A program made the position numbers and the translations under genes. Positions 1 to 63,023 of a stretch of DNA of 63,023 nt are shown here, piece after piece. The stretch lies in the NCBI GenBank assembly GCA_902770965.1, contig CACXUY010000031.1, positions 1 through 63,023 of the forward strand. Reading direction: 5' to 3'. The stretch comes from an uncultured Lachnospiraceae bacterium (lineage in GTDB: Bacteria > Bacillota > Clostridia > Lachnospirales > Lachnospiraceae). A model generated the notes under the pieces. The model saw only the letters and a program-made list of their open reading frames with translations. It did not search any database and was not told the origin of the DNA. Each line of letters begins with the position of its first letter. Positions within the stretch are counted from its first letter, which is position 1.

Positions 1-1012
1 CGGCGTATCTCCCGGAATCGCTATCATGTCTAGTCCGACAGAGCAGACACAGGTCATGGCTTCCAGCTTCTCCAGCGTCAGTGAACCTCTCTCGACTCCC
101 GCTATCATGCCTCTGTCCTCACTGACAGGGATAAATGCGCCGGACAGCCCTCCGACATAGGATGACGCCATGACGCCGCCCTTCTTTACCTGGTCGTTTA
201 AAAGCGCCAGTGCTGCGGTCGTGCCGGGAGCACCCACTGCCTCAAGGCCCATGGCCTCCAGAATATCCGCCACGCTGTCCCCGACCGCCGGAGTCGGGGC
301 CAATGAAAGGTCGATGATTCCGAAAGGCACGTTCAGCCTTGCCGCCGCCTCACGGGCGACCAGCTGCCCCACCCTCGTTATCTTGAAGGCTGTCTTCTTG
401 ACCGTCTCGCAAAGAACCTCAAAGTCCTCCCCCTTGATCTTCTCAAGCGCGGTCTTGACCACTCCGGGACCACTTACGCCGACATTTATAACGGAATCGC
501 CTTCCGTGACTCCGTGAAACGCGCCGGGCATCCATGTCCATTCCCGTCTTGGTCGAGCCGACACAAACTGAGCTGCACACCCTCTCCGTGTCGCGGAGCA
601 CTGCCGGGATCGATTCAATAAGCATCCTGTCCGCCGCAGTCATGCTCTTCTGTACAAGAGCGGTATAACCTCCAAGAAAATTTACCCCTATTTCCTTCGC
701 CGCCCTGTCCAGAGCCGCCGCGATCCGGTAAAAATCCTCAGGCGACTTGCATGCGGCTCCCACCAATGAAATGGGAGTCACGGAAACACGCTTGTTGACG
801 ATAGGGATGCCGTAATCCTTCGATATTTCCTCCCCGACCCTCACGAGATCTCTCGCCAGCCTTGTTATCTTGTCGTAGATGTTGTCACACGTTTTTTGAA
901 GACTGCTGTCAATACAGTCCAAGAGGCTGATGCCCATAGTAATAGTCCTGACATCAAGATTCTCCTGCTGTATCATCTGGTTGGTCTCATAGACCTCGCT
1001 GAACGTAATCAT
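1..1012 (-). pseudogene. UPF0210 (PFL family) protein, broken by an internal deletion/frameshift and cut by the window edge
   Basis: The first 163 codons from the ATG at 1012 (ribosome site GGAGG nearby) match the N-terminal part of the UPF0210/PFL family, up to the motif [11 protein letters not shown]. The frame then goes off into unrelated residues and ends at 443. From about position 530 down to 1 another minus frame is open and carries the family's central half, including [60 protein letters not shown] and [16 protein letters not shown]. Compared with what I know of the family, roughly 33-36 residues are missing at the junction, and the loss is not a multiple of three. The pairing with the downstream-lying UPF0237 ACT gene at 1297-1569 is the usual partner arrangement. 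Biochemical function is unknown. Either a real deletion or an assembly error is possible; the identity of the family is clear. Confidence 0.85.
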
Positions 1013-1095
1013 ATCAATAACCTCCTGTCAGAACCTGCCTTGAACTCTGCACTGATATTTGCGGTATAAGGCCTCAGATTTTATACACCCGATAT

Positions 1096-1207
1096 AGTAA
1101 ACATTCATAGCACGCCTGTGCTGCCACGACGTGTAGAAGTCGTTGCAGCATACATGCGTGTATGAATGCATCCCTATATGGCCACCCTGCTTCGCTTCTA
1201 AAGTAAT
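1096..1207 (-). repeat. R2 interspersed repeat, subtype A, copy 1
   Basis: The element runs between AGTAAAC and AAAGTAA and contains palindromic stretches such as GCATACATGCGTGTATG and GTGCTGCCACGAC. It matches, in opposite orientation, the copies at 18295-18430, 31992-32111 and 52002-52120. It lies between the UPF0237 gene and its UPF0210 partner. It is noncoding. Confidence 0.75.
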
Positions 1208-1211
1208 ACCC

Positions 1212-1317
1212 GAATCCTGTGCGCCTGGCAGATTTTTCTCAAACGCTGCATGATCTGGCTGATCATCTCCCGGATTCTATGCGTCCGGGAGTTTTTTCAA
1301 ATTCTGTGCATCTGGGA
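1212..1317 (-). repeat. Decayed tandem copies of the 3' end of the UPF0237 gene
   Basis: A unit of about 28 bp resembling the last codons of the ACT gene (AATTCTGTGCATCTGGGA on the + strand at 1300-1317) recurs at about 1272, 1241 and 1212 with increasing divergence. The copies would read like IFSQMHRI, ISQIMQRL and ICQAHRI in shifting frames, so they look like tandem duplications that started at the stop codon and then decayed. Confidence 0.6.
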
Positions 1318-1569
1318 AAATATCTCCGATTTCTGCAGCCTGATGCGCAGACCCATCTCCTCTCCGAGCCCGGCCATGACATCTGCCAGCTCGCCGGCCT
1401 TCATATCTGCCTTCGAGATGTCCACGATCATCATCATGTTGAAATATTCATCGACTATCGTCTGTGAAATGCTTCTTATGTTGACATTATGTGCCGCAAG
1501 GACGTTGCAGACGCCTGCGATAATACCTACCTTGTCCACTCCCACGACGGTGATAATTGCTCTTTCCAT
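1297..1569 (-). CDS. UPF0237 family ACT-domain protein
   Basis: This is a 90-residue single ACT-domain protein: MERAIITVVGVDKVGIIAGV starts the first beta strand and ligand loop, and the protein ends in the family's typical FSQMHRI tail. The chosen ATG at 1569 has AGGAGG immediately upstream; an in-frame upstream codon at 1599 would overlap walJ and has no ribosome site. The family is a small regulatory-type ACT protein that is commonly encoded next to UPF0210, here in the order UPF0237 then UPF0210 on the minus strand. Ligand unknown. The gene follows walJ by 26 bp, so the two may be cotranscribed. Confidence 0.9.
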   Translation of the reverse strand: MERAIITVVGVDKVGIIAGVCNVLAAHNVNIRSISQTIVDEYFNMMMIVDISKADMKAGELADVMAGLGEEMGLRIRLQKSEIFSQMHRI

Positions 1570-1595
1570 TACAGCCTCCTGATAAATATATTCCT

Positions 1596-2387
1596 TCACA
1601 CTTCCATAACCACGGACATCTTCTCCCTCGGAGCTACGGCAATACGGATTCCCATATATTGGGGAGCTTCATCCTCGATCGTCTGCCTGACTGTCAGCGC
1701 AGCCAGCTCGACCATATTGTTTTCCTTGCTAAGATGTCCCAGCATCACCTGCTTCAAGCCCTCGTGCGCGATCCTTGCCAGCAGTCCTCCGGCCGCGTCG
1801 TTCGACAAATGCCCTCTGTCCGACCTTATCCGCTGCTTTAACTGATACGGATAAGGTCCCGCCTCAAGCATACGGACATCATGGTTAGCCTCAAGCAAAA
1901 TGGCATCAAGCCCGCTTAAATTCCTGACCGTATAATCGTTGTAGGTGCCAAGATCCGTCGCCACGGCAGCTTTTCGGCCGCCTGCCTCTATTCGATAGGC
2001 AACCGGTTCCGCCGCGTCGTGATCAATGCCAAACGGGCAAAAAGTCAGCTCGCCCAGGCTGAAGCTGCTGTCCGCTTCTATCTGGTAAAATATATCCTCC
2101 GGCATTTTTCCAAGCGAGCAGTCTGCTTTCACGGCAGCTATAGTCCCTGAAGTCCCATATACAGGTATGCAGCGTTTCCTCTCAAGAACACCTAATCCCT
2201 TGATATGATCCTTGTGTTCGTGGGTCATCATCACTGCGTCTATGTCCGAAATGGTGAGACCCAGCTCGGACAAGCCCTGCGTTATCTTTTTGTATGATAT
2301 ACCGGCATCAATAAGCACCCGGCTGTTTCCTTCTGCGACCAGGGTACAGTTGCCGCTGCTGCCGCTGGCCAAAGTCTCAACTATCAT
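1596..2387 (-). CDS. walJ: WalJ/YycJ-type MBL-fold metallohydrolase
   Basis: The 263-residue protein has the metallo-beta-lactamase fold signatures ETLASGSSGNC at the N terminus, THEHKDHIKG (the HxHxDH metal site), LLEANHD (second metal site) and GHLS near the C terminus. Length and motif spacing fit the YycJ/WalJ family, thought to be an exonuclease or DNA-repair-linked hydrolase in Firmicutes. In Bacillus the family gene lies in the walRK operon; no two-component genes are present here, so the operon link has been lost. The ATG at 2387 is preceded by GGGAGA. Confidence 0.9.
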   Translation of the reverse strand: MIVETLASGSSGNCTLVAEGNSRVLIDAGISYKKITQGLSELGLTISDIDAVMMTHEHKDHIKGLGVLERKRCIPVYGTSGTIAAVKADCSLGKMPEDIFYQIEADSSFSLGELTFCPFGIDHDAAEPVAYRIEAGGRKAAVATDLGTYNDYTVRNLSGLDAILLEANHDVRMLEAGPYPYQLKQRIRSDRGHLSNDAAGGLLARIAHEGLKQVMLGHLSKENNMVELAALTVRQTIEDEAPQYMGIRIAVAPREKMSVVMEV

Positions 2388-2460
2388 TCTCCCATTTCCT
2401 TCTTGTTTGTGCAGCCGTGATGAATTTCACAGCATCACTTTTCTTCGATATTTTGTAATT

Positions 2461-2616
2461 ATTCAGCGCCCCAAGATAGCTGTTAGAATACAGGACGAAG
2501 TGCTTGCGCTTCGGACGTATTATAACAGTTATCTTGGGGCGGGCAAGGCGCGCAGCGCCTCTGACCGCCCCCGCAACGAGGGATGCGCAGCATCCCGAGT
2601 CTATGGTGCTGAATAG
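2461..2616 (+). repeat. R1 interspersed palindromic repeat, full copy (a)
   Basis: The element is bounded by inverted ends ATTCAGC and GCTGAAT. Inside are a long imperfect inverted repeat (CCCCAAGATAGCTGTTA near 2469 against TAACAGTTATCTTGGGG ending 2539), a GGCGCGCAGCGCC hairpin, and GGGATGC-GCA-GCATCCC. Related copies occur at 8345, 9674, 14170, 23147, 27120 and 32121. It is noncoding and fills the gap between coaE and walJ. Confidence 0.85.
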
Positions 2617-2660
2617 TAGCGATTTTTTGGAATAAATACAATATGGTACGAGCAAATATA

Positions 2661-3506
2661 TCAGACGTCGTCAACAATCTTCAGCGCATTGACAAGCGCG
2701 TCCAGCTGACTCTCAGTATCCTCCAGGCTTCCGCCATTATCGATAACAGCGTCCGCCATCGCCGCAAATTCCTTGTCACTTCTCTGACTGGAAATAATGC
2801 CGATGCATTTTTCTCTGGTGTATCCGCGTCCGTCCATAAGGCGTTTTATCCTGGCTTCGAGAGAAGCGGTAACGACCCAGAGCTTATCGCAAAAATCCAG
2901 CATCCCGGCTTCCTTCGGGAGAGCAGCCTCCAGAACTGCCAGACGGAGCCCTTTACATAAATCAGCCTCGCGTCTGCTTTGCCGATCATCCTGCTCCGCA
3001 TCCACCTTCTCAGCTTCAGCCTTTCCTTCCGTTGACTGTCCCGGTCTCGCGGAATCGCTGATCAACTGCCATGCTTCCCGCCCGGCTTCAGCCTTCTCAG
3101 CTTCAGCCTTTCCTTCCGTTGACTGTCCCGGTTTCGCGGAACCGCTGTCCACATACTGATTTTCTTTCTGCTGTGCGCCCCGCTCTCTCCATGCCGCAAG
3201 CCGTCTCGCGATCTCCATCCTGATGGCGGGATGAGCCATCTCGTTCAGGGCTTTTAACTTGTCTTTGTCGGAAAATACTATCTCTCCGAGCTTTTTCCTG
3301 TCAATCTCTCCTGACGCATCGAGTATTTCCTCTCCAAAAAAAGCCACTTCCTTGCGGTAAAGCATTTCTCCCCGCTTCATGAGGTCGTGACCGACAGCAT
3401 CCGCCTCTATGATCTCGGCCTCATATTTATCCCTCAAAATGCCAAGCACGGTGCTCTTTCCTGTCCCGATGCCCCCTATTATCCCTATGACATATTCCTT
3501 ATCCAT
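2661..3506 (-). CDS. coaE: Dephospho-CoA kinase with a repetitive hydrophilic insertion
   Basis: Catalyses the last step of coenzyme A synthesis, phosphorylation of dephospho-CoA. The P-loop GIIGGIGTGKSTV lies at residues 7-19, followed by EADAVGHDLM, VVFSDK-like and AHPAIR motifs, then VLEAALPKEAGMLDFCDKLWVV and the C-terminal RIKRLMDGRGYT. The protein is about 281 residues against about 200 for the family. The surplus is an insertion at residues 108-183, rich in E, K, A, S and Q, containing two copies of GQSTEGKAEAEK within an 84-bp DNA repeat. It sits between the lid helix and the strand carrying VLEAAL, so probably on a surface loop. The ATG at 3506 fits the family N terminus; an in-frame ATG at 3533 is possible. 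It lies downstream of polA. Confidence 0.93.
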   Translation of the reverse strand: MDKEYVIGIIGGIGTGKSTVLGILRDKYEAEIIEADAVGHDLMKRGEMLYRKEVAFFGEEILDASGEIDRKKLGEIVFSDKDKLKALNEMAHPAIRMEIARRLAAWRERGAQQKENQYVDSGSAKPGQSTEGKAEAEKAEAGREAWQLISDSARPGQSTEGKAEAEKVDAEQDDRQSRREADLCKGLRLAVLEAALPKEAGMLDFCDKLWVVTASLEARIKRLMDGRGYTREKCIGIISSQRSDKEFAAMADAVIDNGGSLEDTESQLDALVNALKIVDDV

Positions 3507-3533
3507 TTTTCTTCGATACTGATGACGTGCCAT

Positions 3534-3719
3534 CTGTCATCAAAATTACACGGTTATTTCCGCATTTACAGCGCTTTCATCCGGTTATTGTCCATCGCGA
3601 ACCACATGACAAATGCAGCATCCATCCCGCGTTATTTCGCTTCCATCCGGTTACTGTCAATCACATGTCCACCACAGCCCCCCCCGAAGTCACATGACTA
3701 TCGCGGCATCCATCCTGTG
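3534..3719 (-). repeat. Decayed tandem copies of the polA 3' end
   Basis: The last codons of polA (TTATTTCGCTTCCATCC on the + strand at 3720) recur at about 3634-3650, and as GCGCTTTCATCCGGTTATTG at about 3573. Flanking sequence (GCATCCATCC before, TCACATG after) is repeated with them. No gene is present in this spacer. Confidence 0.7.
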
Positions 3720-6653
3720 TTATTTCGCTTCCATCCAGTTGCCGCCGCTGTGGACTTCGACGACCAGCGGAACCGCCAGGCTCGCCGCAGCTGTCATTTC
3801 CTGCTCAAGTATCTTCCCGGCAAGCTCAGCTTCGTCAGCCGGAGCCTCGATCAGCAGCTCATCGTGAACCTGCAGTACGATACGGGCATCGAGCTTCTCT
3901 TTACGAAGCCGCCTGTCCACGCGCAGCATCGCGATCTTCATGATGTCTGCAGCGGTGCCCTGAATAGGACTGTTCATGGCGACGCGCTCGCCAAATGACC
4001 TCATATTAAAATTGGAGGACTTTATCTCCGGCACCGGCCGCCTTCTCCCATACAGGGTCTCAACAAATCCTTGCTGTCTCGCCTTCGCCACCTGACTGTC
4101 CAGGAATGCTTTCACGCCGGGATAGGTCGCGAAATATCGCTGTATATAATCGGCGGCTTCCTGCCTTGTGATGGACAGGCCTTCGCTGAGACCAAAGGAG
4201 CTGATGCCGTAGACGATCCCGAAATTTACTGCCTTCGCGTTGCGCCGAAGCTCGGGCGTCACATCCTCAAGAGGAACGTGGAAAACCTGAGACGCAGTGA
4301 TCGCATGTATGTCCCTTGCCTCGTTGTAGGCGGATATCAGCCTCTCATCCTGCGACATAGCCGCCAGAATCCTCAGCTCTATCTGGCTGTAATCCGCATC
4401 TACGAAGACGCAGCCGTCCTCCGGCACGAACATAGCGCGTATCTCACGCCCCAGGTCTGTGCGAACAGGGATATTCTGAAGGTTAGGCTCTGTGCTGCTG
4501 ATGCGTCCGGTAGCCGTCACCGTCTGATTAAATGTGCCTCTGATGCGCCCATCTTCATCTATATAGTTTCTCAGGCCATCCGCGTAAGTAGATTTCAGCT
4601 TCGCATGCGTCCTGTATTCCAAAATCTGGCTTATGACCGGGACAAATGGAGCGAGCTTCTCCAACACGTCCGCCGCAGTCGAATAACCCGTCTTTGTCTT
4701 TTTGCCTCCGGGCAGTGCCATCTCTTCAAAGAGCACCTCGCCCAGCTGCTTTGGAGAATTGATGTTGAATTTATGCCCCGCCTGTTCGTATATGTCCGCC
4801 TCAAGCTCCTCTATCCTCTCGCTCATGCTGCGTCCATATTCCTCAAGCGCCGCGCCATCGACACGTATTCCGGCCTTTTCCATCCTGTCGAGACTGAAAA
4901 TGAGGGGCATCTCTATTTCATAAAACAGCTTGTCCATGCCAAGCTCCGCAAGCTTCGATGTCAACAGCGGCGCAGCCGAAAATGGCACGGCAGCCGCGCA
5001 GCGGGCGAGCATCTCAAGCCCGTCTCTTCCTATGTCCTTCGGCCTCGTCTTACCTACGATCTCCTTCTCTGCAGGCAGCATCTCCCCAAGGAAATCCACC
5101 GCGACATCGTCCCATCCATAGCTATGCTTCAAAGGATTTATCAAATATGCCGCGACGCTGACATCCAGCCATCGTGAGTCTTCTTTGAAAGGAAGGACTT
5201 TCAGCATATCCTTGAGATTCAGGGCTGCCAGATGCTCGGCTTTCTCCGCAGCCTTCTCTAGCAGCGGAAGCAGATCAAAGGCTTCTATCACCGTATCGGG
5301 AATAAATATTGCTTTTTGCCCATCACATACAGCGGTTCCAAGATAAGTATCCGCCACGTTCACGGACTGAATAGCAACCATAGTATTCCGCGGCCGGCCA
5401 AGCGATAGGTCTTGCGGCTGGTCTTGCGATTGGTTTTGAGGCTGGTCTTGCGGCTGGTCTTGCGGCTGGTCTTGCGGCTGGTCTTGCGATTGGTTTTGAG
5501 GCTGGTCTTGTCGCCGGTCTTGCGATAGGTCTTGCGGCTGCCTGTCCTGTCTGCCTTGCTCCAGCCTTTGCGCCAGCTTCTCCAGCTCTGCTTTGGCTTC
5601 GGACACGTCAGCCACTATCCTGACCGGACATGCTCCCGCTGACAAGAATCCTCCCTCTTCACCGTGGCTTACAGCCTCAGAACCGCCTTGAGTACCCGTT
5701 TCATATTCCGCCCCGGCTTGGCTCTTGATCCCGGCAGAACCCTCATTCACCGAGCCGACGCCGGAACCATCAGAGGACTTCGATATATTCGAAAAACGCC
5801 GCAGAAAAGATTTCATGCCCAAGGTCTTTATGAATTCATATGCTTTTTCCGTATATGGACTGGTGAACGCGGCATTTTCATAGTCAAAATCCACCGGCGC
5901 GTCCTGACAGATCCGGGCAAGCTTCAGGCTGAGAAGGGCAAGCTCTTTGTTCGCCTCGAGATTTTTCTTCGCTCTCGGTGGTTTCACCTCATCCAGGCTT
6001 TCATACACACCATCTACGCTGTGATATGCCTGAATAAGGGCAGTTCCCGTCTTCTCACCTATGCCGGGCACACCGGGAATATTGTCCGACGAGTCGCCCA
6101 TAAGTGCCTTAAGCTCGATGAATTCCTCAGGCGTGACGCCATAGGTCTCCTTCACATCGTCCGCGAAATAATTCTCATATATTGTCTGTCCTTTTTTCGT
6201 CTTGGGTATGCAGATACGCACCTTTTCGGAAGCCAGCTGCAGCAGATCGCGGTCGCCGGATAAGATGACCACATCGAGGCCTTCTCTCTCTGAACGGGCC
6301 GCTATTGTGCCGAGTATGTCGTCAGCCTCGTACCCCGGAAGCTCCAGCACCGGTATCCCGCAGGCTTTCAGCAGATCCTTAGTGAGCGGGACCTGTTCAT
6401 GCAGCTCTTCCGGCATGCCCTTGCGTGTTCCTTTATAATCCGAATACATATCATGACGAAATGTCGGTTCCCTGCGGTCAAACGCGACCGCAAGATAACC
6501 CGGCTTCTCATCATCGAGAACCTTGAATAATATATTAAGGAAACCGTACACGGCGTTAGTATGCCTTCCTTGTGAGTCCGTCATCTCAGGGATGGCATAG
6601 AATGCGCGGTTCAGGATGCTATGTCCATCCACAAGAACGATTTTTCCGTTCAT
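3720..6653 (-). CDS. polA: DNA polymerase I
   Basis: The 977-residue protein carries an N-terminal 5' nuclease domain (GKIVLVDGHSILNRAFYA, GYEADDILGT, ILSGDRDLLQL, GVPGIGEKTG), a degenerate 3'-5' exonuclease domain, and a C-terminal polymerase domain with motif A DADYSQIELR (about residue 755), motif B RRNAKAVNFGIVYG (about 810) and motif C VHDELLIE (about 930). The proofreading DxE residues are not visible (the strand reads MVAIQSVNVADTY), so proofreading is probably absent, as in Bacillus and Taq enzymes. Between nuclease and exo domains, about residues 369-419, a QDQP repeat encoded by a 12-bp tandem unit forms an unusual linker. The ATG at 6653 has GGAGG 8 nt upstream; the in-frame ATG at 6668 overlaps that site. 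coaE follows. Confidence 0.97.
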   Translation of the reverse strand: MNGKIVLVDGHSILNRAFYAIPEMTDSQGRHTNAVYGFLNILFKVLDDEKPGYLAVAFDRREPTFRHDMYSDYKGTRKGMPEELHEQVPLTKDLLKACGIPVLELPGYEADDILGTIAARSEREGLDVVILSGDRDLLQLASEKVRICIPKTKKGQTIYENYFADDVKETYGVTPEEFIELKALMGDSSDNIPGVPGIGEKTGTALIQAYHSVDGVYESLDEVKPPRAKKNLEANKELALLSLKLARICQDAPVDFDYENAAFTSPYTEKAYEFIKTLGMKSFLRRFSNISKSSDGSGVGSVNEGSAGIKSQAGAEYETGTQGGSEAVSHGEEGGFLSAGACPVRIVADVSEAKAELEKLAQRLEQGRQDRQPQDLSQDRRQDQPQNQSQDQPQDQPQDQPQDQPQNQSQDQPQDLSLGRPRNTMVAIQSVNVADTYLGTAVCDGQKAIFIPDTVIEAFDLLPLLEKAAEKAEHLAALNLKDMLKVLPFKEDSRWLDVSVAAYLINPLKHSYGWDDVAVDFLGEMLPAEKEIVGKTRPKDIGRDGLEMLARCAAAVPFSAAPLLTSKLAELGMDKLFYEIEMPLIFSLDRMEKAGIRVDGAALEEYGRSMSERIEELEADIYEQAGHKFNINSPKQLGEVLFEEMALPGGKKTKTGYSTAADVLEKLAPFVPVISQILEYRTHAKLKSTYADGLRNYIDEDGRIRGTFNQTVTATGRISSTEPNLQNIPVRTDLGREIRAMFVPEDGCVFVDADYSQIELRILAAMSQDERLISAYNEARDIHAITASQVFHVPLEDVTPELRRNAKAVNFGIVYGISSFGLSEGLSITRQEAADYIQRYFATYPGVKAFLDSQVAKARQQGFVETLYGRRRPVPEIKSSNFNMRSFGERVAMNSPIQGTAADIMKIAMLRVDRRLRKEKLDARIVLQVHDELLIEAPADEAELAGKILEQEMTAAASLAVPLVVEVHSGGNWMEAK
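5395..5546 (-). repeat. 12-bp tandem repeat within polA
   Basis: The + strand unit GGTCTTGCGGCT and close variants repeat about ten times, encoding QDQP/QNQS/QDLS blocks in the interdomain linker. The reading frame is kept because the unit is a multiple of three. Confidence 0.85.
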
Positions 6654-6851
6654 ATCATTTCCCTCCACTTCAATACTGCCTTCATAATATCCTGTTCAAG
6701 CACTCCCATGTGCCATACGCATTATCTATTCTCCGATATCAATGGCTATATATTGAGGCAATGTATTCGCTACTACACTTTATCATGATTTCAGCTTTCA
6801 TTCAAGTGACAGCTCCCAACATCATGCTTTCATTCCATTCATATTATCAGC

Positions 6852-6880
6852 TTGCTATGAAGAAGTAGATAGGTTAAAAT
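6852..6880 (+). promoter_or_regulatory. Predicted sigma-A promoter for the MATE gene
   Basis: TTGCTA at 6852-6857 and TAAAAT at 6875-6880 are separated by exactly 17 bp. The spacer between polA and the MATE gene holds no other feature I can support. Confidence 0.55.
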
Positions 6881-6952
6881 GTAACCTGATGACCGGCCTG
6901 CCAATCAACCTGCCGACCACGGACGGCAGTTCCTTTATTTAGAGGTTACACC

Positions 6953-8329
6953 ATGACTATAGATCCTGAAGTACAGCGCCAGCGGATGTTGACCACGCCA
7001 ATCCCGAAACTGATATGCACTCTCGCTATCCCTACGACGGCATCGCAGCTTATCTCCACCATCTACAATACCGCGGACACATATTTCGTCTCTCAGATCG
7101 GTACGAGCGCGTCTGCCGCAGTCGGAGTGGTGTTCGCCTTAATGTCCATTATCCAGGCTCTGGGTTTTGGCCTCGGCATGGGCGCGAGCAGCCTTATCAG
7201 CCGCCGCCTGGGAGCGAAACAGAACGATGAGGCGAACAAATACGCCAGCTCCGCGGTCGCTGCGGCATTCGTGGCCGGCTGCACGGTCATGATTATTGGA
7301 CTTACGATGCTGAACCCTCTCATGAGACTTTTGGGTTCGACCGAGACCATGCTGCCTTACTCGGCGTCTTACGGAAGGATCATTCTGATGGGAGCGCCTG
7401 TCATGTGCGTCGCGTTTACACTCAACGGCATCCTCCGCGCGGAGGGCGAGGCCTTCCTGGCAATGTGGGGGCTGTGCACCGGCGGCATCCTTAACATGAT
7501 ACTCGATCCGATCTTCATATTCAGCTTCCACATGGGCATCGCCGGCGCAGCTCTTGCGACGGTGCTGAGCCAGTTCATCAGCTTCATCATCCTCGCGAGC
7601 TTCTTCGTCAGGGGCAAGAGCATAGTCCTGCTCAAACCCAGGAGCATCAGTGGCAAAGCGTCAGATTATGTGCTGATCGTGACCACAGGCGCGCCCACCT
7701 TCACTCGTCAGGGACTCGCAAGCCTTGCATCTGCCATGCTGAACGTAGCAGCCTCAGCCTTCGGCGATGCCGCCGTGGCCGCTGTCACCATTTCCAACAA
7801 GATATACCTTCTCGTGAGGAATATCATCATCGGAATCGGCCAGGGTTTCCAGCCGGTCGCGGGTTACAACTATGGAGCGAAGAATTATCGCCGGACCAGG
7901 GAAGCATTCTGGTTTGCAACCAAGCTTGGCACTGTCATAAATATCATCGCAACTGTTATAATCAGCATGAACGCGCCTGCCGTGATCACCTGGTTCCGCA
8001 ACGACCCTGATGTCATAAAGATAGGAACACGGGCCCTGTATTTTGCCTGCGCAGTCATGCCATTCATGGCATTTTCCACATATGTGAATCAGGTTTTCCA
8101 GTGCATCGGTCTGAGAATACCCGCCACGTTCCTCGCAAGCTGCCGTCAGGGAGTGTGCTTCGTGCCCCTCGCCCTGACATTGCCGCGCATCCTCGGTCTG
8201 ACGGGAGTAGAGATGCTTCAGCCCGGAGCCGACCTGCTCACATTCTTCATCGCGGTGCCCTTCCTGATACATCTCTTCAGCCATCAGTTGAGCCTGCAGG
8301 CTGATGTTAACGCAGACCACATTACATAA
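6953..8329 (+). CDS. MATE-family multidrug/sodium antiporter
   Basis: A 458-residue integral membrane protein with about twelve hydrophobic segments. Motifs typical of MATE exporters are IPTTASQLISTIYNTADTYF near residue 25, GMGASSLISRRLGA, GILRAEGE, GGILNMILDPIFIF and IGIGQGFQPVAGYNYGA near 300. The family exports cationic compounds or drugs using Na+ or H+ gradients; substrate cannot be read from sequence. It is divergent from polA, monocistronic, and ends just before an R1 fragment and a terminator. GAGGT lies upstream of the ATG. Confidence 0.92.
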   Translation: MTIDPEVQRQRMLTTPIPKLICTLAIPTTASQLISTIYNTADTYFVSQIGTSASAAVGVVFALMSIIQALGFGLGMGASSLISRRLGAKQNDEANKYASSAVAAAFVAGCTVMIIGLTMLNPLMRLLGSTETMLPYSASYGRIILMGAPVMCVAFTLNGILRAEGEAFLAMWGLCTGGILNMILDPIFIFSFHMGIAGAALATVLSQFISFIILASFFVRGKSIVLLKPRSISGKASDYVLIVTTGAPTFTRQGLASLASAMLNVAASAFGDAAVAAVTISNKIYLLVRNIIIGIGQGFQPVAGYNYGAKNYRRTREAFWFATKLGTVINIIATVIISMNAPAVITWFRNDPDVIKIGTRALYFACAVMPFMAFSTYVNQVFQCIGLRIPATFLASCRQGVCFVPLALTLPRILGLTGVEMLQPGADLLTFFIAVPFLIHLFSHQLSLQADVNADHIT

Positions 8330-8344
8330 ATATTCCGTAACTAA

Positions 8345-8400
8345 TTCAGCACCCCAGACTCGTGATGCCGCGCATCCCTCGTTTGTGGAGCGGGCAGGGG
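8345..8400 (-). repeat. R1 repeat, partial copy (b)
   Basis: Only the right-hand part of R1 is present, inverted: ATTCAGCACCCCAGACTC, then the GATGC...GCATCCC hairpin region, ending after TGTGGAGCGG. It lies directly after the MATE stop codon. Confidence 0.75.
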
Positions 8401-8461
8401 AAAACGCAATCGAGAATTGCTTTTTCGTCAGCAATACACAAATCGAACCAAACTGCCTCTT

Positions 8462-8502
8462 AAGGCCGCCATCGACTGAAACCACAGTAGATGGCGGCCT
8501 TT
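8462..8502. terminator. Bidirectional intrinsic terminator between the MATE and sortase genes
   Basis: Perfect stem AAGGCCGCCATC / GATGGCGGCCTT with a 16-nt loop, flanked by T or A on both sides, between two convergent genes. Confidence 0.85.
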
Positions 8503-8527
8503 GCTGCACCCATAAGAAACGCTTCCT

Positions 8528-9637
8528 TCAGGTAAGCGGTACGAGCTTGCCCACCAGAAGCTGCCTCTGCGTATCATAGTCATAGGAACAGGTGTACAGC
8601 GTCACCATACGATCTTCGGTCGTCATCACCACATCGCTGTCAAAGGTAGATAACCTGTACATCCTGTCTATCCATGCGGCATACTCCTCCTTAGTGGAGA
8701 ACGTCATCGGGATGCCCTTCGCTCCGTCAACATATGCATTTGCGAAAAGCTCCACTAGATAGATGTGATCCGGCGTGTAAAGCTTAAATACCGGGTGCTT
8801 GCGGTAATACTTGTTGCCATCACCGTAATACATAAGCGTTCCGAACATCTTTCCGTTCTTCAGGTGATGTCCGTAAATTATCGTGTTTTCATCGGAAAAA
8901 CCCGGCGAATTCTGTGCATCGATAAAGAGCGTGCCGTACCTTTGCTGTTTTCCGTTGAACAGATGGTTAAGGTAATACGAATTGTCCTTCCCCTGAACTA
9001 TCGGATAGTTGATAACGGTGTCATCGCACTCCAGCCATCCGACGCAGTCCGAATTCTCCGAGCGCAGAGCTGCCCAGTCAAGCTGTCGTATCACAATCTG
9101 CTCAGGCTCTTCTTCATAGTAATCATCCTCGCCGGAATCGACCCCTTCGTCTTCCATATGCGCCTCTGTCACAATATCGGAAGCATTGCTGTTATCCTCA
9201 TTACTGTCCTCACTGCCGCTCGGTTCCGACTCGCCCGGCTCAGTCTCCATAACCGCTGCTATGCCAGCCCCATCTGCATTCCTGGTGGCCGATGGCGCAG
9301 GTCTGGTCACTTTTATCACCATCGTCTCCTGCACTTCAGCGATGGAAGCTATGTCATCGTATACATCCTCGCCCTGCTTGTCCGTGACAAGCTGGCTCAC
9401 CACTTTGTATCCGGAAAATATAGCAGAGCATAAAAACACGACGAGAAGAATGTCCAGGATTACGGTGCCCAGACCTCCCTTCTTTCTCCGATCTCCTCTC
9501 TCGCCTGTTTTCTTAGCCCCTTTCCCGCCGTCTTTTGTCATTCTTGCGCCGTCTTCGGCAATATTGCCGCTTTTAATGCCGCCATCATAAGCGGAACGAG
9601 CCGAAGCCGACTTCTCACCATACTTTTCCTTCACCAT
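8528..9637 (-). CDS. srtB: Class B sortase
   Basis: The 369-residue membrane protein has a basic, charged cytoplasmic N terminus, one membrane segment at about residues 57-77, a long acidic linker (about 110-170), then a class B sortase domain. Visible are TIIYGHHLKNGKMFGTLMYY with the catalytic His near residue 256, TLYTCSYDY with the catalytic Cys near 350, and the Arg in TQRQLLVGKLV. Sortases cleave a C-terminal sorting signal and couple the protein to the cell wall. No protein with an obvious sorting signal is nearby, so its substrate is elsewhere. The acidic linker with many E, D, S and N residues is longer than usual. Confidence 0.93.
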   Translation of the reverse strand: MVKEKYGEKSASARSAYDGGIKSGNIAEDGARMTKDGGKGAKKTGERGDRRKKGGLGTVILDILLVVFLCSAIFSGYKVVSQLVTDKQGEDVYDDIASIAEVQETMVIKVTRPAPSATRNADGAGIAAVMETEPGESEPSGSEDSNEDNSNASDIVTEAHMEDEGVDSGEDDYYEEEPEQIVIRQLDWAALRSENSDCVGWLECDDTVINYPIVQGKDNSYYLNHLFNGKQQRYGTLFIDAQNSPGFSDENTIIYGHHLKNGKMFGTLMYYGDGNKYYRKHPVFKLYTPDHIYLVELFANAYVDGAKGIPMTFSTKEEYAAWIDRMYRLSTFDSDVVMTTEDRMVTLYTCSYDYDTQRQLLVGKLVPLT

Positions 9638-9673
9638 TTATCCTGCAACTCCTATCTGAAATGTTATGGTAAT

Positions 9674-9740
9674 TATTCATCACCCCAGACTCGGGATGCT
9701 GCGCATCCCTCGTTGCAAGACGGCCAGTGGTGCTGAATAA
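9674..9740 (-). repeat. R1 repeat, short palindromic copy (c)
   Basis: Both inverted ends are present (AATTATTCATCACC and GGTGCTGAATAATT) but only the GGGATGC/GCATCCC core remains between them. It lies upstream of srtB; the rest of the spacer to 10005 shows no gene. Confidence 0.8.
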
Positions 9741-10005
9741 TTACAGATGCATAAGCCCGACAATAGCCCAATGATAGCACAAGCCTGTGACGAAATGAAG
9801 ACCAAATAGACATGTCTTCTGTTTTATGATAAAATCAAACATATTAGTGCGCAGCTGTATTCAGGACTGTCTTACGCACGAAAAACTATAAAATATAATC
9901 AAAAGGGTGATTATTCGGCGTTCTGCATGACGAAGCATCTATGAAGCTGTTTTAAAATCCTGACGTAATGAACCTCGCCGGATGATCACAAAAAGGGAGA
10001 ACAAC

Positions 10006-11232
10006 ATGAACATCATCAAAAAATGGAACTCACTAAGCCTGATCCTCCGCATAGTGATCGGCCTGGTGATCGGCGTCATCCTCGGCGTAGCTGTACCCGG
10101 CGCCACATGGATAGGCATTCTCGGCGACCTCTTCGTCGGAGCCCTCAAGGGCATCGCGCCCATTCTGGTATTTATCCTGGTTGCATCGTCTCTTGCCAAT
10201 GCGAAGGGCGGCAATCTCAGCAAGTTCCGCACTGTCATCATTCTCTACATGTTTTCAACGCTGTGTGCCGCCATCGTATCGGTGTTTGTCAGCATGCTTT
10301 TCCCTGTCAGCATTCCACTCACAGGGCTCGATGCCGTAGAAGGCTACAGCGCTCCTCAGGCTCTTTCGGAAGTCATCATGAACTTCCTCAAGAGCATCGT
10401 AGCCAACCCCGTTGATTCCATGGCAAAGGGCAACTATATTGCCATCCTTTTCTGGGCTGTAATCGTCGGTCTGGCTTTGAAGAAGGCATCGGAAGGCACT
10501 AAAAAGGTTATGTCTGATTTTGCCGATGCTTTCTCCGAGGTCGTCAGGCTAGTCATCTCATGCGCTCCCTTCGGAATCCTTGGCCTTTCCTTCAGCGCAG
10601 TATCCTCAAGCGGTCTGGATATATTCAAGACCTACGGCAGGCTTCTCGCTGTGCTTGTAGTAACCATGCTAATAGTGGCTCTGGTGGTAAATCCTATCAT
10701 TATCTTTGTCCTGCTGCGCACCAATCCTTATCCGTTGGTTCTTCGCTGCATCCGTTCAAGCGGTGTGACGGCTTTCTTCACCCGCAGCTCTGCGGCAAAT
10801 ATTCCCGTCAACATGGAGCTTTGCAAGGATCTGGGACTTGATAAGGACCTGTATTCCGTGTCCATCCCTCTCGGAAGCACCATCAACATGGATGGCGCGG
10901 CAGTTACGATCACCGTATTTTCGCTGGCAGCTGCCTATACTGTTGGAGTCCATGTCACTCTTCCTATGGCGATCTTCCTCAGCATCATCTCAACGTTCTC
11001 TGCTTGCGGCACGTCAGGAGTCGCCGGCGGCTCTCTGCTTCTCATCCCTCTCGGTTGCTCGCTTTTCGGCATCTCGAACGATATAGCCATGCAGCTCGTC
11101 GGGGTCGGCTTCATCATAAGCGTCATCCAGGATTCGCTTGAGACGATGCTTAACTCTTCAGGCGATGCTATCTTTACTGCAACCGCTGAGTATTACGAGT
11201 GGAAGAAACAGGGCAGGAAGCTGCCCTTCTGA
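10006..11232 (+). CDS. sstT: Serine/threonine:Na+ symporter
   Basis: A 408-residue member of the dicarboxylate/amino-acid:cation symporter family, close to SstT in length and motifs: SLILRIVIGLVIGVILG at the N terminus, FFTRSSAANIPVNMELCKDLG, the substrate-binding region SIPLGSTINMDGAAVTITVF and GTSGVAGGSLLLIPL. It imports serine and threonine with sodium. The ATG at 10006 follows GGGAG; an in-frame ATG at 9982 overlaps that site. It stands alone and is followed by a stem-loop with seven T residues. Confidence 0.93.
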   Translation: MNIIKKWNSLSLILRIVIGLVIGVILGVAVPGATWIGILGDLFVGALKGIAPILVFILVASSLANAKGGNLSKFRTVIILYMFSTLCAAIVSVFVSMLFPVSIPLTGLDAVEGYSAPQALSEVIMNFLKSIVANPVDSMAKGNYIAILFWAVIVGLALKKASEGTKKVMSDFADAFSEVVRLVISCAPFGILGLSFSAVSSSGLDIFKTYGRLLAVLVVTMLIVALVVNPIIIFVLLRTNPYPLVLRCIRSSGVTAFFTRSSAANIPVNMELCKDLGLDKDLYSVSIPLGSTINMDGAAVTITVFSLAAAYTVGVHVTLPMAIFLSIISTFSACGTSGVAGGSLLLIPLGCSLFGISNDIAMQLVGVGFIISVIQDSLETMLNSSGDAIFTATAEYYEWKKQGRKLPF

Positions 11233-11313
11233 GACTGCATGGTCTACATGGCAGCGCCACGCATATAATGCCCTGCGGATTGCTCCGCGCTGTGCGCTCT
11301 CGCAATCCACAAC
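11229..11313 (+). repeat. Diverged R2-like repeat
   Basis: The sequence CGCATATAATGCCCTGCGGATTG followed by TGCGCTCTCGCAATCC resembles the R2 subtype B core (TATATAAGTCTCCGCATGG, GCTTCGCACTCC) but is clearly diverged. Confidence 0.35.
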
Positions 11314-11346
11314 ATGTATTCGCATTTTTCGTCGGCTTCGCCGACC

Positions 11347-11368
11347 CATGCTCATACATGGTTTTTTT
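11347..11368 (+). terminator. Intrinsic terminator after sstT
   Basis: CCATG/CATGG stem directly followed by TTTTTTT, with a stronger GTCGGC-TTC-GCCGAC hairpin just before it at 11331-11345. Confidence 0.6.
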
Positions 11369-11460
11369 ATATGTTTTTATATTATACTTTTCTTATTCTA
11401 AAGCCTGCTCCGTATTTGCGGTTTTCATCCCCATCAGTTATCAGGCCATCGCGCGCCAAT

Positions 11461-12357
11461 CTATATTCGGCATGCGATCTCCAGCGCTTTGTGTTCATTG
11501 GTTATCTTCACATAATTCAAGTCGCCCGCGTACTCGCCGTCCTTGACCCATTTAAGCCTCTCCTCCGAGAAGAATTCTATCTGGCTTGTCTTAAAGCGAT
11601 GTACGGTGGGATTCTTCCCATGATCTTGAAAAACATTTCCTATCACATCATTCCAGCCCGCTATACCAGACGGATTAGTGACCATAAAGACCTCGAAGAG
11701 TCCATCGTCCATGACGATTTTGTCTCCGAGAAGGCCCTTTATCCCACCGATACTAATGGAATTGCCCACAAGGATTATCATGAAATCATCTGTCATCTCC
11801 CTTCCGTTGAAGCTGACGGTGAGATGATACGGCTTCAGATGCATGAAGCTCTTCACAGCTTCTATTCCGTAGGCAGGGACTCCGAGCAGCTTCTTTATTT
11901 CCTGGCGGGTCTCGTATGAAACCTCGGTAAATGCGCCGAAGCCGCAGACATAGTTGAAGAATCCGCTGTTTATCTTGCCTACGTCTATCATGTGCGTCTC
12001 TTCACCGCACGCGATGGCTGCCGCCTGGCTGTGTACAAATGGGATGCTTAGATTCCTTGCGAAGTCGTTCTGAGTGCCGGCCGGAATATAACCCAGCGGC
12101 GGGCGAAGCTCTTTCGGTATACGCATCAGACCGCTGACTGTCTCGTTCAACGTTCCGTCCCCGCCGCCGCATACTATACGCGAAAACTGCGTTCCTCGTT
12201 CGGACACTATATTTGTCGCATCGCCCGCCGATTGGGTAAGATGGACTTCCACTCTGTATCCGGACTTGATAAACACGTCAAGTATCTCGGCGATGTTATG
12301 CTTTATTCCTGATTTTCCCGCATATGGATTGCATATGAACAATAAATTCCTTGACAT
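11461..12357 (-). CDS. Diacylglycerol kinase-family lipid kinase (YegS/DgkB-like)
   Basis: A 298-residue soluble kinase with the family's N-terminal CNPYAGKSG, the nucleotide-binding GGGDGTLNE at about residues 64-72, and PLGYIPAGTQNDFARNL. It probably phosphorylates diacylglycerol or a related lipid to recycle phospholipid intermediates; exact substrate is uncertain. It is the last gene after ade on the minus strand, 40 bp downstream of it, so it may be cotranscribed. The gap of about 230 bp to sstT contains only repeats and a terminator. Confidence 0.88.
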   Translation of the reverse strand: MSRNLLFICNPYAGKSGIKHNIAEILDVFIKSGYRVEVHLTQSAGDATNIVSERGTQFSRIVCGGGDGTLNETVSGLMRIPKELRPPLGYIPAGTQNDFARNLSIPFVHSQAAAIACGEETHMIDVGKINSGFFNYVCGFGAFTEVSYETRQEIKKLLGVPAYGIEAVKSFMHLKPYHLTVSFNGREMTDDFMIILVGNSISIGGIKGLLGDKIVMDDGLFEVFMVTNPSGIAGWNDVIGNVFQDHGKNPTVHRFKTSQIEFFSEERLKWVKDGEYAGDLNYVKITNEHKALEIACRI

Positions 12358-12397
12358 ATCCTTCTCAACCCACCTTATTTCGATGAGGCTTTATGTT

Positions 12398-14128
12398 TTA
12401 CGCCTCCACATCGATAAATTTAAACGCCATGACATCGAACAATCCCATGTCTGTGAGCTTCAGTTCAGGGATTACCGGGAGTGCCATGAATGTCAGCGTC
12501 ATGACCGGTTCCACATCGCGTGAGATTCCAAGCTCCTTCCATGAAGTCTCATGGAACTTGCGAAGATGCTCGGCCACCCACTCACCGCTGCGGTCACACA
12601 TTATTCCGCCCACCGGCATGGGTATTCTGTCCAGCACCTCGCCGTCCTTGACGAGCACCATGCCGCCGCCCTGACGAATGAGTTCTTTGACAGCCGCGGC
12701 CATCTCATCATTGTTCACGCCCGCAACGATGATGTTGTGAGAGTCATGGGATATCGATACAGCGATAGCGCCGCTTTTCATGCCGTAGCCTGACAGCAAA
12801 CCTATGCCGACGTTTCCCGTCTCGTGATGCCTCTCTATGACTGCGGCCTTGACCACATCGATGTCTGTATCGAACCTGAAATCACCGTCATCAGCCAGCC
12901 TGACATCCATGACTTTTTTGGCGGTCAACACTCCGCCCGGAATGATGCCTATGGTGTTCACCCTGTCCGATGCAAGCTTCAGCTTCAGGCGATCTGCGGA
13001 GAAGTCCTTAACATGGAAGCTACCGGTGACCGATGAGAAGTCCGCCCTCTCAAAGGGCAGCAGGTACCGTCCTTTTTCCGCGGCAAGCACGCCCTGCGCG
13101 AATACCTTGTCCACTTCGAAATCCTTCAGATCTTTGAAAATGACTATATCCGCTCTGCGTCCGGGAGCAATCGCGCCCCTGTCGTACATGCGGAAGCACT
13201 CCGACGCGTTCAAAGAAGCCATACGTATGGCGCTGACGGCCGAAAGTCCTGATCTGACGCATTTTCTCAGATGCTCTTCCATATGACCGTGTGTGAAAAG
13301 AGTCTCCGCCTGACGGTCATCGGAGCAGAGAAGCACGCGCCGTTCATTCGCGGGAGTTACCCCCGCAACGAGAGTATCCAGGTCATGACAGGCAGAACCC
13401 TGGCGCACGATCACGTACATGCCTCTGGCTATGCGATCCTCCATTTCCTTGATCGTGGAGCATTCATGGTCGTCCTGAATGCCCACTGCAGAGTATGCGT
13501 TCAATTCCTTGCCCTCCAGGTTCGGGCTGTGACCATCGATGACCTTGCCGGCGTTCTTCGCCGCTATTATTTTACGAAGGCATTCTTCATCGTTGTTGAT
13601 AACTCCCACGAAATTCATGAATTCGCCGAGGCTTGCGATATTTTCCTCCTTAAGAGGTTCAGCCATATCATCCGCTCCGACTGTCGCTCCGGCATGCTCA
13701 AAAGGTGTAGCCGGAACGCACGAGGGCACGGCGAAGCGTATATCCATCGCGGTCTTATCAGCAGCACGCTGCATGTACCTCAAGCCTTCGAGTCCGCAGA
13801 CATTGACTATCTCATGAGGATCCGCGATCACTGTGGTCGTACCATGAGGCAGGGCGATACGGCCGAATTCCTCGGGAGTCAGATAGGATGACTCGATGTG
13901 TATATGAGAATCTATAAGGCCTGGAGAAGCGTACATACCCTCTCCATCGATCTCTTTTTCGCCGGAATAAGAACCCACTCCGGCTATCATGCCATTCACG
14001 ATCGCTATATCCCCATCGATGAGACCGCCGGAAAATACATCAACAACCTTGACGTTCTTGATCACAAGCTCCGCGGCTTTCCTGCCCGCGGCGACATCCA
14101 CAAGAACCTTCAACTCGTTAAGCTTCAT
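12398..14128 (-). CDS. ade: Adenine deaminase
   Basis: The 576-residue protein converts adenine to hypoxanthine and ammonia. The amidohydrolase metal site GLIDSHIHIESSYLTPEEF is near residue 79, with ALPHGTTTVIADPHEI, VPSCVPATPFE, DGHSPNLEG, DDHECST, CSDDRQAETL and the C-terminal SHDSHNIIVAGVNNDEM and GGIMCDRSGE that distinguish Ade from other amidohydrolases. Full length for the family. No purine-riboswitch core was seen upstream; instead an R1 repeat begins 42 bp before the start codon. Confidence 0.96.
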   Translation of the reverse strand: MKLNELKVLVDVAAGRKAAELVIKNVKVVDVFSGGLIDGDIAIVNGMIAGVGSYSGEKEIDGEGMYASPGLIDSHIHIESSYLTPEEFGRIALPHGTTTVIADPHEIVNVCGLEGLRYMQRAADKTAMDIRFAVPSCVPATPFEHAGATVGADDMAEPLKEENIASLGEFMNFVGVINNDEECLRKIIAAKNAGKVIDGHSPNLEGKELNAYSAVGIQDDHECSTIKEMEDRIARGMYVIVRQGSACHDLDTLVAGVTPANERRVLLCSDDRQAETLFTHGHMEEHLRKCVRSGLSAVSAIRMASLNASECFRMYDRGAIAPGRRADIVIFKDLKDFEVDKVFAQGVLAAEKGRYLLPFERADFSSVTGSFHVKDFSADRLKLKLASDRVNTIGIIPGGVLTAKKVMDVRLADDGDFRFDTDIDVVKAAVIERHHETGNVGIGLLSGYGMKSGAIAVSISHDSHNIIVAGVNNDEMAAAVKELIRQGGGMVLVKDGEVLDRIPMPVGGIMCDRSGEWVAEHLRKFHETSWKELGISRDVEPVMTLTFMALPVIPELKLTDMGLFDVMAFKFIDVEA

Positions 14129-14169
14129 AATTTAGCTCCCTTTCACCAATCCTTACCGAACATGTGATC

Positions 14170-14346
14170 ATTCAGCGCCCTAGGTCAACTGTTAAAGCGC
14201 AGGACGAAGTGCTTGCACTTAGGACACGTATTATAACAGTTGTCTCTGGACGGACAAGGCGCACAGCGCCTCTGACGCTCCACAACGAGGGATGCGCGGC
14301 GTTCCGAGTCTGGAGTGCACAGCGCCCCGAGTCTGTGGTGCTGAAT
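14170..14346 (+). repeat. R1 repeat, full but diverged copy (d)
   Basis: Ends ATTCAGCGCC and GGTGCTGAAT, with the internal CAGGACGAAGTGCTTG, ATTATAACAGTTGTC, AGGCGCACAGCGCCTC and GAGGGATGCG blocks in the same order as copy a. A small internal duplication (AGTCTGGAGTGC / AGTCTGTGGTGC) is visible at its right end. Confidence 0.8.
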
Positions 14347-14349
14347 AGT

Positions 14350-14741
14350 TGTCTAAACATTTCATTAACAGAATTCTATCACAATACAGGTAAGTACTCA
14401 AGCAGCGATCGTATCAGCGCAACATATACAGCTTTGCATGTATTTTTCATCTCACCCGCGTTTCGACTCGGCAGCTCATTAGCATCTCGCGTAACGGTTT
14501 ATCTCATCCAGCAGGTCAATGCCCTGAAGGATGCGGTCCGATTTCGTCTGTACAGTCATACAGTCGCACAGTCGCTCCGAAGCCATACTGCAAGACGACT
14601 TTCAAGCATTGTCTTGCCAAAGACAGGTTTTCCCTTCAAAGTAAGTCTGGATCCGACATCGCGTCGGTTCTGATCATGCACTTCCGTCTTTTCGATCTCA
14701 GTGCCTTTTTCATCAGTTCCGACGCGTTCCGCTTGACCTCT
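14350..14741 (-). other. Gene-free spacer with a possible decayed reading frame
   Basis: No intact gene is visible. On the minus strand a run ending near 14487 reads CMTVQTKSDRILQGIDLLDE, which looks protein-like but is preceded by stops and frame changes. It may be a relic of an unidentified gene or chance. Confidence 0.3.
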
Positions 14742-15674
14742 TTATCCCCTCTCTTCATACCTTCTCAGAATTGCGGCGATCACGGCGCCTGAGATATTAT
14801 GCCACACTGAGAATACCGCGCCGGGCACAGTCGCCATAGCCATATCAGGAAACGCTCTCATGGCGAGTGTTGTGGCCAATCCCGAATTCTGCATTCCTAT
14901 TTCAACCGCTACAGCTTTCTTTCTGGGCACTGACATCCTGAATATCACACCCGTCAGGAAGCCGAAGAGGTAACCCAAAAGATTATGGAGCACGACAACG
15001 ACAAAAATTATCATGCCTGTTGACAATATTTTCCCACTGTTGTGTGATACCACCGCCCCAACGATCAGGCAAATGGCGGCGACAGAAACCGAGGGCAGGA
15101 CATCTTTTACCTTTTCTGCCTCTTTTTCGAAGAGCTTATTTATCAGCAGCCCAAGCCCTATCGGGACAATGACTACCTGCACGATAGAGATGAACATCGC
15201 CTTGACATCGACGCTCACGGATGTCCGAAGATATAAGTATGTGAGCGATGGGGTAAGAAACGGGGCAAGCAAGGTGTTAACACTTGTCATCCCGACGGAC
15301 ATTGCCGTGTCACCTCCGGAAAGATAGGTTATGACGTTGCTTGCTGTCCCGCCTGGGCATGTCCCGACAAGAACAACCCCTACCAGGAGCTCATCGCTCA
15401 ATCCGAACAACCTCCCCAGTCCAAATGCGAGTACCGGCATAACTATGAACTGCGCCGTACACCCTATGATGATGTCCCTAGGCTTAGTGAATACCACGGC
15501 AAAGTCACTCAGCTTCATCGTGAGCCCCATGCCAAACATCACGACCATCAGGAGATAATTGATCCATCCGGTCTGTATCCACAGACATGATGCAGGTATA
15601 AAAAGTGCACAGGCCGCAACAACCACAACGATGACCGCCATGTATTTACCTATAATTCCGCTTACTTTCTTCAT
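14742..15674 (-). CDS. Bile acid:sodium symporter (BASS) family transporter
   Basis: A 310-residue membrane protein with about ten hydrophobic segments and the BASS-fold signatures GTCPGGTASNVITYLSGGD (about residue 105) and AVEIGMQNSGLA (about 265), which form the sodium and substrate sites. Despite the family name, bacterial members carry various organic anions such as pantoate or keto acids; the substrate is unknown here. It has no transporter partner gene nearby. The upstream region to 16080 is AT-rich and gene-free. Confidence 0.9.
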   Translation of the reverse strand: MKKVSGIIGKYMAVIVVVVAACALFIPASCLWIQTGWINYLLMVVMFGMGLTMKLSDFAVVFTKPRDIIIGCTAQFIVMPVLAFGLGRLFGLSDELLVGVVLVGTCPGGTASNVITYLSGGDTAMSVGMTSVNTLLAPFLTPSLTYLYLRTSVSVDVKAMFISIVQVVIVPIGLGLLINKLFEKEAEKVKDVLPSVSVAAICLIVGAVVSHNSGKILSTGMIIFVVVVLHNLLGYLFGFLTGVIFRMSVPRKKAVAVEIGMQNSGLATTLAMRAFPDMAMATVPGAVFSVWHNISGAVIAAILRRYEERG

Positions 15675-16084
15675 TTCTCGTCCCTCTGATTCCTTCTTGA
15701 ATTCATAACCACCATCTCCTGATCATCTTTCCGGTCAATACACTATCTAGTCTAAATATTATGAAGGTTCTGTCAACAGCATTTTCGCTTTTCGTCTTTT
15801 CATTTGTCATTATGTATCATCATATGTATTTTTATGTGTTGAGGATTCTTTATAACTCCGAGTTTTCTCCGTCTGAAGAGCCAAAATCAATGAAAAAACT
15901 GTGATTTTCTTCATATAAAGCCTTCAACACCCAAAAAACCAATGCGTAAAATGTTTACATTTTGTTCATTTATTCCACATATTGTGTTCATGAAGACCCT
16001 GTATAGTTTTAATTAGCCAAAGCGAGACGTGCTAAGGTTCAATCAAACTTTTTCATATTTTTCTTCCTTTCTTAACAACATAAG
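15675..16084. other. AT-rich gene-free spacer, possible small RNA locus
   Basis: No gene seen. TATAGT at 16002 preceded by an AT-rich stretch, and a strong terminator hairpin at 16085-16117, could bound a short + strand transcript, but no convincing -35 box is present. Purely a candidate. Confidence 0.25.
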
Positions 16085-16117
16085 GAAACCGGTGCTGTGG
16101 TGGGCACCGGTTTTCTT
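16085..16117 (+). terminator. Intrinsic terminator, orphan
   Basis: Stem AAACCGGTGC / GCACCGGTTT with an 8-nt loop followed by T residues on the + strand. No + strand gene precedes it, hence the small RNA suggestion above. Confidence 0.65.
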
Positions 16118-16134
16118 GATATCTATAGGTTCGG

Positions 16135-16225
16135 TTACTTTAAAAGTCCGCCCACGCGAAGCACGGAGCCATGCGGAGTCTTATATGCATGGTGTTGTCG
16201 GCTGCCCGGCATGCGAGTCTACTTT
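16135..16225 (-). repeat. R2 interspersed repeat, subtype B
   Basis: Inverted copy of the element at 59546-59641: TTACTTTAAAAGTCC, GCGAAGCACGGAGCCATGCGGAGTC, TTATATGCATGGTGTTG, GGCATGC. Confidence 0.7.
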
Positions 16226-16302
16226 CAATTCGAGTCCTGCTCGCCGCGCGGCCTGTGCCCGGCAAAGCCGGGATAATTACTGGCACGTACATGTCCATGA
16301 AC

Positions 16303-16336
16303 AAAAAGGACCGATGCGAAGCTCGCATCGGTCCTT
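16303..16336 (-). terminator. Intrinsic terminator of the rpsB-tsf operon
   Basis: Perfect stem AAGGACCGATGCGA / TCGCATCGGTCCTT; on the minus strand it is followed by TTTTTG. It lies about 50 bp after the tsf stop codon. Confidence 0.9.
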
Positions 16337-16385
16337 ACTATTACTTGTTCGTATATGACTGTTCCATCGCGTATGATTCAGATGG

Positions 16386-17312
16386 TCACTTGTTCATCTG
16401 CTTCGCGACTTCCTCAGCGAAGTTCTCTTCACGGTGCTGCATGCCCTCGCCGGTCTCGAACCTGAAATACTTCTTCAGGACGATAGCAGTGCCGTTGTCC
16501 TTGCCGACCTTCTGGAGGTACTTGGCCACTGTGAGTTCGTTGTCCTTGACATAAGGCTGCTCAAGCAGACAGAAATCCTTGAGTTCCTTGTTCAGGCGGC
16601 CGATGATCATCTTGTCGATAATGTTCTCGGGCTTGCCGGGGTTCTCATTCATGGCCTGCTGCTTCAGGATCGCCCTCTCCTTCTCGATGAAATCCTGATC
16701 AACATCCTCGCGGCCGATGTACAGAGGCTTAAGAGCTGCGATCTGCATAGCGACGTTCTTAAGAGCTTCCTTGACCTCATCGTTCACGACCTCGGTGTCA
16801 GCCTGTACAAGCACCGCGATACGTCCGCCGCCGTGAAGATACGCGACTACACAGCCGTTCTCAGCGGTAAGCTTCTCGAAACGGCGGATGGAAAGCTTCT
16901 CTCCGATAACAGAAATCTGTTCGGAAAGCTCCTGAGAAACAGTGAGCTGAGGATCAAGCTTCCAGGGCTCTTCCAGAAAAGCTTCGACGTCGGCTGCCTC
17001 GGACTCGAGGAGCTGATCAGCGACTGCCTTGACATAGTTCTGGAATTTCTCGTTCTTGGCAACAAAATCGCTCTCGCTGTTGACCTCAAGGATGACGCCC
17101 TTCTTGTCGCCATCAACGACTTCGGTAAAAGACATACCCTCGGCTGCGATGCGGGCAGCTTTCTTCTGAGCTGCCGCAAGACCCTTCTCGCGAAGGTACT
17201 CGATAGCCTTATCCATATCTCCGTCAGTAGCCTCAAGAGCCTTCTTGCAGGCCATCATGCCGGAACCTGTCATCTCTCTTAACTGCTTAACCTGTGCTGC
17301 TGTGATAGCCAT
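16386..17312 (-). CDS. tsf: Elongation factor Ts
   Basis: The 308-residue nucleotide-exchange factor for EF-Tu. The N-terminal UBA-like domain (ITAAQVKQLREMTGSGMMACKKAL) and the EF-Ts signature KKGVILEVNSESDFVAKN and VAYLHGGGRIAVLVQ are intact, with the C-terminal ECF-Ts tail. The ATG at 17312 has AGGAGG upstream; the frame extends further into rpsB but without support. It follows rpsB by 4 bp, the standard bacterial arrangement. A near-copy of its last codons (GAACAAGTAATAG) appears about 43 bp beyond the stop. Confidence 0.98.
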   Translation of the reverse strand: MAITAAQVKQLREMTGSGMMACKKALEATDGDMDKAIEYLREKGLAAAQKKAARIAAEGMSFTEVVDGDKKGVILEVNSESDFVAKNEKFQNYVKAVADQLLESEAADVEAFLEEPWKLDPQLTVSQELSEQISVIGEKLSIRRFEKLTAENGCVVAYLHGGGRIAVLVQADTEVVNDEVKEALKNVAMQIAALKPLYIGREDVDQDFIEKERAILKQQAMNENPGKPENIIDKMIIGRLNKELKDFCLLEQPYVKDNELTVAKYLQKVGKDNGTAIVLKKYFRFETGEGMQHREENFAEEVAKQMNK

Positions 17313-17316
17313 ATCT

Positions 17317-18057
17317 TTATTCCTCCTCTTGTATATCTGCTTCGGCACTCTCTGCCTCAACAGCTTCCTCTGCCTGTCCCTGCTTCGCCTCGATGACTGC
17401 GTCAGCCATCTTGGAAACGATCAGCCTGACTGCGCGGATGGCATCATCGTTGCCGGGGATGACATAGTCAAGCTCTTCAGGGTCGCAGTTGGTGTCAGCT
17501 ATGCCGATAAGAGTGATACCGAGTGCATGTGCTTCCTGCACGCAGATCCTCTCCTTCTTGGGATCGACGATGAAAATGGCGTCAGGGATCTGCTTCATAT
17601 CCTTGATTCCGCCGAGGTTCTTCTCAAGCTTATCCCACTCCTTGCGAAGAGCGGCGACTTCCTTCTTGGGAAGGACTTCAAATGTGCCGTCATCAGACAT
17701 CTTCTCGATCTCGCGCAGGCGGGCGATACGGCTCTGGATGGTCTTAAAGTTGGTAAGCATGCCGCCAAGCCATCTCTGGTTGACGTAGTACATGCCGCAG
17801 CGCTCAGCCTCCTGCTGGATAGCATCCTGAGCCTGCTTCTTCGTACCGACGAAAAGGATCGTGCCTCCGTCAGCTACGATCTGGTTGACTGCGTTGTAAG
17901 CCTCGTCAACCTTGCCTACGGACTGCTGCAGGTCGATGATATAGATGCCGTTGCGCTCCGTGTAAATGTAGGGAGCCATCTTGGGGTTCCAGCGGCGAGT
18001 CTGGTGACCGAAATGTACGCCGGCCTCGAGCAGCTGCTTCATGGAAATAACGCTCAT
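17317..18057 (-). CDS. rpsB: 30S ribosomal protein S2
   Basis: 246 residues with the S2 signatures [42 protein letters not shown] and [13 protein letters not shown]. It has an acidic C-terminal extension rich in E and A, common in Clostridia. First gene of the rpsB-tsf operon; a near-consensus promoter lies about 140 bp upstream. Confidence 0.98.
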
Positions 18058-18197
18058 TGTTCTTCTCCTTTTTGGTTTTTTCGACGCGCCGCAAATAATA
18101 TAGACGCATCGGTGTGCTTCCCTGACCTTCTTCTCACCGGGCGACCTTTCGGCACCGGCCCGGAGATCCGACCAGGTGTTTGCTCAGAAACCTGTAT

Positions 18198-18226
18198 AGT
18201 ATAACACAGCAACCAACTGTACGCAA
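18198..18226 (-). promoter_or_regulatory. Predicted sigma-A promoter of rpsB-tsf
   Basis: On the minus strand TTGCGT (18221-18226) and TATACT (18198-18203) are separated by 17 bp. The predicted leader of about 130 nt contains a GC-rich stem region (CCGGGC / GGCCCGG at 18138-18165), compatible with an S2-type autoregulatory leader, though I cannot prove this. Confidence 0.7.
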
Positions 18227-18294
18227 GAGGTTTTATCGAATAGTCCTTAAGGCAATAAGTCCAGGCAATAGTCCTTAAGCTATCAGTCTGGTCC

Positions 18295-18430
18295 GTTACT
18301 TTAGAAGTCGGCCCCCTGCGAAGCAGGGTGGCCATATAGGGATGCATTCATACACGCATGTATGCTGCAACGACTTCTACACGTCGTGGCAGCACGTCGT
18401 GGCAGCACAGGCGTGCTAGGAATGTTTACG
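18295..18430 (+). repeat. R2 interspersed repeat, subtype A, copy 2
   Basis: Runs from TTACTTTAGAAGTCGG to GGAATGTTTAC and includes CATATAGGGATGCATTC, ACACGCATGTATGCTGC and a 13-bp internal duplication (CACGTCGTGGCAG twice). Opposite in orientation to copy 1. It sits between the rpsB promoter and the codY terminator. Confidence 0.8.
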
Positions 18431-18480
18431 TTATAAGCGCCGCTGCTCATAAAAACCAACGGGATGCAATGATGATACAG

Positions 18481-18524
18481 AAAAGAGGCTCGCCCTTGTA
18501 TAAAGCAAAGCGAACCTCTTTTCT
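18481..18524 (-). terminator. Intrinsic terminator after codY
   Basis: Stem AAAAGAGGCTCGC / GCGAACCTCTTTT (one mismatch) with T-rich sequence on the minus-strand 3' side, about 110 bp beyond the codY stop. Confidence 0.75.
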
Positions 18525-18631
18525 TTTCCGTGCTCTTATGATCAGTTCTGGTTAAATAAATCCTGCCATTAGTTACTTCGAACTTTAAATCGAATACATC
18601 ATCACACGCAAACGCAGTGGCGACGATAACT

Positions 18632-19408
18632 TTAAAAATCAGTCTTATTTGCCGCCAACTCGTCAAGGATGAGCTCGTTCTGAATCTTGATGTAGGTGCC
18701 CTTCATGCCGGAGGAACGAGACTCTATGACTCCCGCGCTTTCCAGCTTACGCAGCGCGTTGACGATTACCGAGCGCGTGATACCCACGCGGTCAGCGACC
18801 TTACTCGCTACGAGGATGCCTTCATTGCCCTTCAGCTCATCGAAAATATGCTGTACCGCATCCAGCTCAGATGCTGAAAGAGTGCTGATGGCCGACTTGA
18901 CGATCTGGAGCTTACGGATCTCCTCGGCACTCTCTTCATTCAGCGAACGCAGCATCTCAAGTCCGACCACAGCGTTGCCATACTCTGCAAGAATGATATC
19001 ATCAATCTCATAGGGCTTGCTCCCGAACTTATAGGTGAACAATGTGCCCAAGCGCTCGCCGGCTATGTCGATGGGGGTGACAATAACATGATACTCCCTC
19101 AGGTCTTCGCCCTCAAAGCCCAGCGTCTCGAGATGGACGTTCTCCTTCGTCGAGAGTATGTTCAGTAACCTTTCGTTCAGCTGCCCGTCGATGAACTCAC
19201 CCACATGAGCAGCTTTCCAATCGTCTGTGTTGTCCTTCAAGTACTCGCCCAGACCAAGAATCTTGCCCTTTTTGCTGATAACAAGAATATTGGATTCCAG
19301 AACCTCTGCCAGCACGGAGCAAATGTCGTTGAATACGAAAACCTTGGAAGAATTGTTATGCAGCAGTTTGTTGATCTTGCGAGTCTTGTCCAGCAATTGC
19401 ACGCTCAT
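18632..19408 (-). CDS. codY: GTP- and branched-chain-amino-acid-sensing repressor CodY
   Basis: 258 residues, full length for CodY. The N-terminal GAF-like ligand domain (SVQLLDKTRKINKLLHNN at the start) is followed by the winged-helix domain with ASKVADRVGITRSVIVNALR near residue 205 and GVIESRSSGMKGTY. CodY represses nutrient-scavenging and biosynthetic genes when isoleucine and GTP are abundant. The dprA-topA-codY neighbourhood seen here is typical of Firmicutes. It has its own promoter and terminator. Confidence 0.98.
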   Translation of the reverse strand: MSVQLLDKTRKINKLLHNNSSKVFVFNDICSVLAEVLESNILVISKKGKILGLGEYLKDNTDDWKAAHVGEFIDGQLNERLLNILSTKENVHLETLGFEGEDLREYHVIVTPIDIAGERLGTLFTYKFGSKPYEIDDIILAEYGNAVVGLEMLRSLNEESAEEIRKLQIVKSAISTLSASELDAVQHIFDELKGNEGILVASKVADRVGITRSVIVNALRKLESAGVIESRSSGMKGTYIKIQNELILDELAANKTDF

Positions 19409-19444
19409 AGTCTGCCTCCTATGTATAGGTTATGCTTCTACTTA

Positions 19445-19473
19445 ATAATACCGCCAGTCTAGAGTAATTGCAA
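19445..19473 (-). promoter_or_regulatory. Predicted sigma-A promoter of codY
   Basis: Minus-strand TTGCAA (19468-19473), 17-bp spacer, TATTAT (19445-19450), about 40 bp upstream of the start codon. Confidence 0.7.
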
Positions 19474-19576
19474 GTGTTTTTATTGCTGTTTTTGATTTTT
19501 TTCTTAAATTATTCCAAAAATAGGTCCGCATTTAATTCTTCCGGGTGATCAAAGACCAAATGTCAAAACAGTATGT

Positions 19577-21616
19577 TTAAAATGTACCTGTCATAACAGT
19601 CTGCTCAAAAGCTGCCTGAGAATCGCCCTTATCGTCCGTCATTTTATCCGTGTCATTGTCAGTTTTCGTATTAACCGACCAACTCATGTACTCACATTCC
19701 GGATAATTCTCACAGCCGAAGTAACGACGCCCCTTGCGGGTCCTTCTTATGATGAGTTCTCCTCCGCACTCGGGGCAGGTCATACCTGTCCTTTCCAGAT
19801 AAGGCTTTGTGTTGCGGCACTCGGGGAAACCGGGACATGCAAGGAACTTCCCATGCGGGCCATATTTGATCACCATATTTCTTCCGCAAAGCTCGCATAC
19901 GGTGTCAGAGACCTCGTCTGCTATCGTAACCCTGTCCAGCTCCGATTCTGCCTTGTCTACCTCCCGCTTAAAGCCAGGGTAGAAATCCGCTACAACCTGC
20001 TTCCACTCTTCCTGCCCATCGGCGATCTTGTCAAGCTCCTCCTCCATCTCGGCCGTGAAACCCTCATCAACTATGTCAGGGAAGGAACCCTTCATAATGT
20101 TATTCACGGTCTCACCGATCTCAGTAGTGAATATGTTCTTGCTCTCCTTAGTTATATAATGCCTTGCAAGCAGCGTTGTTATCGTGGGAGCATAGGTGCT
20201 GGGCCTTCCGATGCCGCATTCCTCCATGGAGCGAACCAGAGACGCTTCCGTATAGTGCGCAGGGGGCTGCGTGAAATGCTGCTTAGGATCGATATCCTTC
20301 AGCTCCAGCTGCATGTCCTTCTCAAAGCCGCCCAGGGTGTCCTTTTTCTCAAGCTTCTCTCCATCCTCGTACACGCTAAGATAGCCGTCAAAGGTCTTCA
20401 CGTTTGCGGACATGGAGAACACCGCTTCACCCGCTTTTATCTTAACCGTGGTGTTATCGTAGGTCGCGTCCCTCATCTGGCTGGCCGCGAATCTCTCCCA
20501 TATAAGCTTATAGAGTCTTAGCTGATCGCGGTTCAACGAATCCTTGAGGCTCTCAGGCGTCCTGACCAGGTCGGTAGGCCTTATCGCTTCATGGGCATCC
20601 TGTATCTTCCTCTTGACCTGGCTGTCCTTTGCCTCATCCGGCACATATTCAGGACCATACTTCTGTAAAATATAGTCCCTCGCCATGCTCTTTGCTTCCT
20701 CGGCGACGCGGGTGGAATCCGTACGAAGATATGTAATGATGCCGACGGTTCCATTTCCCATGATATCGATGCCCTCGTAAAGCTGCTGGGCTATCCTCAT
20801 GGTCTTCTGAGTCGAGTAATTCAGTCTCCTTGAAGCCTCCTGCTGAAGCGTGCTCGTGGTAAAGGGAAGCGGCGCCTTTCTGACCCGCCGGGTCTTCTTT
20901 ACGTCGCATACGTAAAATCTCTCATCCCGGAAACCTGCTATAAGCTTATCCGCGTCCTCCTTGCAGGCCAGCGGAGCCTTTCCGCAGTAACGAGCCATGA
21001 ATTCTTTCTTGCCGCCTTCATCAGTGAGCTTGACATCCAATGTCCAGAATTCTTCGGGGATGAAGGAACTGATCTCCTCCTCGCGCCTGCATACCATGGC
21101 CAGCGCGGCGGACTGGACTCGTCCGGCAGACAGCCCTCTCTTCACCTTCTGCCAGAGAAGGGGACTGATGGTATAACCCACTATGCGGTCAAGTATGCGT
21201 CGTGTCTGCTGCGCGTCCACGAGATTCATGTCTATGCTTCTGGGACGGGCAAGTGACTCCTTGACGGCACTCTTTGTTATCTCATTAAATGTGATCCTCT
21301 GTACTTCTTTATCATCAAGCTTGAGTGCCTGTGTTAGATGCCAGGCTATAGCTTCCCCTTCCCTGTCTGGGTCAGTCGCAAGATATATATTCTTCGCTTT
21401 TTTGACTTTCTTTCTGAGATTGGCGAGCACCTCGCCTTTTCCACGTATCGTTATATATTTAGGCTCATACTCATGCTCCACATCTATCCCCAGCTGGCTC
21501 TTGGGGAGGTCGCGGACATGGCCGCCGGAAGCTTCTACATTATAATTAGAACCGAGGAATTTCTTGATGGTTTTAACCTTCGCAGGAGATTCCACGATGA
21601 TAAGATTCTGATTCAA
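19577..21616 (-). CDS. topA: DNA topoisomerase I
   Basis: A 679-residue type IA topoisomerase that relaxes negative supercoils. The TOPRIM domain begins NLIIVESPAKVKTIKKFLG with ATDPDREGEAIAWHL; the catalytic tyrosine is in GIITYLRTDSTRV (about residue 295); EECGIGRPSTYAPTI follows. Two C-terminal zinc ribbons are visible (CELCGRNM...CPGFPEC and CPECGGEL...CENYPEC). An 18-residue tail after the last ribbon is polar. The last codons are echoed 28 bp further on (TGTCAAAACAGTATG against TGTCATAACAGTCTG on the + strand). Confidence 0.98.
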   Translation of the reverse strand: MNQNLIIVESPAKVKTIKKFLGSNYNVEASGGHVRDLPKSQLGIDVEHEYEPKYITIRGKGEVLANLRKKVKKAKNIYLATDPDREGEAIAWHLTQALKLDDKEVQRITFNEITKSAVKESLARPRSIDMNLVDAQQTRRILDRIVGYTISPLLWQKVKRGLSAGRVQSAALAMVCRREEEISSFIPEEFWTLDVKLTDEGGKKEFMARYCGKAPLACKEDADKLIAGFRDERFYVCDVKKTRRVRKAPLPFTTSTLQQEASRRLNYSTQKTMRIAQQLYEGIDIMGNGTVGIITYLRTDSTRVAEEAKSMARDYILQKYGPEYVPDEAKDSQVKRKIQDAHEAIRPTDLVRTPESLKDSLNRDQLRLYKLIWERFAASQMRDATYDNTTVKIKAGEAVFSMSANVKTFDGYLSVYEDGEKLEKKDTLGGFEKDMQLELKDIDPKQHFTQPPAHYTEASLVRSMEECGIGRPSTYAPTITTLLARHYITKESKNIFTTEIGETVNNIMKGSFPDIVDEGFTAEMEEELDKIADGQEEWKQVVADFYPGFKREVDKAESELDRVTIADEVSDTVCELCGRNMVIKYGPHGKFLACPGFPECRNTKPYLERTGMTCPECGGELIIRRTRKGRRYFGCENYPECEYMSWSVNTKTDNDTDKMTDDKGDSQAAFEQTVMTGTF

Positions 21617-21734
21617 CTCTGAACTCCTTAGGAAATATTTATAACATGGGCGCAGTCATCCGCTGCGCAAAAGAAGCGATGATAAATGATATCAAATGAC
21701 TGTGAAATATGAAACCGCCCATGGGTTTGTCTGT

Positions 21735-21805
21735 CATGATATCGACCGCTGAGGCTCCCGCCGCATATCACATGCGTAAAACCCGGCGGCCGATATCATA
21801 AACTG
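21735..21805 (-). other. Interrupted palindrome in the topA leader
   Basis: ATGATATCG-A-CCGC at 21737-21749 pairs with GCGG-C-CGATATCAT at 21786-21799, leaving a GC-rich interior with alternative pairing. There is no following T-run, so it is not a simple terminator. It occupies the 324-bp spacer between the formyltransferase stop and topA. It could be a regulatory RNA structure or a protein site. Confidence 0.45.
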
Positions 21806-21940
21806 ACGGAAAAGCGAAATAGCAGCTGTCCATCATGGACATAACTTAATTCTTCACTGCGATACAGAGAATCAATCAGTTTTCTGGGCTTAAAGATGCA
21901 TTCTCCAAATAACGCTGCGCAAAACAGTTATGCCATATCA

Positions 21941-23113
21941 TCAATGATGGAACAGGCGGATACCGGTGAACGCCATGGCGATGCCGTACTTGTCACATGT
22001 CTCTATGACGTTGTCATCGCGTATGGAGCCGCCGGCTTCGGCGATGTAGCTCACACCGCTGCGATGTGCTCTCTCGATGTTGTCGCCAAAGGGGAAGAAT
22101 GCATCCGAGCCAAGGCTGACGCCGGTCTGCTTCCCGATCCACTCCTTCTTCTCCTGGGCAGTCAGAGGCTCGGGACACTCGGTGAAGACACGCTGCCACG
22201 CTCCGTCCGCGAGGACTTCTTCGGGGCTGTCGGAAACAAATACATCAATGGCATTGTCGCGGTCAGGGCGGCGCACGTCAGAGCGGAAAGGCAGCTCAAG
22301 GACTCTGGGATGCTGCCTGAGGAACCAGTTGTCAGCCTTGCTTCCGGCAAGCCTCGTGCAGTGTATCCTGGACTGCTGTCCGGCTCCGATGCCTATCATC
22401 TGTCCTCCGACCGCGTATCCCACGGAATTCGACTGAGTATACTTCAGTGTGATCAGCGCGATAAGCAGATCCCTCACAGCACTCTCAGGGAAATTCTTAT
22501 TCTTAGTAGGGATGTTCCTGAGGCAGTCAGGGGTGAGTTCCAGATTGTTGTGCCCCTGCTCGAGGTAGAGTCCGAAGATCTGCTTCGTCTCTATCGGATC
22601 CGGCTCATAATCCGGATCCATCTGAATGACGAGATAACCGCCCTTCCTCTTCTCCTTGAGGATCTCAAGGGCTTCAGGACTGTATGAAGGGGCGATGATG
22701 CCATCTGAGACCTCTCGCCTGAGATAAGAAGCGGTAGCTGCGTCGCACTCATCAGAAAGAGCGGCAAAATCTCCGTATGAGGACATGCGGTCAGCGCCGC
22801 GAGCCCTGATATAAGCGGTTGACATGGGAGTAAGCTCCACGCCTTCCACGAAATAAATCTTCTGAAGCGTCTCATCCATCGGCACTGCCACGGCCGCTCC
22901 GGCCGGACTCACATGCTTGAAAGATGCCGCGGCAGGAAGCCCTGTAGCCTTCTTCAATTCCTTAACCAGCTGCCAGCTGTTGAGCGCATCCATGAGATTG
23001 ATGTATCCGGGACGTCCGTTCAGAACCTTGAACGGAAGCTCACTGTCAGCAGCAAATATCCTGGCCGGTTTCTGATTCGGGTTGCATCCATACTTCAGCT
23101 GTAATTCCTGCAT
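21941..23113 (-). CDS. AICAR formyltransferase, stand-alone PurH C-terminal domain type
   Basis: The 390-residue protein transfers a formyl group from 10-formyl-THF to AICAR in purine synthesis. It matches the AICAR transformylase half of PurH (LKYGCNPNQKPARI, PGYINLMDALNSWQLVKEL, AASFKHVSPAGAA with the catalytic Lys-His, YTQSNSVGYAVGGQMIGIGAGQQSRIHCTRLAG, FPFGDNIERAHRSGVSYIAEAGGS). The IMP cyclohydrolase domain that normally precedes it is absent, so that activity must be encoded elsewhere. AAGGAGG precedes the ATG at 23113; an in-frame ATG at 23146 lacks one. It lies between dprA and topA, an unusual place, and has its own promoter. Confidence 0.93.
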   Translation of the reverse strand: MQELQLKYGCNPNQKPARIFAADSELPFKVLNGRPGYINLMDALNSWQLVKELKKATGLPAAASFKHVSPAGAAVAVPMDETLQKIYFVEGVELTPMSTAYIRARGADRMSSYGDFAALSDECDAATASYLRREVSDGIIAPSYSPEALEILKEKRKGGYLVIQMDPDYEPDPIETKQIFGLYLEQGHNNLELTPDCLRNIPTKNKNFPESAVRDLLIALITLKYTQSNSVGYAVGGQMIGIGAGQQSRIHCTRLAGSKADNWFLRQHPRVLELPFRSDVRRPDRDNAIDVFVSDSPEEVLADGAWQRVFTECPEPLTAQEKKEWIGKQTGVSLGSDAFFPFGDNIERAHRSGVSYIAEAGGSIRDDNVIETCDKYGIAMAFTGIRLFHH

Positions 23114-23146
23114 ATTATCCTCCTTGATAATATCCTGAGTTGACAC

Positions 23147-23253
23147 TATTCAGCACTGCCCTGCCGTCGTGCCCTGAGCGGAATATGCCTCGTAATAATC
23201 ACCAACGATTATTCGATGATCTTCTCAATCCTAAGCTCCGATGTCCTGAATAG
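23147..23253 (+). repeat. R1 repeat, degenerate copy (f)
   Basis: Ends ACTATTCAGCAC and TCCTGAATAGT are kept, but the interior is largely unlike other copies. It falls between the promoter at 23304-23332 and the formyltransferase gene, so it is transcribed as part of the leader. Confidence 0.5.
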
Positions 23254-23303
23254 TTATCCTGAGTCATAATCTCTGTCAAACTCGGTTGCCTATTGCGATT
23301 GTC

Positions 23304-23332
23304 AAGGTATCACACTTTTTAAATGCTGTCAA
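23304..23332 (-). promoter_or_regulatory. Predicted sigma-A promoter of the formyltransferase gene
   Basis: Minus-strand TTGACA (23327-23332, perfect), 17-bp spacer, TACCTT (23304-23309). Two further TTGACA-like sequences lie nearby. Leader of about 190 nt includes R1 copy f. Confidence 0.65.
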
Positions 23333-23587
23333 GACAGCTAAACCACGTAAACTGTCAACATTCCCACAAAAAATGGATCAGCGCTTCATAACTCAAGGAT
23401 GTGTCAGCTGTAAAACACTTTCATAGCCGTCTGCGAAACCGGCTTACATGGACGGGAGTATAAAAGGCATCTTTCATGGCCGCCTGTGAAAATGACCTGC
23501 ATGGCCGCGGCCATGACAGCAACGATGGTCTGTCTTATCACTTGGATTGCGGCTCTACCTCAAATACTCCTGTCCGAACAACAAGAT

Positions 23588-23686
23588 CGCTGCGATGCTT
23601 AAATGACGCTGCCTTTACAGCAGGATCGCTGCAATGCTTAAATGACGCTGCCTTTACAGCAGGATCGCTGCAATGCTTCAAATGAT
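23588..23686. repeat. 38-bp tandem repeat downstream of dprA
   Basis: About 2.5 copies of a unit containing GATCGCTGCAATGCTTAAATG and CGCTGCCTTTACAGCAG. No gene is visible from 23333 to 23705. Immediately after dprA's end CGGTCCGGAA is also duplicated (23693 and 23710). Confidence 0.8.
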
Positions 23687-23705
23687 ACCGCCCGGTCCGG
23701 AACTG

Positions 23706-24878
23706 TCATCGGTCCGGAAAAAGCAGCTTGACATATTGACCTTGACAAACCTGCCTGACCACACCTCTCATCTCCATCAAAAGCAAGTCATGCATCAGCT
23801 CCGATATGGCTATCCCTGTCTTCTCTGAGATATTGTCAATATGCGACGGAGTGGATGATAATGCCTCAATTATTTTCATCCACTCGGCATCATGATCCTT
23901 TCGCTCCTCATCTTCCGCTTCTCTGAGATTTTTCGGTTCTGAAAAATCCATGCCTAGTACCTCGCAGACATCTTCAAAGCATGTGACCATGACTGCCCCC
24001 TGCCTGATAAGCCTGTTGCAGCCTTCGCTCAGCTGATCCCCAACCCTGCCGGGCACCGCCATCACGTCGCGCCCCTGCTCTAGAGCATGATCCGCAGTGA
24101 TGAGCGAACCGCTCCTCTCCCTGGCTTCAACTACCAGCACCGCATCAGAAAACGCACTGACAAGCCTGTTCCTCATCGGAAAACGAAACGCTTGCGGAAT
24201 AGTACCCGGAACATTTTCCGACACCACCCCTCCGTCGCGGATCAACTGCTCATAAAGATTATAATTCGACCTCGGATAACATATATCCACTCCACTGCCC
24301 AAAACCGCCAATGAATAGCCTCCGCTCCTCAGAGCTGCCCACTGGCTCTCCCCGTCAATTCCTGCCGCCATCCCGCTTACCACTCCAATTCCGTGGCTTG
24401 CCAGCTCTCTTCCAAAATATTCCGCCATCTGCCGTCCATATTCATCGCAGCTCCTCGCCCCTACTATCGCGACCATTGGCATGTCAGGCATCGGCAGACT
24501 CCCCTTTACAAACAGACCCGCAGGACAGTCAGGCAAGCTCCGAAGCTTGCCGGGAAAATCCGCCTCATTCCGTCCTATGAATGCTATGCCGTCCTTTTCT
24601 ATGGCTGCGAGCTTCTTGGCTATCTTCTCCGGTTCAAGCTTGCTGTCACCTAGCTCTTTTATCTGCTTCGGGTTCAGTTCAACACAAGGCATGTCATGAT
24701 CTCCGTTCCAGGCATCTGCCCCACTCCATGCATGGTGCGTCCATATCCCTTCAGGACTTCCAAACACACCCAACAGCCTGTTCAGGCTGACAGGACCTAT
24801 GACATCAAGCGTGCTCAGCCAAAACCACAGCTCCCTGCTGCTCAAACCTCCATATCTGTCTCTGCTTCTATCTTCCAA
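23706..24878 (-). CDS. dprA: DNA-processing protein DprA
   Basis: A 390-residue DprA/Smf protein that protects incoming single-stranded DNA and loads RecA during natural transformation. The Rossmann-like domain carries VAIVGARSCDEYGR, SGMAAGIDGESQWAAL, LAVLGSGVDICYPRSNYNLYEQL, GTIPQAFRFPMRNRLVSAFSDAVLVVEA and GSLITADHALEQGRDVMAVPG. A helix-hairpin-helix-like N terminus and a C-terminal winged-helix-like region are present. comM lies immediately upstream, making a competence pair. Confidence 0.96.
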   Translation of the reverse strand: MEDRSRDRYGGLSSRELWFWLSTLDVIGPVSLNRLLGVFGSPEGIWTHHAWSGADAWNGDHDMPCVELNPKQIKELGDSKLEPEKIAKKLAAIEKDGIAFIGRNEADFPGKLRSLPDCPAGLFVKGSLPMPDMPMVAIVGARSCDEYGRQMAEYFGRELASHGIGVVSGMAAGIDGESQWAALRSGGYSLAVLGSGVDICYPRSNYNLYEQLIRDGGVVSENVPGTIPQAFRFPMRNRLVSAFSDAVLVVEARERSGSLITADHALEQGRDVMAVPGRVGDQLSEGCNRLIRQGAVMVTCFEDVCEVLGMDFSEPKNLREAEDEERKDHDAEWMKIIEALSSTPSHIDNISEKTGIAISELMHDLLLMEMRGVVRQVCQGQYVKLLFPDR

Positions 24879-24935
24879 AGCATCACCTCCAACGTCTCAG
24901 TTTTACATTCATCATTCTGATATGCCGTCAAAAGC

Positions 24936-26477
24936 TCACCCCCAGTATTTCTGTTCCAGCCCTCGGTATCCCACAGCTTCCGCCAGGGAGTACTCACTTA
25001 TCACCGCCTCGCCGGACAAATCCGAGATGGTTCTTGCCACCTTGAGAATACGGTGATAAGCCCTCGCCGTCAGCTCCATCCTGCGGTATACCTCGGCCAT
25101 CATACTCTCCGCGGCAGGACTCAAGTGGCAAAATCTCTCCATCTGGCTGTTTGTCAGCTGCGAATTAAAGAAAATTCCTTCATCCTTATACCGTGACTTC
25201 TGCCGCTCCCATGCAGCCATGACTCGTCCGCGAATTGCCGCCGAATCCTCCTGCTTCACGTCCACGCTCCTGCTCATTATGATATCGCTGTAAGCCACGG
25301 CAGGCATATCAACACATATATCCATCCTGTCCAGGAGCGGTCTGCTGATCTTCTGCAAATATTTCCTCACCGCATAGTCGGTGCAGCGGCATTTGTCTCT
25401 GTCGGGATAATAGCCGCACGGACATGGATTCATAGCGGCCACCACCATGCAGTCTGATGGAAAGCTGTATGAACCCTTCACGCGTGAAATCGTCACCCTC
25501 CTGTCCTCAAGCGGCTGGCGAAGCACCTCGAGAGATGCCCGCGAGAACTCAGGAAATTCATCCAGAAATAAAACCCCACGGTTAGCCAGGGAAATCTCGC
25601 CCGGACGAGGCACCGCGCCGCCGCCCGCAAGCGCTGACGCAGATATGGTGTGATGAGGGGAGCGGAACGGCCTTGTCAACATCATAGGCCGGCCGGGAGG
25701 AAGGAGCCCGCAGATACTGTAGATCTTTGTGACCTCCATGCTCTCTTCTTGTGTCAGCTCCGGCAGGATAGTGGGCAGCCGCCTCGCTGTCATGGTCTTG
25801 CCGGATCCCGGAGGTCCGACCATGATGATGTTGTGCATCCCCGCAGCCGCTACTTCAGCTGCTCTTTTCACTGCCGCCTGCCCGGTTATTTCCGAGAAAT
25901 CCACATCATACTTCCTCTCTTCCTGTCCGGCCACCCAGTGTTCCGCGGCATAGCTGTCGAGTTCTTCATTACCTGAAAGCATCTCGACGACGTTTCCCAA
26001 AGAAGCCGCCGGATATACCTTGATGCCTTCAACAGCGGAGCCCTCCCGTGCGTTCTCCTTTGGTACTATCACACCATGAAAGCCCTCGTCTTTCGCCGCG
26101 GCAACCATGGATATCACTCCATGCACGGGGCAAAGCCGTCCATCAAGACCCAACTCTCCCAGAAAGGCTATGTCCTTACAACGATCAGATGAGATGATTC
26201 CGTATGATATCAATATCCCGACTGCTATAGCCAGATCAAAAGCCGTTCCATCCTTCCTGATGTCCGCAGGAGCGATATTCACCGTTATCCTTCGGGGAGC
26301 TAATTGAAAACCCGAATTCTTCAGAGATATACGAACCCGCTCCTTTGCCTCCTTTGATTCCGATGAAAGATAGCCCACCATAGAGAAATCTGGCAATCCC
26401 GCGGAGACATCTGTCTCAACCGAGACCACCAGCCCCTCGATCCCGACTATCATCAAAGTCTTAACCTTGCTGTACAT
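24936..26477 (-). CDS. comM: YifB/ComM-family AAA+ ATPase (Mg-chelatase-like)
   Basis: 513 residues. N-terminal Lon-protease-like domain (VEGLVVSVETDVSAGLPDF), AAA+ core with Walker A VGPPGSGKTMTARRLPTILP near residue 222 and Walker B GVLFLDEFPEF, and C-terminal helical region. In Gram-negative competence ComM promotes branch migration of incoming DNA; the role in Clostridia is inferred. The cysteine pattern MNPCPCGYYPD...CRCT is typical for the family. It heads the comM-dprA pair and has a near-consensus promoter about 450 bp upstream. Confidence 0.94.
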   Translation of the reverse strand: MYSKVKTLMIVGIEGLVVSVETDVSAGLPDFSMVGYLSSESKEAKERVRISLKNSGFQLAPRRITVNIAPADIRKDGTAFDLAIAVGILISYGIISSDRCKDIAFLGELGLDGRLCPVHGVISMVAAAKDEGFHGVIVPKENAREGSAVEGIKVYPAASLGNVVEMLSGNEELDSYAAEHWVAGQEERKYDVDFSEITGQAAVKRAAEVAAAGMHNIIMVGPPGSGKTMTARRLPTILPELTQEESMEVTKIYSICGLLPPGRPMMLTRPFRSPHHTISASALAGGGAVPRPGEISLANRGVLFLDEFPEFSRASLEVLRQPLEDRRVTISRVKGSYSFPSDCMVVAAMNPCPCGYYPDRDKCRCTDYAVRKYLQKISRPLLDRMDICVDMPAVAYSDIIMSRSVDVKQEDSAAIRGRVMAAWERQKSRYKDEGIFFNSQLTNSQMERFCHLSPAAESMMAEVYRRMELTARAYHRILKVARTISDLSGEAVISEYSLAEAVGYRGLEQKYWG

Positions 26478-26634
26478 GTCCTATCCTCTTTTAATCTCCT
26501 TTCCCTGCAAGCATGCACCCTGACCTGTCATTTAGTTCCTTCCCTGTGATCTATACCTTATACGCTTAAAAGCCAACCATGCTATTCAGGCTCTGTGCCC
26601 TTCCAGCATCCTTCCAGCATCATTGCCATGCCAC

Positions 26635-26742
26635 ATACCCTTTCCGATGACCTTGCGCCTGCCCTTTCCTATGACCTTGCGCCTGCCCTTTCCGATGACC
26701 TTGCGCCTGCCCTTTCCTATGACCTTGCGCCTGCCCTTTCAG
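26635..26742. repeat. 24-bp tandem repeat in the comM leader
   Basis: Four to five copies of CCTTGCGCCTGCCCTTTCC plus TATGA or CGATGA, alternating. It lies between the predicted promoter at 26927 and the comM start, so it is probably transcribed. Open frames through it (LAPALSYD repeats) look like artefacts. Confidence 0.85.
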
Positions 26743-26926
26743 CGCCCTTACAGCGCCTTTTTAACTCCCTTGCCATGCCAGATATACTTCCATCGACCCA
26801 GCATCCCATTATCCCATTCATGCTCCATATGTTTCCAAAAACCTTATTGTACCTTCAAGGTACGGCATTTCATATCCACCTTGTTTGGTAGTATACTAAT
26901 ATTTTAGTCCACTATTTGTATAGTGT

Positions 26927-26955
26927 ATTATAGTGGGTATTTCGTTATTTGTAAA
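26927..26955 (-). promoter_or_regulatory. Predicted sigma-A promoter of comM-dprA
   Basis: Minus-strand TTTACA (26950-26955), 17-bp spacer, TATAAT (26927-26932). Confidence 0.7.
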
Positions 26956-26999
26956 GCCTTTTTACTGTTTTTCCCTTCGTATTCATATTGATGAATAGC

Positions 27000-27033
27000 A
27001 AAAAGACCAGAGCGATTTTGCCCTGGTCTTTGT
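27000..27033 (-). terminator. Intrinsic terminator after scpB
   Basis: Stem AAAGACCAGAGC / GCCCTGGTCTTT (one mismatch) followed by TTTTTG on the minus strand. It ends the scpA-scpB transcript after R1 copy e. Confidence 0.85.
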
Positions 27034-27119
27034 TAAGCCGCCGTCCTGACAGAATCTGTTCTGAAAAGCCGATCCCATCATCACAGCTGCTTTGTACTGA
27101 TCATATATCGTTTGTAGCT

Positions 27120-27273
27120 ATTCAGCACCCCAGACTCAGGATGCTGCGCATCCCTCGTTGTGGGGCGGCCAGAGGCGCTGCGCGCCTTGTCCGCCCCAAG
27201 ATAGCTGTTATAATACGTCTGAAGCGCAAGCACCTCGTCCTGTATTCTAACAGTTATCCTGGGGTGCTTAATC
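27120..27273 (-). repeat. R1 repeat, full copy (e)
   Basis: Inverted relative to copy a and collinear with it: ATTCAGCACCCCAGACTC, GGATGCTGCGCATCC, GAGGCGCTGCGCGCCTTG, GATAGCTGTTATAATACG, CAGTTATCCTGGGGTGC. It lies directly downstream of scpB. Confidence 0.85.
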
Positions 27274-27290
27274 ATTTCAAATATTCTCTT

Positions 27291-27986
27291 TTATACCGGC
27301 ACATGCTCTGCCATTGGCTGATTCGTATTCTCTCCGTTCGCAGCGTTCTCTTCATCGGGATATTCCTGAGCCACCTCGTTCTGGATCTCAGCTATCCTCT
27401 CCGGCGCAGGGATCGGAAGGTCATCCAGGCTCTCCATCTTAAACTGGCGAAGAAATTCCTCGGTTGTCCCAAAAAGGATAGGCCGTCCCGGCGCGTTCAG
27501 CCTGCCCTGCTCAGATATCAGGCCGTACTCCACCAGTTTATTGACTGCATGGTCGGAGCTCACACCCCTGATCTTCGATATCTCAAGCTTCGTGACCGGC
27601 TGCCTGTAAGCTATAATGGACAATGTCTCCAAAACCACCTCGGTGAGCACGGGCTTCTTGGGATGGGCGGCTACCCTGACCAGCGGCTCAAAGCAAAATT
27701 CCTTCGTACACATCTGAAAGCTATTGTCAAGCCTGATTATGGCAAGCCCTCTGTCATACGAATCGTATTCCCTCTTCAGCTCCTCCGCAAGCTCAACCGC
27801 CCTCGCCGGAGAAGTCTTCAGCGCAATAGCAAGATCATCCTTGCTCACGGATCTGCCCATGGTAAAAAGCACGCCCTCTATGATGGCTTTCATCTGCGTT
27901 TCAGTGTACTTGTCCTCCGCAGAATCCTCAGCCGCCTCGTCTATAACTTCGCCCTCATTATATTCCAGGTCGCCCTGCTGCCCCAT
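27291..27986 (-). CDS. scpB: Segregation and condensation protein B
   Basis: A 231-residue kleisin-associated winged-helix protein; partner of ScpA in the SMC condensin complex. Recognisable segments are IIEGVLFTMGRSVSKDDLAIAL and VLETLSIIAYRQPVTKLEISKIRGVSSDHAVNKLVEYGLI and GRPILFGTTEEFLRQF. The ATG at 27986 is favoured because GGAGG lies 8 nt upstream; it overlaps the end of scpA by 29 bp, implying translational coupling. Confidence 0.95.
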   Translation of the reverse strand: MGQQGDLEYNEGEVIDEAAEDSAEDKYTETQMKAIIEGVLFTMGRSVSKDDLAIALKTSPARAVELAEELKREYDSYDRGLAIIRLDNSFQMCTKEFCFEPLVRVAAHPKKPVLTEVVLETLSIIAYRQPVTKLEISKIRGVSSDHAVNKLVEYGLISEQGRLNAPGRPILFGTTEEFLRQFKMESLDDLPIPAPERIAEIQNEVAQEYPDEENAANGENTNQPMAEHVPV

Positions 27987-28752
27987 CGCCATCACCTCCA
28001 TTTTCCTTCGCAGGCGATATCTCAACTATAATATCGTCCCTGGTGCTTTCGTCCGTAAGAAAAATATCCCCGGTATGTATCAATTCCAGTACCGCCATAA
28101 ATGTAACGATGACATCAAGCTTCGTCCGATTCTCTCCCAGAAGCTTTCTAAATGAATATTTACCGCCCTTTGAAAGCCGTTTCCTTACAGACGCGATCCT
28201 CTCGCCTATCTGCACCTTCTCACGCTTAATCGTCCCGAACCTGCTGCGTACAGGATCCTCCATATCAGAACGCCGCTTCATCACGTCCTCAAAGATGCGC
28301 TTCATCTTCTCCAACGTCACGTCCTGAAGCAATGATTCCAGATTGACAGGGGGCTTATATGCCAGAACATCCTTCGGTACGGTCGGCTCCTTATAAAGAC
28401 GGCGTTCACTGCCGACAGACAGATCGTGCAGCTCCTCACTGAGATACTTGTATTTGCGGTATTCCAAAAGCCGTTCTACCAGTTCCTTGCGAGGATCCTC
28501 CTCCTCGCCGTCCTCATTCTTCTCGACAGGAAGCAGCATCCTCGACTTTATGTCAAGCAAGGTTGCCGCCACGACAAGGAATTCGCTGACGATATCCATG
28601 TCCGTTCTGTCCATCTGCCGCACATACTCCAAATACTGGGCAGTGATCTCAGTGATCGGTATATCGTATATGCTTACTTTGTTTTTATCAATCAAATGCA
28701 GCAGCAAATCGAGGGGACCCTCAAATGCCTGCAGCTTAACTTCCAAATCCAT
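27958..28752 (-). CDS. scpA: Segregation and condensation protein A
   Basis: A 264-residue kleisin that bridges the SMC heads. The N terminus KLQAFEGPLDLLLHLIDKNKVSIYDIPITEIT is diagnostic, followed by DIVSEFLVVAATLLDIKSRMLLP, and the C-terminal winged helix is intact. An acidic stretch KNEDGEEEDPRKEL follows the LLP motif, as in other Clostridia. It has no strong ribosome site. Confidence 0.96.
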   Translation of the reverse strand: MDLEVKLQAFEGPLDLLLHLIDKNKVSIYDIPITEITAQYLEYVRQMDRTDMDIVSEFLVVAATLLDIKSRMLLPVEKNEDGEEEDPRKELVERLLEYRKYKYLSEELHDLSVGSERRLYKEPTVPKDVLAYKPPVNLESLLQDVTLEKMKRIFEDVMKRRSDMEDPVRSRFGTIKREKVQIGERIASVRKRLSKGGKYSFRKLLGENRTKLDVIVTFMAVLELIHTGDIFLTDESTRDDIIVEISPAKENGGDGDGAAGRPGI

Positions 28753-28916
28753 ATATCAACCGTCCATAAAATGGTTCAAGCGCAAAAACTGCTTACATGA
28801 TTCCGTCCATGTAAGCCGTTTTTACAGACGTCCATGAAGTTTTCCTTTCAAAGAATCCACGAAGCTCGTCTGTCTGGTTTTTTATCAGGTATTATCATAC
28901 ACTTACCTGACTCACG

Positions 28917-30029
28917 TCAAATGCATATCACTTCCGTGGCTTTCGATTCGCCGTGCTTGAATGTCAGAAGTACCAACTCGGCCGGATTATTTATTCTGGG
29001 AAATGTATGCGTGCCAAGCCCGGCAGCAAGGACCATGCGGCCTTCGCCCCTGCCTGATCGGTAAATGCCTTTGTCGTATTTTGGAAATAACCGAAGGTAT
29101 GGAGAAATGACGCCTCCGAGAAGCGGAAGCCTGATGATCCCGCCATGGAAATGACCGGACAGCGTAAGATCCGCGCCCCACTCAGAGTACGCCTCAAAAT
29201 ACTGAGGGGAGTGTGCGAGAAGCACATTGAATCGCTCCCTGTCAGCAGCTCCTACCATGCCCTCCACAGCCAGAGCATCGAGACCGGTTATCTTTTTCTT
29301 CCTATAATAAATGGGCGGCAGGTCCAGGCCGATCAGTCTGATCCCCATGCCCTTATTATCCTTATTGCTTTTGCTGTCCTCGCAGTCCTTACTGTCCTTG
29401 CTGACCTTACTGCCTTCCCAGACCTTGCTGCCCTCGCAGTCCTTACCGTCCTCGCTGACCTTACTGCCTTCCCAGACCTTGCTGCCCTCGCAGTCCTTAC
29501 TGTCCTCGCGGATCGTACTGCTGCCGTATCCGCCCATGCAAGCCTCACGGCTGTCATCCGCGCTCCTGCTTTCATTGCCTATGCCATCCGTGCCTTCGCT
29601 GTATTTGACGCACTTATCTTCTCCTCCACATCCTTTGCGGCAAAGACATACAGAACTGTTTTCAAGAAAGATTATGCCATTATTAATCAGCGATTCTTTG
29701 TATTTTTCGAATGCCGGCCGGGCTTTTTCCTTGTTTTTCCATCGAAGCTCATGGTTTCCCATGGCATAATAAATGTCGAAAGAGTCCGACAATTCACAGA
29801 GAAGCCGATATGCATTGGACATATGCACGCCTGTATGGCTCTCGGTTATCATGTCGCCTGCGATCAACAGGGCTGCGGGATCCTCTCTGTAAAGAGCATC
29901 CCGCAGTATCCTGTTATTATCGCCCAGCGTGCAGTCATGAAGGTCAGCGAGGACAGCAGCGCGGTATCCGTCCATATCCGTCGGGATTTTCGCGGATCTC
30001 ACCAATACTCTTGTTATCTGTAAACCCAT
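28917..30029 (-). CDS. Metallophosphoesterase with a repetitive internal insertion
   Basis: A 370-residue calcineurin-like phosphoesterase. Metal-binding motifs appear in order: VLADLHD, LLIAGDMIT, YYAMGNHELRW, LLAHSPQYFEAYSEWGADLTLSGHFHGG. This resembles the YkuE/YaeI group; the substrate is unknown. Residues about 135-230 are an insertion of S, E, D, K and G residues with repeats such as CEGSKVWEGSKVSED, encoded by tandem DNA repeats at 29355-29520. It separates the GNHE motif from the C-terminal half and is not part of the usual fold. There is no obvious signal peptide. Confidence 0.88.
   Translation of the reverse strand: MGLQITRVLVRSAKIPTDMDGYRAAVLADLHDCTLGDNNRILRDALYREDPAALLIAGDMITESHTGVHMSNAYRLLCELSDSFDIYYAMGNHELRWKNKEKARPAFEKYKESLINNGIIFLENSSVCLCRKGCGGEDKCVKYSEGTDGIGNESRSADDSREACMGGYGSSTIREDSKDCEGSKVWEGSKVSEDGKDCEGSKVWEGSKVSKDSKDCEDSKSNKDNKGMGIRLIGLDLPPIYYRKKKITGLDALAVEGMVGAADRERFNVLLAHSPQYFEAYSEWGADLTLSGHFHGGIIRLPLLGGVISPYLRLFPKYDKGIYRSGRGEGRMVLAAGLGTHTFPRINNPAELVLLTFKHGESKATEVICI
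29355..29520 (-). repeat. Tandem repeat within the metallophosphoesterase gene
   Basis: Units containing CCTTGCTGCCCTCGCAGTCC and CTGACCTTACTGCCTTCCCA on the + strand repeat in a 60-bp higher-order pattern, keeping the frame. Confidence 0.8.
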
Positions 30030-30198
30030 ATGAATTCTCCGCGCCCCCTAATCACATACATCTTATCAGCTAAACCTACATGACCCACATGACATCATCA
30101 TGAATATAATACCAAGGACAAGCTCCTCTTGCGCGTTCATTTAGGAGAGCACATAAGTTCGCAGGCATCAAAGATATACTATACTCAAACAACCTGTC

Positions 30199-30735
30199 TT
30201 AGCTCTGCCTGAACGCCTTGTAAGCCAGGATGCCGGCGACGGTCTTACTGTCTCTTATCTCCTGCCTCGCGATCATCCCCATAAGTTCATCGACATCATA
30301 AGCCTCAACGTTGATGTCCTCATCCTCGTCAAGATGCTGCTCTGTCTTCATAAGCTCGGTCGCAAGGTAGATCTCGATCTCCTCATCACAGATGGCCACA
30401 GTCGTGTCAACCGTCACCAGAAGTTCAAGCTTCCCGGCCTTGTAGCCCGTCTCCTCTTCGAGTTCTCTCGCGGCGCAATCAGCCTTTGACTCACCCTTAA
30501 AATCCAGCTTGCCTGCCGGAAGCTCAAGTGTAAAACGACCGATCGCGGGGCGATGCTGCCTCACCATTATAATGCGGCCGTCATCCATGACAGCTACTAC
30601 GGCCGCCGCGCCATGGTGCTGTATGAAGTCCCATTCCTCAGTGTTGCCGTTTGGCATGAGCATAGTGTCCCTGTATGCATCGATCACCACGCCATGGTAC
30701 ATCAGCTTCCGTCCTACTCTCTTGATCTCATCCAT
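30199..30735 (-). CDS. NUDIX hydrolase, ADP-ribose pyrophosphatase type
   Basis: 178 residues. The NUDIX box is seen as GKLDFKGESKADCAARELEE followed by ETGYKAG (about residues 75-100), with FTLELPAGK before it, matching the NudF/YqkG group that hydrolyses ADP-ribose. It is 48 bp downstream of the aminotransferase on the same strand. Confidence 0.92.
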   Translation of the reverse strand: MDEIKRVGRKLMYHGVVIDAYRDTMLMPNGNTEEWDFIQHHGAAAVVAVMDDGRIIMVRQHRPAIGRFTLELPAGKLDFKGESKADCAARELEEETGYKAGKLELLVTVDTTVAICDEEIEIYLATELMKTEQHLDEDEDINVEAYDVDELMGMIARQEIRDSKTVAGILAYKAFRQS

Positions 30736-30783
30736 AAACGCCTTCCTTTTCTTTGTAGCGTCGGCAATTCACCTCGCAGCGGT

Positions 30784-31983
30784 TCACTCTACCGCTTTCA
30801 CAAAATCCCCTATCCTTTCCATACCCTTCGCGATATCGCTTTGGGAAATGGCATAGGAGAGGCGGATGTGATCGGGATAGCCGAAGTCCGCGCAAGGAAT
30901 AACCGCGACAAGGAAATCATTTATCAGTATCTCTGCAATGTCTGCAGCGCTGGTGATCGTCTTTCCCTTATAGGCCTTGCCGATGAGCTCACTGCAATCC
31001 ACGAAAAGATAGAACGCCCCCTGAGGCTCGATCGCGGAGAGGTGAGGTATGCGGCTGAGGCAATCACAGATAAATCTGTTGCGCTTTCCGAACTCAACAA
31101 GCATAGCTTCAACGTCGTTCTGAGGTCCTGTCAGTGCCTCAAGCGCCGCCGCCTGGGAAATAGAGCAAGGATTCGAGGTCTGATGGCTCTGAATGCTGCC
31201 CATCAGCTTCGCTATCTCGGCGTTCGAACCCGTGTAGCCGATACGCCAGCCTGTCATGGCGTAGGACTTAGAAAGTCCGCACACGGTAATCGTTCTCTGG
31301 TAGATCTCAGCGCCAAGCGAGGCGATGCTCACATGCTTCGCGTCTCCATAAACAAGTGACTCATACATCTCATCGGCGATGACGTAGAAATCCTTCTCAA
31401 CTACGACCTGCGCTATAGCAGAAAGCTCGTTCTTCGTATAGACGGCGCCAGTGGGGTTGTTGGGGTCGTTGAGAACCAAGGCCTTCGTATTAGGGGTGAC
31501 TGCCGCGCTGAGTGCCTCGGCTGTAAGCTTGTATCCCACGTCCTTTCCGCAGTTCACGATGACAGGGACTCCGCCCGCAAGCCTGATGAGCTCGGGGTAG
31601 CTCAGCCAATAAGGCGCTGGAAGAATGACCTCATCTCCCGGATTAATAATGGCCTCAAAGGCGTTCATCAATGACTGTTTTCCGCCGTTGCTGATGACGA
31701 CCTGCTTGGGTTCATAGTGAAGACGATTGACATACTTGAATTTCGTGCTGACTGCCTTTCTCAGCTCTGCGGTACCTGCGGCCGGAGTATAGCGAGTAAA
31801 ACCATCATCGATGGCTTTCTTTCCTGCTTCGCAGATGTTCTTGGGCGTAGGAAAATCAGGCTCGCCTGCGCCGAAACTCACTATATCATACCCCTGAACG
31901 CGAAGCTCCTTCGCCCTTGCCGTGATGGCAAGAGTAGACGAGCTCTTTACTTTCCTGGCTTTTTCAGAAATAGTTGTGGGCAT
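30784..31983 (-). CDS. Class I PLP-dependent aminotransferase (aspartate aminotransferase type)
   Basis: 399 residues. Motifs of subgroup I-beta/gamma aspartate aminotransferases: YDIVSFGAGEPDFPTP, YTPAAGTAELRKAV, LNDPNNPTGAVYT, VIADEMYESLVY, GLSKSYAMTGWRIGY with the PLP lysine near residue 237, and HIRLSYAIS. It probably transaminates aspartate or aromatic acids with 2-oxoglutarate. The ATG at 31983 has AAGGAGG that abuts an R2 repeat; an upstream in-frame extension to 32091 is entirely made of repeat sequence and is not expected to be translated. Confidence 0.93.
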   Translation of the reverse strand: MPTTISEKARKVKSSSTLAITARAKELRVQGYDIVSFGAGEPDFPTPKNICEAGKKAIDDGFTRYTPAAGTAELRKAVSTKFKYVNRLHYEPKQVVISNGGKQSLMNAFEAIINPGDEVILPAPYWLSYPELIRLAGGVPVIVNCGKDVGYKLTAEALSAAVTPNTKALVLNDPNNPTGAVYTKNELSAIAQVVVEKDFYVIADEMYESLVYGDAKHVSIASLGAEIYQRTITVCGLSKSYAMTGWRIGYTGSNAEIAKLMGSIQSHQTSNPCSISQAAALEALTGPQNDVEAMLVEFGKRNRFICDCLSRIPHLSAIEPQGAFYLFVDCSELIGKAYKGKTITSAADIAEILINDFLVAVIPCADFGYPDHIRLSYAISQSDIAKGMERIGDFVKAVE

Positions 31984-31991
31984 AAAATCCT

Positions 31992-32111
31992 CCTTACTTT
32001 GAAAGTCAGCCCCCGCGAAGCGGGTGGCCATATAGGGATGCACGCATACACGCACGTAAGCTGCTACGACCTTCACACGTTGTGACAGCACGTGCGTGCT
32101 ATGACTGTTAC
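31992..32111 (+). repeat. R2 interspersed repeat, subtype A, copy 3
   Basis: From CTTACTTTGAAAGTC to ATGACTGTTACTG with CATATAGGGATGCACGC and GACAGCACGTGCGTGC. Its end is only a few bases from the aminotransferase ribosome site, so it forms that gene's leader. Confidence 0.75.
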
Positions 32112-32120
32112 TGTATAACT

Positions 32121-32155
32121 ATCCGGCTCTCCAGACTTAGGGTGCTGAATAATTA
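32121..32155 (+). repeat. R1 fragment (g)
   Basis: CTCCAGACTTAGGGTGCTGAATAATTA resembles the R1 right end with its GGTGCTGAAT terminus. It is adjacent to R2 copy 3. Confidence 0.45.
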
Positions 32156-32280
32156 CCATTATTCTTAAAAAGCCGGACGGATATCGTTCCGTCCGGCTGA
32201 TTGCTGGCAATTGAAACACGACATGAATCTATCTGCCAGTGTTATCCAGCGTGAATTGATGTCATCTCATCGCGCAAGTG

Positions 32281-33825
32281 TCACTTCGCATACTCTGAAA
32301 CACGAGATTCGCGTATAACATTCACCTTAATAAGACCCGGATATTCCATCTCTGATTCAATCTGTGTGGCGATATTCTTCGCCATAAGCACCATGTCGTC
32401 ATCGCTTACCTGTTCAGGAATGACCATGACTCTGACTTCGCGGCCTGCCTGAATAGCAAATGACTTCTCGACCCCTTTATAGGAATTAGTAATCTCTTCG
32501 AGCTGCTTGAGCCTGTTGGTATAAGCCTCAAGCGTCTCTCTTCTCGCGCCTGGTCTCGCAGCCGAGATCGTATCGGCGGCCTGTACCAGACATGCCACAA
32601 GGCTTGTCGCTTCGGTATCACCGTGATGCGCGGCGACCGCGTTGACGACTATAGCCGACTCCTTGTACTTCTTGCATAGTTCTACACCGAGCTGAACATG
32701 AGAACCTTCCATGTCATGGTCTATGCTCTTGCCGATGTCATGCAGCAAACCTGCCCTCTTGGCGATACGGACATCGAGTCCCATCTCGCCGGCCAATATA
32801 CCGGCCAGATTCGCCACCTCGATAGAATGCTTCAGCGCATTCTGTCCATAGCTTGAGCGGAATTTCATCTTGCCGAGAAGCCTGACCAGCTCCGGATGAA
32901 TTCCGTGCAGCCCTACCTCGAGGACCGCCGACTCACCTTCCTCACGGATCATGCTCTCAACTTCCTTCTTTGCCTTCTCGACCATCTCCTCGATACGGGC
33001 GGGATGAATCCTTCCGTCAAGTATCAGCTTCTCAATGGCGATCTTGGCTACTTCTCTCCTCATGGGATCGAAACCCGAAATAATGACAGCCTCCGGCGTG
33101 TCATCGATGATAAGGTCTACGCCGGTGAGAGTCTCAAGAGTACGGATATTCCTGCCCTCGCGGCCTATGATCCTGCCCTTCATCTCGTCGCTAGGAAGCT
33201 GTACTACGGAAATTGTGGATTCCGCGACATAATCAGCCGCGCACTTTTGAATGGCCGTGACTATGTGCTCCTTGGCTCTCTGCTCTGCCTCGAGCTTGGC
33301 CTGCGCTTCCATCTCCTTAATGAGCTTTGCGGTGTCGTGCTTGACCTCATCCTCAACACTCTTCAAGAGGATCTCTTTCGCCTCATCGGTCGAAAGTCCG
33401 GAAATGCGCTCAAGCTCTGTCTTCTCCTTCGCAATCATGCAGTCTATCTCTGCATGCTTCTTGTTCAGGCTGTCTTCCTTGGCTGCGTAGCTCGCCTCTC
33501 GGCGTTCGAGAGCTTCAGTCTTCCTATCAAGGTTTTCTTCCTTGTTCTGCAGACGTCTCTCTGTCCTCTGCAATTCCTGCCTGCGTTCCTTTGTCTCGCG
33601 TTCCAGTTCATTCTTCGTCTTTAGTGACTCTTCCTTAGCTTCCAGAAGCGCCTCACGCTTTTTGGTCTCCGCATCCTTATGTGCCTGTTCGATAATCTCT
33701 CTTGATCTCTCTTCAGCAGAACCCACTTTCTTTTCATAAACGCCTTTATGATAAGCGATGGATGCAAACCAGGTGACGACGCCTACTATGACCGCTATCA
33801 CTATGGGAATAATGAATTGTGTCAC
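32281..33825 (-). CDS. rny: Ribonuclease Y
   Basis: The 514-residue membrane-anchored endoribonuclease initiates mRNA decay. Features in order: N-terminal membrane helix ([20 protein letters not shown] region), a long charged coiled coil (about 30-200), a KH domain with [21 protein letters not shown] (about 210-230), and an HD domain with [21 protein letters not shown] (about 365). Full length. It has a near-consensus promoter 73 bp upstream. Confidence 0.97.
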
Positions 33826-33897
33826 AGGAGCACCTCCCCTATTCTGTTTTCATTGTACATGTATGGCTTTAAGTACGAAATAATAATACATCTATAT

Positions 33898-33926
33898 ATA
33901 TTACGTGTTTTTTCTGTACTTGTCAA
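33898..33926 (-). promoter_or_regulatory. Predicted sigma-A promoter of rny
   Basis: Minus-strand TTGACA (33921-33926), 17-bp spacer, TAATAT (33898-33903). Confidence 0.75.
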
Positions 33927-33977
33927 CCCACAATAAATCATCATAGGATTACATGCGCCTACATATAAATCACATTG

Positions 33978-34016
33978 AAAAAAGACCGGGATGATCCTTC
34001 AGATGTACCCGGTCTT
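33978..34016 (-). terminator. Intrinsic terminator after the surface lipoprotein gene
   Basis: Stem AAGACCGGG / CCCGGTCTT followed by TTTTTT on the minus strand. The rest of 33826-34171 has no gene. Confidence 0.85.
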
Positions 34017-34171
34017 AAACGTTTTTTCATCATTTTCTGACGCTTCGAGCTTTTGTCCTAAGCCGGTCCATCTATGCCGAAGGACGCAGCTCATCTTTAC
34101 TGTTATACTGCCGGCTTCGTCCTCCATCTCATCTCACATGGTTCCTCTGATCCATGGCGCACGTTCCGACA

Positions 34172-36358
34172 TTAACGGCTGAGTCCCGATACAGCCTGAG
34201 ACTGAGTCCAGCTCAGGACTTCTTTGCCGTCCTTCATGAGCTTATAGCTTCCGTTCAGCTCCATACTGGCAGACGCGAACCAGCCCGAAGTGTAGGTTTG
34301 TTCAAGAGTGAAATTGCAGATAACGTTGCCGCTGGCATCCGTCAGGGCATACCTGCCCTCAGCGAAGCTGGTTCCGTTGCTCACATAAGTATTAACAGAA
34401 CCCTCGGTGGGGACGGATACCAGGCCTCCCAGCGCCACCACGTCTCCGCCTGTGACTGAGACGCTGCCATCCACGTCAATGGAACCAGCCATGCTGCCGG
34501 ATACCGCTCCAGCCTTTACCAGAAGCATGCCTCCCGAAACGGATACATTTCCATTGGAATCAACTGCGTCTGTATCTCCCGAAGGGGTGATGACCTCAAG
34601 ATAACCTCCGGTGACATTGAGGAGAGGGGTCTGCCTTCCCTTGAAAGCATTCACTCCGTCATCCTCTCCATATATATAAGTCCGTCCGCCGCTGACGGTA
34701 ATAACATTTCCTTCCAGACCCTCATGAGAATCTACGACCCTGATCAGACCGCCCGATATGGCCATCTCGTTGTCCGCGTGTATACCGTCATCAGCAGCGT
34801 ATATGGTCAGGCTGCCTCCGCCTATATGGATATTGCCGGTGCTGACCGTGCCGTTATCAAGCATCTCACCGCTGTTGGCATGAATGCCGTCATCCATACT
34901 GTTAATGACTATAGAACCGCCCGTGATATAGACATCATTACCTGCTTTGATCCCCTTAGAGGAATATGTGGTCTTGCTCGTACTGTTGCCGCTGCCGGCA
35001 CTTAGCTGCACCCAGTCTCCTGATATAAAACCGCCCTCTACGGAGTCGACCAGAAACGCGTTGAGCGTGCCATTCACCGTCTCTCCGCCGCTGGTGGCAG
35101 AATAGTTATCCCCATCCGGAACCGTGCCGGCCTCCAGTGTATTGAACAGGATGTTCTCATACCCCGCTGCGGCTTTCCCATGAAGGCCATAATACACCGA
35201 CCTTCCGCCATATACCATAGCCTCGAACGTGAGCTGCACCCACTGCCCCTCAGAGTCGTCGTTATTGTAGTAATATGCGTAATAGGCCGTACCCTCAGAG
35301 TAGATAGTCTGCGGCACAATGAGATATATGTCATTAGCCTGCTCGGTACCATCCTCAGGGTTTTTCGCATATGTGGATGTAAAAATGTTGACCAGGCAGT
35401 TCTCGGAGTTTGAGATATCCACGTTGTATGCCGCGCTTATTCCATCCTGGGCGGAGTAAATATCCACCTGTCCGCCTGCGATCGTTATGATTCCTCGCTG
35501 ATTTCCCTTTGAGGAAATGTCCGAGTTCGAGGTCTTTATACCATCAGACTCGGAAGAAACCAGCAAGAGCCTGCCGGACTTGATCGTCAGCGTGTCATTT
35601 CCCCTCAGGGCATTCCCAGCGGAGTTGACCTGGAGATTGACCTCCTTCAACGACAGATCGTCCTTTGTCTTTATGCCATGGTATGCGTCAGAGCTGACGA
35701 TAAGTGTCCCCAGCCCTGTTACCTTGAGGTCGCACTTCGCGTATATAGCGGAGTTATAGAGGGCTGTCTCTGACTCATCGTCATACAAGTCAGGCATGGC
35801 GGCAGGATCATCAGCATCTGTATTATCTGACGAGCCAGAGGGTGCGGTGTCGTCGGCTGTCCTGATTCTGGTATCTTTCACTACGTTATAAGAACCTTTC
35901 ACCGCTTCAATATCGACCTTATCAGCATTAAGTATGAGTATCGGAGCATTTTGGGAGTTCGTGATCACAGCTCCGTTTAATATCAGCCTGACCTCATCTT
36001 TTTCACTTGCGTCAACGACTATCTGCCCTTCCTGAAGCTTGCCTGATACTACATATTCACCGGCTGCCTTCACTGTATAGATATCATTATCTATATCTAA
36101 CTTCGCTCCGGAGCTGGACGAAGTTATCATGAATTCCCCTTGAGCCATCTTCGAGTCGTTCCTCATGTCTTCAAGGGGACTTGCGGTGGCATCCTCATAA
36201 ACTGACTGGCCATTGTCCCGCGATGCCGACTGAGAACCGATACCACTCAAGATATTCCCATCCCTTGAATTCGCCCCATCTTGATTCTTCTGTCCGCAGG
36301 CCGACAGCATCATAGCGGAAGCAAGCACAACTGCCATTACTATCCTACTTTTCTTCAT
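34172..36358 (-). CDS. Carbohydrate-binding beta-helix lipoprotein (Cthe_2159-like)
   Basis: A 728-residue lipoprotein: signal peptide with lipobox LSACG at about residues 18-22, then a low-complexity linker, then a domain with many short repeats of the type DDGIHANSGE, DGIKTSNSDIS and GGSLTIYAADDGIHADNE. These resemble the right-handed beta-helix of Clostridium thermocellum Cthe_2159, which binds cellulose and pectin-like acidic polysaccharide with calcium. It probably sits on the cell surface and binds plant polysaccharide. It is monocistronic with its own terminator. Confidence 0.85.
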   Translation of the reverse strand: MKKSRIVMAVVLASAMMLSACGQKNQDGANSRDGNILSGIGSQSASRDNGQSVYEDATASPLEDMRNDSKMAQGEFMITSSSSGAKLDIDNDIYTVKAAGEYVVSGKLQEGQIVVDASEKDEVRLILNGAVITNSQNAPILILNADKVDIEAVKGSYNVVKDTRIRTADDTAPSGSSDNTDADDPAAMPDLYDDESETALYNSAIYAKCDLKVTGLGTLIVSSDAYHGIKTKDDLSLKEVNLQVNSAGNALRGNDTLTIKSGRLLLVSSESDGIKTSNSDISSKGNQRGIITIAGGQVDIYSAQDGISAAYNVDISNSENCLVNIFTSTYAKNPEDGTEQANDIYLIVPQTIYSEGTAYYAYYYNNDDSEGQWVQLTFEAMVYGGRSVYYGLHGKAAAGYENILFNTLEAGTVPDGDNYSATSGGETVNGTLNAFLVDSVEGGFISGDWVQLSAGSGNSTSKTTYSSKGIKAGNDVYITGGSIVINSMDDGIHANSGEMLDNGTVSTGNIHIGGGSLTIYAADDGIHADNEMAISGGLIRVVDSHEGLEGNVITVSGGRTYIYGEDDGVNAFKGRQTPLLNVTGGYLEVITPSGDTDAVDSNGNVSVSGGMLLVKAGAVSGSMAGSIDVDGSVSVTGGDVVALGGLVSVPTEGSVNTYVSNGTSFAEGRYALTDASGNVICNFTLEQTYTSGWFASASMELNGSYKLMKDGKEVLSWTQSQAVSGLSR

Positions 36359-36594
36359 TTATCACATAACCTCCTAAAGTGTTGGCCGGGTAAACTATCA
36401 GGCAAGACATAAGCCTCATCCGCAGCTAAGCCTCCGGGTGAAGCTTACAGCCTGCCGCCTTTATATAGAAGAATAAAAACCCCTGACCTGCAAACAAAAT
36501 ACAACCCGAACATTAAACAAACATGAAAAAAGTGATGATGATCAGAAAAATAATGGTAACTATGCCGAATGTAATTCAAATGCTTGACAGACCC

Positions 36595-36634
36595 GAAGGG
36601 CTTCTGCCGGAACAAAACCCCACAGAAGCCCTTC
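36595..36634. terminator. Strong stem-loop downstream of the hydrogenase operon
   Basis: Perfect 12-bp stem GAAGGGCTTCTG / CAGAAGCCCTTC with a 16-nt loop. There is no T-run on either side, so it may be an RNA-stabilising 3' structure rather than an intrinsic terminator. Confidence 0.5.
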
Positions 36635-36644
36635 ATACATATTC

Positions 36645-36795
36645 TGATCTCTATCTGATTGAAGAGCCTAAGCTGATAATCTCTATCCGGTTGATAAGCC
36701 AAAGCTGAGAACCATCAACCTTCTGACTGAACAGCCCGGCTCACAAGCCGTCAATCTGATGAACGAACAAAACATGCTCCACAAACCATCAATCT
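36645..36795 (-). repeat. Decayed tandem copies of the hydrogenase gene 3' end
   Basis: The sequence around the stop codon (CATCAGATTGATGG, minus strand) recurs with divergence about every 35 bp: CATCAGATTGACGG, CAGAAGGTTGATGG, CAACCGGATAGAG, CAATCAGATAGAG. No gene is visible in 36359-36788. Confidence 0.65.
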
Positions 36796-38549
36796 GATGT
36801 ATAGTTGTTGATCTCTCTCTTCACATATGAGGTATGAAGCAGATGGTGAGCCTTCTCTCCTCCGGGCTTGCCCAGGTACTCATCATAGACAGCCTTGATG
36901 CAAGGGTTGTCGTGAGACTTGCGCAGGGACTCGGAATTGTCCATGTCATAGAGGACTTTCGCGCGGAGGGCGCGGATATCAACTGTGTCACGGACGTAAC
37001 CGGGCTGGCGAGGCTGTCCGCCGCCATTGACGCAGCCACCGGGGCAGGCCATGATCTCGATGAACTGATAATCGTTCATCTCGCCGTTGCGAACCTTCTC
37101 CATGACCTCGCGGGCATTTGACAGGCCGGAAGCGACACATACCTTGACGGTCATGCCGCCGACCTCATAAGAGGCGGTCTTAATGCCCTTGGTGCCGCGG
37201 ACGTCGTCGAACTCAAGCTTCGGAAGCTCTGCTCCGGTTATGGTTTCGACAGCGGTACGGAGAGCAGCTTCCATGACGCCGCCGGTCGCTCCGAAGATCG
37301 TGCCTGCGCCGGAGCCAATGCCGAAGGGATCATCGAACTTCTCATCGGGAAGGATAGTGAAATCAATCGCGAAGCCCTTGATGAGCTTGGCAAGCTCCCT
37401 TGTGGTGATGCTGATGTCGACATCCGGTACGCCGTTGGCATCCTGGTCGTCACGGGTGCACTCGAACTTCTTCGCGGTACAAGGCATGACGTCGACCATG
37501 ACGATATCCTTTGGATCTATGCCCTTCTTTTGTGCCCAGTAGGACTTGATCATCGCGCCCTGCATCTGGGCAGGCGACTTACAGGATGACAGATGCTCGG
37601 TCAGATCCGGGAAATAATTCTCGCAGAACTTAACCCAGCCGGGTGAGCAGGAAGTGAACATCGGAAGCACGCCGCCCTTTGTGACGCGCTCGATGAGCTC
37701 GTTAGCTTCTTCCATGATAGTGAGGTCGGCGCCCCAGTCAGTGTTGAATACCTGATCGAAGCCGATGCGGCGGAGAGCCGCTACCATCTTGCCGTCTACA
37801 TTGGTTCCGATGGGATAGCCAAACTCCTCACCGAGGCCGGCGCGGACTGAAGGAGCAGTCTGGACGACAACCGTCTTTGAGGGATCATTCAGTGCGGCAA
37901 TGACCTTGGCTGTATCGTCACGCTCGGAAAGAGCACCAGTAGGACAGACGGCTATACACTGGCCGCAATGTATGCAGGTGGTGTCCGCAAGAGGCATCTC
38001 GAAGGGAGAGCCGATGTCAGTCTTGAATCCACGGTGGTTCGCACCGATGCAGGCGATACCCTGAGTGGCTTCACAGACTGCTGTACAGCGGCGGCAAAGT
38101 ATGCACTTGCTGTTATCACGGTACATATGAACCGCGCTGTCATCGATCACCGAAGGAGTCTTGTCTCCATCGTAATAGCCCTCATCCTCGATGCCAAGCT
38201 CGACAGCCATGGTCTGGAACTCGCAAGCTCCGGAGCGGACGCAGGACAGGCAGGAGCGGTTGTGATTTGAAAGAAGGAGCTGCATGGTCTTCTTGCGGGA
38301 CTCGATGACGCGGGGGGTGTTGGTGAATACTTCCATGCCCTCGTTGACCGGATATACACAGGCCGTGACGAGTGACCTCGCGCCCTTGACCTCAACGACG
38401 CACATGCGGCAGGCGCCGATCTCGTTGATCTCCTTCATGAAGCAAAGCGTAGGGATTCTGATACCAGCCAGGCGCGCGGCATCCAGAATGGTGGAACCAG
38501 CAGGAGCGCTGACGGCGAGGCCATTTATCTTAATATTGACATTTTCCAT
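36789..38549 (-). CDS. hndD: [FeFe] hydrogenase catalytic subunit, NAD(P)-linked (HndD/HydA type)
   Basis: A 586-residue hydrogenase with M3-type architecture. The N-terminal [2Fe-2S] domain has CFMKEINEIGACRMC, a His-Cys3 cluster HNRSCLSCVRSGACEF follows, then two [4Fe-4S] clusters (CILCRRCTAVC and CIHCGQCIAVCP), then the H-cluster domain with L1 TSCSPGW, L2 MPCTAKKFE and L3 MACPGGCVNGGG. L1 reads TSCSPGW instead of the classical TSCCPGW. It makes or oxidises H2 together with HndA, B and C, probably by electron bifurcation between NADH and ferredoxin. The ATG at 38549 is chosen because GGAGAAGGAG precedes it. Confidence 0.95.
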   Translation of the reverse strand: MENVNIKINGLAVSAPAGSTILDAARLAGIRIPTLCFMKEINEIGACRMCVVEVKGARSLVTACVYPVNEGMEVFTNTPRVIESRKKTMQLLLSNHNRSCLSCVRSGACEFQTMAVELGIEDEGYYDGDKTPSVIDDSAVHMYRDNSKCILCRRCTAVCEATQGIACIGANHRGFKTDIGSPFEMPLADTTCIHCGQCIAVCPTGALSERDDTAKVIAALNDPSKTVVVQTAPSVRAGLGEEFGYPIGTNVDGKMVAALRRIGFDQVFNTDWGADLTIMEEANELIERVTKGGVLPMFTSCSPGWVKFCENYFPDLTEHLSSCKSPAQMQGAMIKSYWAQKKGIDPKDIVMVDVMPCTAKKFECTRDDQDANGVPDVDISITTRELAKLIKGFAIDFTILPDEKFDDPFGIGSGAGTIFGATGGVMEAALRTAVETITGAELPKLEFDDVRGTKGIKTASYEVGGMTVKVCVASGLSNAREVMEKVRNGEMNDYQFIEIMACPGGCVNGGGQPRQPGYVRDTVDIRALRAKVLYDMDNSESLRKSHDNPCIKAVYDEYLGKPGGEKAHHLLHTSYVKREINNYTSD

Positions 38550-38569
38550 CTTTATTGTCTCCTTCTCCA

Positions 38570-40360
38570 TCATTTCTTATAGATTGCCTTGAACTTACAA
38601 GCATCCATACAGGCACCGCACTTGATGCACTTCTCCTGATCGATGACATGAGGCTGCTTCACCGTACCGGTGATTGCTTTCGCCGGGCACTGACGCGCGC
38701 AGAGCGTGCAGCCCTTGCACTTATCAGGATCGATGACATAGGACAGGAGTGCCTTGCAGACTCCGGCTATGCACTTCTTCTCAGTGACATGGGCGATGTA
38801 CTCATCCCTGAAATAATGAAGGGTAGAAAGCACAGGGTTGGGAGCTGTCTGGCCAAGGCCGCAGAGAGCGTTGTCCTTGATGTAGTTGCCAAGTTCTTCG
38901 AGCTTCTGTATGTCTTCGAGAGTACCCTTGCCATCCGTGATCTTGTTGAGGATCTCAAGCATCCTCTTCGTGCCGATACGGCAAGGAGTGCACTTTCCGC
39001 AGGACTCGTCGACGCAGAACTCCATGAAGAACTTTGCGATATCGACCATACAGTTGTCCTCATCCATGATGATCATGCCGCCGGAACCCATCATCGAGCC
39101 GATGGCTAGCAGGTTCTCATAGTCGATAGGAACATCGATCTCGGACATAGGGATACATCCGCCTGAAGGTCCGCCGGTCTGGGCGGCCTTGAACTTCTTG
39201 CCGTTGGGAACTCCGCCGCCGATCTCCTCGACGATCTCACGGAGGGTGGTGCCCATGGGAACTTCCACGAGTCCGGTATTAGTGATCTTTCCGCCGAGAG
39301 CGAAAACCTTGGTGCCCTTTGAGGTTTCTGTGCCGATGCTCTTGAACCAATCAGCGCCTTTGAGGATGATCTGAGTGACGTTGGCGTAAGTCTCAACGTT
39401 GTTCAGGATGGTAGGCCTCTGGAACAGGCCTTTGTTGGCAGGGAAAGGAGGACGAGGACGAGGCTCGCCGCGCTTGCCCTCGATGGAAGTCATAAGGGCT
39501 GTCTCTTCGCCGCAGACGAAAGCACCCGCGCCGAGGCGGAGCTTGATGTCGAAGCTGAAATCTGTGCCGAAAATGTTCTTGCCGAGCAGACCGTACTCCT
39601 CAGCCTGAGCGATGGCGATCTCAAGACGCTTGACAGCCAGCGGATACTCCGCACGGACATAAACAAAACCGTGAGCGGAGCCGATAGCATAGCCGGCGAT
39701 GGCCATGGCCTCGAGCAGGGCGTGAGGATCGCCTTCAAGGACGGAACGATCCATGAAAGCGCCGGGGTCGCCTTCATCGGCGTTGCAGCATACATACTTG
39801 TACTCAGGATCCACCTTATTGACCGCGCAGAACCGCCACTTCAGGCCGGTAGGGAAGCCGGCGCCGCCTCGGCCGCGAAGACCGGAATCAAGGATGGTCT
39901 GAATGACCTCTTCGGGGGTCATCTCGGTGAGAACTTTGCCGAGGGCCTGATAACCGCCGCGGCCGATGTACTCCTCGATCTTCTCAGGGTCGATAACACC
40001 GCAGTTACGGAGGGCAATACGCATCTGCTTTTTATAAAAAGCAGTATCGTTGAGTGTCTTGAGTTCCTTCTTCTCTTCTTCTCTATAGATCAAGCGCTCG
40101 ACCGGACGGCCCTTGAGCAGATGCTCGGCAACGATCTCGGCAGCGTCTTCGGGCTGGACGTTTGCATAATAGGTTGCATCGGGATAGACAATGACGATCG
40201 GTCCTAACGCGCAGAGACCATGACATCCGGTCTGGACGACTTCGACTTCCTCTGCAAGACCATGTTTCTTGATCTCTTCCTTCAGGTTATCCATAACCTG
40301 GATGCTGCCGGAGGAAGTACATCCCGTTCCGCCGCAAACCAATACTGTTGAACGATACAT
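38570..40360 (-). CDS. hndC: NADH-binding diaphorase subunit of the hydrogenase (HndC/NuoF type)
   Basis: 596 residues. N-terminal thioredoxin-like [2Fe-2S] domain (LVCGGTGCTSSGS and VQTGCHGLCALGP), then the NuoF domain with FMN/NADH-binding GLRGRGGAGFPTGLKW, CNADEGDPGAFMDRS and GAGAFVCGEETAL, the NuoF cluster CGKCTPCRIGTKRM, and a C-terminal 2[4Fe-4S] ferredoxin domain (CKGCTLCARQCP and CIKCGACMDAC). It binds NAD(P)H and is the probable bifurcation site. It ends 20 bp before hndD. Confidence 0.96.
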   Translation of the reverse strand: MYRSTVLVCGGTGCTSSGSIQVMDNLKEEIKKHGLAEEVEVVQTGCHGLCALGPIVIVYPDATYYANVQPEDAAEIVAEHLLKGRPVERLIYREEEKKELKTLNDTAFYKKQMRIALRNCGVIDPEKIEEYIGRGGYQALGKVLTEMTPEEVIQTILDSGLRGRGGAGFPTGLKWRFCAVNKVDPEYKYVCCNADEGDPGAFMDRSVLEGDPHALLEAMAIAGYAIGSAHGFVYVRAEYPLAVKRLEIAIAQAEEYGLLGKNIFGTDFSFDIKLRLGAGAFVCGEETALMTSIEGKRGEPRPRPPFPANKGLFQRPTILNNVETYANVTQIILKGADWFKSIGTETSKGTKVFALGGKITNTGLVEVPMGTTLREIVEEIGGGVPNGKKFKAAQTGGPSGGCIPMSEIDVPIDYENLLAIGSMMGSGGMIIMDEDNCMVDIAKFFMEFCVDESCGKCTPCRIGTKRMLEILNKITDGKGTLEDIQKLEELGNYIKDNALCGLGQTAPNPVLSTLHYFRDEYIAHVTEKKCIAGVCKALLSYVIDPDKCKGCTLCARQCPAKAITGTVKQPHVIDQEKCIKCGACMDACKFKAIYKK

Positions 40361-40379
40361 ATTTGAGGCTCCTCCTTAA

Positions 40380-40757
40380 TTATTTGAGATTGGACGATTC
40401 GAGGGTATAGTCGCGGACGACATGTCCGCCGATAAGATGGCGGGTAAGGACCTCCTCAGCCTTCTCGGGATTCATATGGACATAGGTGACCTTGGGCTCA
40501 CCGGGCTTGATCACTTCCACGATAGGTTCATACTGGCAAAGTCCGATGCAGCCAGTCTGGGAAACAACGATTTTGTCAGTAAGGTTCTTGTTCTGCACTC
40601 CATCCGCCAGAGTGCGCAGCACGGGACGTGCACCGCTGGCGATACCGCAGGTGGCCATGCCGACAAGGACGCGTATGCGGTCTCCGGCTTCCTGACGGAT
40701 ATTGACCTCATTCTGCATTTTTTCACGTATCTTTTTCAGTTCGTCTAGAGTCATCAT
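40380..40757 (-). CDS. hndB: Small [2Fe-2S] ferredoxin-like subunit (HndB type)
   Basis: 125 residues. A thioredoxin-like [2Fe-2S] fold with GMATCGIASGA and VSQTGCIGLCQYEPIVEV. Only three cysteines are in the usual ligand positions, which is the pattern I recall for HndB-type subunits. ATG 40757 has GGAGG 11 nt upstream; an apparent upstream TTG start overlaps it. It lies between the ATPase gene (gap about 250 bp) and hndC (gap 19 bp). Confidence 0.9.
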   Translation of the reverse strand: MMTLDELKKIREKMQNEVNIRQEAGDRIRVLVGMATCGIASGARPVLRTLADGVQNKNLTDKIVVSQTGCIGLCQYEPIVEVIKPGEPKVTYVHMNPEKAEEVLTRHLIGGHVVRDYTLESSNLK

Positions 40758-41008
40758 AGTGATCTGTTCCTCCAAAAATAAGTATTTCGGTCCCTGATTC
40801 CCGCGCCAGGTTCCGTGACCTGTTCTCGCGGCGGGAGCTCCGACCCGACATATCAGTTCTCATGCAATAAACTTTCACTGCAGCCATACGCCGTTGGCAA
40901 GGCTTATATATCCTGACTGGCGCTGTCAGCAAAAATACAGCTTATAGCCAACATACGAAAGGCTGCGTCAATGTTCTGGCAAAAGCAATAATATCACGCG
41001 GCTGTTCT

Positions 41009-41566
41009 TTAATATGCGGCTCCCCCATCCGTCTCTATCCGGTTCGCCTGCAGGTACTGCATGATAAATGCCGAGACATCCGGACTGTCAAAAGGCACGT
41101 CTCCCAAAATCATGCGGATCTCGCGGGTGTCAAGCTGAAACTCGCGTCCATTATACCGATAAATATAGAGAAAATCTGTGTCCTGATGGCAGGTAATAAG
41201 CGTGTGGATGGTGCTGTCCATATCTCCGAGCGGAACTCTGTCAACGCTTGAAAGCACAAATTCTGCTTTTGTAGTGGTTCCAACCCCGACCTCAGACGTG
41301 ATGTTGAAGCTTCCGCCCGTAAGCTCGGCTGCCTGCTTGAAGAAAGGCACTCCGAGACCTACCTTCCTGGTCTTGCGAGTGGTGAAAAAAGGGTCGGTTA
41401 CATGCTCGATCTGCTCCTGAGTCATACCGCAGCCGTCATCAGAAATGGTGACTGCCAGCCTGTCCTCTGCCGTGTTGGCATCCACGATGATCGTGACAAG
41501 TGATGCCTTCGCCCTGGTGGAGTTCTCGGCGACATCGAGTATGTTCAGGGATATCTCCGTCATCAT
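41009..41566 (-). CDS. GHKL-type ATP-binding protein in the hydrogenase operon
   Basis: A 185-residue protein consisting of a histidine-kinase-like ATPase domain: N box DVAENSTRA, G1 ISDDGCGMT, F box DPFFTTRKTRKVGLGVPFF, then GGSFNITSEVGVGT. There is no dimerisation/phospho-acceptor domain, so it is not a sensor kinase by itself; anti-sigma or regulator-type roles are possible. Similar ATPases occur within hyd operons of Thermotoga and Clostridia, function unclear. It begins 3 bp after hndA, pointing to one operon. Confidence 0.88.
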   Translation of the reverse strand: MMTEISLNILDVAENSTRAKASLVTIIVDANTAEDRLAVTISDDGCGMTQEQIEHVTDPFFTTRKTRKVGLGVPFFKQAAELTGGSFNITSEVGVGTTTKAEFVLSSVDRVPLGDMDSTIHTLITCHQDTDFLYIYRYNGREFQLDTREIRMILGDVPFDSPDVSAFIMQYLQANRIETDGGAAY

Positions 41567-41569
41567 AGT

Positions 41570-42061
41570 TTAATACTTCGCCAGAATCTCAGGCACCATA
41601 TCCGGAGTAAGACGTCCGTATACAGCATCGTTGATCATGACAACGGGGGCAAGTCCGCAGGCGCCTACGCAGCGGCAGGACTCAAGTGAGAATTTGCCGT
41701 CAGGCGTACACTCTCCCGCTCCGATCCCGAGTTCCTCTGAGAGCTTGTTAAAGACATCGCCAGAACCCTTGACGTAGCAAGCAGTTCCGAGGCAGACAGA
41801 AATCTGGTACTGTCCCTTCGGCTGCAGGGCAAACTGAGCGTAAAACGTGGCAATTCCATAGATCTTCTCCAACGGGATGCCGGTTTCGTTCGCGATTATG
41901 CACTGAACCTCGATAGGAAGATATCCATAGATATCCTGGGCCTTCTGCATAATCGGCATCAAAGAGCCCTTCTCGTCCTTAAGCTCAGCAATGACGACCT
42001 TCAGAGCAGCTTCCTGCTCTGGCGTTCCCTTAAAGGGAACGTTTTTCATTTTACAAGCCAT
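41570..42061 (-). CDS. hndA: NuoE-like [2Fe-2S] subunit of the hydrogenase (HndA type)
   Basis: 163 residues. Thioredoxin-like [2Fe-2S] ligands CLGTACYVKG and ESCRCVGACGLAPVVMI are those of NuoE/HndA; upstream comes a helical GYLPIEVQCIIANETGIPLEKIYGIATFYAQF region. It passes electrons between the flavin subunit and the hydrogenase. It is the first gene of the five-gene operon. Confidence 0.95.
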   Translation of the reverse strand: MACKMKNVPFKGTPEQEAALKVVIAELKDEKGSLMPIMQKAQDIYGYLPIEVQCIIANETGIPLEKIYGIATFYAQFALQPKGQYQISVCLGTACYVKGSGDVFNKLSEELGIGAGECTPDGKFSLESCRCVGACGLAPVVMINDAVYGRLTPDMVPEILAKY

Positions 42062-42352
42062 ATCTCAACCTCCTGTGTTTAATACCGGGCGAAACAGATC
42101 GCTCCGGTTAAAAGCGCCCCTCCCGGGCACGGCTTATAACATGAGTAACTGTCATGTACTCGCAAATGCTCCATGGGCAGGTCACAGCTCGGCTTATAAA
42201 AAGCCTGCATGCCAGGACCGATGCCGTCACGCTCTTGAAGCGCAAACTGCCCTCATGTTACATTTACTTAATTTATCTATGTTATATTATCATAAGCCGA
42301 AAAAATAATCTACACTGAATGTTGGCTGCATCGTGAAAACATAACACATGTG
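42062..42352. other. Spacer between the divergent hydrogenase operon and DUF1622 gene
   Basis: No gene seen. AT-rich minus-strand sequence with TATAAC at about 42280-42286 may hold the operon promoter, but no good -35 box was found. GGCTTATAA occurs twice (42129 and 42192). Confidence 0.4.
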
Positions 42353-42381
42353 TTGCGTTTTTATACAGAATTCGTTAGAAT
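42353..42381 (+). promoter_or_regulatory. Predicted sigma-A promoter of the DUF1622 gene
   Basis: TTGCGT (42353-42358), 17-bp spacer, TAGAAT (42376-42381), 32 bp before the start codon. Confidence 0.65.
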
Positions 42382-42413
42382 AACATACAAGACACATTTT
42401 GGAGGCCGAATCA

Positions 42414-42755
42414 ATGGGATCATTTATCGAATTCTCGGAACATATACTCACCGGAATCGTACAGTTCAGCACAGTTCTGATGGAGCTTTTCGGTGTCTGC
42501 GTCCTGGTCTTTACTGCCCTGAAAAGCTTCTTGAACTGGATACGCAAAAGCGATACTAACATACGGCTCGATCTGGCACAGGGGATTGCGCTCGCCCTGG
42601 AGTTCAAGATGGGCGGTGAGGTGCTCCGCACCGTCGTCGTGCGCGAATGGTCGGAACTCGGCATACTTGGCGCGATCATCGTGCTGAGAGGCCTGCTGAC
42701 CTTCCTGATCCACTGGGAAATAAGCAATGAAAAGAAGGAGATGCGCGGAGAATAA
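42414..42755 (+). CDS. DUF1622 family membrane protein
   Basis: 113 residues with about three hydrophobic helices (HILTGIVQFSTVLMELFGVCVLVF; LGILGAIIVLRGLLTFLIHWEI) and the DUF1622 core DLAQGIALALEFKMGGEVLRT. Function unknown; it is widespread in anaerobes. ATG 42414 has GGAGG upstream. It is monocistronic. Confidence 0.85.
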   Translation: MGSFIEFSEHILTGIVQFSTVLMELFGVCVLVFTALKSFLNWIRKSDTNIRLDLAQGIALALEFKMGGEVLRTVVVREWSELGILGAIIVLRGLLTFLIHWEISNEKKEMRGE

Positions 42756-42796
42756 CCCTCGCACCTCCATGGCGAGGCATTATCCACATGGCGCAC

Positions 42797-42932
42797 CCCA
42801 CCTCAGCTGATCTGATTTTGCAGCTGATCTGATCTGCAATTGATCTGCTTTTGCGGCTGATCTGATTTTGCAGCTCATCTGTTTTTGCAACTGATCTGTT
42901 TTTGCGGCTGTTCTGATTTTGCAGCTGATCTG
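42797..42932. repeat. Short tandem repeat next to the IS200-type element
   Basis: Seven or eight copies of an 18-21-bp unit, TTTTGCAGCTGATCTG and close variants (GCGGCTG, GCAACTG). It abuts the terminal hairpin of the IS element. It encodes no convincing protein and has no unique spacers. Confidence 0.8.
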
Positions 42933-42939
42933 AATCACC

Positions 42940-43576
42940 AACCACCAGTTCAACTGGTGGTTTGGGATTCGCCCTAAAAGGGCGATTACATGCACGCCCA
43001 AAGGGCGGGTGTCGTAGGCACTATTACCTACTGCCGCTGAAAAGCGGCTTCTTCTTGTTTCGATTCTTCTTCCTGTTCCTGTATGTAACGTTTGATCGCT
43101 TCTTCCGTTACATTACCCACTGTAGATACATAGTAGCCTCTGGCCCAGAATGCCTTATTCCATTTGTTCTGTAGCTCAGGGTGTCTGTCGAAGATCATCA
43201 GTGCGCTCTTTCCTTTGAGATACCCCATAAAGCTTGAGACACTGATCTATGGGGGTATGCTTACGCACAGATGTACGTGATCGGTGCATACTGCGCCTTC
43301 TATTATTTCTACGTTTTTGTACTGGCATAATGTTTTTATTATGTTTCTCACATCGGTGCGCACCGTTCCATACAATTTCTTCTTCCGATATTTAGGAATG
43401 AACACGATATGATACTGGCATTTCCACGCCGTATGTGATAAACTTTTTTTGTCCATTTGGACCGCCTCCTATTCTTAAACTGGCTTACGACACCAAGTTT
43501 ATTATATGATAGGAGGCTTTTTATTACTATATGTCACGCTACTGCTTACTCTATTCTCCCCAGCATAGCTGGGGGA
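42940..43576 (-). mobile_element. IS200/IS605-family element, TnpA only
   Basis: Ends carry subterminal hairpins as in IS200: AACCACCAG-TTCAA-CTGGTGGTT at 42940-42962 and TCCCCAGC-ATA-GCTGGGGGA at 43557-43576. Between them is a single TnpA gene. There is no TnpB. Exact cleavage sites cannot be placed. Confidence 0.8.
43028..43456 (-). pseudogene. tnpA: IS200-family transposase TnpA interrupted by an in-frame stop codon
   Basis: The frame encodes the whole Y1 transposase. SLSHTAWKCQYHIVFIPKYR starts the protein, DHVHLCVSIPP holds the HUH metal motif, SVSSFMGYLKGKSALMIFD and WARGYYVSTVG (catalytic Tyr region) follow. A single TAG at 43244-43246 replaces the lysine codon after SIPP. No frameshift or other lesion is seen, so the mutation is probably recent. 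Confidence 0.88.
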
Positions 43577-43601
43577 TTAGGGATTTCATTCACCCTCACT
43601 T

Positions 43602-46427
43602 TCAAATAATTTTTCTTCTACAATATTTCTGAACTGGCTCAGGCTGGCTAGGTAACAATTCCATCAACATTTGAGTATGGTTCAAAGCTTCGGACTCTTT
43701 CCCAATTCTTTTCTCACAGAATTGAAGTTCTGCGAGAACATAACAAACATCCATAGAATCATGCTCCCCTATGTATAATTTCAAGGCCTTTTCATAACTT
43801 GCAATCGCACTATCCCATTCTTTTTCTGTCTGTCGCAGGTCGCCACGCGATTGCAGCACGTTCGCAAGGCCTAGGTTATCCTTCTCGGACTGATACAGCT
43901 CCTCCGCCTCTCCGTAGGCCTCCAGCGCTTCCTCCAGCTTCCCAGTTCGGCTCAGCAGGTCGCCACGCGATCTCAGCACGTTCGCAAGGCCTAGGTTAGA
44001 CTTCTCGGACTGATACAGCTCCTCCGCCTCTCCGTAGGCCTCCAGCGCTTCCTCCAGCTTCCCAGTTCGGCGCAGCTCCTCCGCCTCTCCGTAGGCCTCC
44101 AGCGCTTCCTCCAGTTTCCCAGTTCGGCTCAGCAGGTCGCCAATATAATTATTTAATTCATCTCGTAAAGGAAAATCCCCTGGTACTTCACGAAGTATTT
44201 TGCCCAAAAGCTCTAAGGAAGAGAGGCTATCAAATTTATAGAAGTTCCCAGCTTTATTCAACAATCTGGCAAGACTGTCATAAGCTCTCTTCTCCAGACA
44301 CATATCCGCCAAGTGGAGGCACTGAGGGAACCATTTCAATGCGTGATCATGAAACGCATAATAATCCTTACTATGCCTATCATCGCCTTGGGTTAATAGT
44401 TTATTCCCCCAAGACACCCAGGCATCCAGAGCCTCATCCTCCACTGCTTTATCTGTCAAGAGAGAGCTAAACGCCTTCTTAACGGCCAGCAGCATACGCT
44501 CCTCTCCGTCTTCGCCTGTACTGATCAGCCCCATTCCTCGTAGGAGGCGTCCTCCATCCGTCCATTCCGAATCAGAAAACCGCGTAGGGAGACCGTCCCG
44601 AAGATCTCGCAAGGTATCCCCATCAAGCGCAAACATACTGTTGTTATGCAATGCCCAACGCCGCACGGCAGCTTTTTGTTTTTCAACACTACTCCATGCC
44701 AAAGCCAAAGCGCGTGTCAAACTGTCATGGGATTCCGGCTCGCCCGGAATATGCTGCTCAACTTTATGCCAAGACTCCAACAGTTCTTCCAAACTGCCGC
44801 AATCCCTTCCATAGCTTGCTGTCAGCACGATTGAGAGCGGATGTCCACTCGTTTCTTCAAGCAAAGTAACAAAAGCTTTCTGTTCATTTTCCCTGACATT
44901 TCGTCCAAGGACATCTTGAAAGAGTTTTGCTCTATGCAAATTGACGAATTCCTTCGATGATTTGAAATTGAGTTCTATCTCTCCGTCCAGGGGACCAACT
45001 GGTATCGTTTTGAAAGGAGGGATAGACACTTGGCTGGATATCAACAGCCTAATCCCAGCCTGAGAAAACCGACAGAGAAAGTCTGACAGGCTTCTCCGCT
45101 CTGATTTTGCCAAAGGTAGCCAAAGAGCTTCAAAGTTGTCCAGATAGAACCAACGAACTCTTCCATTCATATGCAATGAAACTGCTGAAAGAAGGTATTC
45201 ATCCACATCTTCCCCCGATATTTCCGAGAATGAAATGCCTAGGCTCTTAGCCAACAACTCATAAAACTTCAAGATGCCATCCACGCCTGTCAAGTCATGA
45301 AATGGCATTTCAAACCCTGGATCTTCCATACGTATTTTACGAAACGCAGCTTTACATATTTCTGTTTTTCCGATTCCAGCGACTCCTTGAACAATAAGTA
45401 TCGGGACTCCAGGACTCCGCATCTCTCTGATGACATTATCAACCTGTTCCTCTCTGCCAACTAAAAAGCTGGCACCTTGATACTTAGTTGCATCTGTATC
45501 CTTTTTTCGAACGCCAGGATATGGCAAAACACCATCTGATCTTATGTCATCAATAAGTCGCTGCAGCAGAATTCGAACCGCTTCGTGCTGATCTTTAGGG
45601 TAAAGAATCGCACGAATTCCATAGTCGTGCTCTAACTGAATCATTCTCTCCGTATAATCGAGATCCTCGTCTTTCACGTCGAGAATTGCAAAATGTTCCA
45701 ACCGATTATTGGTGCCAAAAATCTTTTTCAGAATCTCCAGTGTACGGTCATTTCTCAAACTACAACCAAGGAAGAGAAGCTGTGCCCCATTCATCCAATT
45801 TCTCAATTCCTTCACCAAAGGCGTATTATCTTGATAGTGCTTGTCATATTGAGATTTAGAAAAAACAAGTCTGGAATAATCGGTCAAATCTCCAGAAACA
45901 CAGCCATGAAGGTAAAGGATTCCATGGGCACGCTTCTGTTTTAAAACGGTCAAGATGTCTGAATCCGTGGGATTAAGAACACTATCAAAAGGAACGTCGT
46001 AATGCCGAAAAATCTCTTCCTGCATCCTTTCCAGATTTGTAGTTAGGAGCGGCTCTCTAGGAAATAATCGCGGTAAAAGAGAAGCTGCCTGAGTGTCAAC
46101 CCCGGCTTTCTTCACATCAAACTTCGAAAGACTGAACAGGTTGCAAAGTTCACGGCAGGTAGCTCTCTTACCAAGATTCCGTTCGAGAATGTCGCAACGT
46201 TCTATCTCCGTAGTTACAGATGCGAGTTCTTTATTAACGGCATCCATCCGCTCAGGAGCGATCTTTTCTTGAAGTTTTTGCAGAGCCTTATTCCATAAAG
46301 GGTAATACGGATACGACATACCGGCACCTACAAAAGGAACAACGGTATGCTTTTTTATCGCTTCTCTCAAAGCCTCATAATTTGTTTTATTTGCAGGTGT
46401 CAGACTCATAATGTCTTCAAAAGTCAT
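43602..46427 (-). CDS. SIR2-STAND-TPR protein, predicted antiphage defence
   Basis: A 941-residue three-part protein. The N-terminal SIR2-like domain has VVPFVGAGMS at about 29-38, LLTTNLERM at about 127, the likely catalytic His in LYLHGCVSG at about 174, and LLFLGCSLRNDRT near 220. This is the SIR2_2 type that acts as an NAD+ hydrolase in known defence proteins. A STAND NTPase domain follows: GREEQVDNVIREM, Walker A VQGVAGIGKTEIC at about 346-358, Walker B RWFYLDNFEAL at about 425, and SGHPLSI near 527. The C terminus is TPR repeats from about 760, three nearly identical in DNA. By analogy with Avs and other SIR2-NTPase proteins, the TPRs sense a phage product and trigger NAD+ depletion. 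The ATG at 46427 has GGGAGG; a decayed toxin-antitoxin pair lies upstream. Confidence 0.88.
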   Translation of the reverse strand: MTFEDIMSLTPANKTNYEALREAIKKHTVVPFVGAGMSYPYYPLWNKALQKLQEKIAPERMDAVNKELASVTTEIERCDILERNLGKRATCRELCNLFSLSKFDVKKAGVDTQAASLLPRLFPREPLLTTNLERMQEEIFRHYDVPFDSVLNPTDSDILTVLKQKRAHGILYLHGCVSGDLTDYSRLVFSKSQYDKHYQDNTPLVKELRNWMNGAQLLFLGCSLRNDRTLEILKKIFGTNNRLEHFAILDVKDEDLDYTERMIQLEHDYGIRAILYPKDQHEAVRILLQRLIDDIRSDGVLPYPGVRKKDTDATKYQGASFLVGREEQVDNVIREMRSPGVPILIVQGVAGIGKTEICKAAFRKIRMEDPGFEMPFHDLTGVDGILKFYELLAKSLGISFSEISGEDVDEYLLSAVSLHMNGRVRWFYLDNFEALWLPLAKSERRSLSDFLCRFSQAGIRLLISSQVSIPPFKTIPVGPLDGEIELNFKSSKEFVNLHRAKLFQDVLGRNVRENEQKAFVTLLEETSGHPLSIVLTASYGRDCGSLEELLESWHKVEQHIPGEPESHDSLTRALALAWSSVEKQKAAVRRWALHNNSMFALDGDTLRDLRDGLPTRFSDSEWTDGGRLLRGMGLISTGEDGEERMLLAVKKAFSSLLTDKAVEDEALDAWVSWGNKLLTQGDDRHSKDYYAFHDHALKWFPQCLHLADMCLEKRAYDSLARLLNKAGNFYKFDSLSSLELLGKILREVPGDFPLRDELNNYIGDLLSRTGKLEEALEAYGEAEELRRTGKLEEALEAYGEAEELYQSEKSNLGLANVLRSRGDLLSRTGKLEEALEAYGEAEELYQSEKDNLGLANVLQSRGDLRQTEKEWDSAIASYEKALKLYIGEHDSMDVCYVLAELQFCEKRIGKESEALNHTQMLMELLPSQPEPVQKYCRRKII
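43830..44150 (-). repeat. Near-identical tandem repeats encoding TPR units
   Basis: A 120-bp unit (40 residues, GKLEEALEAYGEAEELYQSE) occurs twice almost unchanged, and a 60-bp half-unit adds a further GKLEEALEAYGEAEEL block. High DNA identity points to recent duplication or ongoing recombination in the sensor part of the protein. Confidence 0.9.
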
Positions 46428-46478
46428 CCATAGCACCTCCCTTGCGTAGGTCATTGTTCCTTTGTTCAAATTATGGTG

Positions 46479-46577
46479 TTAGATTTCTTCTGGGTGTAAT
46501 CTTGCCAGAATGCTCTCCTCTCGAACCCAAAGATAAGCAGAGAGGCAGTCCGTATCAAAGAAATACTTATCAGTCAA
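46479..46577 (-). pseudogene. Truncated PIN-domain toxin (VapC-like)
   Basis: A 32-codon reading frame begins at a TTG overlapping the end of the preceding frame and reads KYFFDTDCLSAYLWVREESI, the N terminus of a PIN nuclease with the first catalytic Asp. It stops after LHPEEI. The rest of the toxin is missing, and the defence gene starts 50 bp later. Confidence 0.55.
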
Positions 46578-46838
46578 AAGCCTCTCCTTCCGGATCCTCT
46601 TCCTCTAATCCAAACGCAATATCATCACGGAAAGCATCGAGCAGTAATTCATCTATCTTTACTAATAACACCAAATCTTTTGCCTCAGTTTCTCCACTTG
46701 TTCAATCGTTAAGTTTCGCTCACCAGTTTCAACCTTCGAGATAAACGTCTGTGTCACTCCAAAATAATCCACTATCTGCCCCTGCCTCAGACTGGCTTTT
46801 TCTCTCATCATCTTCAATTTCTCATAAAAGACAGACAT
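46574..46838 (-). pseudogene. XRE-family HTH antitoxin, frameshifted
   Basis: From the ATG at 46838 (GGAAGG upstream) the frame reads an XRE helix-turn-helix, EKASLRQGQIVDYFGVTQTF with ISKVETGERNLTIEQVEKL. It then stops at 46662 after a short unrelated tail. A different frame continues from about 46695 with VKIDELLLDAFRDDIAFGLE and an acidic end at 46574, directly before the PIN start. The two halves look like one antitoxin split by a small indel. Confidence 0.6.
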
Positions 46839-46922
46839 TGCAAATCCTTCCCACGGCCAATTCCTCCGTTTCACCGAACATAGGATATGAAAGACAGCTG
46901 TGTTTTGTTCTTATTCTAGCAA

Positions 46923-46950
46923 AAAAGAGAATGGCATGCCACCCTCTTTT
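46923..46950 (-). terminator. Intrinsic terminator
   Basis: Palindrome AAAAGAG-AA-TGGCATGCCA-CC-CTCTTTT with six T residues on the minus strand. It separates the nuclease relic from the HTH gene. Confidence 0.7.
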
Positions 46951-47042
46951 GATTAGCTCCATGTTCAAAAATCAAGCGAAAATCAAGCTCTTTTTCCTCT
47001 CCGAGTTTAACGCTTACTTAACTCAATAGCCGTCCCTGCCAC

Positions 47043-47285
47043 CTAACTGTCTACGCTTGTACTTAACATTGCCGCTTCAGGACCAAGGCTTGTTACTGGC
47101 GGAGTGGTTAAAAGGAGATTGCCCCGATAATGGGAGAGAGATTGGAAGTACTGTTTCTCTCGAATCTGGGCAATTGCACTCTCTGCACATTTGTTACGCT
47201 TCAGCTCAATGATCAACGCCAGCTGGCTGGTTTTGTCAGGAATATAGACCACATCGGCAGAGCCTTTTCCAGTGGTCATTTCCAT
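47043..47285 (-). pseudogene. Relic of a DUF1703/PD-(D/E)XK nuclease-AAA protein
   Basis: Reads GKGSADVVYIPDKTSQLALI, IELKRNKCAESAIAQIREKQ and YFQSLSHYRGNLLL, which is the C-terminal nuclease region of the AAA-ATPase-like DUF1703 family; IELK carries the nuclease E-x-K. The N-terminal ATPase part and the last residues are missing. Confidence 0.65.
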
Positions 47286-47320
47286 CTGTTTGAATCGGCA
47301 GATGTCAAGCGATTATTCTT

Positions 47321-48244
47321 TCACGTCTCTGTCCCTCTGAACTGGAAGCTGTATCGGCGTATTGCAAGCAGGCTCAGCATCGAAAGCACTGCGAAAAATG
47401 CGGCGAAGATTGCGCAGCTTTGCCACAACCGAGGCAAGCGGTCATATCCGAAATTGTGCATGTGATAGGTTGCATGGTTTAGCGGCGAAATCCACCCCAC
47501 CCAGACCCGCGCCTTATAGGCAAGCTCCTGCGGAAGCTGGAAGATGCTGACCAGGTTCTCCGGATTCAGCAGGAATCCAAAAACCGTGAAGGCAAAGACG
47601 CTGACCACTCCGGCGGCCTGCCCTTTCCAGATATTAAAAAAGAGCATGAGGAAGACCATTGCAAGGGTATATAGAAGCATGAGCAAAAAGATGGTCGCCG
47701 TACATTTAAATGGCTTGCTCATCTCCAGCGTTTTGACAAAGGCCGGGAGTGCGATCTTGTCCCCCTCGCCTGAATATCCGAGAATCGCCGCCGTCCTGCT
47801 CCACACATTTCCCGGATAAGCATTCGTCATGCATACCATACCTGTGGATAGCAGGATGAACACCATATATATGCATGTTGCAGCCGCAGCATACAGCATT
47901 TGCCCGAGCATCCAGATCCTGCGGTTGATACGCATCAGAAAAAAAGGCGTGCCTGGCGATAGAAACGGCATGTCCGCAAACAGCAATATCAGAAGCAGCG
48001 AGGTTAGCAGGATGGAATTGCTGTCGCCGAAGGTCCAGATGAAGGGTTCCATGACCTGCATGACGGTGCCATGCTCCTGTGCGAAGCGCACAGCCTTGTC
48101 GGTCAGCAGGAAGCAGAGGATAAATGCGAGGAAAAATGTTATGATCACGCGCGGATTCCTGCTCCATTGCCGAAAATTGTAACACGCCACAGAGACAACC
48201 TGCCTCAACCCAACCGCAATCTTTGTCAAGAAGTCCATTGCCAT
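47321..48244 (-). CDS. ABC-2 type transporter permease
   Basis: A 307-residue membrane protein with about six hydrophobic segments. It begins close to MDFLTKIAVGLRQVVSVACY and contains FLAFILCFLLTDKAVRFAQ and SILLTSLLLILLFADMPFLS. The start is 3 bp after the stop of the larger permease. Together with the ATPase at 52155 and the proteins at 48247 and 50070 it forms an exporter of unknown substrate. A longer upstream frame is a shadow of the neighbouring gene. Confidence 0.78.
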   Translation of the reverse strand: MAMDFLTKIAVGLRQVVSVACYNFRQWSRNPRVIITFFLAFILCFLLTDKAVRFAQEHGTVMQVMEPFIWTFGDSNSILLTSLLLILLFADMPFLSPGTPFFLMRINRRIWMLGQMLYAAAATCIYMVFILLSTGMVCMTNAYPGNVWSRTAAILGYSGEGDKIALPAFVKTLEMSKPFKCTATIFLLMLLYTLAMVFLMLFFNIWKGQAAGVVSVFAFTVFGFLLNPENLVSIFQLPQELAYKARVWVGWISPLNHATYHMHNFGYDRLPRLWQSCAIFAAFFAVLSMLSLLAIRRYSFQFRGTET

Positions 48245-48246
48245 AT

Positions 48247-50070
48247 TTATATACTCTCCAGCCTTTTCATACCCCGTACCAGAAATCCAAGCACGATCAA
48301 TACTGCCAGCTCCAAAAGCCATGCCGCTGCGCCAAGGTTTCCCAGAGGCCACCAGCCTCCCGGTGAAAGCCATTCCTTGGGGTACAGGATACGGACTCCT
48401 GTGATATACCTTTCGCACAATATGACCAGCAGATAATACAAAATAAAAGGCGCGAGGTAAGCCACATAGCGACTCCCGATGAAGCTCGATGCCAGCATGC
48501 CGAACCCCGCCCAGACCATGCCGGACAGGATGCAAAGCAGCGATTTCCACAGGAGTTGTATGGCGAGACCGCCAAGCTGCGCGGCTCCGGCACTTGAGGC
48601 AGACATCGCGCCCACTGCGACCGTAGGCGACTCCAGAGGTTGAAGAAGCGCCAGCGCGGCCGCAGCTGATATTGCTATTCCGCAGCCCATGATAAGGCCG
48701 CCGATAGCCATGGAAGAGATTATTTTCCCTAGCAGATAGTCTTTCTTTGTAGATCTTGTCAGGATCAGGCGGATAACTCCGCATTTCAAATCATCCACAT
48801 AACCTGCTGCGCTCGGCAGGGCGCTTAGCAGCGGGATCAGGAAGGTCGTGGCATCACCGCCTAAACCGTCCAGCACATACTGCAAGGGAAAACCGTAGGA
48901 GAACTTCGTCCCCTTTCGTACTGCGTCCAAAATCTGATCCGATCCAGAGATCCCGATTATCACCGGAACCGCTATGATCACCGCCGCCCCAACGGTGGAA
49001 AACAAACACTGCCGCAGGTTAGACGCAAACACCCGCGAAAAGCAGTTGTAAAAATCTTCCATACGACCGCCCCCGATTCCAACTTCCAGCTGAGCTTCAA
49101 AGGCGTTTTTTTCTCTGTCATAGAGCTTTTTCAAATAATACATCAGCACTACAGCGGCTGCGATGCACACGCCTCCGCAGACGAGATACAGTCTGGCTCT
49201 TTCCTGATGCTGAGCGATGGTTGCCTCCTGCCCATCCGATGAAGCGACCTTGATTCCAAGCCTCGCAAGAGCGCCGAGGTTTTTCTCCAAATCCTTTCGG
49301 TGCGCGAACAACAGCCTCAGCTCGCCCTCTGTACTCCCGCTTCCAATAGCAACGGCCAGCCTTCGCACCTCCTGACTGCTCATGAAGACTTCTGCTAGAG
49401 ATGACTGGCCACTCGCCTCACCGCTCTCTCTTTGTAGTTTTCTGCTCTGGCCAAAAGGAAATAACACTCCAGTCACTCTCAGGTTAACGGCGGAGTCGCA
49501 GTCAATTTCAACCTGCGCGCTTGTCCAATCCACATCTAGCGGCAGCTTCATTGCTTTTCCATCACCATCTCTGAAAGCCTCTGCGGCCGTAGTCGAAAGA
49601 ACGCACTGCGGCATCGCAGAATCCTCGGAAAATGTCCCTCCGATAATCCACTCCCCCTGAAGATATTCTGGCGAAAGCCCGACAAGGTTCACCTCGGCCT
49701 GATAATCGCCATAGATGATCCGCCCTGGCATAGACCAAGCCCTGGTCACTTCCAAGATGCCGTCCATCCTCGCCGCCGCATCCAATATTTGTCCCTGTGA
49801 GATGCTCTGCCCATAGACAGCAGTACTATCTGATTGCACGTCTGTCTGCCCGTCTGCAAATTGCATTACTCCAAATTCGGACAGGTTACCTATATTCTGA
49901 AATACCGCCGCCACCTCACAAGCAGCATTTTGCCTGCGCTGCACATCTGTCAGCAAAGCTCCTCCCATGGCGTTCAGAATGATGCCCACTGCCAGAAAAC
50001 TGACCGCCCAGAGCTTTCGCCCAAGCGGGATTCTTCGCAGGATCAGAGATATCCGGGCAAGACATCCCAT
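48247..50070 (-). CDS. Large ABC transporter permease with extracytoplasmic domain
   Basis: 607 residues. One N-terminal membrane helix (LWAVSFLAVGIILNAMGGALL), an extracellular domain of about 270 residues, then about six further helices (YLVCGGVCIAAAVVLMYYL; CLFSTVGAAVIIAVPVIIG; LIMGCGIAISAAAALALL). The layout resembles MacB/FtsX- or ABC-2-like permeases. The ATG at 50070 follows AAGGAGG and overlaps the stop codon of the upstream secreted protein (TGATG), implying coupling. Substrate unknown. Confidence 0.75.
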   Translation of the reverse strand: MGCLARISLILRRIPLGRKLWAVSFLAVGIILNAMGGALLTDVQRRQNAACEVAAVFQNIGNLSEFGVMQFADGQTDVQSDSTAVYGQSISQGQILDAAARMDGILEVTRAWSMPGRIIYGDYQAEVNLVGLSPEYLQGEWIIGGTFSEDSAMPQCVLSTTAAEAFRDGDGKAMKLPLDVDWTSAQVEIDCDSAVNLRVTGVLFPFGQSRKLQRESGEASGQSSLAEVFMSSQEVRRLAVAIGSGSTEGELRLLFAHRKDLEKNLGALARLGIKVASSDGQEATIAQHQERARLYLVCGGVCIAAAVVLMYYLKKLYDREKNAFEAQLEVGIGGGRMEDFYNCFSRVFASNLRQCLFSTVGAAVIIAVPVIIGISGSDQILDAVRKGTKFSYGFPLQYVLDGLGGDATTFLIPLLSALPSAAGYVDDLKCGVIRLILTRSTKKDYLLGKIISSMAIGGLIMGCGIAISAAAALALLQPLESPTVAVGAMSASSAGAAQLGGLAIQLLWKSLLCILSGMVWAGFGMLASSFIGSRYVAYLAPFILYYLLVILCERYITGVRILYPKEWLSPGGWWPLGNLGAAAWLLELAVLIVLGFLVRGMKRLESI

Positions 50071-51974
50071 CAGACTTCCTCCTTTATCCGGTATTTCCAA
50101 GACAATTTCGTGCGAGAGTTTCCAGACAGCTTCCTTGCTCTGCTGTGATAAATGAGCCACCCGGTAAGCCCCGCTGCAGCTGCGATACCTACCCCTGTGG
50201 CGATGAACCACTGCCCACTGCCTGACTCATGAGGTTCTTCCTCTGCAACACCGCGGATAACCAACTCTTCTATGTAAGTATTAAATGGATGCTCTTCTTT
50301 AAACTCGTTGCCATTCTCATCCTCATAAATCATAGTTATCAGGCCCGATGTAGATCCATAGCGTTCCGCATCCTTATCTAAAGATCGGTTCATGTCCTTT
50401 GAACCTACAAAGACCTTCATGTCAGCATTACCAGAAGATCCAGCCTCCAGGTTGCCTATGTAAGCAAGACCGTTCGGTACCAGTCCCGCCGCATCCAGTT
50501 CAAAACGTACATTGTAGGCGCGGCTCTTCCCCAAATTGAGAGCCTGAAACGCCAACGACACCGTGTCCCCGGCATTTACTCTGGACGCAAGATCCGGGAA
50601 AGAGGCTTCCAATTCCATCGGCTGCGTCACTATCACTGGCACGCTTCCGGATGCAGAGAGCGTCACCGCCTCCTCATTATCAAAGGACATGTCCAAAATT
50701 ACGTTGTATTTTCCAACCGAGATACCATTTTCCACCTTAAAATGCAGCGTCAGCTCCCGCGTGGAATCAGCTTCGAGTCGATCCCAGTACACCGTCGCGC
50801 TTTCCTCCTGCAAGGTCAGCTCCGGGCTGTCACAGCTAACTCTGATCGCCATATTTCGCACAGGCCGCGTGGGACTGGTGTTCCGCACGCTCGCCTTCAT
50901 GACAAAAGGCTGCCCTGCCACAGGAATCTGAGGCGTCACGGTGTATGAAGAGATGTACAAGAGCGGCTGCGATTCAGGCTTTGTCGGTTCCTCTACAACT
51001 GGTTCTTCTATCACCGATTCCGTGCTCTTTCCATCTTTTATGGTTACGTATGAGGTAAATATCTGGGAAAATGCGATACCGGCCGCAGACTGTCCTGCCA
51101 CTGTCAGAGTCACAGGATAGATGCCATTGTAACGATCCTTTGAAAGCTCCAACTCGATGTGGACCAAGTAGAGCCGCTCCGCTTCACCTCCATCAAGAGG
51201 GACGACCTCCGTCTCTTCAAAGGTCCTCTGATAATTTCGGTATACAAACGGAGACCTATCCGTAGTGCCAAGCTGAGGAGTCACCGTGATACGGTTGTCT
51301 GAGATCTCACCATCGGCAACCAAGGGCAGGACGATGACCGCATAGCCGCCTGAAGCGGAAGGCAAGTAACCGTTGTAGTAGCTTCTCCCCATGCCTTCAT
51401 AACGCCCTGAATCCTCTATGGTCAATGATGGCATTCCTCCTGTTTCCTCGTCATCTCCAAGATGTAAAGAAACATCTTGCTGCGTAGAATCCGGCTGCGT
51501 AGACTGGGAAGAATCCGGCTGCGTAGGCTGGGAAGAATCCGACTGCTGAGAATCTGGCTGGGTACTCTGCTGCGTGGGTTGCGGAGAATCTGGCTGGGTA
51601 TCCTGCTGCGTGGGTTGCGGAGAGTCTGGCTGCATTGGTTGCGTGGAATCTGGCTGCGATGGCTGTAGGGCATACAGCTGCTTTTCCTGCTGCGTTGACT
51701 GCAAAGAATCCAGCTGCGTTGACTGCGAAGAGCCTGGCTGTATCCCCTGCAACGCTTCGTATGAGAAATAAGACTGCACTCCTGTCCCTATTACAGTTGC
51801 CAGCTTACTGCTAATATTCGTTTTCCCCATAACCTGCCAAGAAACCAAGGCGGCTCCATACGCTACAGAATTCATTGATGCCGAACCCGCCATTACAGCA
51901 ACGGAAGCAATGGCGGCAAGTAATGGTTTTATCACCCGCCAATTGAATAGATTTTCACGGCTCTTTCCATTCAT
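50070..51974 (-). CDS. Secreted, C-terminally membrane-anchored protein with Q/P/S/T/D repeats
   Basis: 634 residues. Signal-peptide-like N terminus (PLLAAIASVAVMAGSASMNSVAYG), a repeat region about 80-165 of QPTQPDS-type units, then beta-rich domains of CARDB/NEW3 type (VAGQPFVMKASVRNTSPTR and VNAGDTVSLAFQALNLGKSR), and a C-terminal helix (WFIATGVGIAAAAGLTGWLIY) with basic end. The tail overlaps the following permease gene, so it is probably part of the exporter. Its role is unknown; a surface adaptor is one possibility. Confidence 0.72.
   Translation of the reverse strand: MNGKSRENLFNWRVIKPLLAAIASVAVMAGSASMNSVAYGAALVSWQVMGKTNISSKLATVIGTGVQSYFSYEALQGIQPGSSQSTQLDSLQSTQQEKQLYALQPSQPDSTQPMQPDSPQPTQQDTQPDSPQPTQQSTQPDSQQSDSSQPTQPDSSQSTQPDSTQQDVSLHLGDDEETGGMPSLTIEDSGRYEGMGRSYYNGYLPSASGGYAVIVLPLVADGEISDNRITVTPQLGTTDRSPFVYRNYQRTFEETEVVPLDGGEAERLYLVHIELELSKDRYNGIYPVTLTVAGQSAAGIAFSQIFTSYVTIKDGKSTESVIEEPVVEEPTKPESQPLLYISSYTVTPQIPVAGQPFVMKASVRNTSPTRPVRNMAIRVSCDSPELTLQEESATVYWDRLEADSTRELTLHFKVENGISVGKYNVILDMSFDNEEAVTLSASGSVPVIVTQPMELEASFPDLASRVNAGDTVSLAFQALNLGKSRAYNVRFELDAAGLVPNGLAYIGNLEAGSSGNADMKVFVGSKDMNRSLDKDAERYGSTSGLITMIYEDENGNEFKEEHPFNTYIEELVIRGVAEEEPHESGSGQWFIATGVGIAAAAGLTGWLIYHSRARKLSGNSRTKLSWKYRIKEEV
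51475..51740 (-). repeat. Tandem repeat encoding the Q/P/S/T/D region
   Basis: Units such as GAATCTGGCTGCGT and GGAGAATCTGGCTGGGTA on the + strand repeat in 15-24-bp steps, in frame. Confidence 0.8.
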
Positions 51975-52001
51975 TCTCGCTTGTTCCTCTCTCCTCGCAG
52001 C

Positions 52002-52120
52002 CTTACTTTAAAAGTCCTTATCGCCGAAGGCGATTAAGTTCAGGTATACACCCATACACGCATGTACGCTGGCACGACTTTTACACGTTGTGGCAGCACA
52101 TGCGTGCTATGTGGGTTTAC
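52002..52120 (+). repeat. R2 interspersed repeat, subtype A, copy 4
   Basis: From CTTACTTTAAAAGTCC to GTGGGTTTAC, with ATACACGCATGTACGCTGG and GTGGCAGCACATGCGTGC. It lies between the ABC ATPase and the secreted protein gene. Confidence 0.75.
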
Positions 52121-52154
52121 CTTAGAATTCGGCACCCTGCGAAGTATACAAAAT

Positions 52155-52799
52155 TCACCTCACCATCGTCATCACTCCGGCATCCATCTCACAAACCGTG
52201 TCGCACAGTTCATCGATGTCCACCTGATTATGGCTGGCCAGCAGTATCGTTTTCTTCTTATCGCAAAGCCAGAGGATCAGCTCCCTCATTTCACGGACTC
52301 CGTACTTGTCAAGTCCGTTAAATGGCTCGTCCAAGATCAGGATGGACGGATCCTCCATGATCGCTTGGGCGATGCCCAGACGCTGACGCATACCTAGCGA
52401 ATATTTTCCTACCGGTTTGCTGGAATCAGGATCAAGCCCCACCTGTAGTATCGCATGGCGGATTGTTTCCTTGTCAATCTTGCGCCTCAGCGATGCCAGA
52501 AGCTCCAAGTTCTTGTAGCCGCTTAACATCGGCAGGAAGCCGGGAGTCTCGATGATTATACCCATATCGGGCGGGAAATCCATATCGCGTCCAACTTGAA
52601 GGCGGCGGACCAGTACCCTGCCGGATGTCGGCTGCAGGAAGCCGCAGATACATTTCATCATTACTGTCTTGCCGCTGCCGTTGTTCCCAACGATGCCGTG
52701 GATCTGTCCTTCTTCAAAATCCCGACTCACATGATCCAGCACCGTATCCTCACCGAACACCTTGGTCAAGCCCTCTATCTTGATCGCCGCTTCCGCCAT
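52155..52799 (-). CDS. ABC transporter ATP-binding protein
   Basis: 214 residues. Walker A GIVGNNGSGKTVMMK at about 36-49, Walker B SILILDEPFNGLD at about 150, H-loop LLASHN. The signature is YSLGMRQRLGIAQA, as in ABC-2-type exporter ATPases of the CcmA/BcrA group. It energises the permeases at 47321 and 48247. It is shorter than the BcrA family because the C-terminal extension is absent. The 52800-52890 spacer contains a duplicated 45-bp stretch (GCCCCTCCTGCGAA twice). Confidence 0.92.
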   Translation of the reverse strand: MAEAAIKIEGLTKVFGEDTVLDHVSRDFEEGQIHGIVGNNGSGKTVMMKCICGFLQPTSGRVLVRRLQVGRDMDFPPDMGIIIETPGFLPMLSGYKNLELLASLRRKIDKETIRHAILQVGLDPDSSKPVGKYSLGMRQRLGIAQAIMEDPSILILDEPFNGLDKYGVREMRELILWLCDKKKTILLASHNQVDIDELCDTVCEMDAGVMTMVR

Positions 52800-52985
52800 A
52801 TACCCTCCTACAAAAACACTCTGCCGCTTCCGCCAAATGCCCCTCCTGCGAATACACTCTTTCTCTTCCGCCAGATGCCCCTCCTGCGAAAAACTATTCC
52901 CCTATTTTATATCTCGTTTTAGGTCTCTATAATGCATGCACAACAATGCATACATATCGACACATCAAATTGCTGTATCTATTTA

Positions 52986-54380
52986 TCAATACCCTAAAAC
53001 CGTATTGATCACTGAACCATCAATGCCGTTGATACACAGGATTGGAGATAAGAGATAGTCTCCGCCCTCGGATTCAGCTGCCTCCCCTGCTACATGTCCA
53101 TAAAAACTCCAAGACGGAACAAGGTAGAACTCACCTTCAGCGTTAGGAACCTTTATCCTCACAAGGCTCTGCTCAATTCTTCGTATCCGAACTGAAGTTG
53201 CTTGCTCTATGTCCGCATACATGAGAGAAATATGCTCCTTAAAACGCCCAAGGGCTCCGTCCAGATCAAGGACATCTGCATTCTCCGCCTCAACCGTTTT
53301 TATCTTCATCGGGCTATAATACCATATGCTATCAATCTCTCCATATACTACATTGAACTCTAGATCTTCATAATAGTACTTCGCCGCATAATCATTCTCT
53401 CCTTTTACAGTTGTCAACTGCGGCAAAACAGCACACGGTATCCCGTTGTAATATCGCCTGCACACGACTATCTTCGCATTGTCATCACTGCAAATATTCG
53501 CTCTCCCAACCGTATCGATCTTCCAATCAACTAACCCTAAATCATCTAAAATCTCCTGAACCAACGCTTTGGCTTCTTCTTCACTTACCTGGTCAGGCTC
53601 TTTGTCAATTGTTTCTTTTTGGTCATAATGATAAAAAGCGAGGTTGTTTATCATATAATCAGCTTGATTCCGGACCGCGCAATTAAGGGTGTATTCCACA
53701 CCGCCAATGTCCGCATAGCCTTGGGTCTCCATTGTCTTGTCTTGTAAGGCGTCAGCATCTCCTTCACCATAATAATAAGACCATGGATGGAATTTCCAGT
53801 CTGTCACGCTTATTTCCGCCTCTTCCGGAGCATCTTCATAAATCGACTTATAATATGTGATTCTTTGTTCATAATCTGCCTTTACCTTCTCCCATATAGT
53901 CGGATCAGAACCAAATTCATCATATAGTTCATCACTATCCAATTCTTTTTGCAGCTTGAGAATCTTTTGGCTTATCTCTGTCTTAGTCATGATTTTCTTT
54001 GCGTCATAGGCCGTATTGCCTTGAAAAAGCACGTCAGCCCATGCCTTTACCTTCTCGCTCGTGAACATGTCTGGAACTACACGGTATACCGGCGTGCTGC
54101 CGTTAATGCTTGATACCTCTGCATCCAATTTGATGATTAGGTGTCCGTCGTTCAACAGAAACTCGTCTTTTAATTTTTCAGATGTGAATTTGAGTGACGC
54201 GTCAGCGGTATCGCCATATATTTGCGTTTCACCACCTGAAACTGAAGCCTTCTCTTTAAGCTTTTCTTCAAATGCAGCCGCATCCTTTCCAACTACCACA
54301 GAATCCTCCGGCGTTGACTGGCAGCCTGAGAGCATAGCGACCAAAATGATCAATAATACTCCACGAATTATCTTCCCCAT
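52986..54380 (-). CDS. Lipoprotein resembling DUF6034 proteins
   Basis: 464 residues. Signal peptide with lipobox MLSGCQ (residues about 14-20 from the ATG at 54380; GGAGAC lies upstream). The rest is acidic and soluble, with many Y, D and E residues and no catalytic motif I recognise. It resembles the Lachnospiraceae DUF6034 lipoproteins, as far as I can recall. Probably envelope-associated; role unknown. Confidence 0.7.
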   Translation of the reverse strand: MGKIIRGVLLIILVAMLSGCQSTPEDSVVVGKDAAAFEEKLKEKASVSGGETQIYGDTADASLKFTSEKLKDEFLLNDGHLIIKLDAEVSSINGSTPVYRVVPDMFTSEKVKAWADVLFQGNTAYDAKKIMTKTEISQKILKLQKELDSDELYDEFGSDPTIWEKVKADYEQRITYYKSIYEDAPEEAEISVTDWKFHPWSYYYGEGDADALQDKTMETQGYADIGGVEYTLNCAVRNQADYMINNLAFYHYDQKETIDKEPDQVSEEEAKALVQEILDDLGLVDWKIDTVGRANICSDDNAKIVVCRRYYNGIPCAVLPQLTTVKGENDYAAKYYYEDLEFNVVYGEIDSIWYYSPMKIKTVEAENADVLDLDGALGRFKEHISLMYADIEQATSVRIRRIEQSLVRIKVPNAEGEFYLVPSWSFYGHVAGEAAESEGGDYLLSPILCINGIDGSVINTVLGY

Positions 54381-54462
54381 ATCTGTCTCCAAAGTTTCCC
54401 CGCTGCACCAAACGTACAGCGGGGAAATAAACATTATATTTACAACTTAACTAGCTAACGTT

Positions 54463-54987
54463 TTATGAGTGAAACACCTGATATGTACCATTTGTGGCAT
54501 AAGATGCCCCAGTTGGATGAGAAGTGCGAACGCTCCAAACTCCACTAACTGCTCCCCTTCTAACAACATAATTCTTATAATATAAGCCAGTTCCTTTGTA
54601 CATATCAAAGTAACCGTCTGACGAGAAATAAACCGTTGAATCATAACTCATATCATCATCAATCTTACCCCATGTTTGCGGACCAACCCAGCCATTTGAA
54701 GTAATGCCTTTTTGTGTTTGATAATAGACTACAGCATTAAAAGTAGCATCACCAAAGGAGCCGTCAACCCCTCCACTTCCATCAATCAAACATCTGGTAT
54801 AGTCGCTGTAATCGAACATGATTCTTTGGACGCACTTCACGTAAGCACCACTACTGCCAATAGTAACTTGTGGAAAACCAGTCCAAGTAGAATGGTATCC
54901 CGTGCCAGCGAATACAATATTCGACCCTCCAAGAACAACCATACACATGATTAAAATAATAGTTACTGCCCTTTTTTGAATTTTCAT
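54463..54987 (-). CDS. Secreted peptidoglycan-binding-domain protein
   Basis: 174 residues. Signal peptide (VTIILIMCMVVLGGSNIVFAG), then a PG_binding_1-type domain: VTIGSSGAYVKCVQRIMFDY, DGSFGDATFNAVVYYQTQKG and NGWVGPQTWGKI. The tail of about 60 residues is unassigned. No catalytic domain is seen, so it may act as a cell-wall-binding module. The ATG at 54987 has GGAGA upstream; a longer frame to 55101 lacks support. Confidence 0.85.
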   Translation of the reverse strand: MKIQKRAVTIILIMCMVVLGGSNIVFAGTGYHSTWTGFPQVTIGSSGAYVKCVQRIMFDYSDYTRCLIDGSGGVDGSFGDATFNAVVYYQTQKGITSNGWVGPQTWGKIDDDMSYDSTVYFSSDGYFDMYKGTGLYYKNYVVRRGAVSGVWSVRTSHPTGASYATNGTYQVFHS

Positions 54988-55138
54988 AATCACAACTATC
55001 TCCTTTTCATTTTTTGAGGCCTCTATATTGTATACGCACCAGCAAGCCAAATTGTTGCGCCCCCTCAGAATTTTTATCCACCTGTACAATTCAAATCGCA
55101 AAAAGCCAAATCAGCGCAAAACGGGGACGGTATAAAGT

Positions 55139-55180
55139 CAGTTCAAATTGAGGATTTCGGAAGCAAGCTAATTTGAACTG
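55139..55180. other. Inverted repeat in a gene-free spacer
   Basis: CAGTTCAAATT / AATTTGAACTG with a 20-nt loop, next to GGGGACGG. It could be an operator or remnant of a mobile element. Confidence 0.4.
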
Positions 55181-55202
55181 GCATTCTTCGGGCGGGAACA
55201 AC

Positions 55203-55250
55203 GGAAAACAGCCTCATGGGAGCAGAAACGCTCCTGTGAAGCCGTTTTCT
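55203..55250. terminator. Intrinsic terminator
   Basis: Long stem GGAAAACAGCCTCATGGGAGC / GCTCCTGTGAAGCCGTTTTC (few mismatches) followed by TTT on the + strand and by A/T on the minus strand; it separates the anti-sigma gene from the peptidoglycan-binding gene. The remaining spacer 54988-55398 holds no gene. Confidence 0.7.
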
Positions 55251-55398
55251 TTATGTACAAATTCTACGCTGGATATTTGTATGTTTTATTTGCGGTATAC
55301 ATCACAGATATTTGATCCTTGAAAGGCTCAAGAGCCCCCTTCATGTTCAAGATATTGGCATTTTCATTTTCAAAAGGCACTATTTCATCCCAACAATA

Positions 55399-56511
55399 TC
55401 AACCGATAAGTGCGTCCCATCGTATCATCTCTATCAATTCTTTCGCCTGAGCTTCCGTAAGGGCAGACTGCTCGCCAGACTCCTTATATATATGTGCGTG
55501 TATTGACAACATGGCTTTTGGGTTATCAATCAATATAATAGTTGTCGGTCCTAATTCATTTCCTGCTGCATCATTGTATATACATGGACGAATGGCAATA
55601 TTTGCGGTGATCCCCTGTCCACTTATATATTCACTTTCCTCAAAATCAGAGGCATCGCCAACGTTTATCATAGCAGTGTTTAACACGCCTTTCTGACACC
55701 GATCAAGCGAAAACAAGATATCTTCACCACTATTTAGGCGCACAATGGTTTCGATATGAAACGACCCATCATCATAATAATAGCCACTAAATATCCCTTC
55801 GTCTTCCTTATACAGTAGGGTTTCTGCCCCCAAAAGCGCACACAGTTCTTCAGAGTTGCAAACTATTGTCATGGTATTATGATGTTCCAAACCATATCTT
55901 TCCAGTATATCATCGAGCTTATCTTCCATTGCTTCATCTGTACAATCATACAAATCACACCATTCCTGATACCATTCCGCCTCACCATTCGGACACACTG
56001 CACATAAAACTGGATGCTCAGAGATATAATCCCAGTAAAAATCCACCCATTCCATCTGAGCCTCATACTCAGGCGATCCCCTATATCCAGCAAGGGAGAT
56101 ATATTCTCTTTCTGTCACTACATTGACCACCTCTTCATGAGGTAAAGGTACTGTCTCGCCTTCTTTAGGTTCCACATCACCGCCGTACTCGTTGGTTGGC
56201 CAGACCGTAACCGTTTTCTCCTCGGACTCCAGTGTATGGCCTCCAGATGCTGCCCTAAACCCCAAGAATCCGGTTGCATAAGCTGCTATCCCGAAGATGC
56301 CAAGTACAGCGGCAGCAGATGCAGCAGCAATAAGCCTTCTCTTTATGGCGTGCGGATGCTTCTTTTGTATGGGTAGAACAACGAACGTTTCGACGGCATA
56401 CTCCTGCCCTTCCATAGTTTTGCGGATGCGTTCCCACAGAATCTTACTCTCCTCCTCGTCCATATTGAATGAATCATAGGCATCCCGCATCTTAGATTCC
56501 CATTTTTCCAT
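55399..56511 (-). CDS. Membrane anti-sigma-like protein
   Basis: 370 residues. The cytoplasmic N terminus of about 75 residues (WESKMRDAYDSFNMDEEESK) is followed by one membrane helix (RLIAAASAAAVLGIFGIAAYATGF at about 60-83) and a large acidic extracellular domain. It follows the ECF sigma factor, so it probably is its regulator, as in other Clostridia. The extracellular part (WVDFYWDYISEHPVLCAVCP) is unassigned. GGAGG lies upstream of ATG 56511; the longer frame runs through an R2 repeat. Confidence 0.8.
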   Translation of the reverse strand: MEKWESKMRDAYDSFNMDEEESKILWERIRKTMEGQEYAVETFVVLPIQKKHPHAIKRRLIAAASAAAVLGIFGIAAYATGFLGFRAASGGHTLESEEKTVTVWPTNEYGGDVEPKEGETVPLPHEEVVNVVTEREYISLAGYRGSPEYEAQMEWVDFYWDYISEHPVLCAVCPNGEAEWYQEWCDLYDCTDEAMEDKLDDILERYGLEHHNTMTIVCNSEELCALLGAETLLYKEDEGIFSGYYYDDGSFHIETIVRLNSGEDILFSLDRCQKGVLNTAMINVGDASDFEESEYISGQGITANIAIRPCIYNDAAGNELGPTTIILIDNPKAMLSIHAHIYKESGEQSALTEAQAKELIEMIRWDALIG

Positions 56512-56555
56512 ATTGCTGATTACCTCCGATATCTTTTTCCTAATATAGTTATTTG

Positions 56556-56645
56556 TTGTAAACCACATGCTTACGTCGCAGGCGCCACCAAGTATATAAG
56601 TCTCCGCATGGCTCCATGCTTCGCAATCCCGCCGCGCTAAGTACG
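56556..56645 (+). repeat. R2 interspersed repeat, subtype B
   Basis: GTAAACCACATGCTTACG, then TATATAAGTCTCCGCATGG, then CTTCGCAATCCCGCC. It separates the sigma factor gene from its anti-sigma gene. Confidence 0.75.
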
Positions 56646-56680
56646 AGCATGTACGCAAAAAATCATCCCTTTTGCATGCC

Positions 56681-57163
56681 TCATGATTCCAATATATTTC
56701 TCATTAGCTTTCTGGCCCGCAGCAATTGCGAGCGCACAGTTGAAGGACTAAGTGACAAGAGCCGAGCGATTTCATCCGTTGTCAATCCGTCGTAGTAGTA
56801 CAAGTACACGACTTCCTTATATTTGTCCGGAAGAGCAAGAATAGCGTCAGCGACTTCGCTATATTCCGTCTGCGCCTCTACCATAACCTCATGATCTTCG
56901 ATTCTCTCGTGTATCCTGTCCTTGCGCCTTAGAATATTCTTACATATGTTTGAAGCAGTAGTTATCAGCCATCCACGTTCATGCTCAGACGATTCGAACT
57001 CATTCTCCTTCTTGAACAATTTGATAAAAGTATCATGTACGGCGTCTTCGGCATCCGCCTTGTTTTTCAAGAAGGAGTAGCATAACCTATGGAGAGTTCC
57101 GGAATACTGCTTGTATTTCAATTCCATCTCTTGTTGTGTAAACATAGATCTGTCAACCTCCAT
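56681..57163 (-). CDS. ECF-type RNA polymerase sigma factor
   Basis: 160 residues. Region 2 (YSFLKNKADAEDAVHDTFIKLF and RGWLITTASNICKN) and region 4 (LPDKYKEVVYLYYYDGLTTD, EIARLLSLSPSTVRSQLLRA) are complete. Start could be 57163 or the ATG at 57145, which has GGAGG. It heads a sigma/anti-sigma pair and presumably recognises an envelope-stress regulon. Confidence 0.93.
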   Translation of the reverse strand: MEVDRSMFTQQEMELKYKQYSGTLHRLCYSFLKNKADAEDAVHDTFIKLFKKENEFESSEHERGWLITTASNICKNILRRKDRIHERIEDHEVMVEAQTEYSEVADAILALPDKYKEVVYLYYYDGLTTDEIARLLSLSPSTVRSQLLRARKLMRNILES

Positions 57164-57532
57164 ATAGGAAACACCTCAGGATGACGTTTTGTTGCACGCT
57201 TTGAATGTTTTTGGTATGAAGCAGACGCGAGGACGGTTCTCCGTCTTCATGGTGATGCATCCCCGTTTTATTGCAGTAATCATGCAGAAATCCAGCCATC
57301 GGCCTGATTCCCGCAGAATAGAAAGAGCTGCCGCAACTATTTTTAATGTGACAGCACCCTTACTGTTTACAGCATTGATTAATCATAGCATTTTATAGGA
57401 CAGCTGACATCTTCTTAATGGTTTTCATTTGAGATTGGTACAAACCGGCGCTTTTGTTCCTGTTCTTTCGGCGCAAAGGAGAGTATTATATTCCAAGTGG
57501 GCTTATGCCTGAAAAAAATACGGTTGGCGACA
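57164..57532. other. Gene-free spacer between divergent regulatory genes
   Basis: No gene or convincing promoter pair found. Both the sigma factor and the TetR pseudogene are read outwards from it. Confidence 0.4.
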
Positions 57533-58081
57533 ATGGCCAACTACACGCAAAAGCTGATAATAGAAACTTTTGAGAACATGCCGGAACGTATGCCCTTGGA
57601 AAAGATCACCGTGACTGCACTGATCAAAGAGTGCAATATAGGGCGGAATACGTTTTATTACCACTATGAAGATATCTATGTCCTTCTTGATGACATGCTC
57701 ATAAAAGCACTCGGACAATACGAAAATGCCATAGAGGACTGAGACCAGAAGAGTGTGATGAAGGCTCTTTTATATGCATGCCGGGAAAATAAAAGAAAGG
57801 TCTATCATATATACCACTCCCTTTCCCGTGACCGCCAAGAGCAATATTTGTTCAACAGGACTGACGATTCCATTTACAACTATATTTATCAGATGGCGAA
57901 AACAAGGGGCGTGGATCTCGAACGTGCCGCTATTGTTGCCAATATTGTGAAATACTTCGTTGTTGGCTATGTTATACGTTGCGTAGCGTTTCTTCTGGAA
58001 CGACATGAAAGACAATATCGAAGAAGGCGTGGATAAATACGGCTTATACCTTGTTGAACTGCTGGATAAAATGCTGTATTA
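57533..58081 (+). pseudogene. TetR/AcrR-family regulator, inactivated
   Basis: The N-terminal HTH is intact: LPLEKITVTALIKECNIGRN-type sequence (MPLEKITVTALIKECNIGRN) followed by TFYYHYEDIYVLL. A TGA at 57740-57742 interrupts the frame after NAIED. The same frame then resumes with KALLYACRENKRKVYHIYHS and GVDLERAAIVANIVKYFVVG, and a +1/-1 shift near 57985-58000 is needed to reach the C terminus NDMKDNIEEGVDKYGLYLVE. Two lesions make it a pseudogene. Its gene target, probably nearby transporter genes, is unknown. Confidence 0.82.
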
Positions 58082-58129
58082 GAACAAGTTAGAAGAAATC
58101 ACGAAAACTGCACAAAACAGCACAATACT

Positions 58130-58167
58130 GGCGGCCTGTCCTCCCAATTGGGCCAGGCCGCCTTTTT
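58130..58167 (+). terminator. Intrinsic terminator after the TetR pseudogene
   Basis: Stem GGCGGCCTG / CAGGCCGCC followed by TTTTT on the + strand. The sequence from 58168 to 58380 has no gene. Confidence 0.85.
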
Positions 58168-58380
58168 GTCAACATACGTTATGAAATTATGCCTTTGCTA
58201 TTACAATACCATGTACCTCTCATACGCTCAACGATATATAAGCATCGGGAATCACTATATGGTTAGTCGGCAGCTACGCCCTCGCGGACTTTCACCACAA
58301 ACTGGCGGCATGCCCGCCATACCATAGAGTATGGGCGACGTAGCCGAACCCTGCTCACAACCGCAACCAACCTTTCCCCT

Positions 58381-58845
58381 TCACGCCTTCTTTAGATACT
58401 TCTTGATCAGGGGAAGTATTCCCAGCTTGCGGGCAATTAAGATTGCGAAACGGCGAACACGAAAGAGAAACGACCGAAGCGGATAGATTGCATTCCAAAA
58501 CCGGGCATACATCAGATACCTCCGGTCCGTAACAGCATACTGCCTGCCTTTTCGCTGAAACCCGGTCAGCACCCCGATGACGGCACTGTCCGGCACATTT
58601 TCAAAAACATATGTGTTGTCGCCGCGGATAAGATAGTGGCCATCGGCCGTTTTTATCACTCTGTGAAGCACGTACTTGTCGCCGCGTTTGTAGAACGCCA
58701 CGTCCATGGGCTTAAGGCGGCCGGCTGGAACCTCGATTACCACCAGATCGCGGTTTTGCCTAAGCATAGGCTCCATGCTCACGCCGCAAGTCTTGTAAAC
58801 CAGCTTGCCATCCCTTGACAAAAGCTCTCCAAATGTTACATTCAT
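58381..58845 (-). CDS. S24/S26-family signal peptidase-like protein
   Basis: 154 residues. The catalytic Ser is in CGVSMEPMLRQ (about residue 23); PMDVAFYKRGDKYVLHRVI carries the general-base region with His instead of Lys (HRV), as in the archaeal/ER type. No N-terminal membrane helix is visible; the C terminus is basic with possible amphipathic helix. In Clostridia such proteins often accompany peptide-maturation loci, but no precursor gene is evident here. Confidence 0.85.
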   Translation of the reverse strand: MNVTFGELLSRDGKLVYKTCGVSMEPMLRQNRDLVVIEVPAGRLKPMDVAFYKRGDKYVLHRVIKTADGHYLIRGDNTYVFENVPDSAVIGVLTGFQRKGRQYAVTDRRYLMYARFWNAIYPLRSFLFRVRRFAILIARKLGILPLIKKYLKKA

Positions 58846-58855
58846 CCCTTAGCTA

Positions 58856-59050
58856 TCACTCCTCCAAAACACGGATTCCCCGAAACGTATTGACGGAATT
58901 CGCCACGTCGGAGGCATCACTGCAAACGATTTCGAGCCATTCTATCGTTATCCTTGCGCCATACATCATCCAATCTGGCATATGCCCATGCACTTCAAAT
59001 CTGGCCACCCCATTATTGCGAGAGTGTGAAACCATAATTGATGGTGCCAA
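58856..59050 (-). CDS. Small open frame of unknown function
   Basis: About 64 codons starting at a TTG, in the same frame as and following the stop of the ACT gene, and ending at GGAGGAG, which could serve as ribosome site for the S26 gene. It reads NNGVARFEVHGHMPDWMMYG and ARITIEWLEIVCSDASDVAN. I do not recognise it. It may be a real small gene or the remnant of a larger one. Confidence 0.35.
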   Translation of the reverse strand: MAPSIMVSHSRNNGVARFEVHGHMPDWMMYGARITIEWLEIVCSDASDVANSVNTFRGIRVLEE

Positions 59051-59062
59051 ATTGCTGCTTGG

Positions 59063-59497
59063 TCAGGCAAGAAGCCCTTCCATATCCTCATCTTCCAACG
59101 TTATGATCCCATTCTCCAACAGTATCTTCTCCGCTCCTTCCACATCATCAACCCTGAATACCACATAGGCGCTTCCCTGCAGTGCCCCGGTAAAAGCGTA
59201 GACATACTCGATGTTGACGTTCGCATTCCCCAAAATCTCCAATATGCCCTTCAGAGCCCCTGTTTCGTCATTCATTTTTACCGCTATGACCGGAGTCTCC
59301 CTGATGATAGTGTCCCTGCCTAGCGAAGCTTTTGTCTTCTCCACGTCAGATACGATGAGCCTCAGAATCCCAAAATCCTTGGTCTCGGCAACGCTCAGCG
59401 CCCTCATATTGACCCCGGCTTCCGTAACGGCGGATATTGCCTTAAAAAGCGTACCGGGTTTATTTTCCAAAAAAGCCGATATCTGTGTAATAGCCAT
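59063..59497 (-). CDS. Tandem ACT-domain protein, copy 1
   Basis: 144 residues consisting of two ACT domains (QISAFLENKPGTLFKAISAV and PVIAVKMNDETGALKGILEI with NIEYVYAFTG). Such proteins are encoded beside phenylacetate-CoA ligases in anaerobes and probably sense an aromatic amino acid. It is about 85% identical to the protein at 60413-60847 by eye. It is 1.5 kb from paaK, separated by a gene on the opposite strand. Confidence 0.88.
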   Translation of the reverse strand: MAITQISAFLENKPGTLFKAISAVTEAGVNMRALSVAETKDFGILRLIVSDVEKTKASLGRDTIIRETPVIAVKMNDETGALKGILEILGNANVNIEYVYAFTGALQGSAYVVFRVDDVEGAEKILLENGIITLEDEDMEGLLA

Positions 59498-59545
59498 AAT
59501 GCTTCCTCCTTATTTTTTCTCATGCTTTTTCTCATGCTATGCCCT

Positions 59546-59641
59546 AAGTAAACCTGCATGCCAGGCAGCTGGCAACACCATGTATATAAGTCTCCGCATG
59601 GCTCCGTGCTTCGCACTCCCGCCACAGGGACTTTTAAAGTA
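59546..59641 (+). repeat. R2 interspersed repeat, subtype B, followed by a diverged second copy
   Basis: AAGTAAACCTGCATGCC, CATGTATATAAGTCTCCGC, GCTTCGCACTCCCGCC, CTTTTAAAGTAAAC. A second, shorter copy starts at 59637 (AAGTAAACCCACATGC) and runs to about 59700 as a tandem partner. The pair forms the leader of ACT copy 1. Confidence 0.75.
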
Positions 59642-59719
59642 AACCCACATGCTTACGTTCCAAGTACCACCATGCATATAAAGCCCTGAGGATTGCATCG
59701 TTTAAAAATGCATTTGCTC

Positions 59720-59748
59720 TTGTATAAACTAGTTATTCATGATATACA
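59720..59748 (+). promoter_or_regulatory. Possible promoter of the PPC-domain gene
   Basis: TTGTAT (59720-59725), 17-bp spacer, TATACA (59743-59748). Confidence 0.45.
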
Positions 59749-59818
59749 TTACCTTACATAGCTGGTACATCATTTTGAAAAAGCAAGTGATCATCTAATT
59801 TAACGGGGGGTAATCAAT

Positions 59819-60238
59819 ATGGAATACAAAAGATATGACAATGCCATTGTTCTCAGACTAGATCCGAATGAAGATATCGTCCAATCACTTTTACATCTGG
59901 CCGCAAAAGAGGATATCGCCCTTGCGATAATATCCGGGCTAGGCGCCATTGACGACTTTACAGTCGGGGTGTTCGACACCAAGAAAAAAATCTATCATTC
60001 AAATCATTTTGAAGGCGCATTCGAGATAGTATCTTTGACCGGCACCTTGACAAGACAAGAAGGCAAACCTTACCTGCACGTGCATCTGAGCGCGGGCGAC
60101 AAGGACGGGAAGGTCTTCGGAGGTCATCTCAACAGTGCCAATGTCAGCGCGACGGCAGAGATAGTAGTCAGCCTTATTCCCGGCTCAGTCGAAAGAGAAT
60201 TCAGTGATGCCATAGGGCTGAATCTGATGAAATTCTGA
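59819..60238 (+). CDS. PPC/DUF296-domain protein
   Basis: 139 residues. The whole protein is a PPC domain: AIVLRLDPNEDIVQSLLHLA, GLGAIDDFTVGVFD, LTGTLTRQEGKPYLHVHLSA and GGHLNSANVSATAEIVV; the HVH triad is the metal/ligand site. In bacteria it is a trimeric protein of unclear role, sometimes called DNA-binding by analogy with plant AT-hook proteins, though no AT-hook is present. It stands between two ACT paralogues on the opposite strand. Confidence 0.9.
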   Translation: MEYKRYDNAIVLRLDPNEDIVQSLLHLAAKEDIALAIISGLGAIDDFTVGVFDTKKKIYHSNHFEGAFEIVSLTGTLTRQEGKPYLHVHLSAGDKDGKVFGGHLNSANVSATAEIVVSLIPGSVEREFSDAIGLNLMKF

Positions 60239-60369
60239 GGCGCTATGTCCGGCTTGATATAAAATCGTCGGTCGTAGATAATACGTTCAGCCTGGTATTA
60301 TGTATCCGCCCCGAGAAGACATTTCAGCCTACGATAACACGTCTTATCAGATATTACATGTATGAAAGA

Positions 60370-60407
60370 AAACCGGTCTGCTGCAAGTTCAACAGACCGG
60401 TTTTTAT
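60370..60407. terminator. Bidirectional intrinsic terminator
   Basis: Stem AAAACCGGTCTG / CAGACCGGTTTT followed by T residues on the + strand and T-rich on the minus strand; placed between the convergent PPC and ACT genes. Confidence 0.85.
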
Positions 60408-60412
60408 AGGCT

Positions 60413-60847
60413 TTAGGCGAGGAATCCTTCCAGGTCCGCGTCGTTCAACGTTATAATACCGTTCTCCGCGAGGATCTTCTCCGCGTTTTCAACGTCATCG
60501 ACCCTGAACACCACATAAGCGCTTCCCATTATGGCACCGGTGAAGGCATAGACATATTCTATGTTCACATCTGCGTCCCCTAATATCCCAAGTATGCCTT
60601 TCAATGCCCCTGTTTTGTCATTCATCTTGACAGCTATGACCGGGGTCTCCCTTATCATAGTGTCCGCTCCGAGCGCAGCTTTAGTCTTCTCTACATCAGA
60701 GACGATAACCCTGAGTATTCCAAAGTCCTTGGTCTCAGCAACGCTCAACGCCCTCATATTTACTCCCGCGTCTGTGACAGCGGATATGGCTTTAAGAAGC
60801 GTACCGGGTCTGTTCTCCAAAAAAGCCGATATCTGAGTAATCGCCAT
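60413..60847 (-). CDS. Tandem ACT-domain protein, copy 2
   Basis: 144 residues, two ACT domains (QISAFLENRPGTLLKAISAV; PVIAVKMNDKTGALKGILGI). It is the copy nearest to paaK, 206 bp downstream on the same strand, so it is likely part of that transcription unit and of the phenylalanine-linked regulation. Ligand unproven. A GGAGG-type site precedes the ATG. Confidence 0.92.
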   Translation of the reverse strand: MAITQISAFLENRPGTLLKAISAVTDAGVNMRALSVAETKDFGILRVIVSDVEKTKAALGADTMIRETPVIAVKMNDKTGALKGILGILGDADVNIEYVYAFTGAIMGSAYVVFRVDDVENAEKILAENGIITLNDADLEGFLA

Positions 60848-60899
60848 AACGTTTCCTCCTTTAATAATCTCATGCTTTCTTACAGGTTATATAGCTATT

Positions 60900-60948
60900 A
60901 TATCTTGTTCTATGAGCTGTGCATATCTTGTTCTATGAGCTGTGCAAC
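60900..60948. repeat. Short direct repeat between paaK and the ACT gene
   Basis: TATCTTGTTCTATGAGCTGTGC occurs twice in tandem. Confidence 0.85.
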
Positions 60949-60994
60949 TTCCGAGTACCTTATTATACAGCTTAAACATATCTTTTATGTACAG

Positions 60995-61065
60995 CCTCCT
61001 CGAATCTTTCAGTGCAGTTTCAGTTAAGCTTTAGTGCGGCTTCCGCTAAGCTTTCAGTGCAGCCT
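60995..61065 (-). repeat. Decayed tandem copies of the paaK 3' end
   Basis: The paaK stop context CTGCACTGAAAGCTTA (minus strand) is followed by CCGCACTAAAGCTTA and CTGCACTGAAAGATT at about 23-bp spacing. Each copy repeats the last codons with a stop. Confidence 0.7.
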
Positions 61066-62358
61066 GCGTTTGTCTATCATGCGCACTGCCTTGCCCTCGG
61101 AGCGTGCTATGGACTTCGGAGCCACCAGATGGATCTTCGGTCCAATGCCAAGCATGGAGCGCATGGCCGCGTTGAGCCCGATCTCACGGCGCTGGATGTC
61201 GGCGATCTTATCCGAGAACATCTCAGGCGAAAGCTCAACATAGATATCGAAGGTATCCGTATTGTTCACCCTGTCGAGCACGATCTGATAGTTCGGCGTA
61301 TAGCCCTCGTTCAGAAGGACGGCTTCTATCTGGCTCGGGAAGACGTTGACGCCGCGGATGATCATCATGTCGTCGCTCCTTCCGAGCGGCTTCGTCATCT
61401 TGACATGCGTCCTTCCGCAAGAACACTTCTCCCTGGATAGTATGCAGATGTCTTTAGTCCTGTAGCGAAGGAGAGGGAAGCCTTCCTTGTCAAGAGAGGT
61501 GAAGACCAGTTCTCCCTTCGCTCCCTCCGGCAGAACCTCGCCCGTCTTAGGATCTATTACTTCAACATAGAAGTGGTCCTCGTTGATATGCATACCTGTC
61601 TGCTCCTCGCACTCGAAAGCGACGCCCGGACCGGAGATCTCTGTCAGGCCATAAATATCATAGGCCTTGATTCCCAGGCTCTTCTGTATGCTCTGTCTCA
61701 TCTCCTCAGTCCAGGGCTCTGCGCCGAATATGCCCGCCTTCAGCTTGTTGTCCTCAGGACGATAGCCCTTCTCCGCGAGAGTCTCACCTATATAAGCAGC
61801 ATATGAGGGAGTGCAGCAGAGGATCGTCGCGTTCAAGTCCATCATGAACTGAATCTGCCGGTCGGTGTTGCCGGATGACATGGGCAGTGTCAGACAGCCG
61901 ACCTTATGCGAGCCGCCGTTCAGGCCGGGACCGCCGGTGAAAAGACCATAGCCATAGCATACCTGGCATACGTCTTCATTTGTTCCGCCTGCAGCCATGA
62001 TCGCCCTTGCGCAGCACTCTTCCCAGATATCGATGTCATGCTGGGTGTAGAAGGCAACGACTCTTTTGCCGGTCGTCCCCGATGTCGACTGTATTCGGAC
62101 ACAGTTCTTGATGTCCGTTCCCAGAAGTCCGTAAGGATAAGCCTCCCTCAGGTCGTCCTTAGACAAGAACGGAAGCTTCTTGATATCGTCAATGCTCTTG
62201 ATATCAGAAGGCTTAACGCCCTTTTTGTCCATTAGCTTCTTGTAGTAAGGAACATTCTCGTACACATGCTTTACCTGACGCACGATCTTCTCGTTCTGGA
62301 TCTCCAGAATCTTTTCCCGTGAAGCTGTCTCGATTTCCTGTTGATAATAGTTTCCCAT
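61054..62358 (-). CDS. paaK: Phenylacetate-CoA ligase
   Basis: The 434-residue adenylate-forming enzyme joins phenylacetate (or a related aryl acetate) to CoA with ATP. Visible are the phosphate-binding QSTSGTTGKRVVAFYT (about residue 91), VCYGYGLFTGGPGLNGGSHK, YDIYGLTEISGPGVAFECEE (about 236) and the C-terminal RSDDMMIIRGVNVFPSQIE. Full length for anaerobic PaaK. The neighbour is a tandem-ACT gene. Its leader encodes a Phe-rich peptide and a terminator, so its expression appears controlled by the supply of charged tRNA-Phe. In gut anaerobes the enzyme can act with an aryl-pyruvate:ferredoxin oxidoreductase in either direction. Confidence 0.94.
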   Translation of the reverse strand: MGNYYQQEIETASREKILEIQNEKIVRQVKHVYENVPYYKKLMDKKGVKPSDIKSIDDIKKLPFLSKDDLREAYPYGLLGTDIKNCVRIQSTSGTTGKRVVAFYTQHDIDIWEECCARAIMAAGGTNEDVCQVCYGYGLFTGGPGLNGGSHKVGCLTLPMSSGNTDRQIQFMMDLNATILCCTPSYAAYIGETLAEKGYRPEDNKLKAGIFGAEPWTEEMRQSIQKSLGIKAYDIYGLTEISGPGVAFECEEQTGMHINEDHFYVEVIDPKTGEVLPEGAKGELVFTSLDKEGFPLLRYRTKDICILSREKCSCGRTHVKMTKPLGRSDDMMIIRGVNVFPSQIEAVLLNEGYTPNYQIVLDRVNNTDTFDIYVELSPEMFSDKIADIQRREIGLNAAMRSMLGIGPKIHLVAPKSIARSEGKAVRMIDKRRLH

Positions 62359-62433
62359 CTTTTTACTTCTCCTCTCGTTTCACAAATATGAAAGAACTTT
62401 TCAGGAATGATATTGCGCAGCAGCCCATGTCCG

Positions 62434-62480
62434 CAAAACGAAACAGGGTGCGGCACCGGTTGAAGTGCCACACCCTGTGT
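62434..62480 (-). terminator. Attenuator terminator in the paaK leader
   Basis: Minus-strand stem ACAGGGTGTGGCA / TGCCGCACCCTGT (13 pairs, one U-G wobble), 10-nt loop, then TTTCGTTTTG. It ends about 75 bp before the paaK start codon and 29 nt after the leader-peptide stop, exactly where an attenuator would lie. Confidence 0.85.
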
Positions 62481-62507
62481 GAATGGTCTCAATCTGCCGC
62501 ATCACAC
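62476..62507 (-). promoter_or_regulatory. Competing hairpin/antiterminator segment in the paaK leader
   Basis: Directly after the leader-peptide stop, GTGTGA (62502-62507) can pair with TCACAC (62477-62482), and the TGCGGCA in between (62495-62501) is perfectly complementary to the terminator's 3' arm TGCCGCA (62450-62456). A ribosome sitting on the stop codon would cover this segment. Confidence 0.65.
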
Positions 62508-62508
62508 T

Positions 62509-62595
62509 TTAGCATCGCAAATCAACCCTACCGTCATCGTCGGTAAAGCTAAAGAAAAAGCTAAAGCTAAATGCGAAGCTATGAGTCTTGTTCAT
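62509..62595 (-). CDS. Phe-rich leader peptide of paaK
   Basis: A 28-codon reading frame, ATG at 62595 to TAA at 62509, with AGGAAGG 8 nt upstream. Residues 7, 9, 11, 13, 14, 15 and 17 are phenylalanine (SFAFSFSFFFSF), a density like the E. coli pheL leader. The Phe codons end more than 30 nt before the stop. Followed by an antiterminator-like segment and a terminator. Too short for ordinary gene finding. Its probable role is to make transcription into paaK depend on the speed of Phe translation. Confidence 0.82.
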   Translation of the reverse strand: MNKTHSFAFSFSFFFSFTDDDGRVDLRC

Positions 62596-62639
62596 CTTGA
62601 AACCTTCCTATAAATGATAAATGAATTCATTCGACCTCT

Positions 62640-62723
62640 AAGTAAACCTACATGCCAAGCTTGGCACAACCATACTTTATAAGTCTCCGCGTGGCTCCGT
62701 GCTTCGCACTCCCGCCACGCTAA
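62640..62723 (+). repeat. R2 interspersed repeat, subtype B, inside the paaK leader
   Basis: AAGTAAACCTACATGCC, ACTTTATAAGTCTCCGCG, GCTTCGCACTCCCGCC. It lies between the promoter and the leader peptide, so it is transcribed. Confidence 0.8.
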
Positions 62724-62839
62724 CCGGTATTCGCACTTTCCGCCCGCTGCGCTGGCCCGCAGGTCATATGCAGCTGTCAGCCATAAGCCAAACCGCCTCT
62801 TTAACAAGACAGCCCTTTAAACTGCTACAGTTACGAAGT

Positions 62840-62868
62840 ATAATACTGCAACCCAACCGTGCTGTCAA
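62840..62868 (-). promoter_or_regulatory. Near-consensus sigma-A promoter of the paaK leader
   Basis: Minus-strand TTGACA (62863-62868, perfect), 17-bp spacer, TATTAT (62840-62845). Transcription would start near 62833, giving a leader of about 475 nt. The sequence from 62870 to the window end is AT-rich without a visible gene. Confidence 0.82.
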
Positions 62869-63023
62869 TAGATTTTTATAACCCATTCTGCGTATTTTTT
62901 TTAACGCTTCTGTCATATATCTGATATCATGGCATTTTATTTAATACTACTCCTTGCATTCATATTGCTCAAGGGATATAATGTAATGGCTATTTACCAA
63001 CTCATGGTTGATATTTATAAATT

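Follow-up and report, generated by a model that had tools for sequence, protein, structure and literature searches.

The DNA upstream of a paaK-like gene in an uncultured Lachnospiraceae bacterium raises the question of whether phenylalanine shortage, sensed by a translating ribosome, could switch on a phenylacetate-CoA ligase, and what role such a ligase would then have. The window, i.e., the whole stretch of 63,023 nucleotides that was analyzed, is the complete contig C31 of the bacterium's genome (G000; 2.80 Mb, 78 contigs, 93.65% complete). The putatively regulated gene (61054..62358, minus strand) encodes an AMP-forming acyl-CoA ligase of 434 aa with matches to TIGR02155, PF14535, and PF00501 and with the PDB relatives 4r1l, 2y4o, and 2y27. 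Its TIGR02155 score was 503.8 bits, and because this is below the curated cut-off of 646.3 we call the gene paaK-like (paaK for short).

All features of the leader region lie on the minus strand. A sigma-70-like promoter site, TTGACA-17-TATTAT (62840..62868), was assigned on consensus, with 11 of 12 matches; seven promoter-like sites were found in the region, compared with a shuffle mean of 4.0. About 245 nt separate this site from the leader ATG downstream. A Shine-Dalgarno-like AGGAAGG (62603..62609) stands 7 nt before the ATG at position 62595, which opens a leader ORF of 28 codons, MNKTHSFAFSFSFFFSFTDDDGRVDLRC, closed by a stop codon (62509..62595). The ORF was identified by reading the frame, by the orthologous ORFs described below, and by a chance test, and its translation is predicted. 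Codons 7, 9, 11, 13, 14, 15, and 17 are Phe codons, giving seven Phe in the eleven regulatory codons 7–17 (62545..62577). A short ORF with at least seven Phe in eleven codons occurred once in the real window and in 0 of 200 first-order Markov windows. The locus thus has a ribosome-binding site followed by a short ORF, predicted to be translated, in which codons for a single amino acid cluster. The promoter, the 28-codon frame, its seven Phe codons within eleven, and the stop had all been named in the original prediction, and this observation is confirmed.

Between the promoter and the leader ORF sits a copy of a short interspersed repeat (62638-62718). Further copies were seen in the window at 59544-59625, 56581-56640, and 16156-16185, and elsewhere in the genome on contigs C49 (L039 2624-2686) and C16 (L211 2181-2237). 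The copies were 75–93% identical over 30–83 nt.

Conservation in relatives had been proposed as a check on the leader. A leader with the sequence MKHRTANFFFFFSFSFTGEDGKVSLLC, followed by a terminator, was found before paaK in genome G166 (L003 1226-1309; paaK 86% identical), and another, MKRDLYNNNFFFSFSFNFTDIGSKVDLLC, also with a terminator, before paaK in uncultured Lachnospiraceae RUG14002 (L047 1732-1821; paaK 89% identical). The Phe run and the hairpins were kept in both relatives, with a few compensatory changes. The length of the ORF and its C-terminal residues were similar in the window and these two relatives, which together make up only three orthologous paaK leaders. By eye, the promoter-like pair of the two orthologous leaders lies about 50–60 nt from the ATG, unlike the longer distance in the window. 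In a tree of 110 PaaK proteins and one paralogue, the window, G166, RUG14002, and G052 sequences grouped together with a support of 82. No leader was found before paaK in G052 (L002; paaK 87% identical); an aromatic TTG ORF there was not counted, as it lies in a T-rich tail upstream of the promoter-like site. At L021, a Phe-rich ORF forms part of a terminator tail and precedes a promoter-like site; it was attributed to chance, and so were the leader-scan matches at L057, L119, and L075.

A covariance model built from the three paaK leaders was run against 395 relative genomes under strict filters, with 8 candidates scored per genome. It returned 19 places in 18 genomes, i.e., two of the model inputs, five aromatic leaders, and 12 others. 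The 12 others were dropped because they look like terminator-only matches; their downstream genes were read in L195 and L206 only. Downstream domains of the five aromatic leaders were assigned by Pfam. In G153, a Trp-codon leader, MKNIRIANLFWWWRFTEKQ, precedes a trpB-like PALP gene (E 1.1e-7). Phe leaders were observed in G079 before prephenate dehydratase followed by DAHP synthase (MNSRANLKSASYFFFFAFTSSRCKGNL, E 0.001) and in G133 before chorismate mutase-prephenate dehydratase (MNRHSFAFYSFVFTFSNKKLKAFVL, E 0.007). Mixed aromatic leaders in G218 (MNRKYNFTYYYFYFNFTDRK, E 0.0025) and G228 (MKEFDNSTIYFYWFFFAGLTE, E 0.075) stand before DAHP synthase and prephenate dehydrogenase (tyrA). Because the E-values of the G079, G133, G218, and G228 leaders are weak (0.001 to 0.075), the case for these four is made by their codons and the genes that follow. 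A further Phe/Tyr leader, MRSIVKGFGFYGYFYRKVDACSSPS, with its own antiterminator and terminator, heads a ligase-iorA-iorB-paaK-ACT run at L052.

In Rfam, no family exceeded its gathering score at the window leader, and a search extended to E 10 returned just mir-183 and ctRNA, both far below the cut-off. The L040 and L047 leaders likewise had no Rfam match. Elsewhere in the window, Rfam detected a Clostridiales-1 RNA (11268-11406, minus strand, 55.2 bits). In G325, a weak aromatic short ORF, MTMQSRKVFCFYFTRHPIGTWVL (L178 4780-4851), is flanked by a tRNA gene and paaK and was not counted; this genome gave no match to prephenate dehydratase.

An intrinsic terminator of 15 pairs, followed by the U-rich tail TTCGTTTT, lies between the leader ORF and paaK (62443..62478). 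The original prediction was right about its presence before the gene, but had given the stem 13 pairs. An inner pause hairpin, UUUACCG/CGGUAGG (62527..62547), was found by folding and overlaps the end of the Phe run. The antiterminator, identified by folding and by alignment of the arms, has the 5′ arm GGUUGAUUUGCGAUGCU (62511..62527), which ends in the leader stop codon, and the 3′ arm GGUGUGGCACUUCAACC (62458..62474), which equals the terminator 5′ arm plus loop. An inner helix of the antiterminator, GUGUGA/UCACAC (62477..62507), was folded in the window but shows poor pairing in both remaining rows of the MAFFT alignment A5. A short hairpin and a competing pairing had been foreseen correctly; the partner is the terminator 5′ arm with its loop and not, as had been proposed, the 3′ arm. 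Pairing with the 3′ arm gave a 7-nt match in the window, for which neither orthologous leader showed a counterpart by eye, and the 5′ arm was preferred.

For the stalled state, the RNA that was folded ran from the edge of a ribosome placed on the regulatory codons to the end of the terminator loop. In this state the terminator 5′ arm and loop paired with the end of the ORF in all three paaK leaders, and the 5′ arm was likewise paired upstream in the five related leaders. The mean upstream pairing of the 5′ arm was 0.58–0.88 with the ribosome stalled versus 0.18–0.54 with the ribosome at the stop codon, and it was lower at the stop in 8 of 8 leaders folded; part of this difference follows from the set-up, as a ribosome at the stop leaves less RNA free. 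With no ribosome present, the values ranged from 0.18 to 0.80, with strong upstream pairing in G079 (0.80) and G133 (0.76). Fold z-scores of the free stretch spanned −1.35 (G153) to −6.40 (G079) and were unremarkable in G153, G218, and G133 (−1.35 to −1.88). Once the terminator 3′ arm was present, folding of three leaders favored the terminator at every ribosome position tried. The switch must therefore be kinetic, since the terminator wins at equilibrium as soon as its 3′ arm has been made. Kinetic control is usual for attenuators.

Covariation was counted on a few sequences, with the arms set out by hand. In the outer antiterminator helix (window, G166, RUG14002, and G153), three of six pairs showed two-sided changes and 22 of 23 cells were paired, while the core antiterminator showed none in eight pairs, with 32/32 cells paired. 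The pause hairpin had a two-sided change in one of seven pairs (C-G to U-A; three sequences, 21/21 cells paired), and the terminator in one of 11 (U-A to C-G; four sequences, 42/42 cells paired). These compensatory changes, few as they are, support the predicted terminator, pause hairpin, and antiterminator. An antiterminator that would exclude the terminator, and that would be freed by stalling, is thus predicted from folding and limited covariation.

Firmicutes had been expected to use mostly T-boxes, and other relatives indeed carry Phe T-boxes before paaK. Four Rfam T-boxes (RF00230) above the gathering score stand directly before paaK, at L055, L059, L064, and L078 (the last with 94.0 bits against a gathering score of 93). 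Codons were read at what we take to be the specifier location in stem I. The specifier of these four is UUC (Phe), placed right after GAA in three of them and with one further base between in L078. A Tyr-type (UAC) T-box precedes a ligase-symporter-iorA-iorB-paaK-ACT run at L077. A similar run at L101 has a UUC (Phe) T-box (93.1 bits) some 540 nt upstream of its ligase. Another Tyr-type (UAC) T-box (L059 4678-4923) stands directly before a sodium:solute symporter gene (5000-6556) that adjoins the T-box-paaK unit; this symporter is a candidate arylacetate transporter.

No T-box was found at paaK in the window's genome, either with Rfam or by looking in the window for a stem I, a specifier, and a T-box antiterminator. 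T-box antiterminator models were also applied to 80 named loci and another 90, and no more T-boxes turned up at paaK; model R1 was run on both sets and R2 on the 90 only, and seven of the eight R1 matches in the 80 were model inputs. Several survey matches fell on ordinary genes, i.e., tyrS by reading at L076 (L015 looks alike), anthranilate synthase at L138 and leuA at L165 by Pfam, and threonyl-tRNA synthetase by reading at L189. The match at L144 was counted among those away from paaK, a weak match 290 nt before paaK at L178 is not a T-box, and L024 had no Rfam match.

A Phe/Tyr sensor, either leader or T-box, was present at paaK or at the operon head in 10 of 170 paaK-type loci (80 named plus sets of 30 and 60 unnamed, overlaps not removed), and no RNA sensor was detected at the remainder, i.e., at most loci. 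On the paaK tree, the leader and T-box labels each require at least two changes, and as few changes were needed in 61 of 500 label shuffles for the leader and in 56 of 500 for the T-box. On contig C37 of the window's genome (L129 1501-1762, ORF from 1842; L194), a T-box reading Trp (UGG) was seen before a trpB-like gene. Set beside the Trp leader of G153, the T-box on this gene is, from sequence, a putative second T-box/leader exchange.

The neighborhood of paaK bears on what its product does. Downstream of paaK lies a gene for an ACT-domain-pair protein (ACT_8; 60413..60847, minus strand), and a second such gene follows (59063..59497, minus strand), both from domain searches. Over 300 nt the two ACT_8 genes (window 59063-60847) share 77% identity, and a PCC-domain gene separates them on the opposite strand. 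Further along the window (55399-57163, minus strand), we noted an ECF-type sigma factor; the gene after it has no NCBIfam match and possibly encodes its regulator. Among the 80 named loci, an ACT gene lies within 1200 nt after paaK in 63 and iorB within 1500 nt before paaK in 40, with some cases lost to contig ends in both counts. The cultivable Butyrivibrio proteoclasticus P18 (L085) is one carrier of iorAB-paaK-ACT. The window's genome carries iorA and iorB on another contig (C49), together with a further acyl-CoA ligase, and no leader or T-box was detected upstream of this ligase-iorA-iorB operon.

Profile searches of the same genome gave no match to prephenate dehydratase (PF00800), chorismate synthase (PF01264), prephenate dehydrogenase (PF02153), TrpA (PF00290), or DAHP synthase (PF00793); in control searches of reference genomes, the first four were found in 14 of 14 and PF00793 in 11 of 14. 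Five such absences are difficult to attribute to the roughly 6% of missing sequence, unless the genes are linked. Prephenate dehydratase was found in 378 of 397 family genomes. In a subset of 40, PF00800 was present in 36 and missing in G000, G402 (L052), G410 (L060), and G420 (L070). Two shikimate-dehydrogenase-like (AroE-like) genes were seen in G000, on C16 (L211) and C11 (L212), despite the five undetected chorismate-route families; by reading, one adjoins an AroD-like gene and the other adjoins transporter-like genes. Prephenate dehydratase is present in two of the three genomes whose paaK has a leader (G166 and RUG14002). A genome can thus have the leader without having lost the classical route, and a simple link between the leader and loss of pheA was rejected. 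As read from sequence, the genomic context and the undetected chorismate route point to Phe synthesis as a putative role of paaK.

Taken together, we regard it as likely that paaK is controlled by ribosome-mediated attenuation and that its product is a Phe-biosynthetic phenylacetate-CoA ligase, predicted to be switched on by Phe shortage and to feed Phe synthesis from phenylacetate. With plentiful Phe, the ribosome would reach the stop codon and cover the antiterminator 5′ arm, and the terminator would form. With scarce Phe, the ribosome would stall in the Phe run and leave this arm free; the antiterminator would then capture the terminator 5′ arm and loop, and RNA polymerase would read into paaK. 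PaaK would convert phenylacetate to phenylacetyl-CoA, the indolepyruvate oxidoreductase (IOR) would carboxylate this reductively to phenylpyruvate, and an aminotransferase would yield Phe. The ACT proteins may provide feedback through amino acid binding. Two independent sensor types predict induction when Phe is short, which agrees with Phe supply and not with degradation. The interpretation given in the original prediction is supported by the conservation of the leader, by the related leaders before pheA, DAHP synthase-tyrA, and trpB-like genes, by the five undetected chorismate-route families, and by the presence of IOR with two acyl-CoA ligases.

A different role for the same switch deserves the most weight among the alternatives: the attenuator could work as described and control salvage, recycling, or detoxification of arylacetates instead of net Phe synthesis. 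In Bacteroides, IOR is linked to the conversion of Phe to phenylacetate, according to PMC13285125; G166 and RUG14002 retain prephenate dehydratase; and the substrate of PaaK and the direction of flux are predictions made from sequence. Induction by Phe/Tyr shortage, as predicted from two unrelated sensor types, is nevertheless the sign expected for supply, the related leaders stand on aromatic biosynthesis genes, and the window's genome gave no detected match to the chorismate-route families tested, so we consider this role unlikely. It is very improbable that the Phe run arose by chance as a low-complexity stretch and that the hairpin is an ordinary terminator ending a transcript from upstream; similar-looking aromatic ORFs at L021 and L002 are indeed chance cases in T-rich terminator tails, but the simulated windows produced no such run, the leader is conserved in two relatives with compensatory changes, and related leaders with other aromatic codons stand before matching genes. 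Equally hard to credit is the reading that the ORF encodes a functional hydrophobic microprotein and that the RNA structure is of secondary importance; the ORF is alike in length and C-terminal residues in three relatives, but the conserved C-terminal codons make the antiterminator arm and the remaining peptide is variable save for its aromatic codons.

Attenuation of paaK in response to Phe belongs to a known class of mechanism. Leader-peptide attenuation of pheA (by pheL) and of pheST is established in enteric bacteria. These systems have in common with the window the Phe-codon run, the pause hairpin, an antiterminator that uses the terminator 5′ arm, and a terminator before the gene. They target a chorismate-route enzyme or an aminoacyl-tRNA synthetase, whereas the window target is an acyl-CoA ligase, and their hosts are enteric, whereas the window's host is a relative of Lachnospiraceae and its leader has no Rfam family match. 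The T-box (RF00230) senses uncharged tRNA and stands on orthologous paaK genes with a Phe-type specifier in four relatives; at the window paaK, which has no T-box, sensing is instead predicted to proceed through translation of the leader. In Firmicutes, His leader peptides replace T-boxes on hisS genes, according to PMC2965389; there, as at paaK, a regular leader peptide stands where other members of the gene family have a T-box, but these cases concern histidine and an aminoacyl-tRNA synthetase, whereas the present family concerns aromatic amino acids and a ligase. A leucine-rich attenuator peptide of Staphylococcus aureus, reported in PMC5794164, is also an amino-acid-rich Firmicutes leader but serves branched-chain amino acid synthesis. 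Aerobic phenylacetate catabolism (paa genes; PMC13186573) has the ligase family in common with the window PaaK. Induction by Phe shortage would not be expected of a degradative gene, and the linked genes in the loci analyzed here are iorAB, the symporter, and the ACT proteins.

To our knowledge, the genes and control of the route from phenylacetate to Phe are little defined. Synthesis of Phe from phenylacetic acid in rumen anaerobes goes back to Allison 1965, as cited in PMC7356843. Since AMP-forming ligases favor acyl-CoA synthesis, IOR with such a ligase may be biosynthetic in Bacteroides, as PMC13285125 suggests. Leader attenuation before paaK had been thought undescribed; in line with this, neither the control of paaK by a leader or T-box nor aromatic leader peptides in this lineage appeared among the matches listed in the open-access PMC literature, a body of text outside which most subscription journals and bioRxiv lie. 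Within the open-access literature searched, the new elements are therefore paaK as the target and the T-box/leader exchange on paaK.

On balance, we favor, with less confidence than for paaK itself, a broader picture for Lachnospiraceae-type anaerobes. In this picture, a family of leader-peptide attenuators would serve all three aromatic amino acids and alternate with T-boxes as the control element of a given gene. The paaK-IOR-ACT-symporter set would be a regulated pathway from arylacetates to Phe and Tyr, needed by the window's organism, which would lack the chorismate route. If this is true, the reach of leader-peptide attenuation would widen to include aromatic amino acids in a lineage noted for its T-boxes. 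Having two unrelated types of RNA sensor for Phe shortage on a single ligase gene would also provide a genome-based marker to distinguish biosynthetic from degradative PaaK/IOR clusters. Such a marker would matter for the interpretation of gut and rumen metagenomes, where genes of this kind are often assigned to the degradation of amino acids or aromatics.
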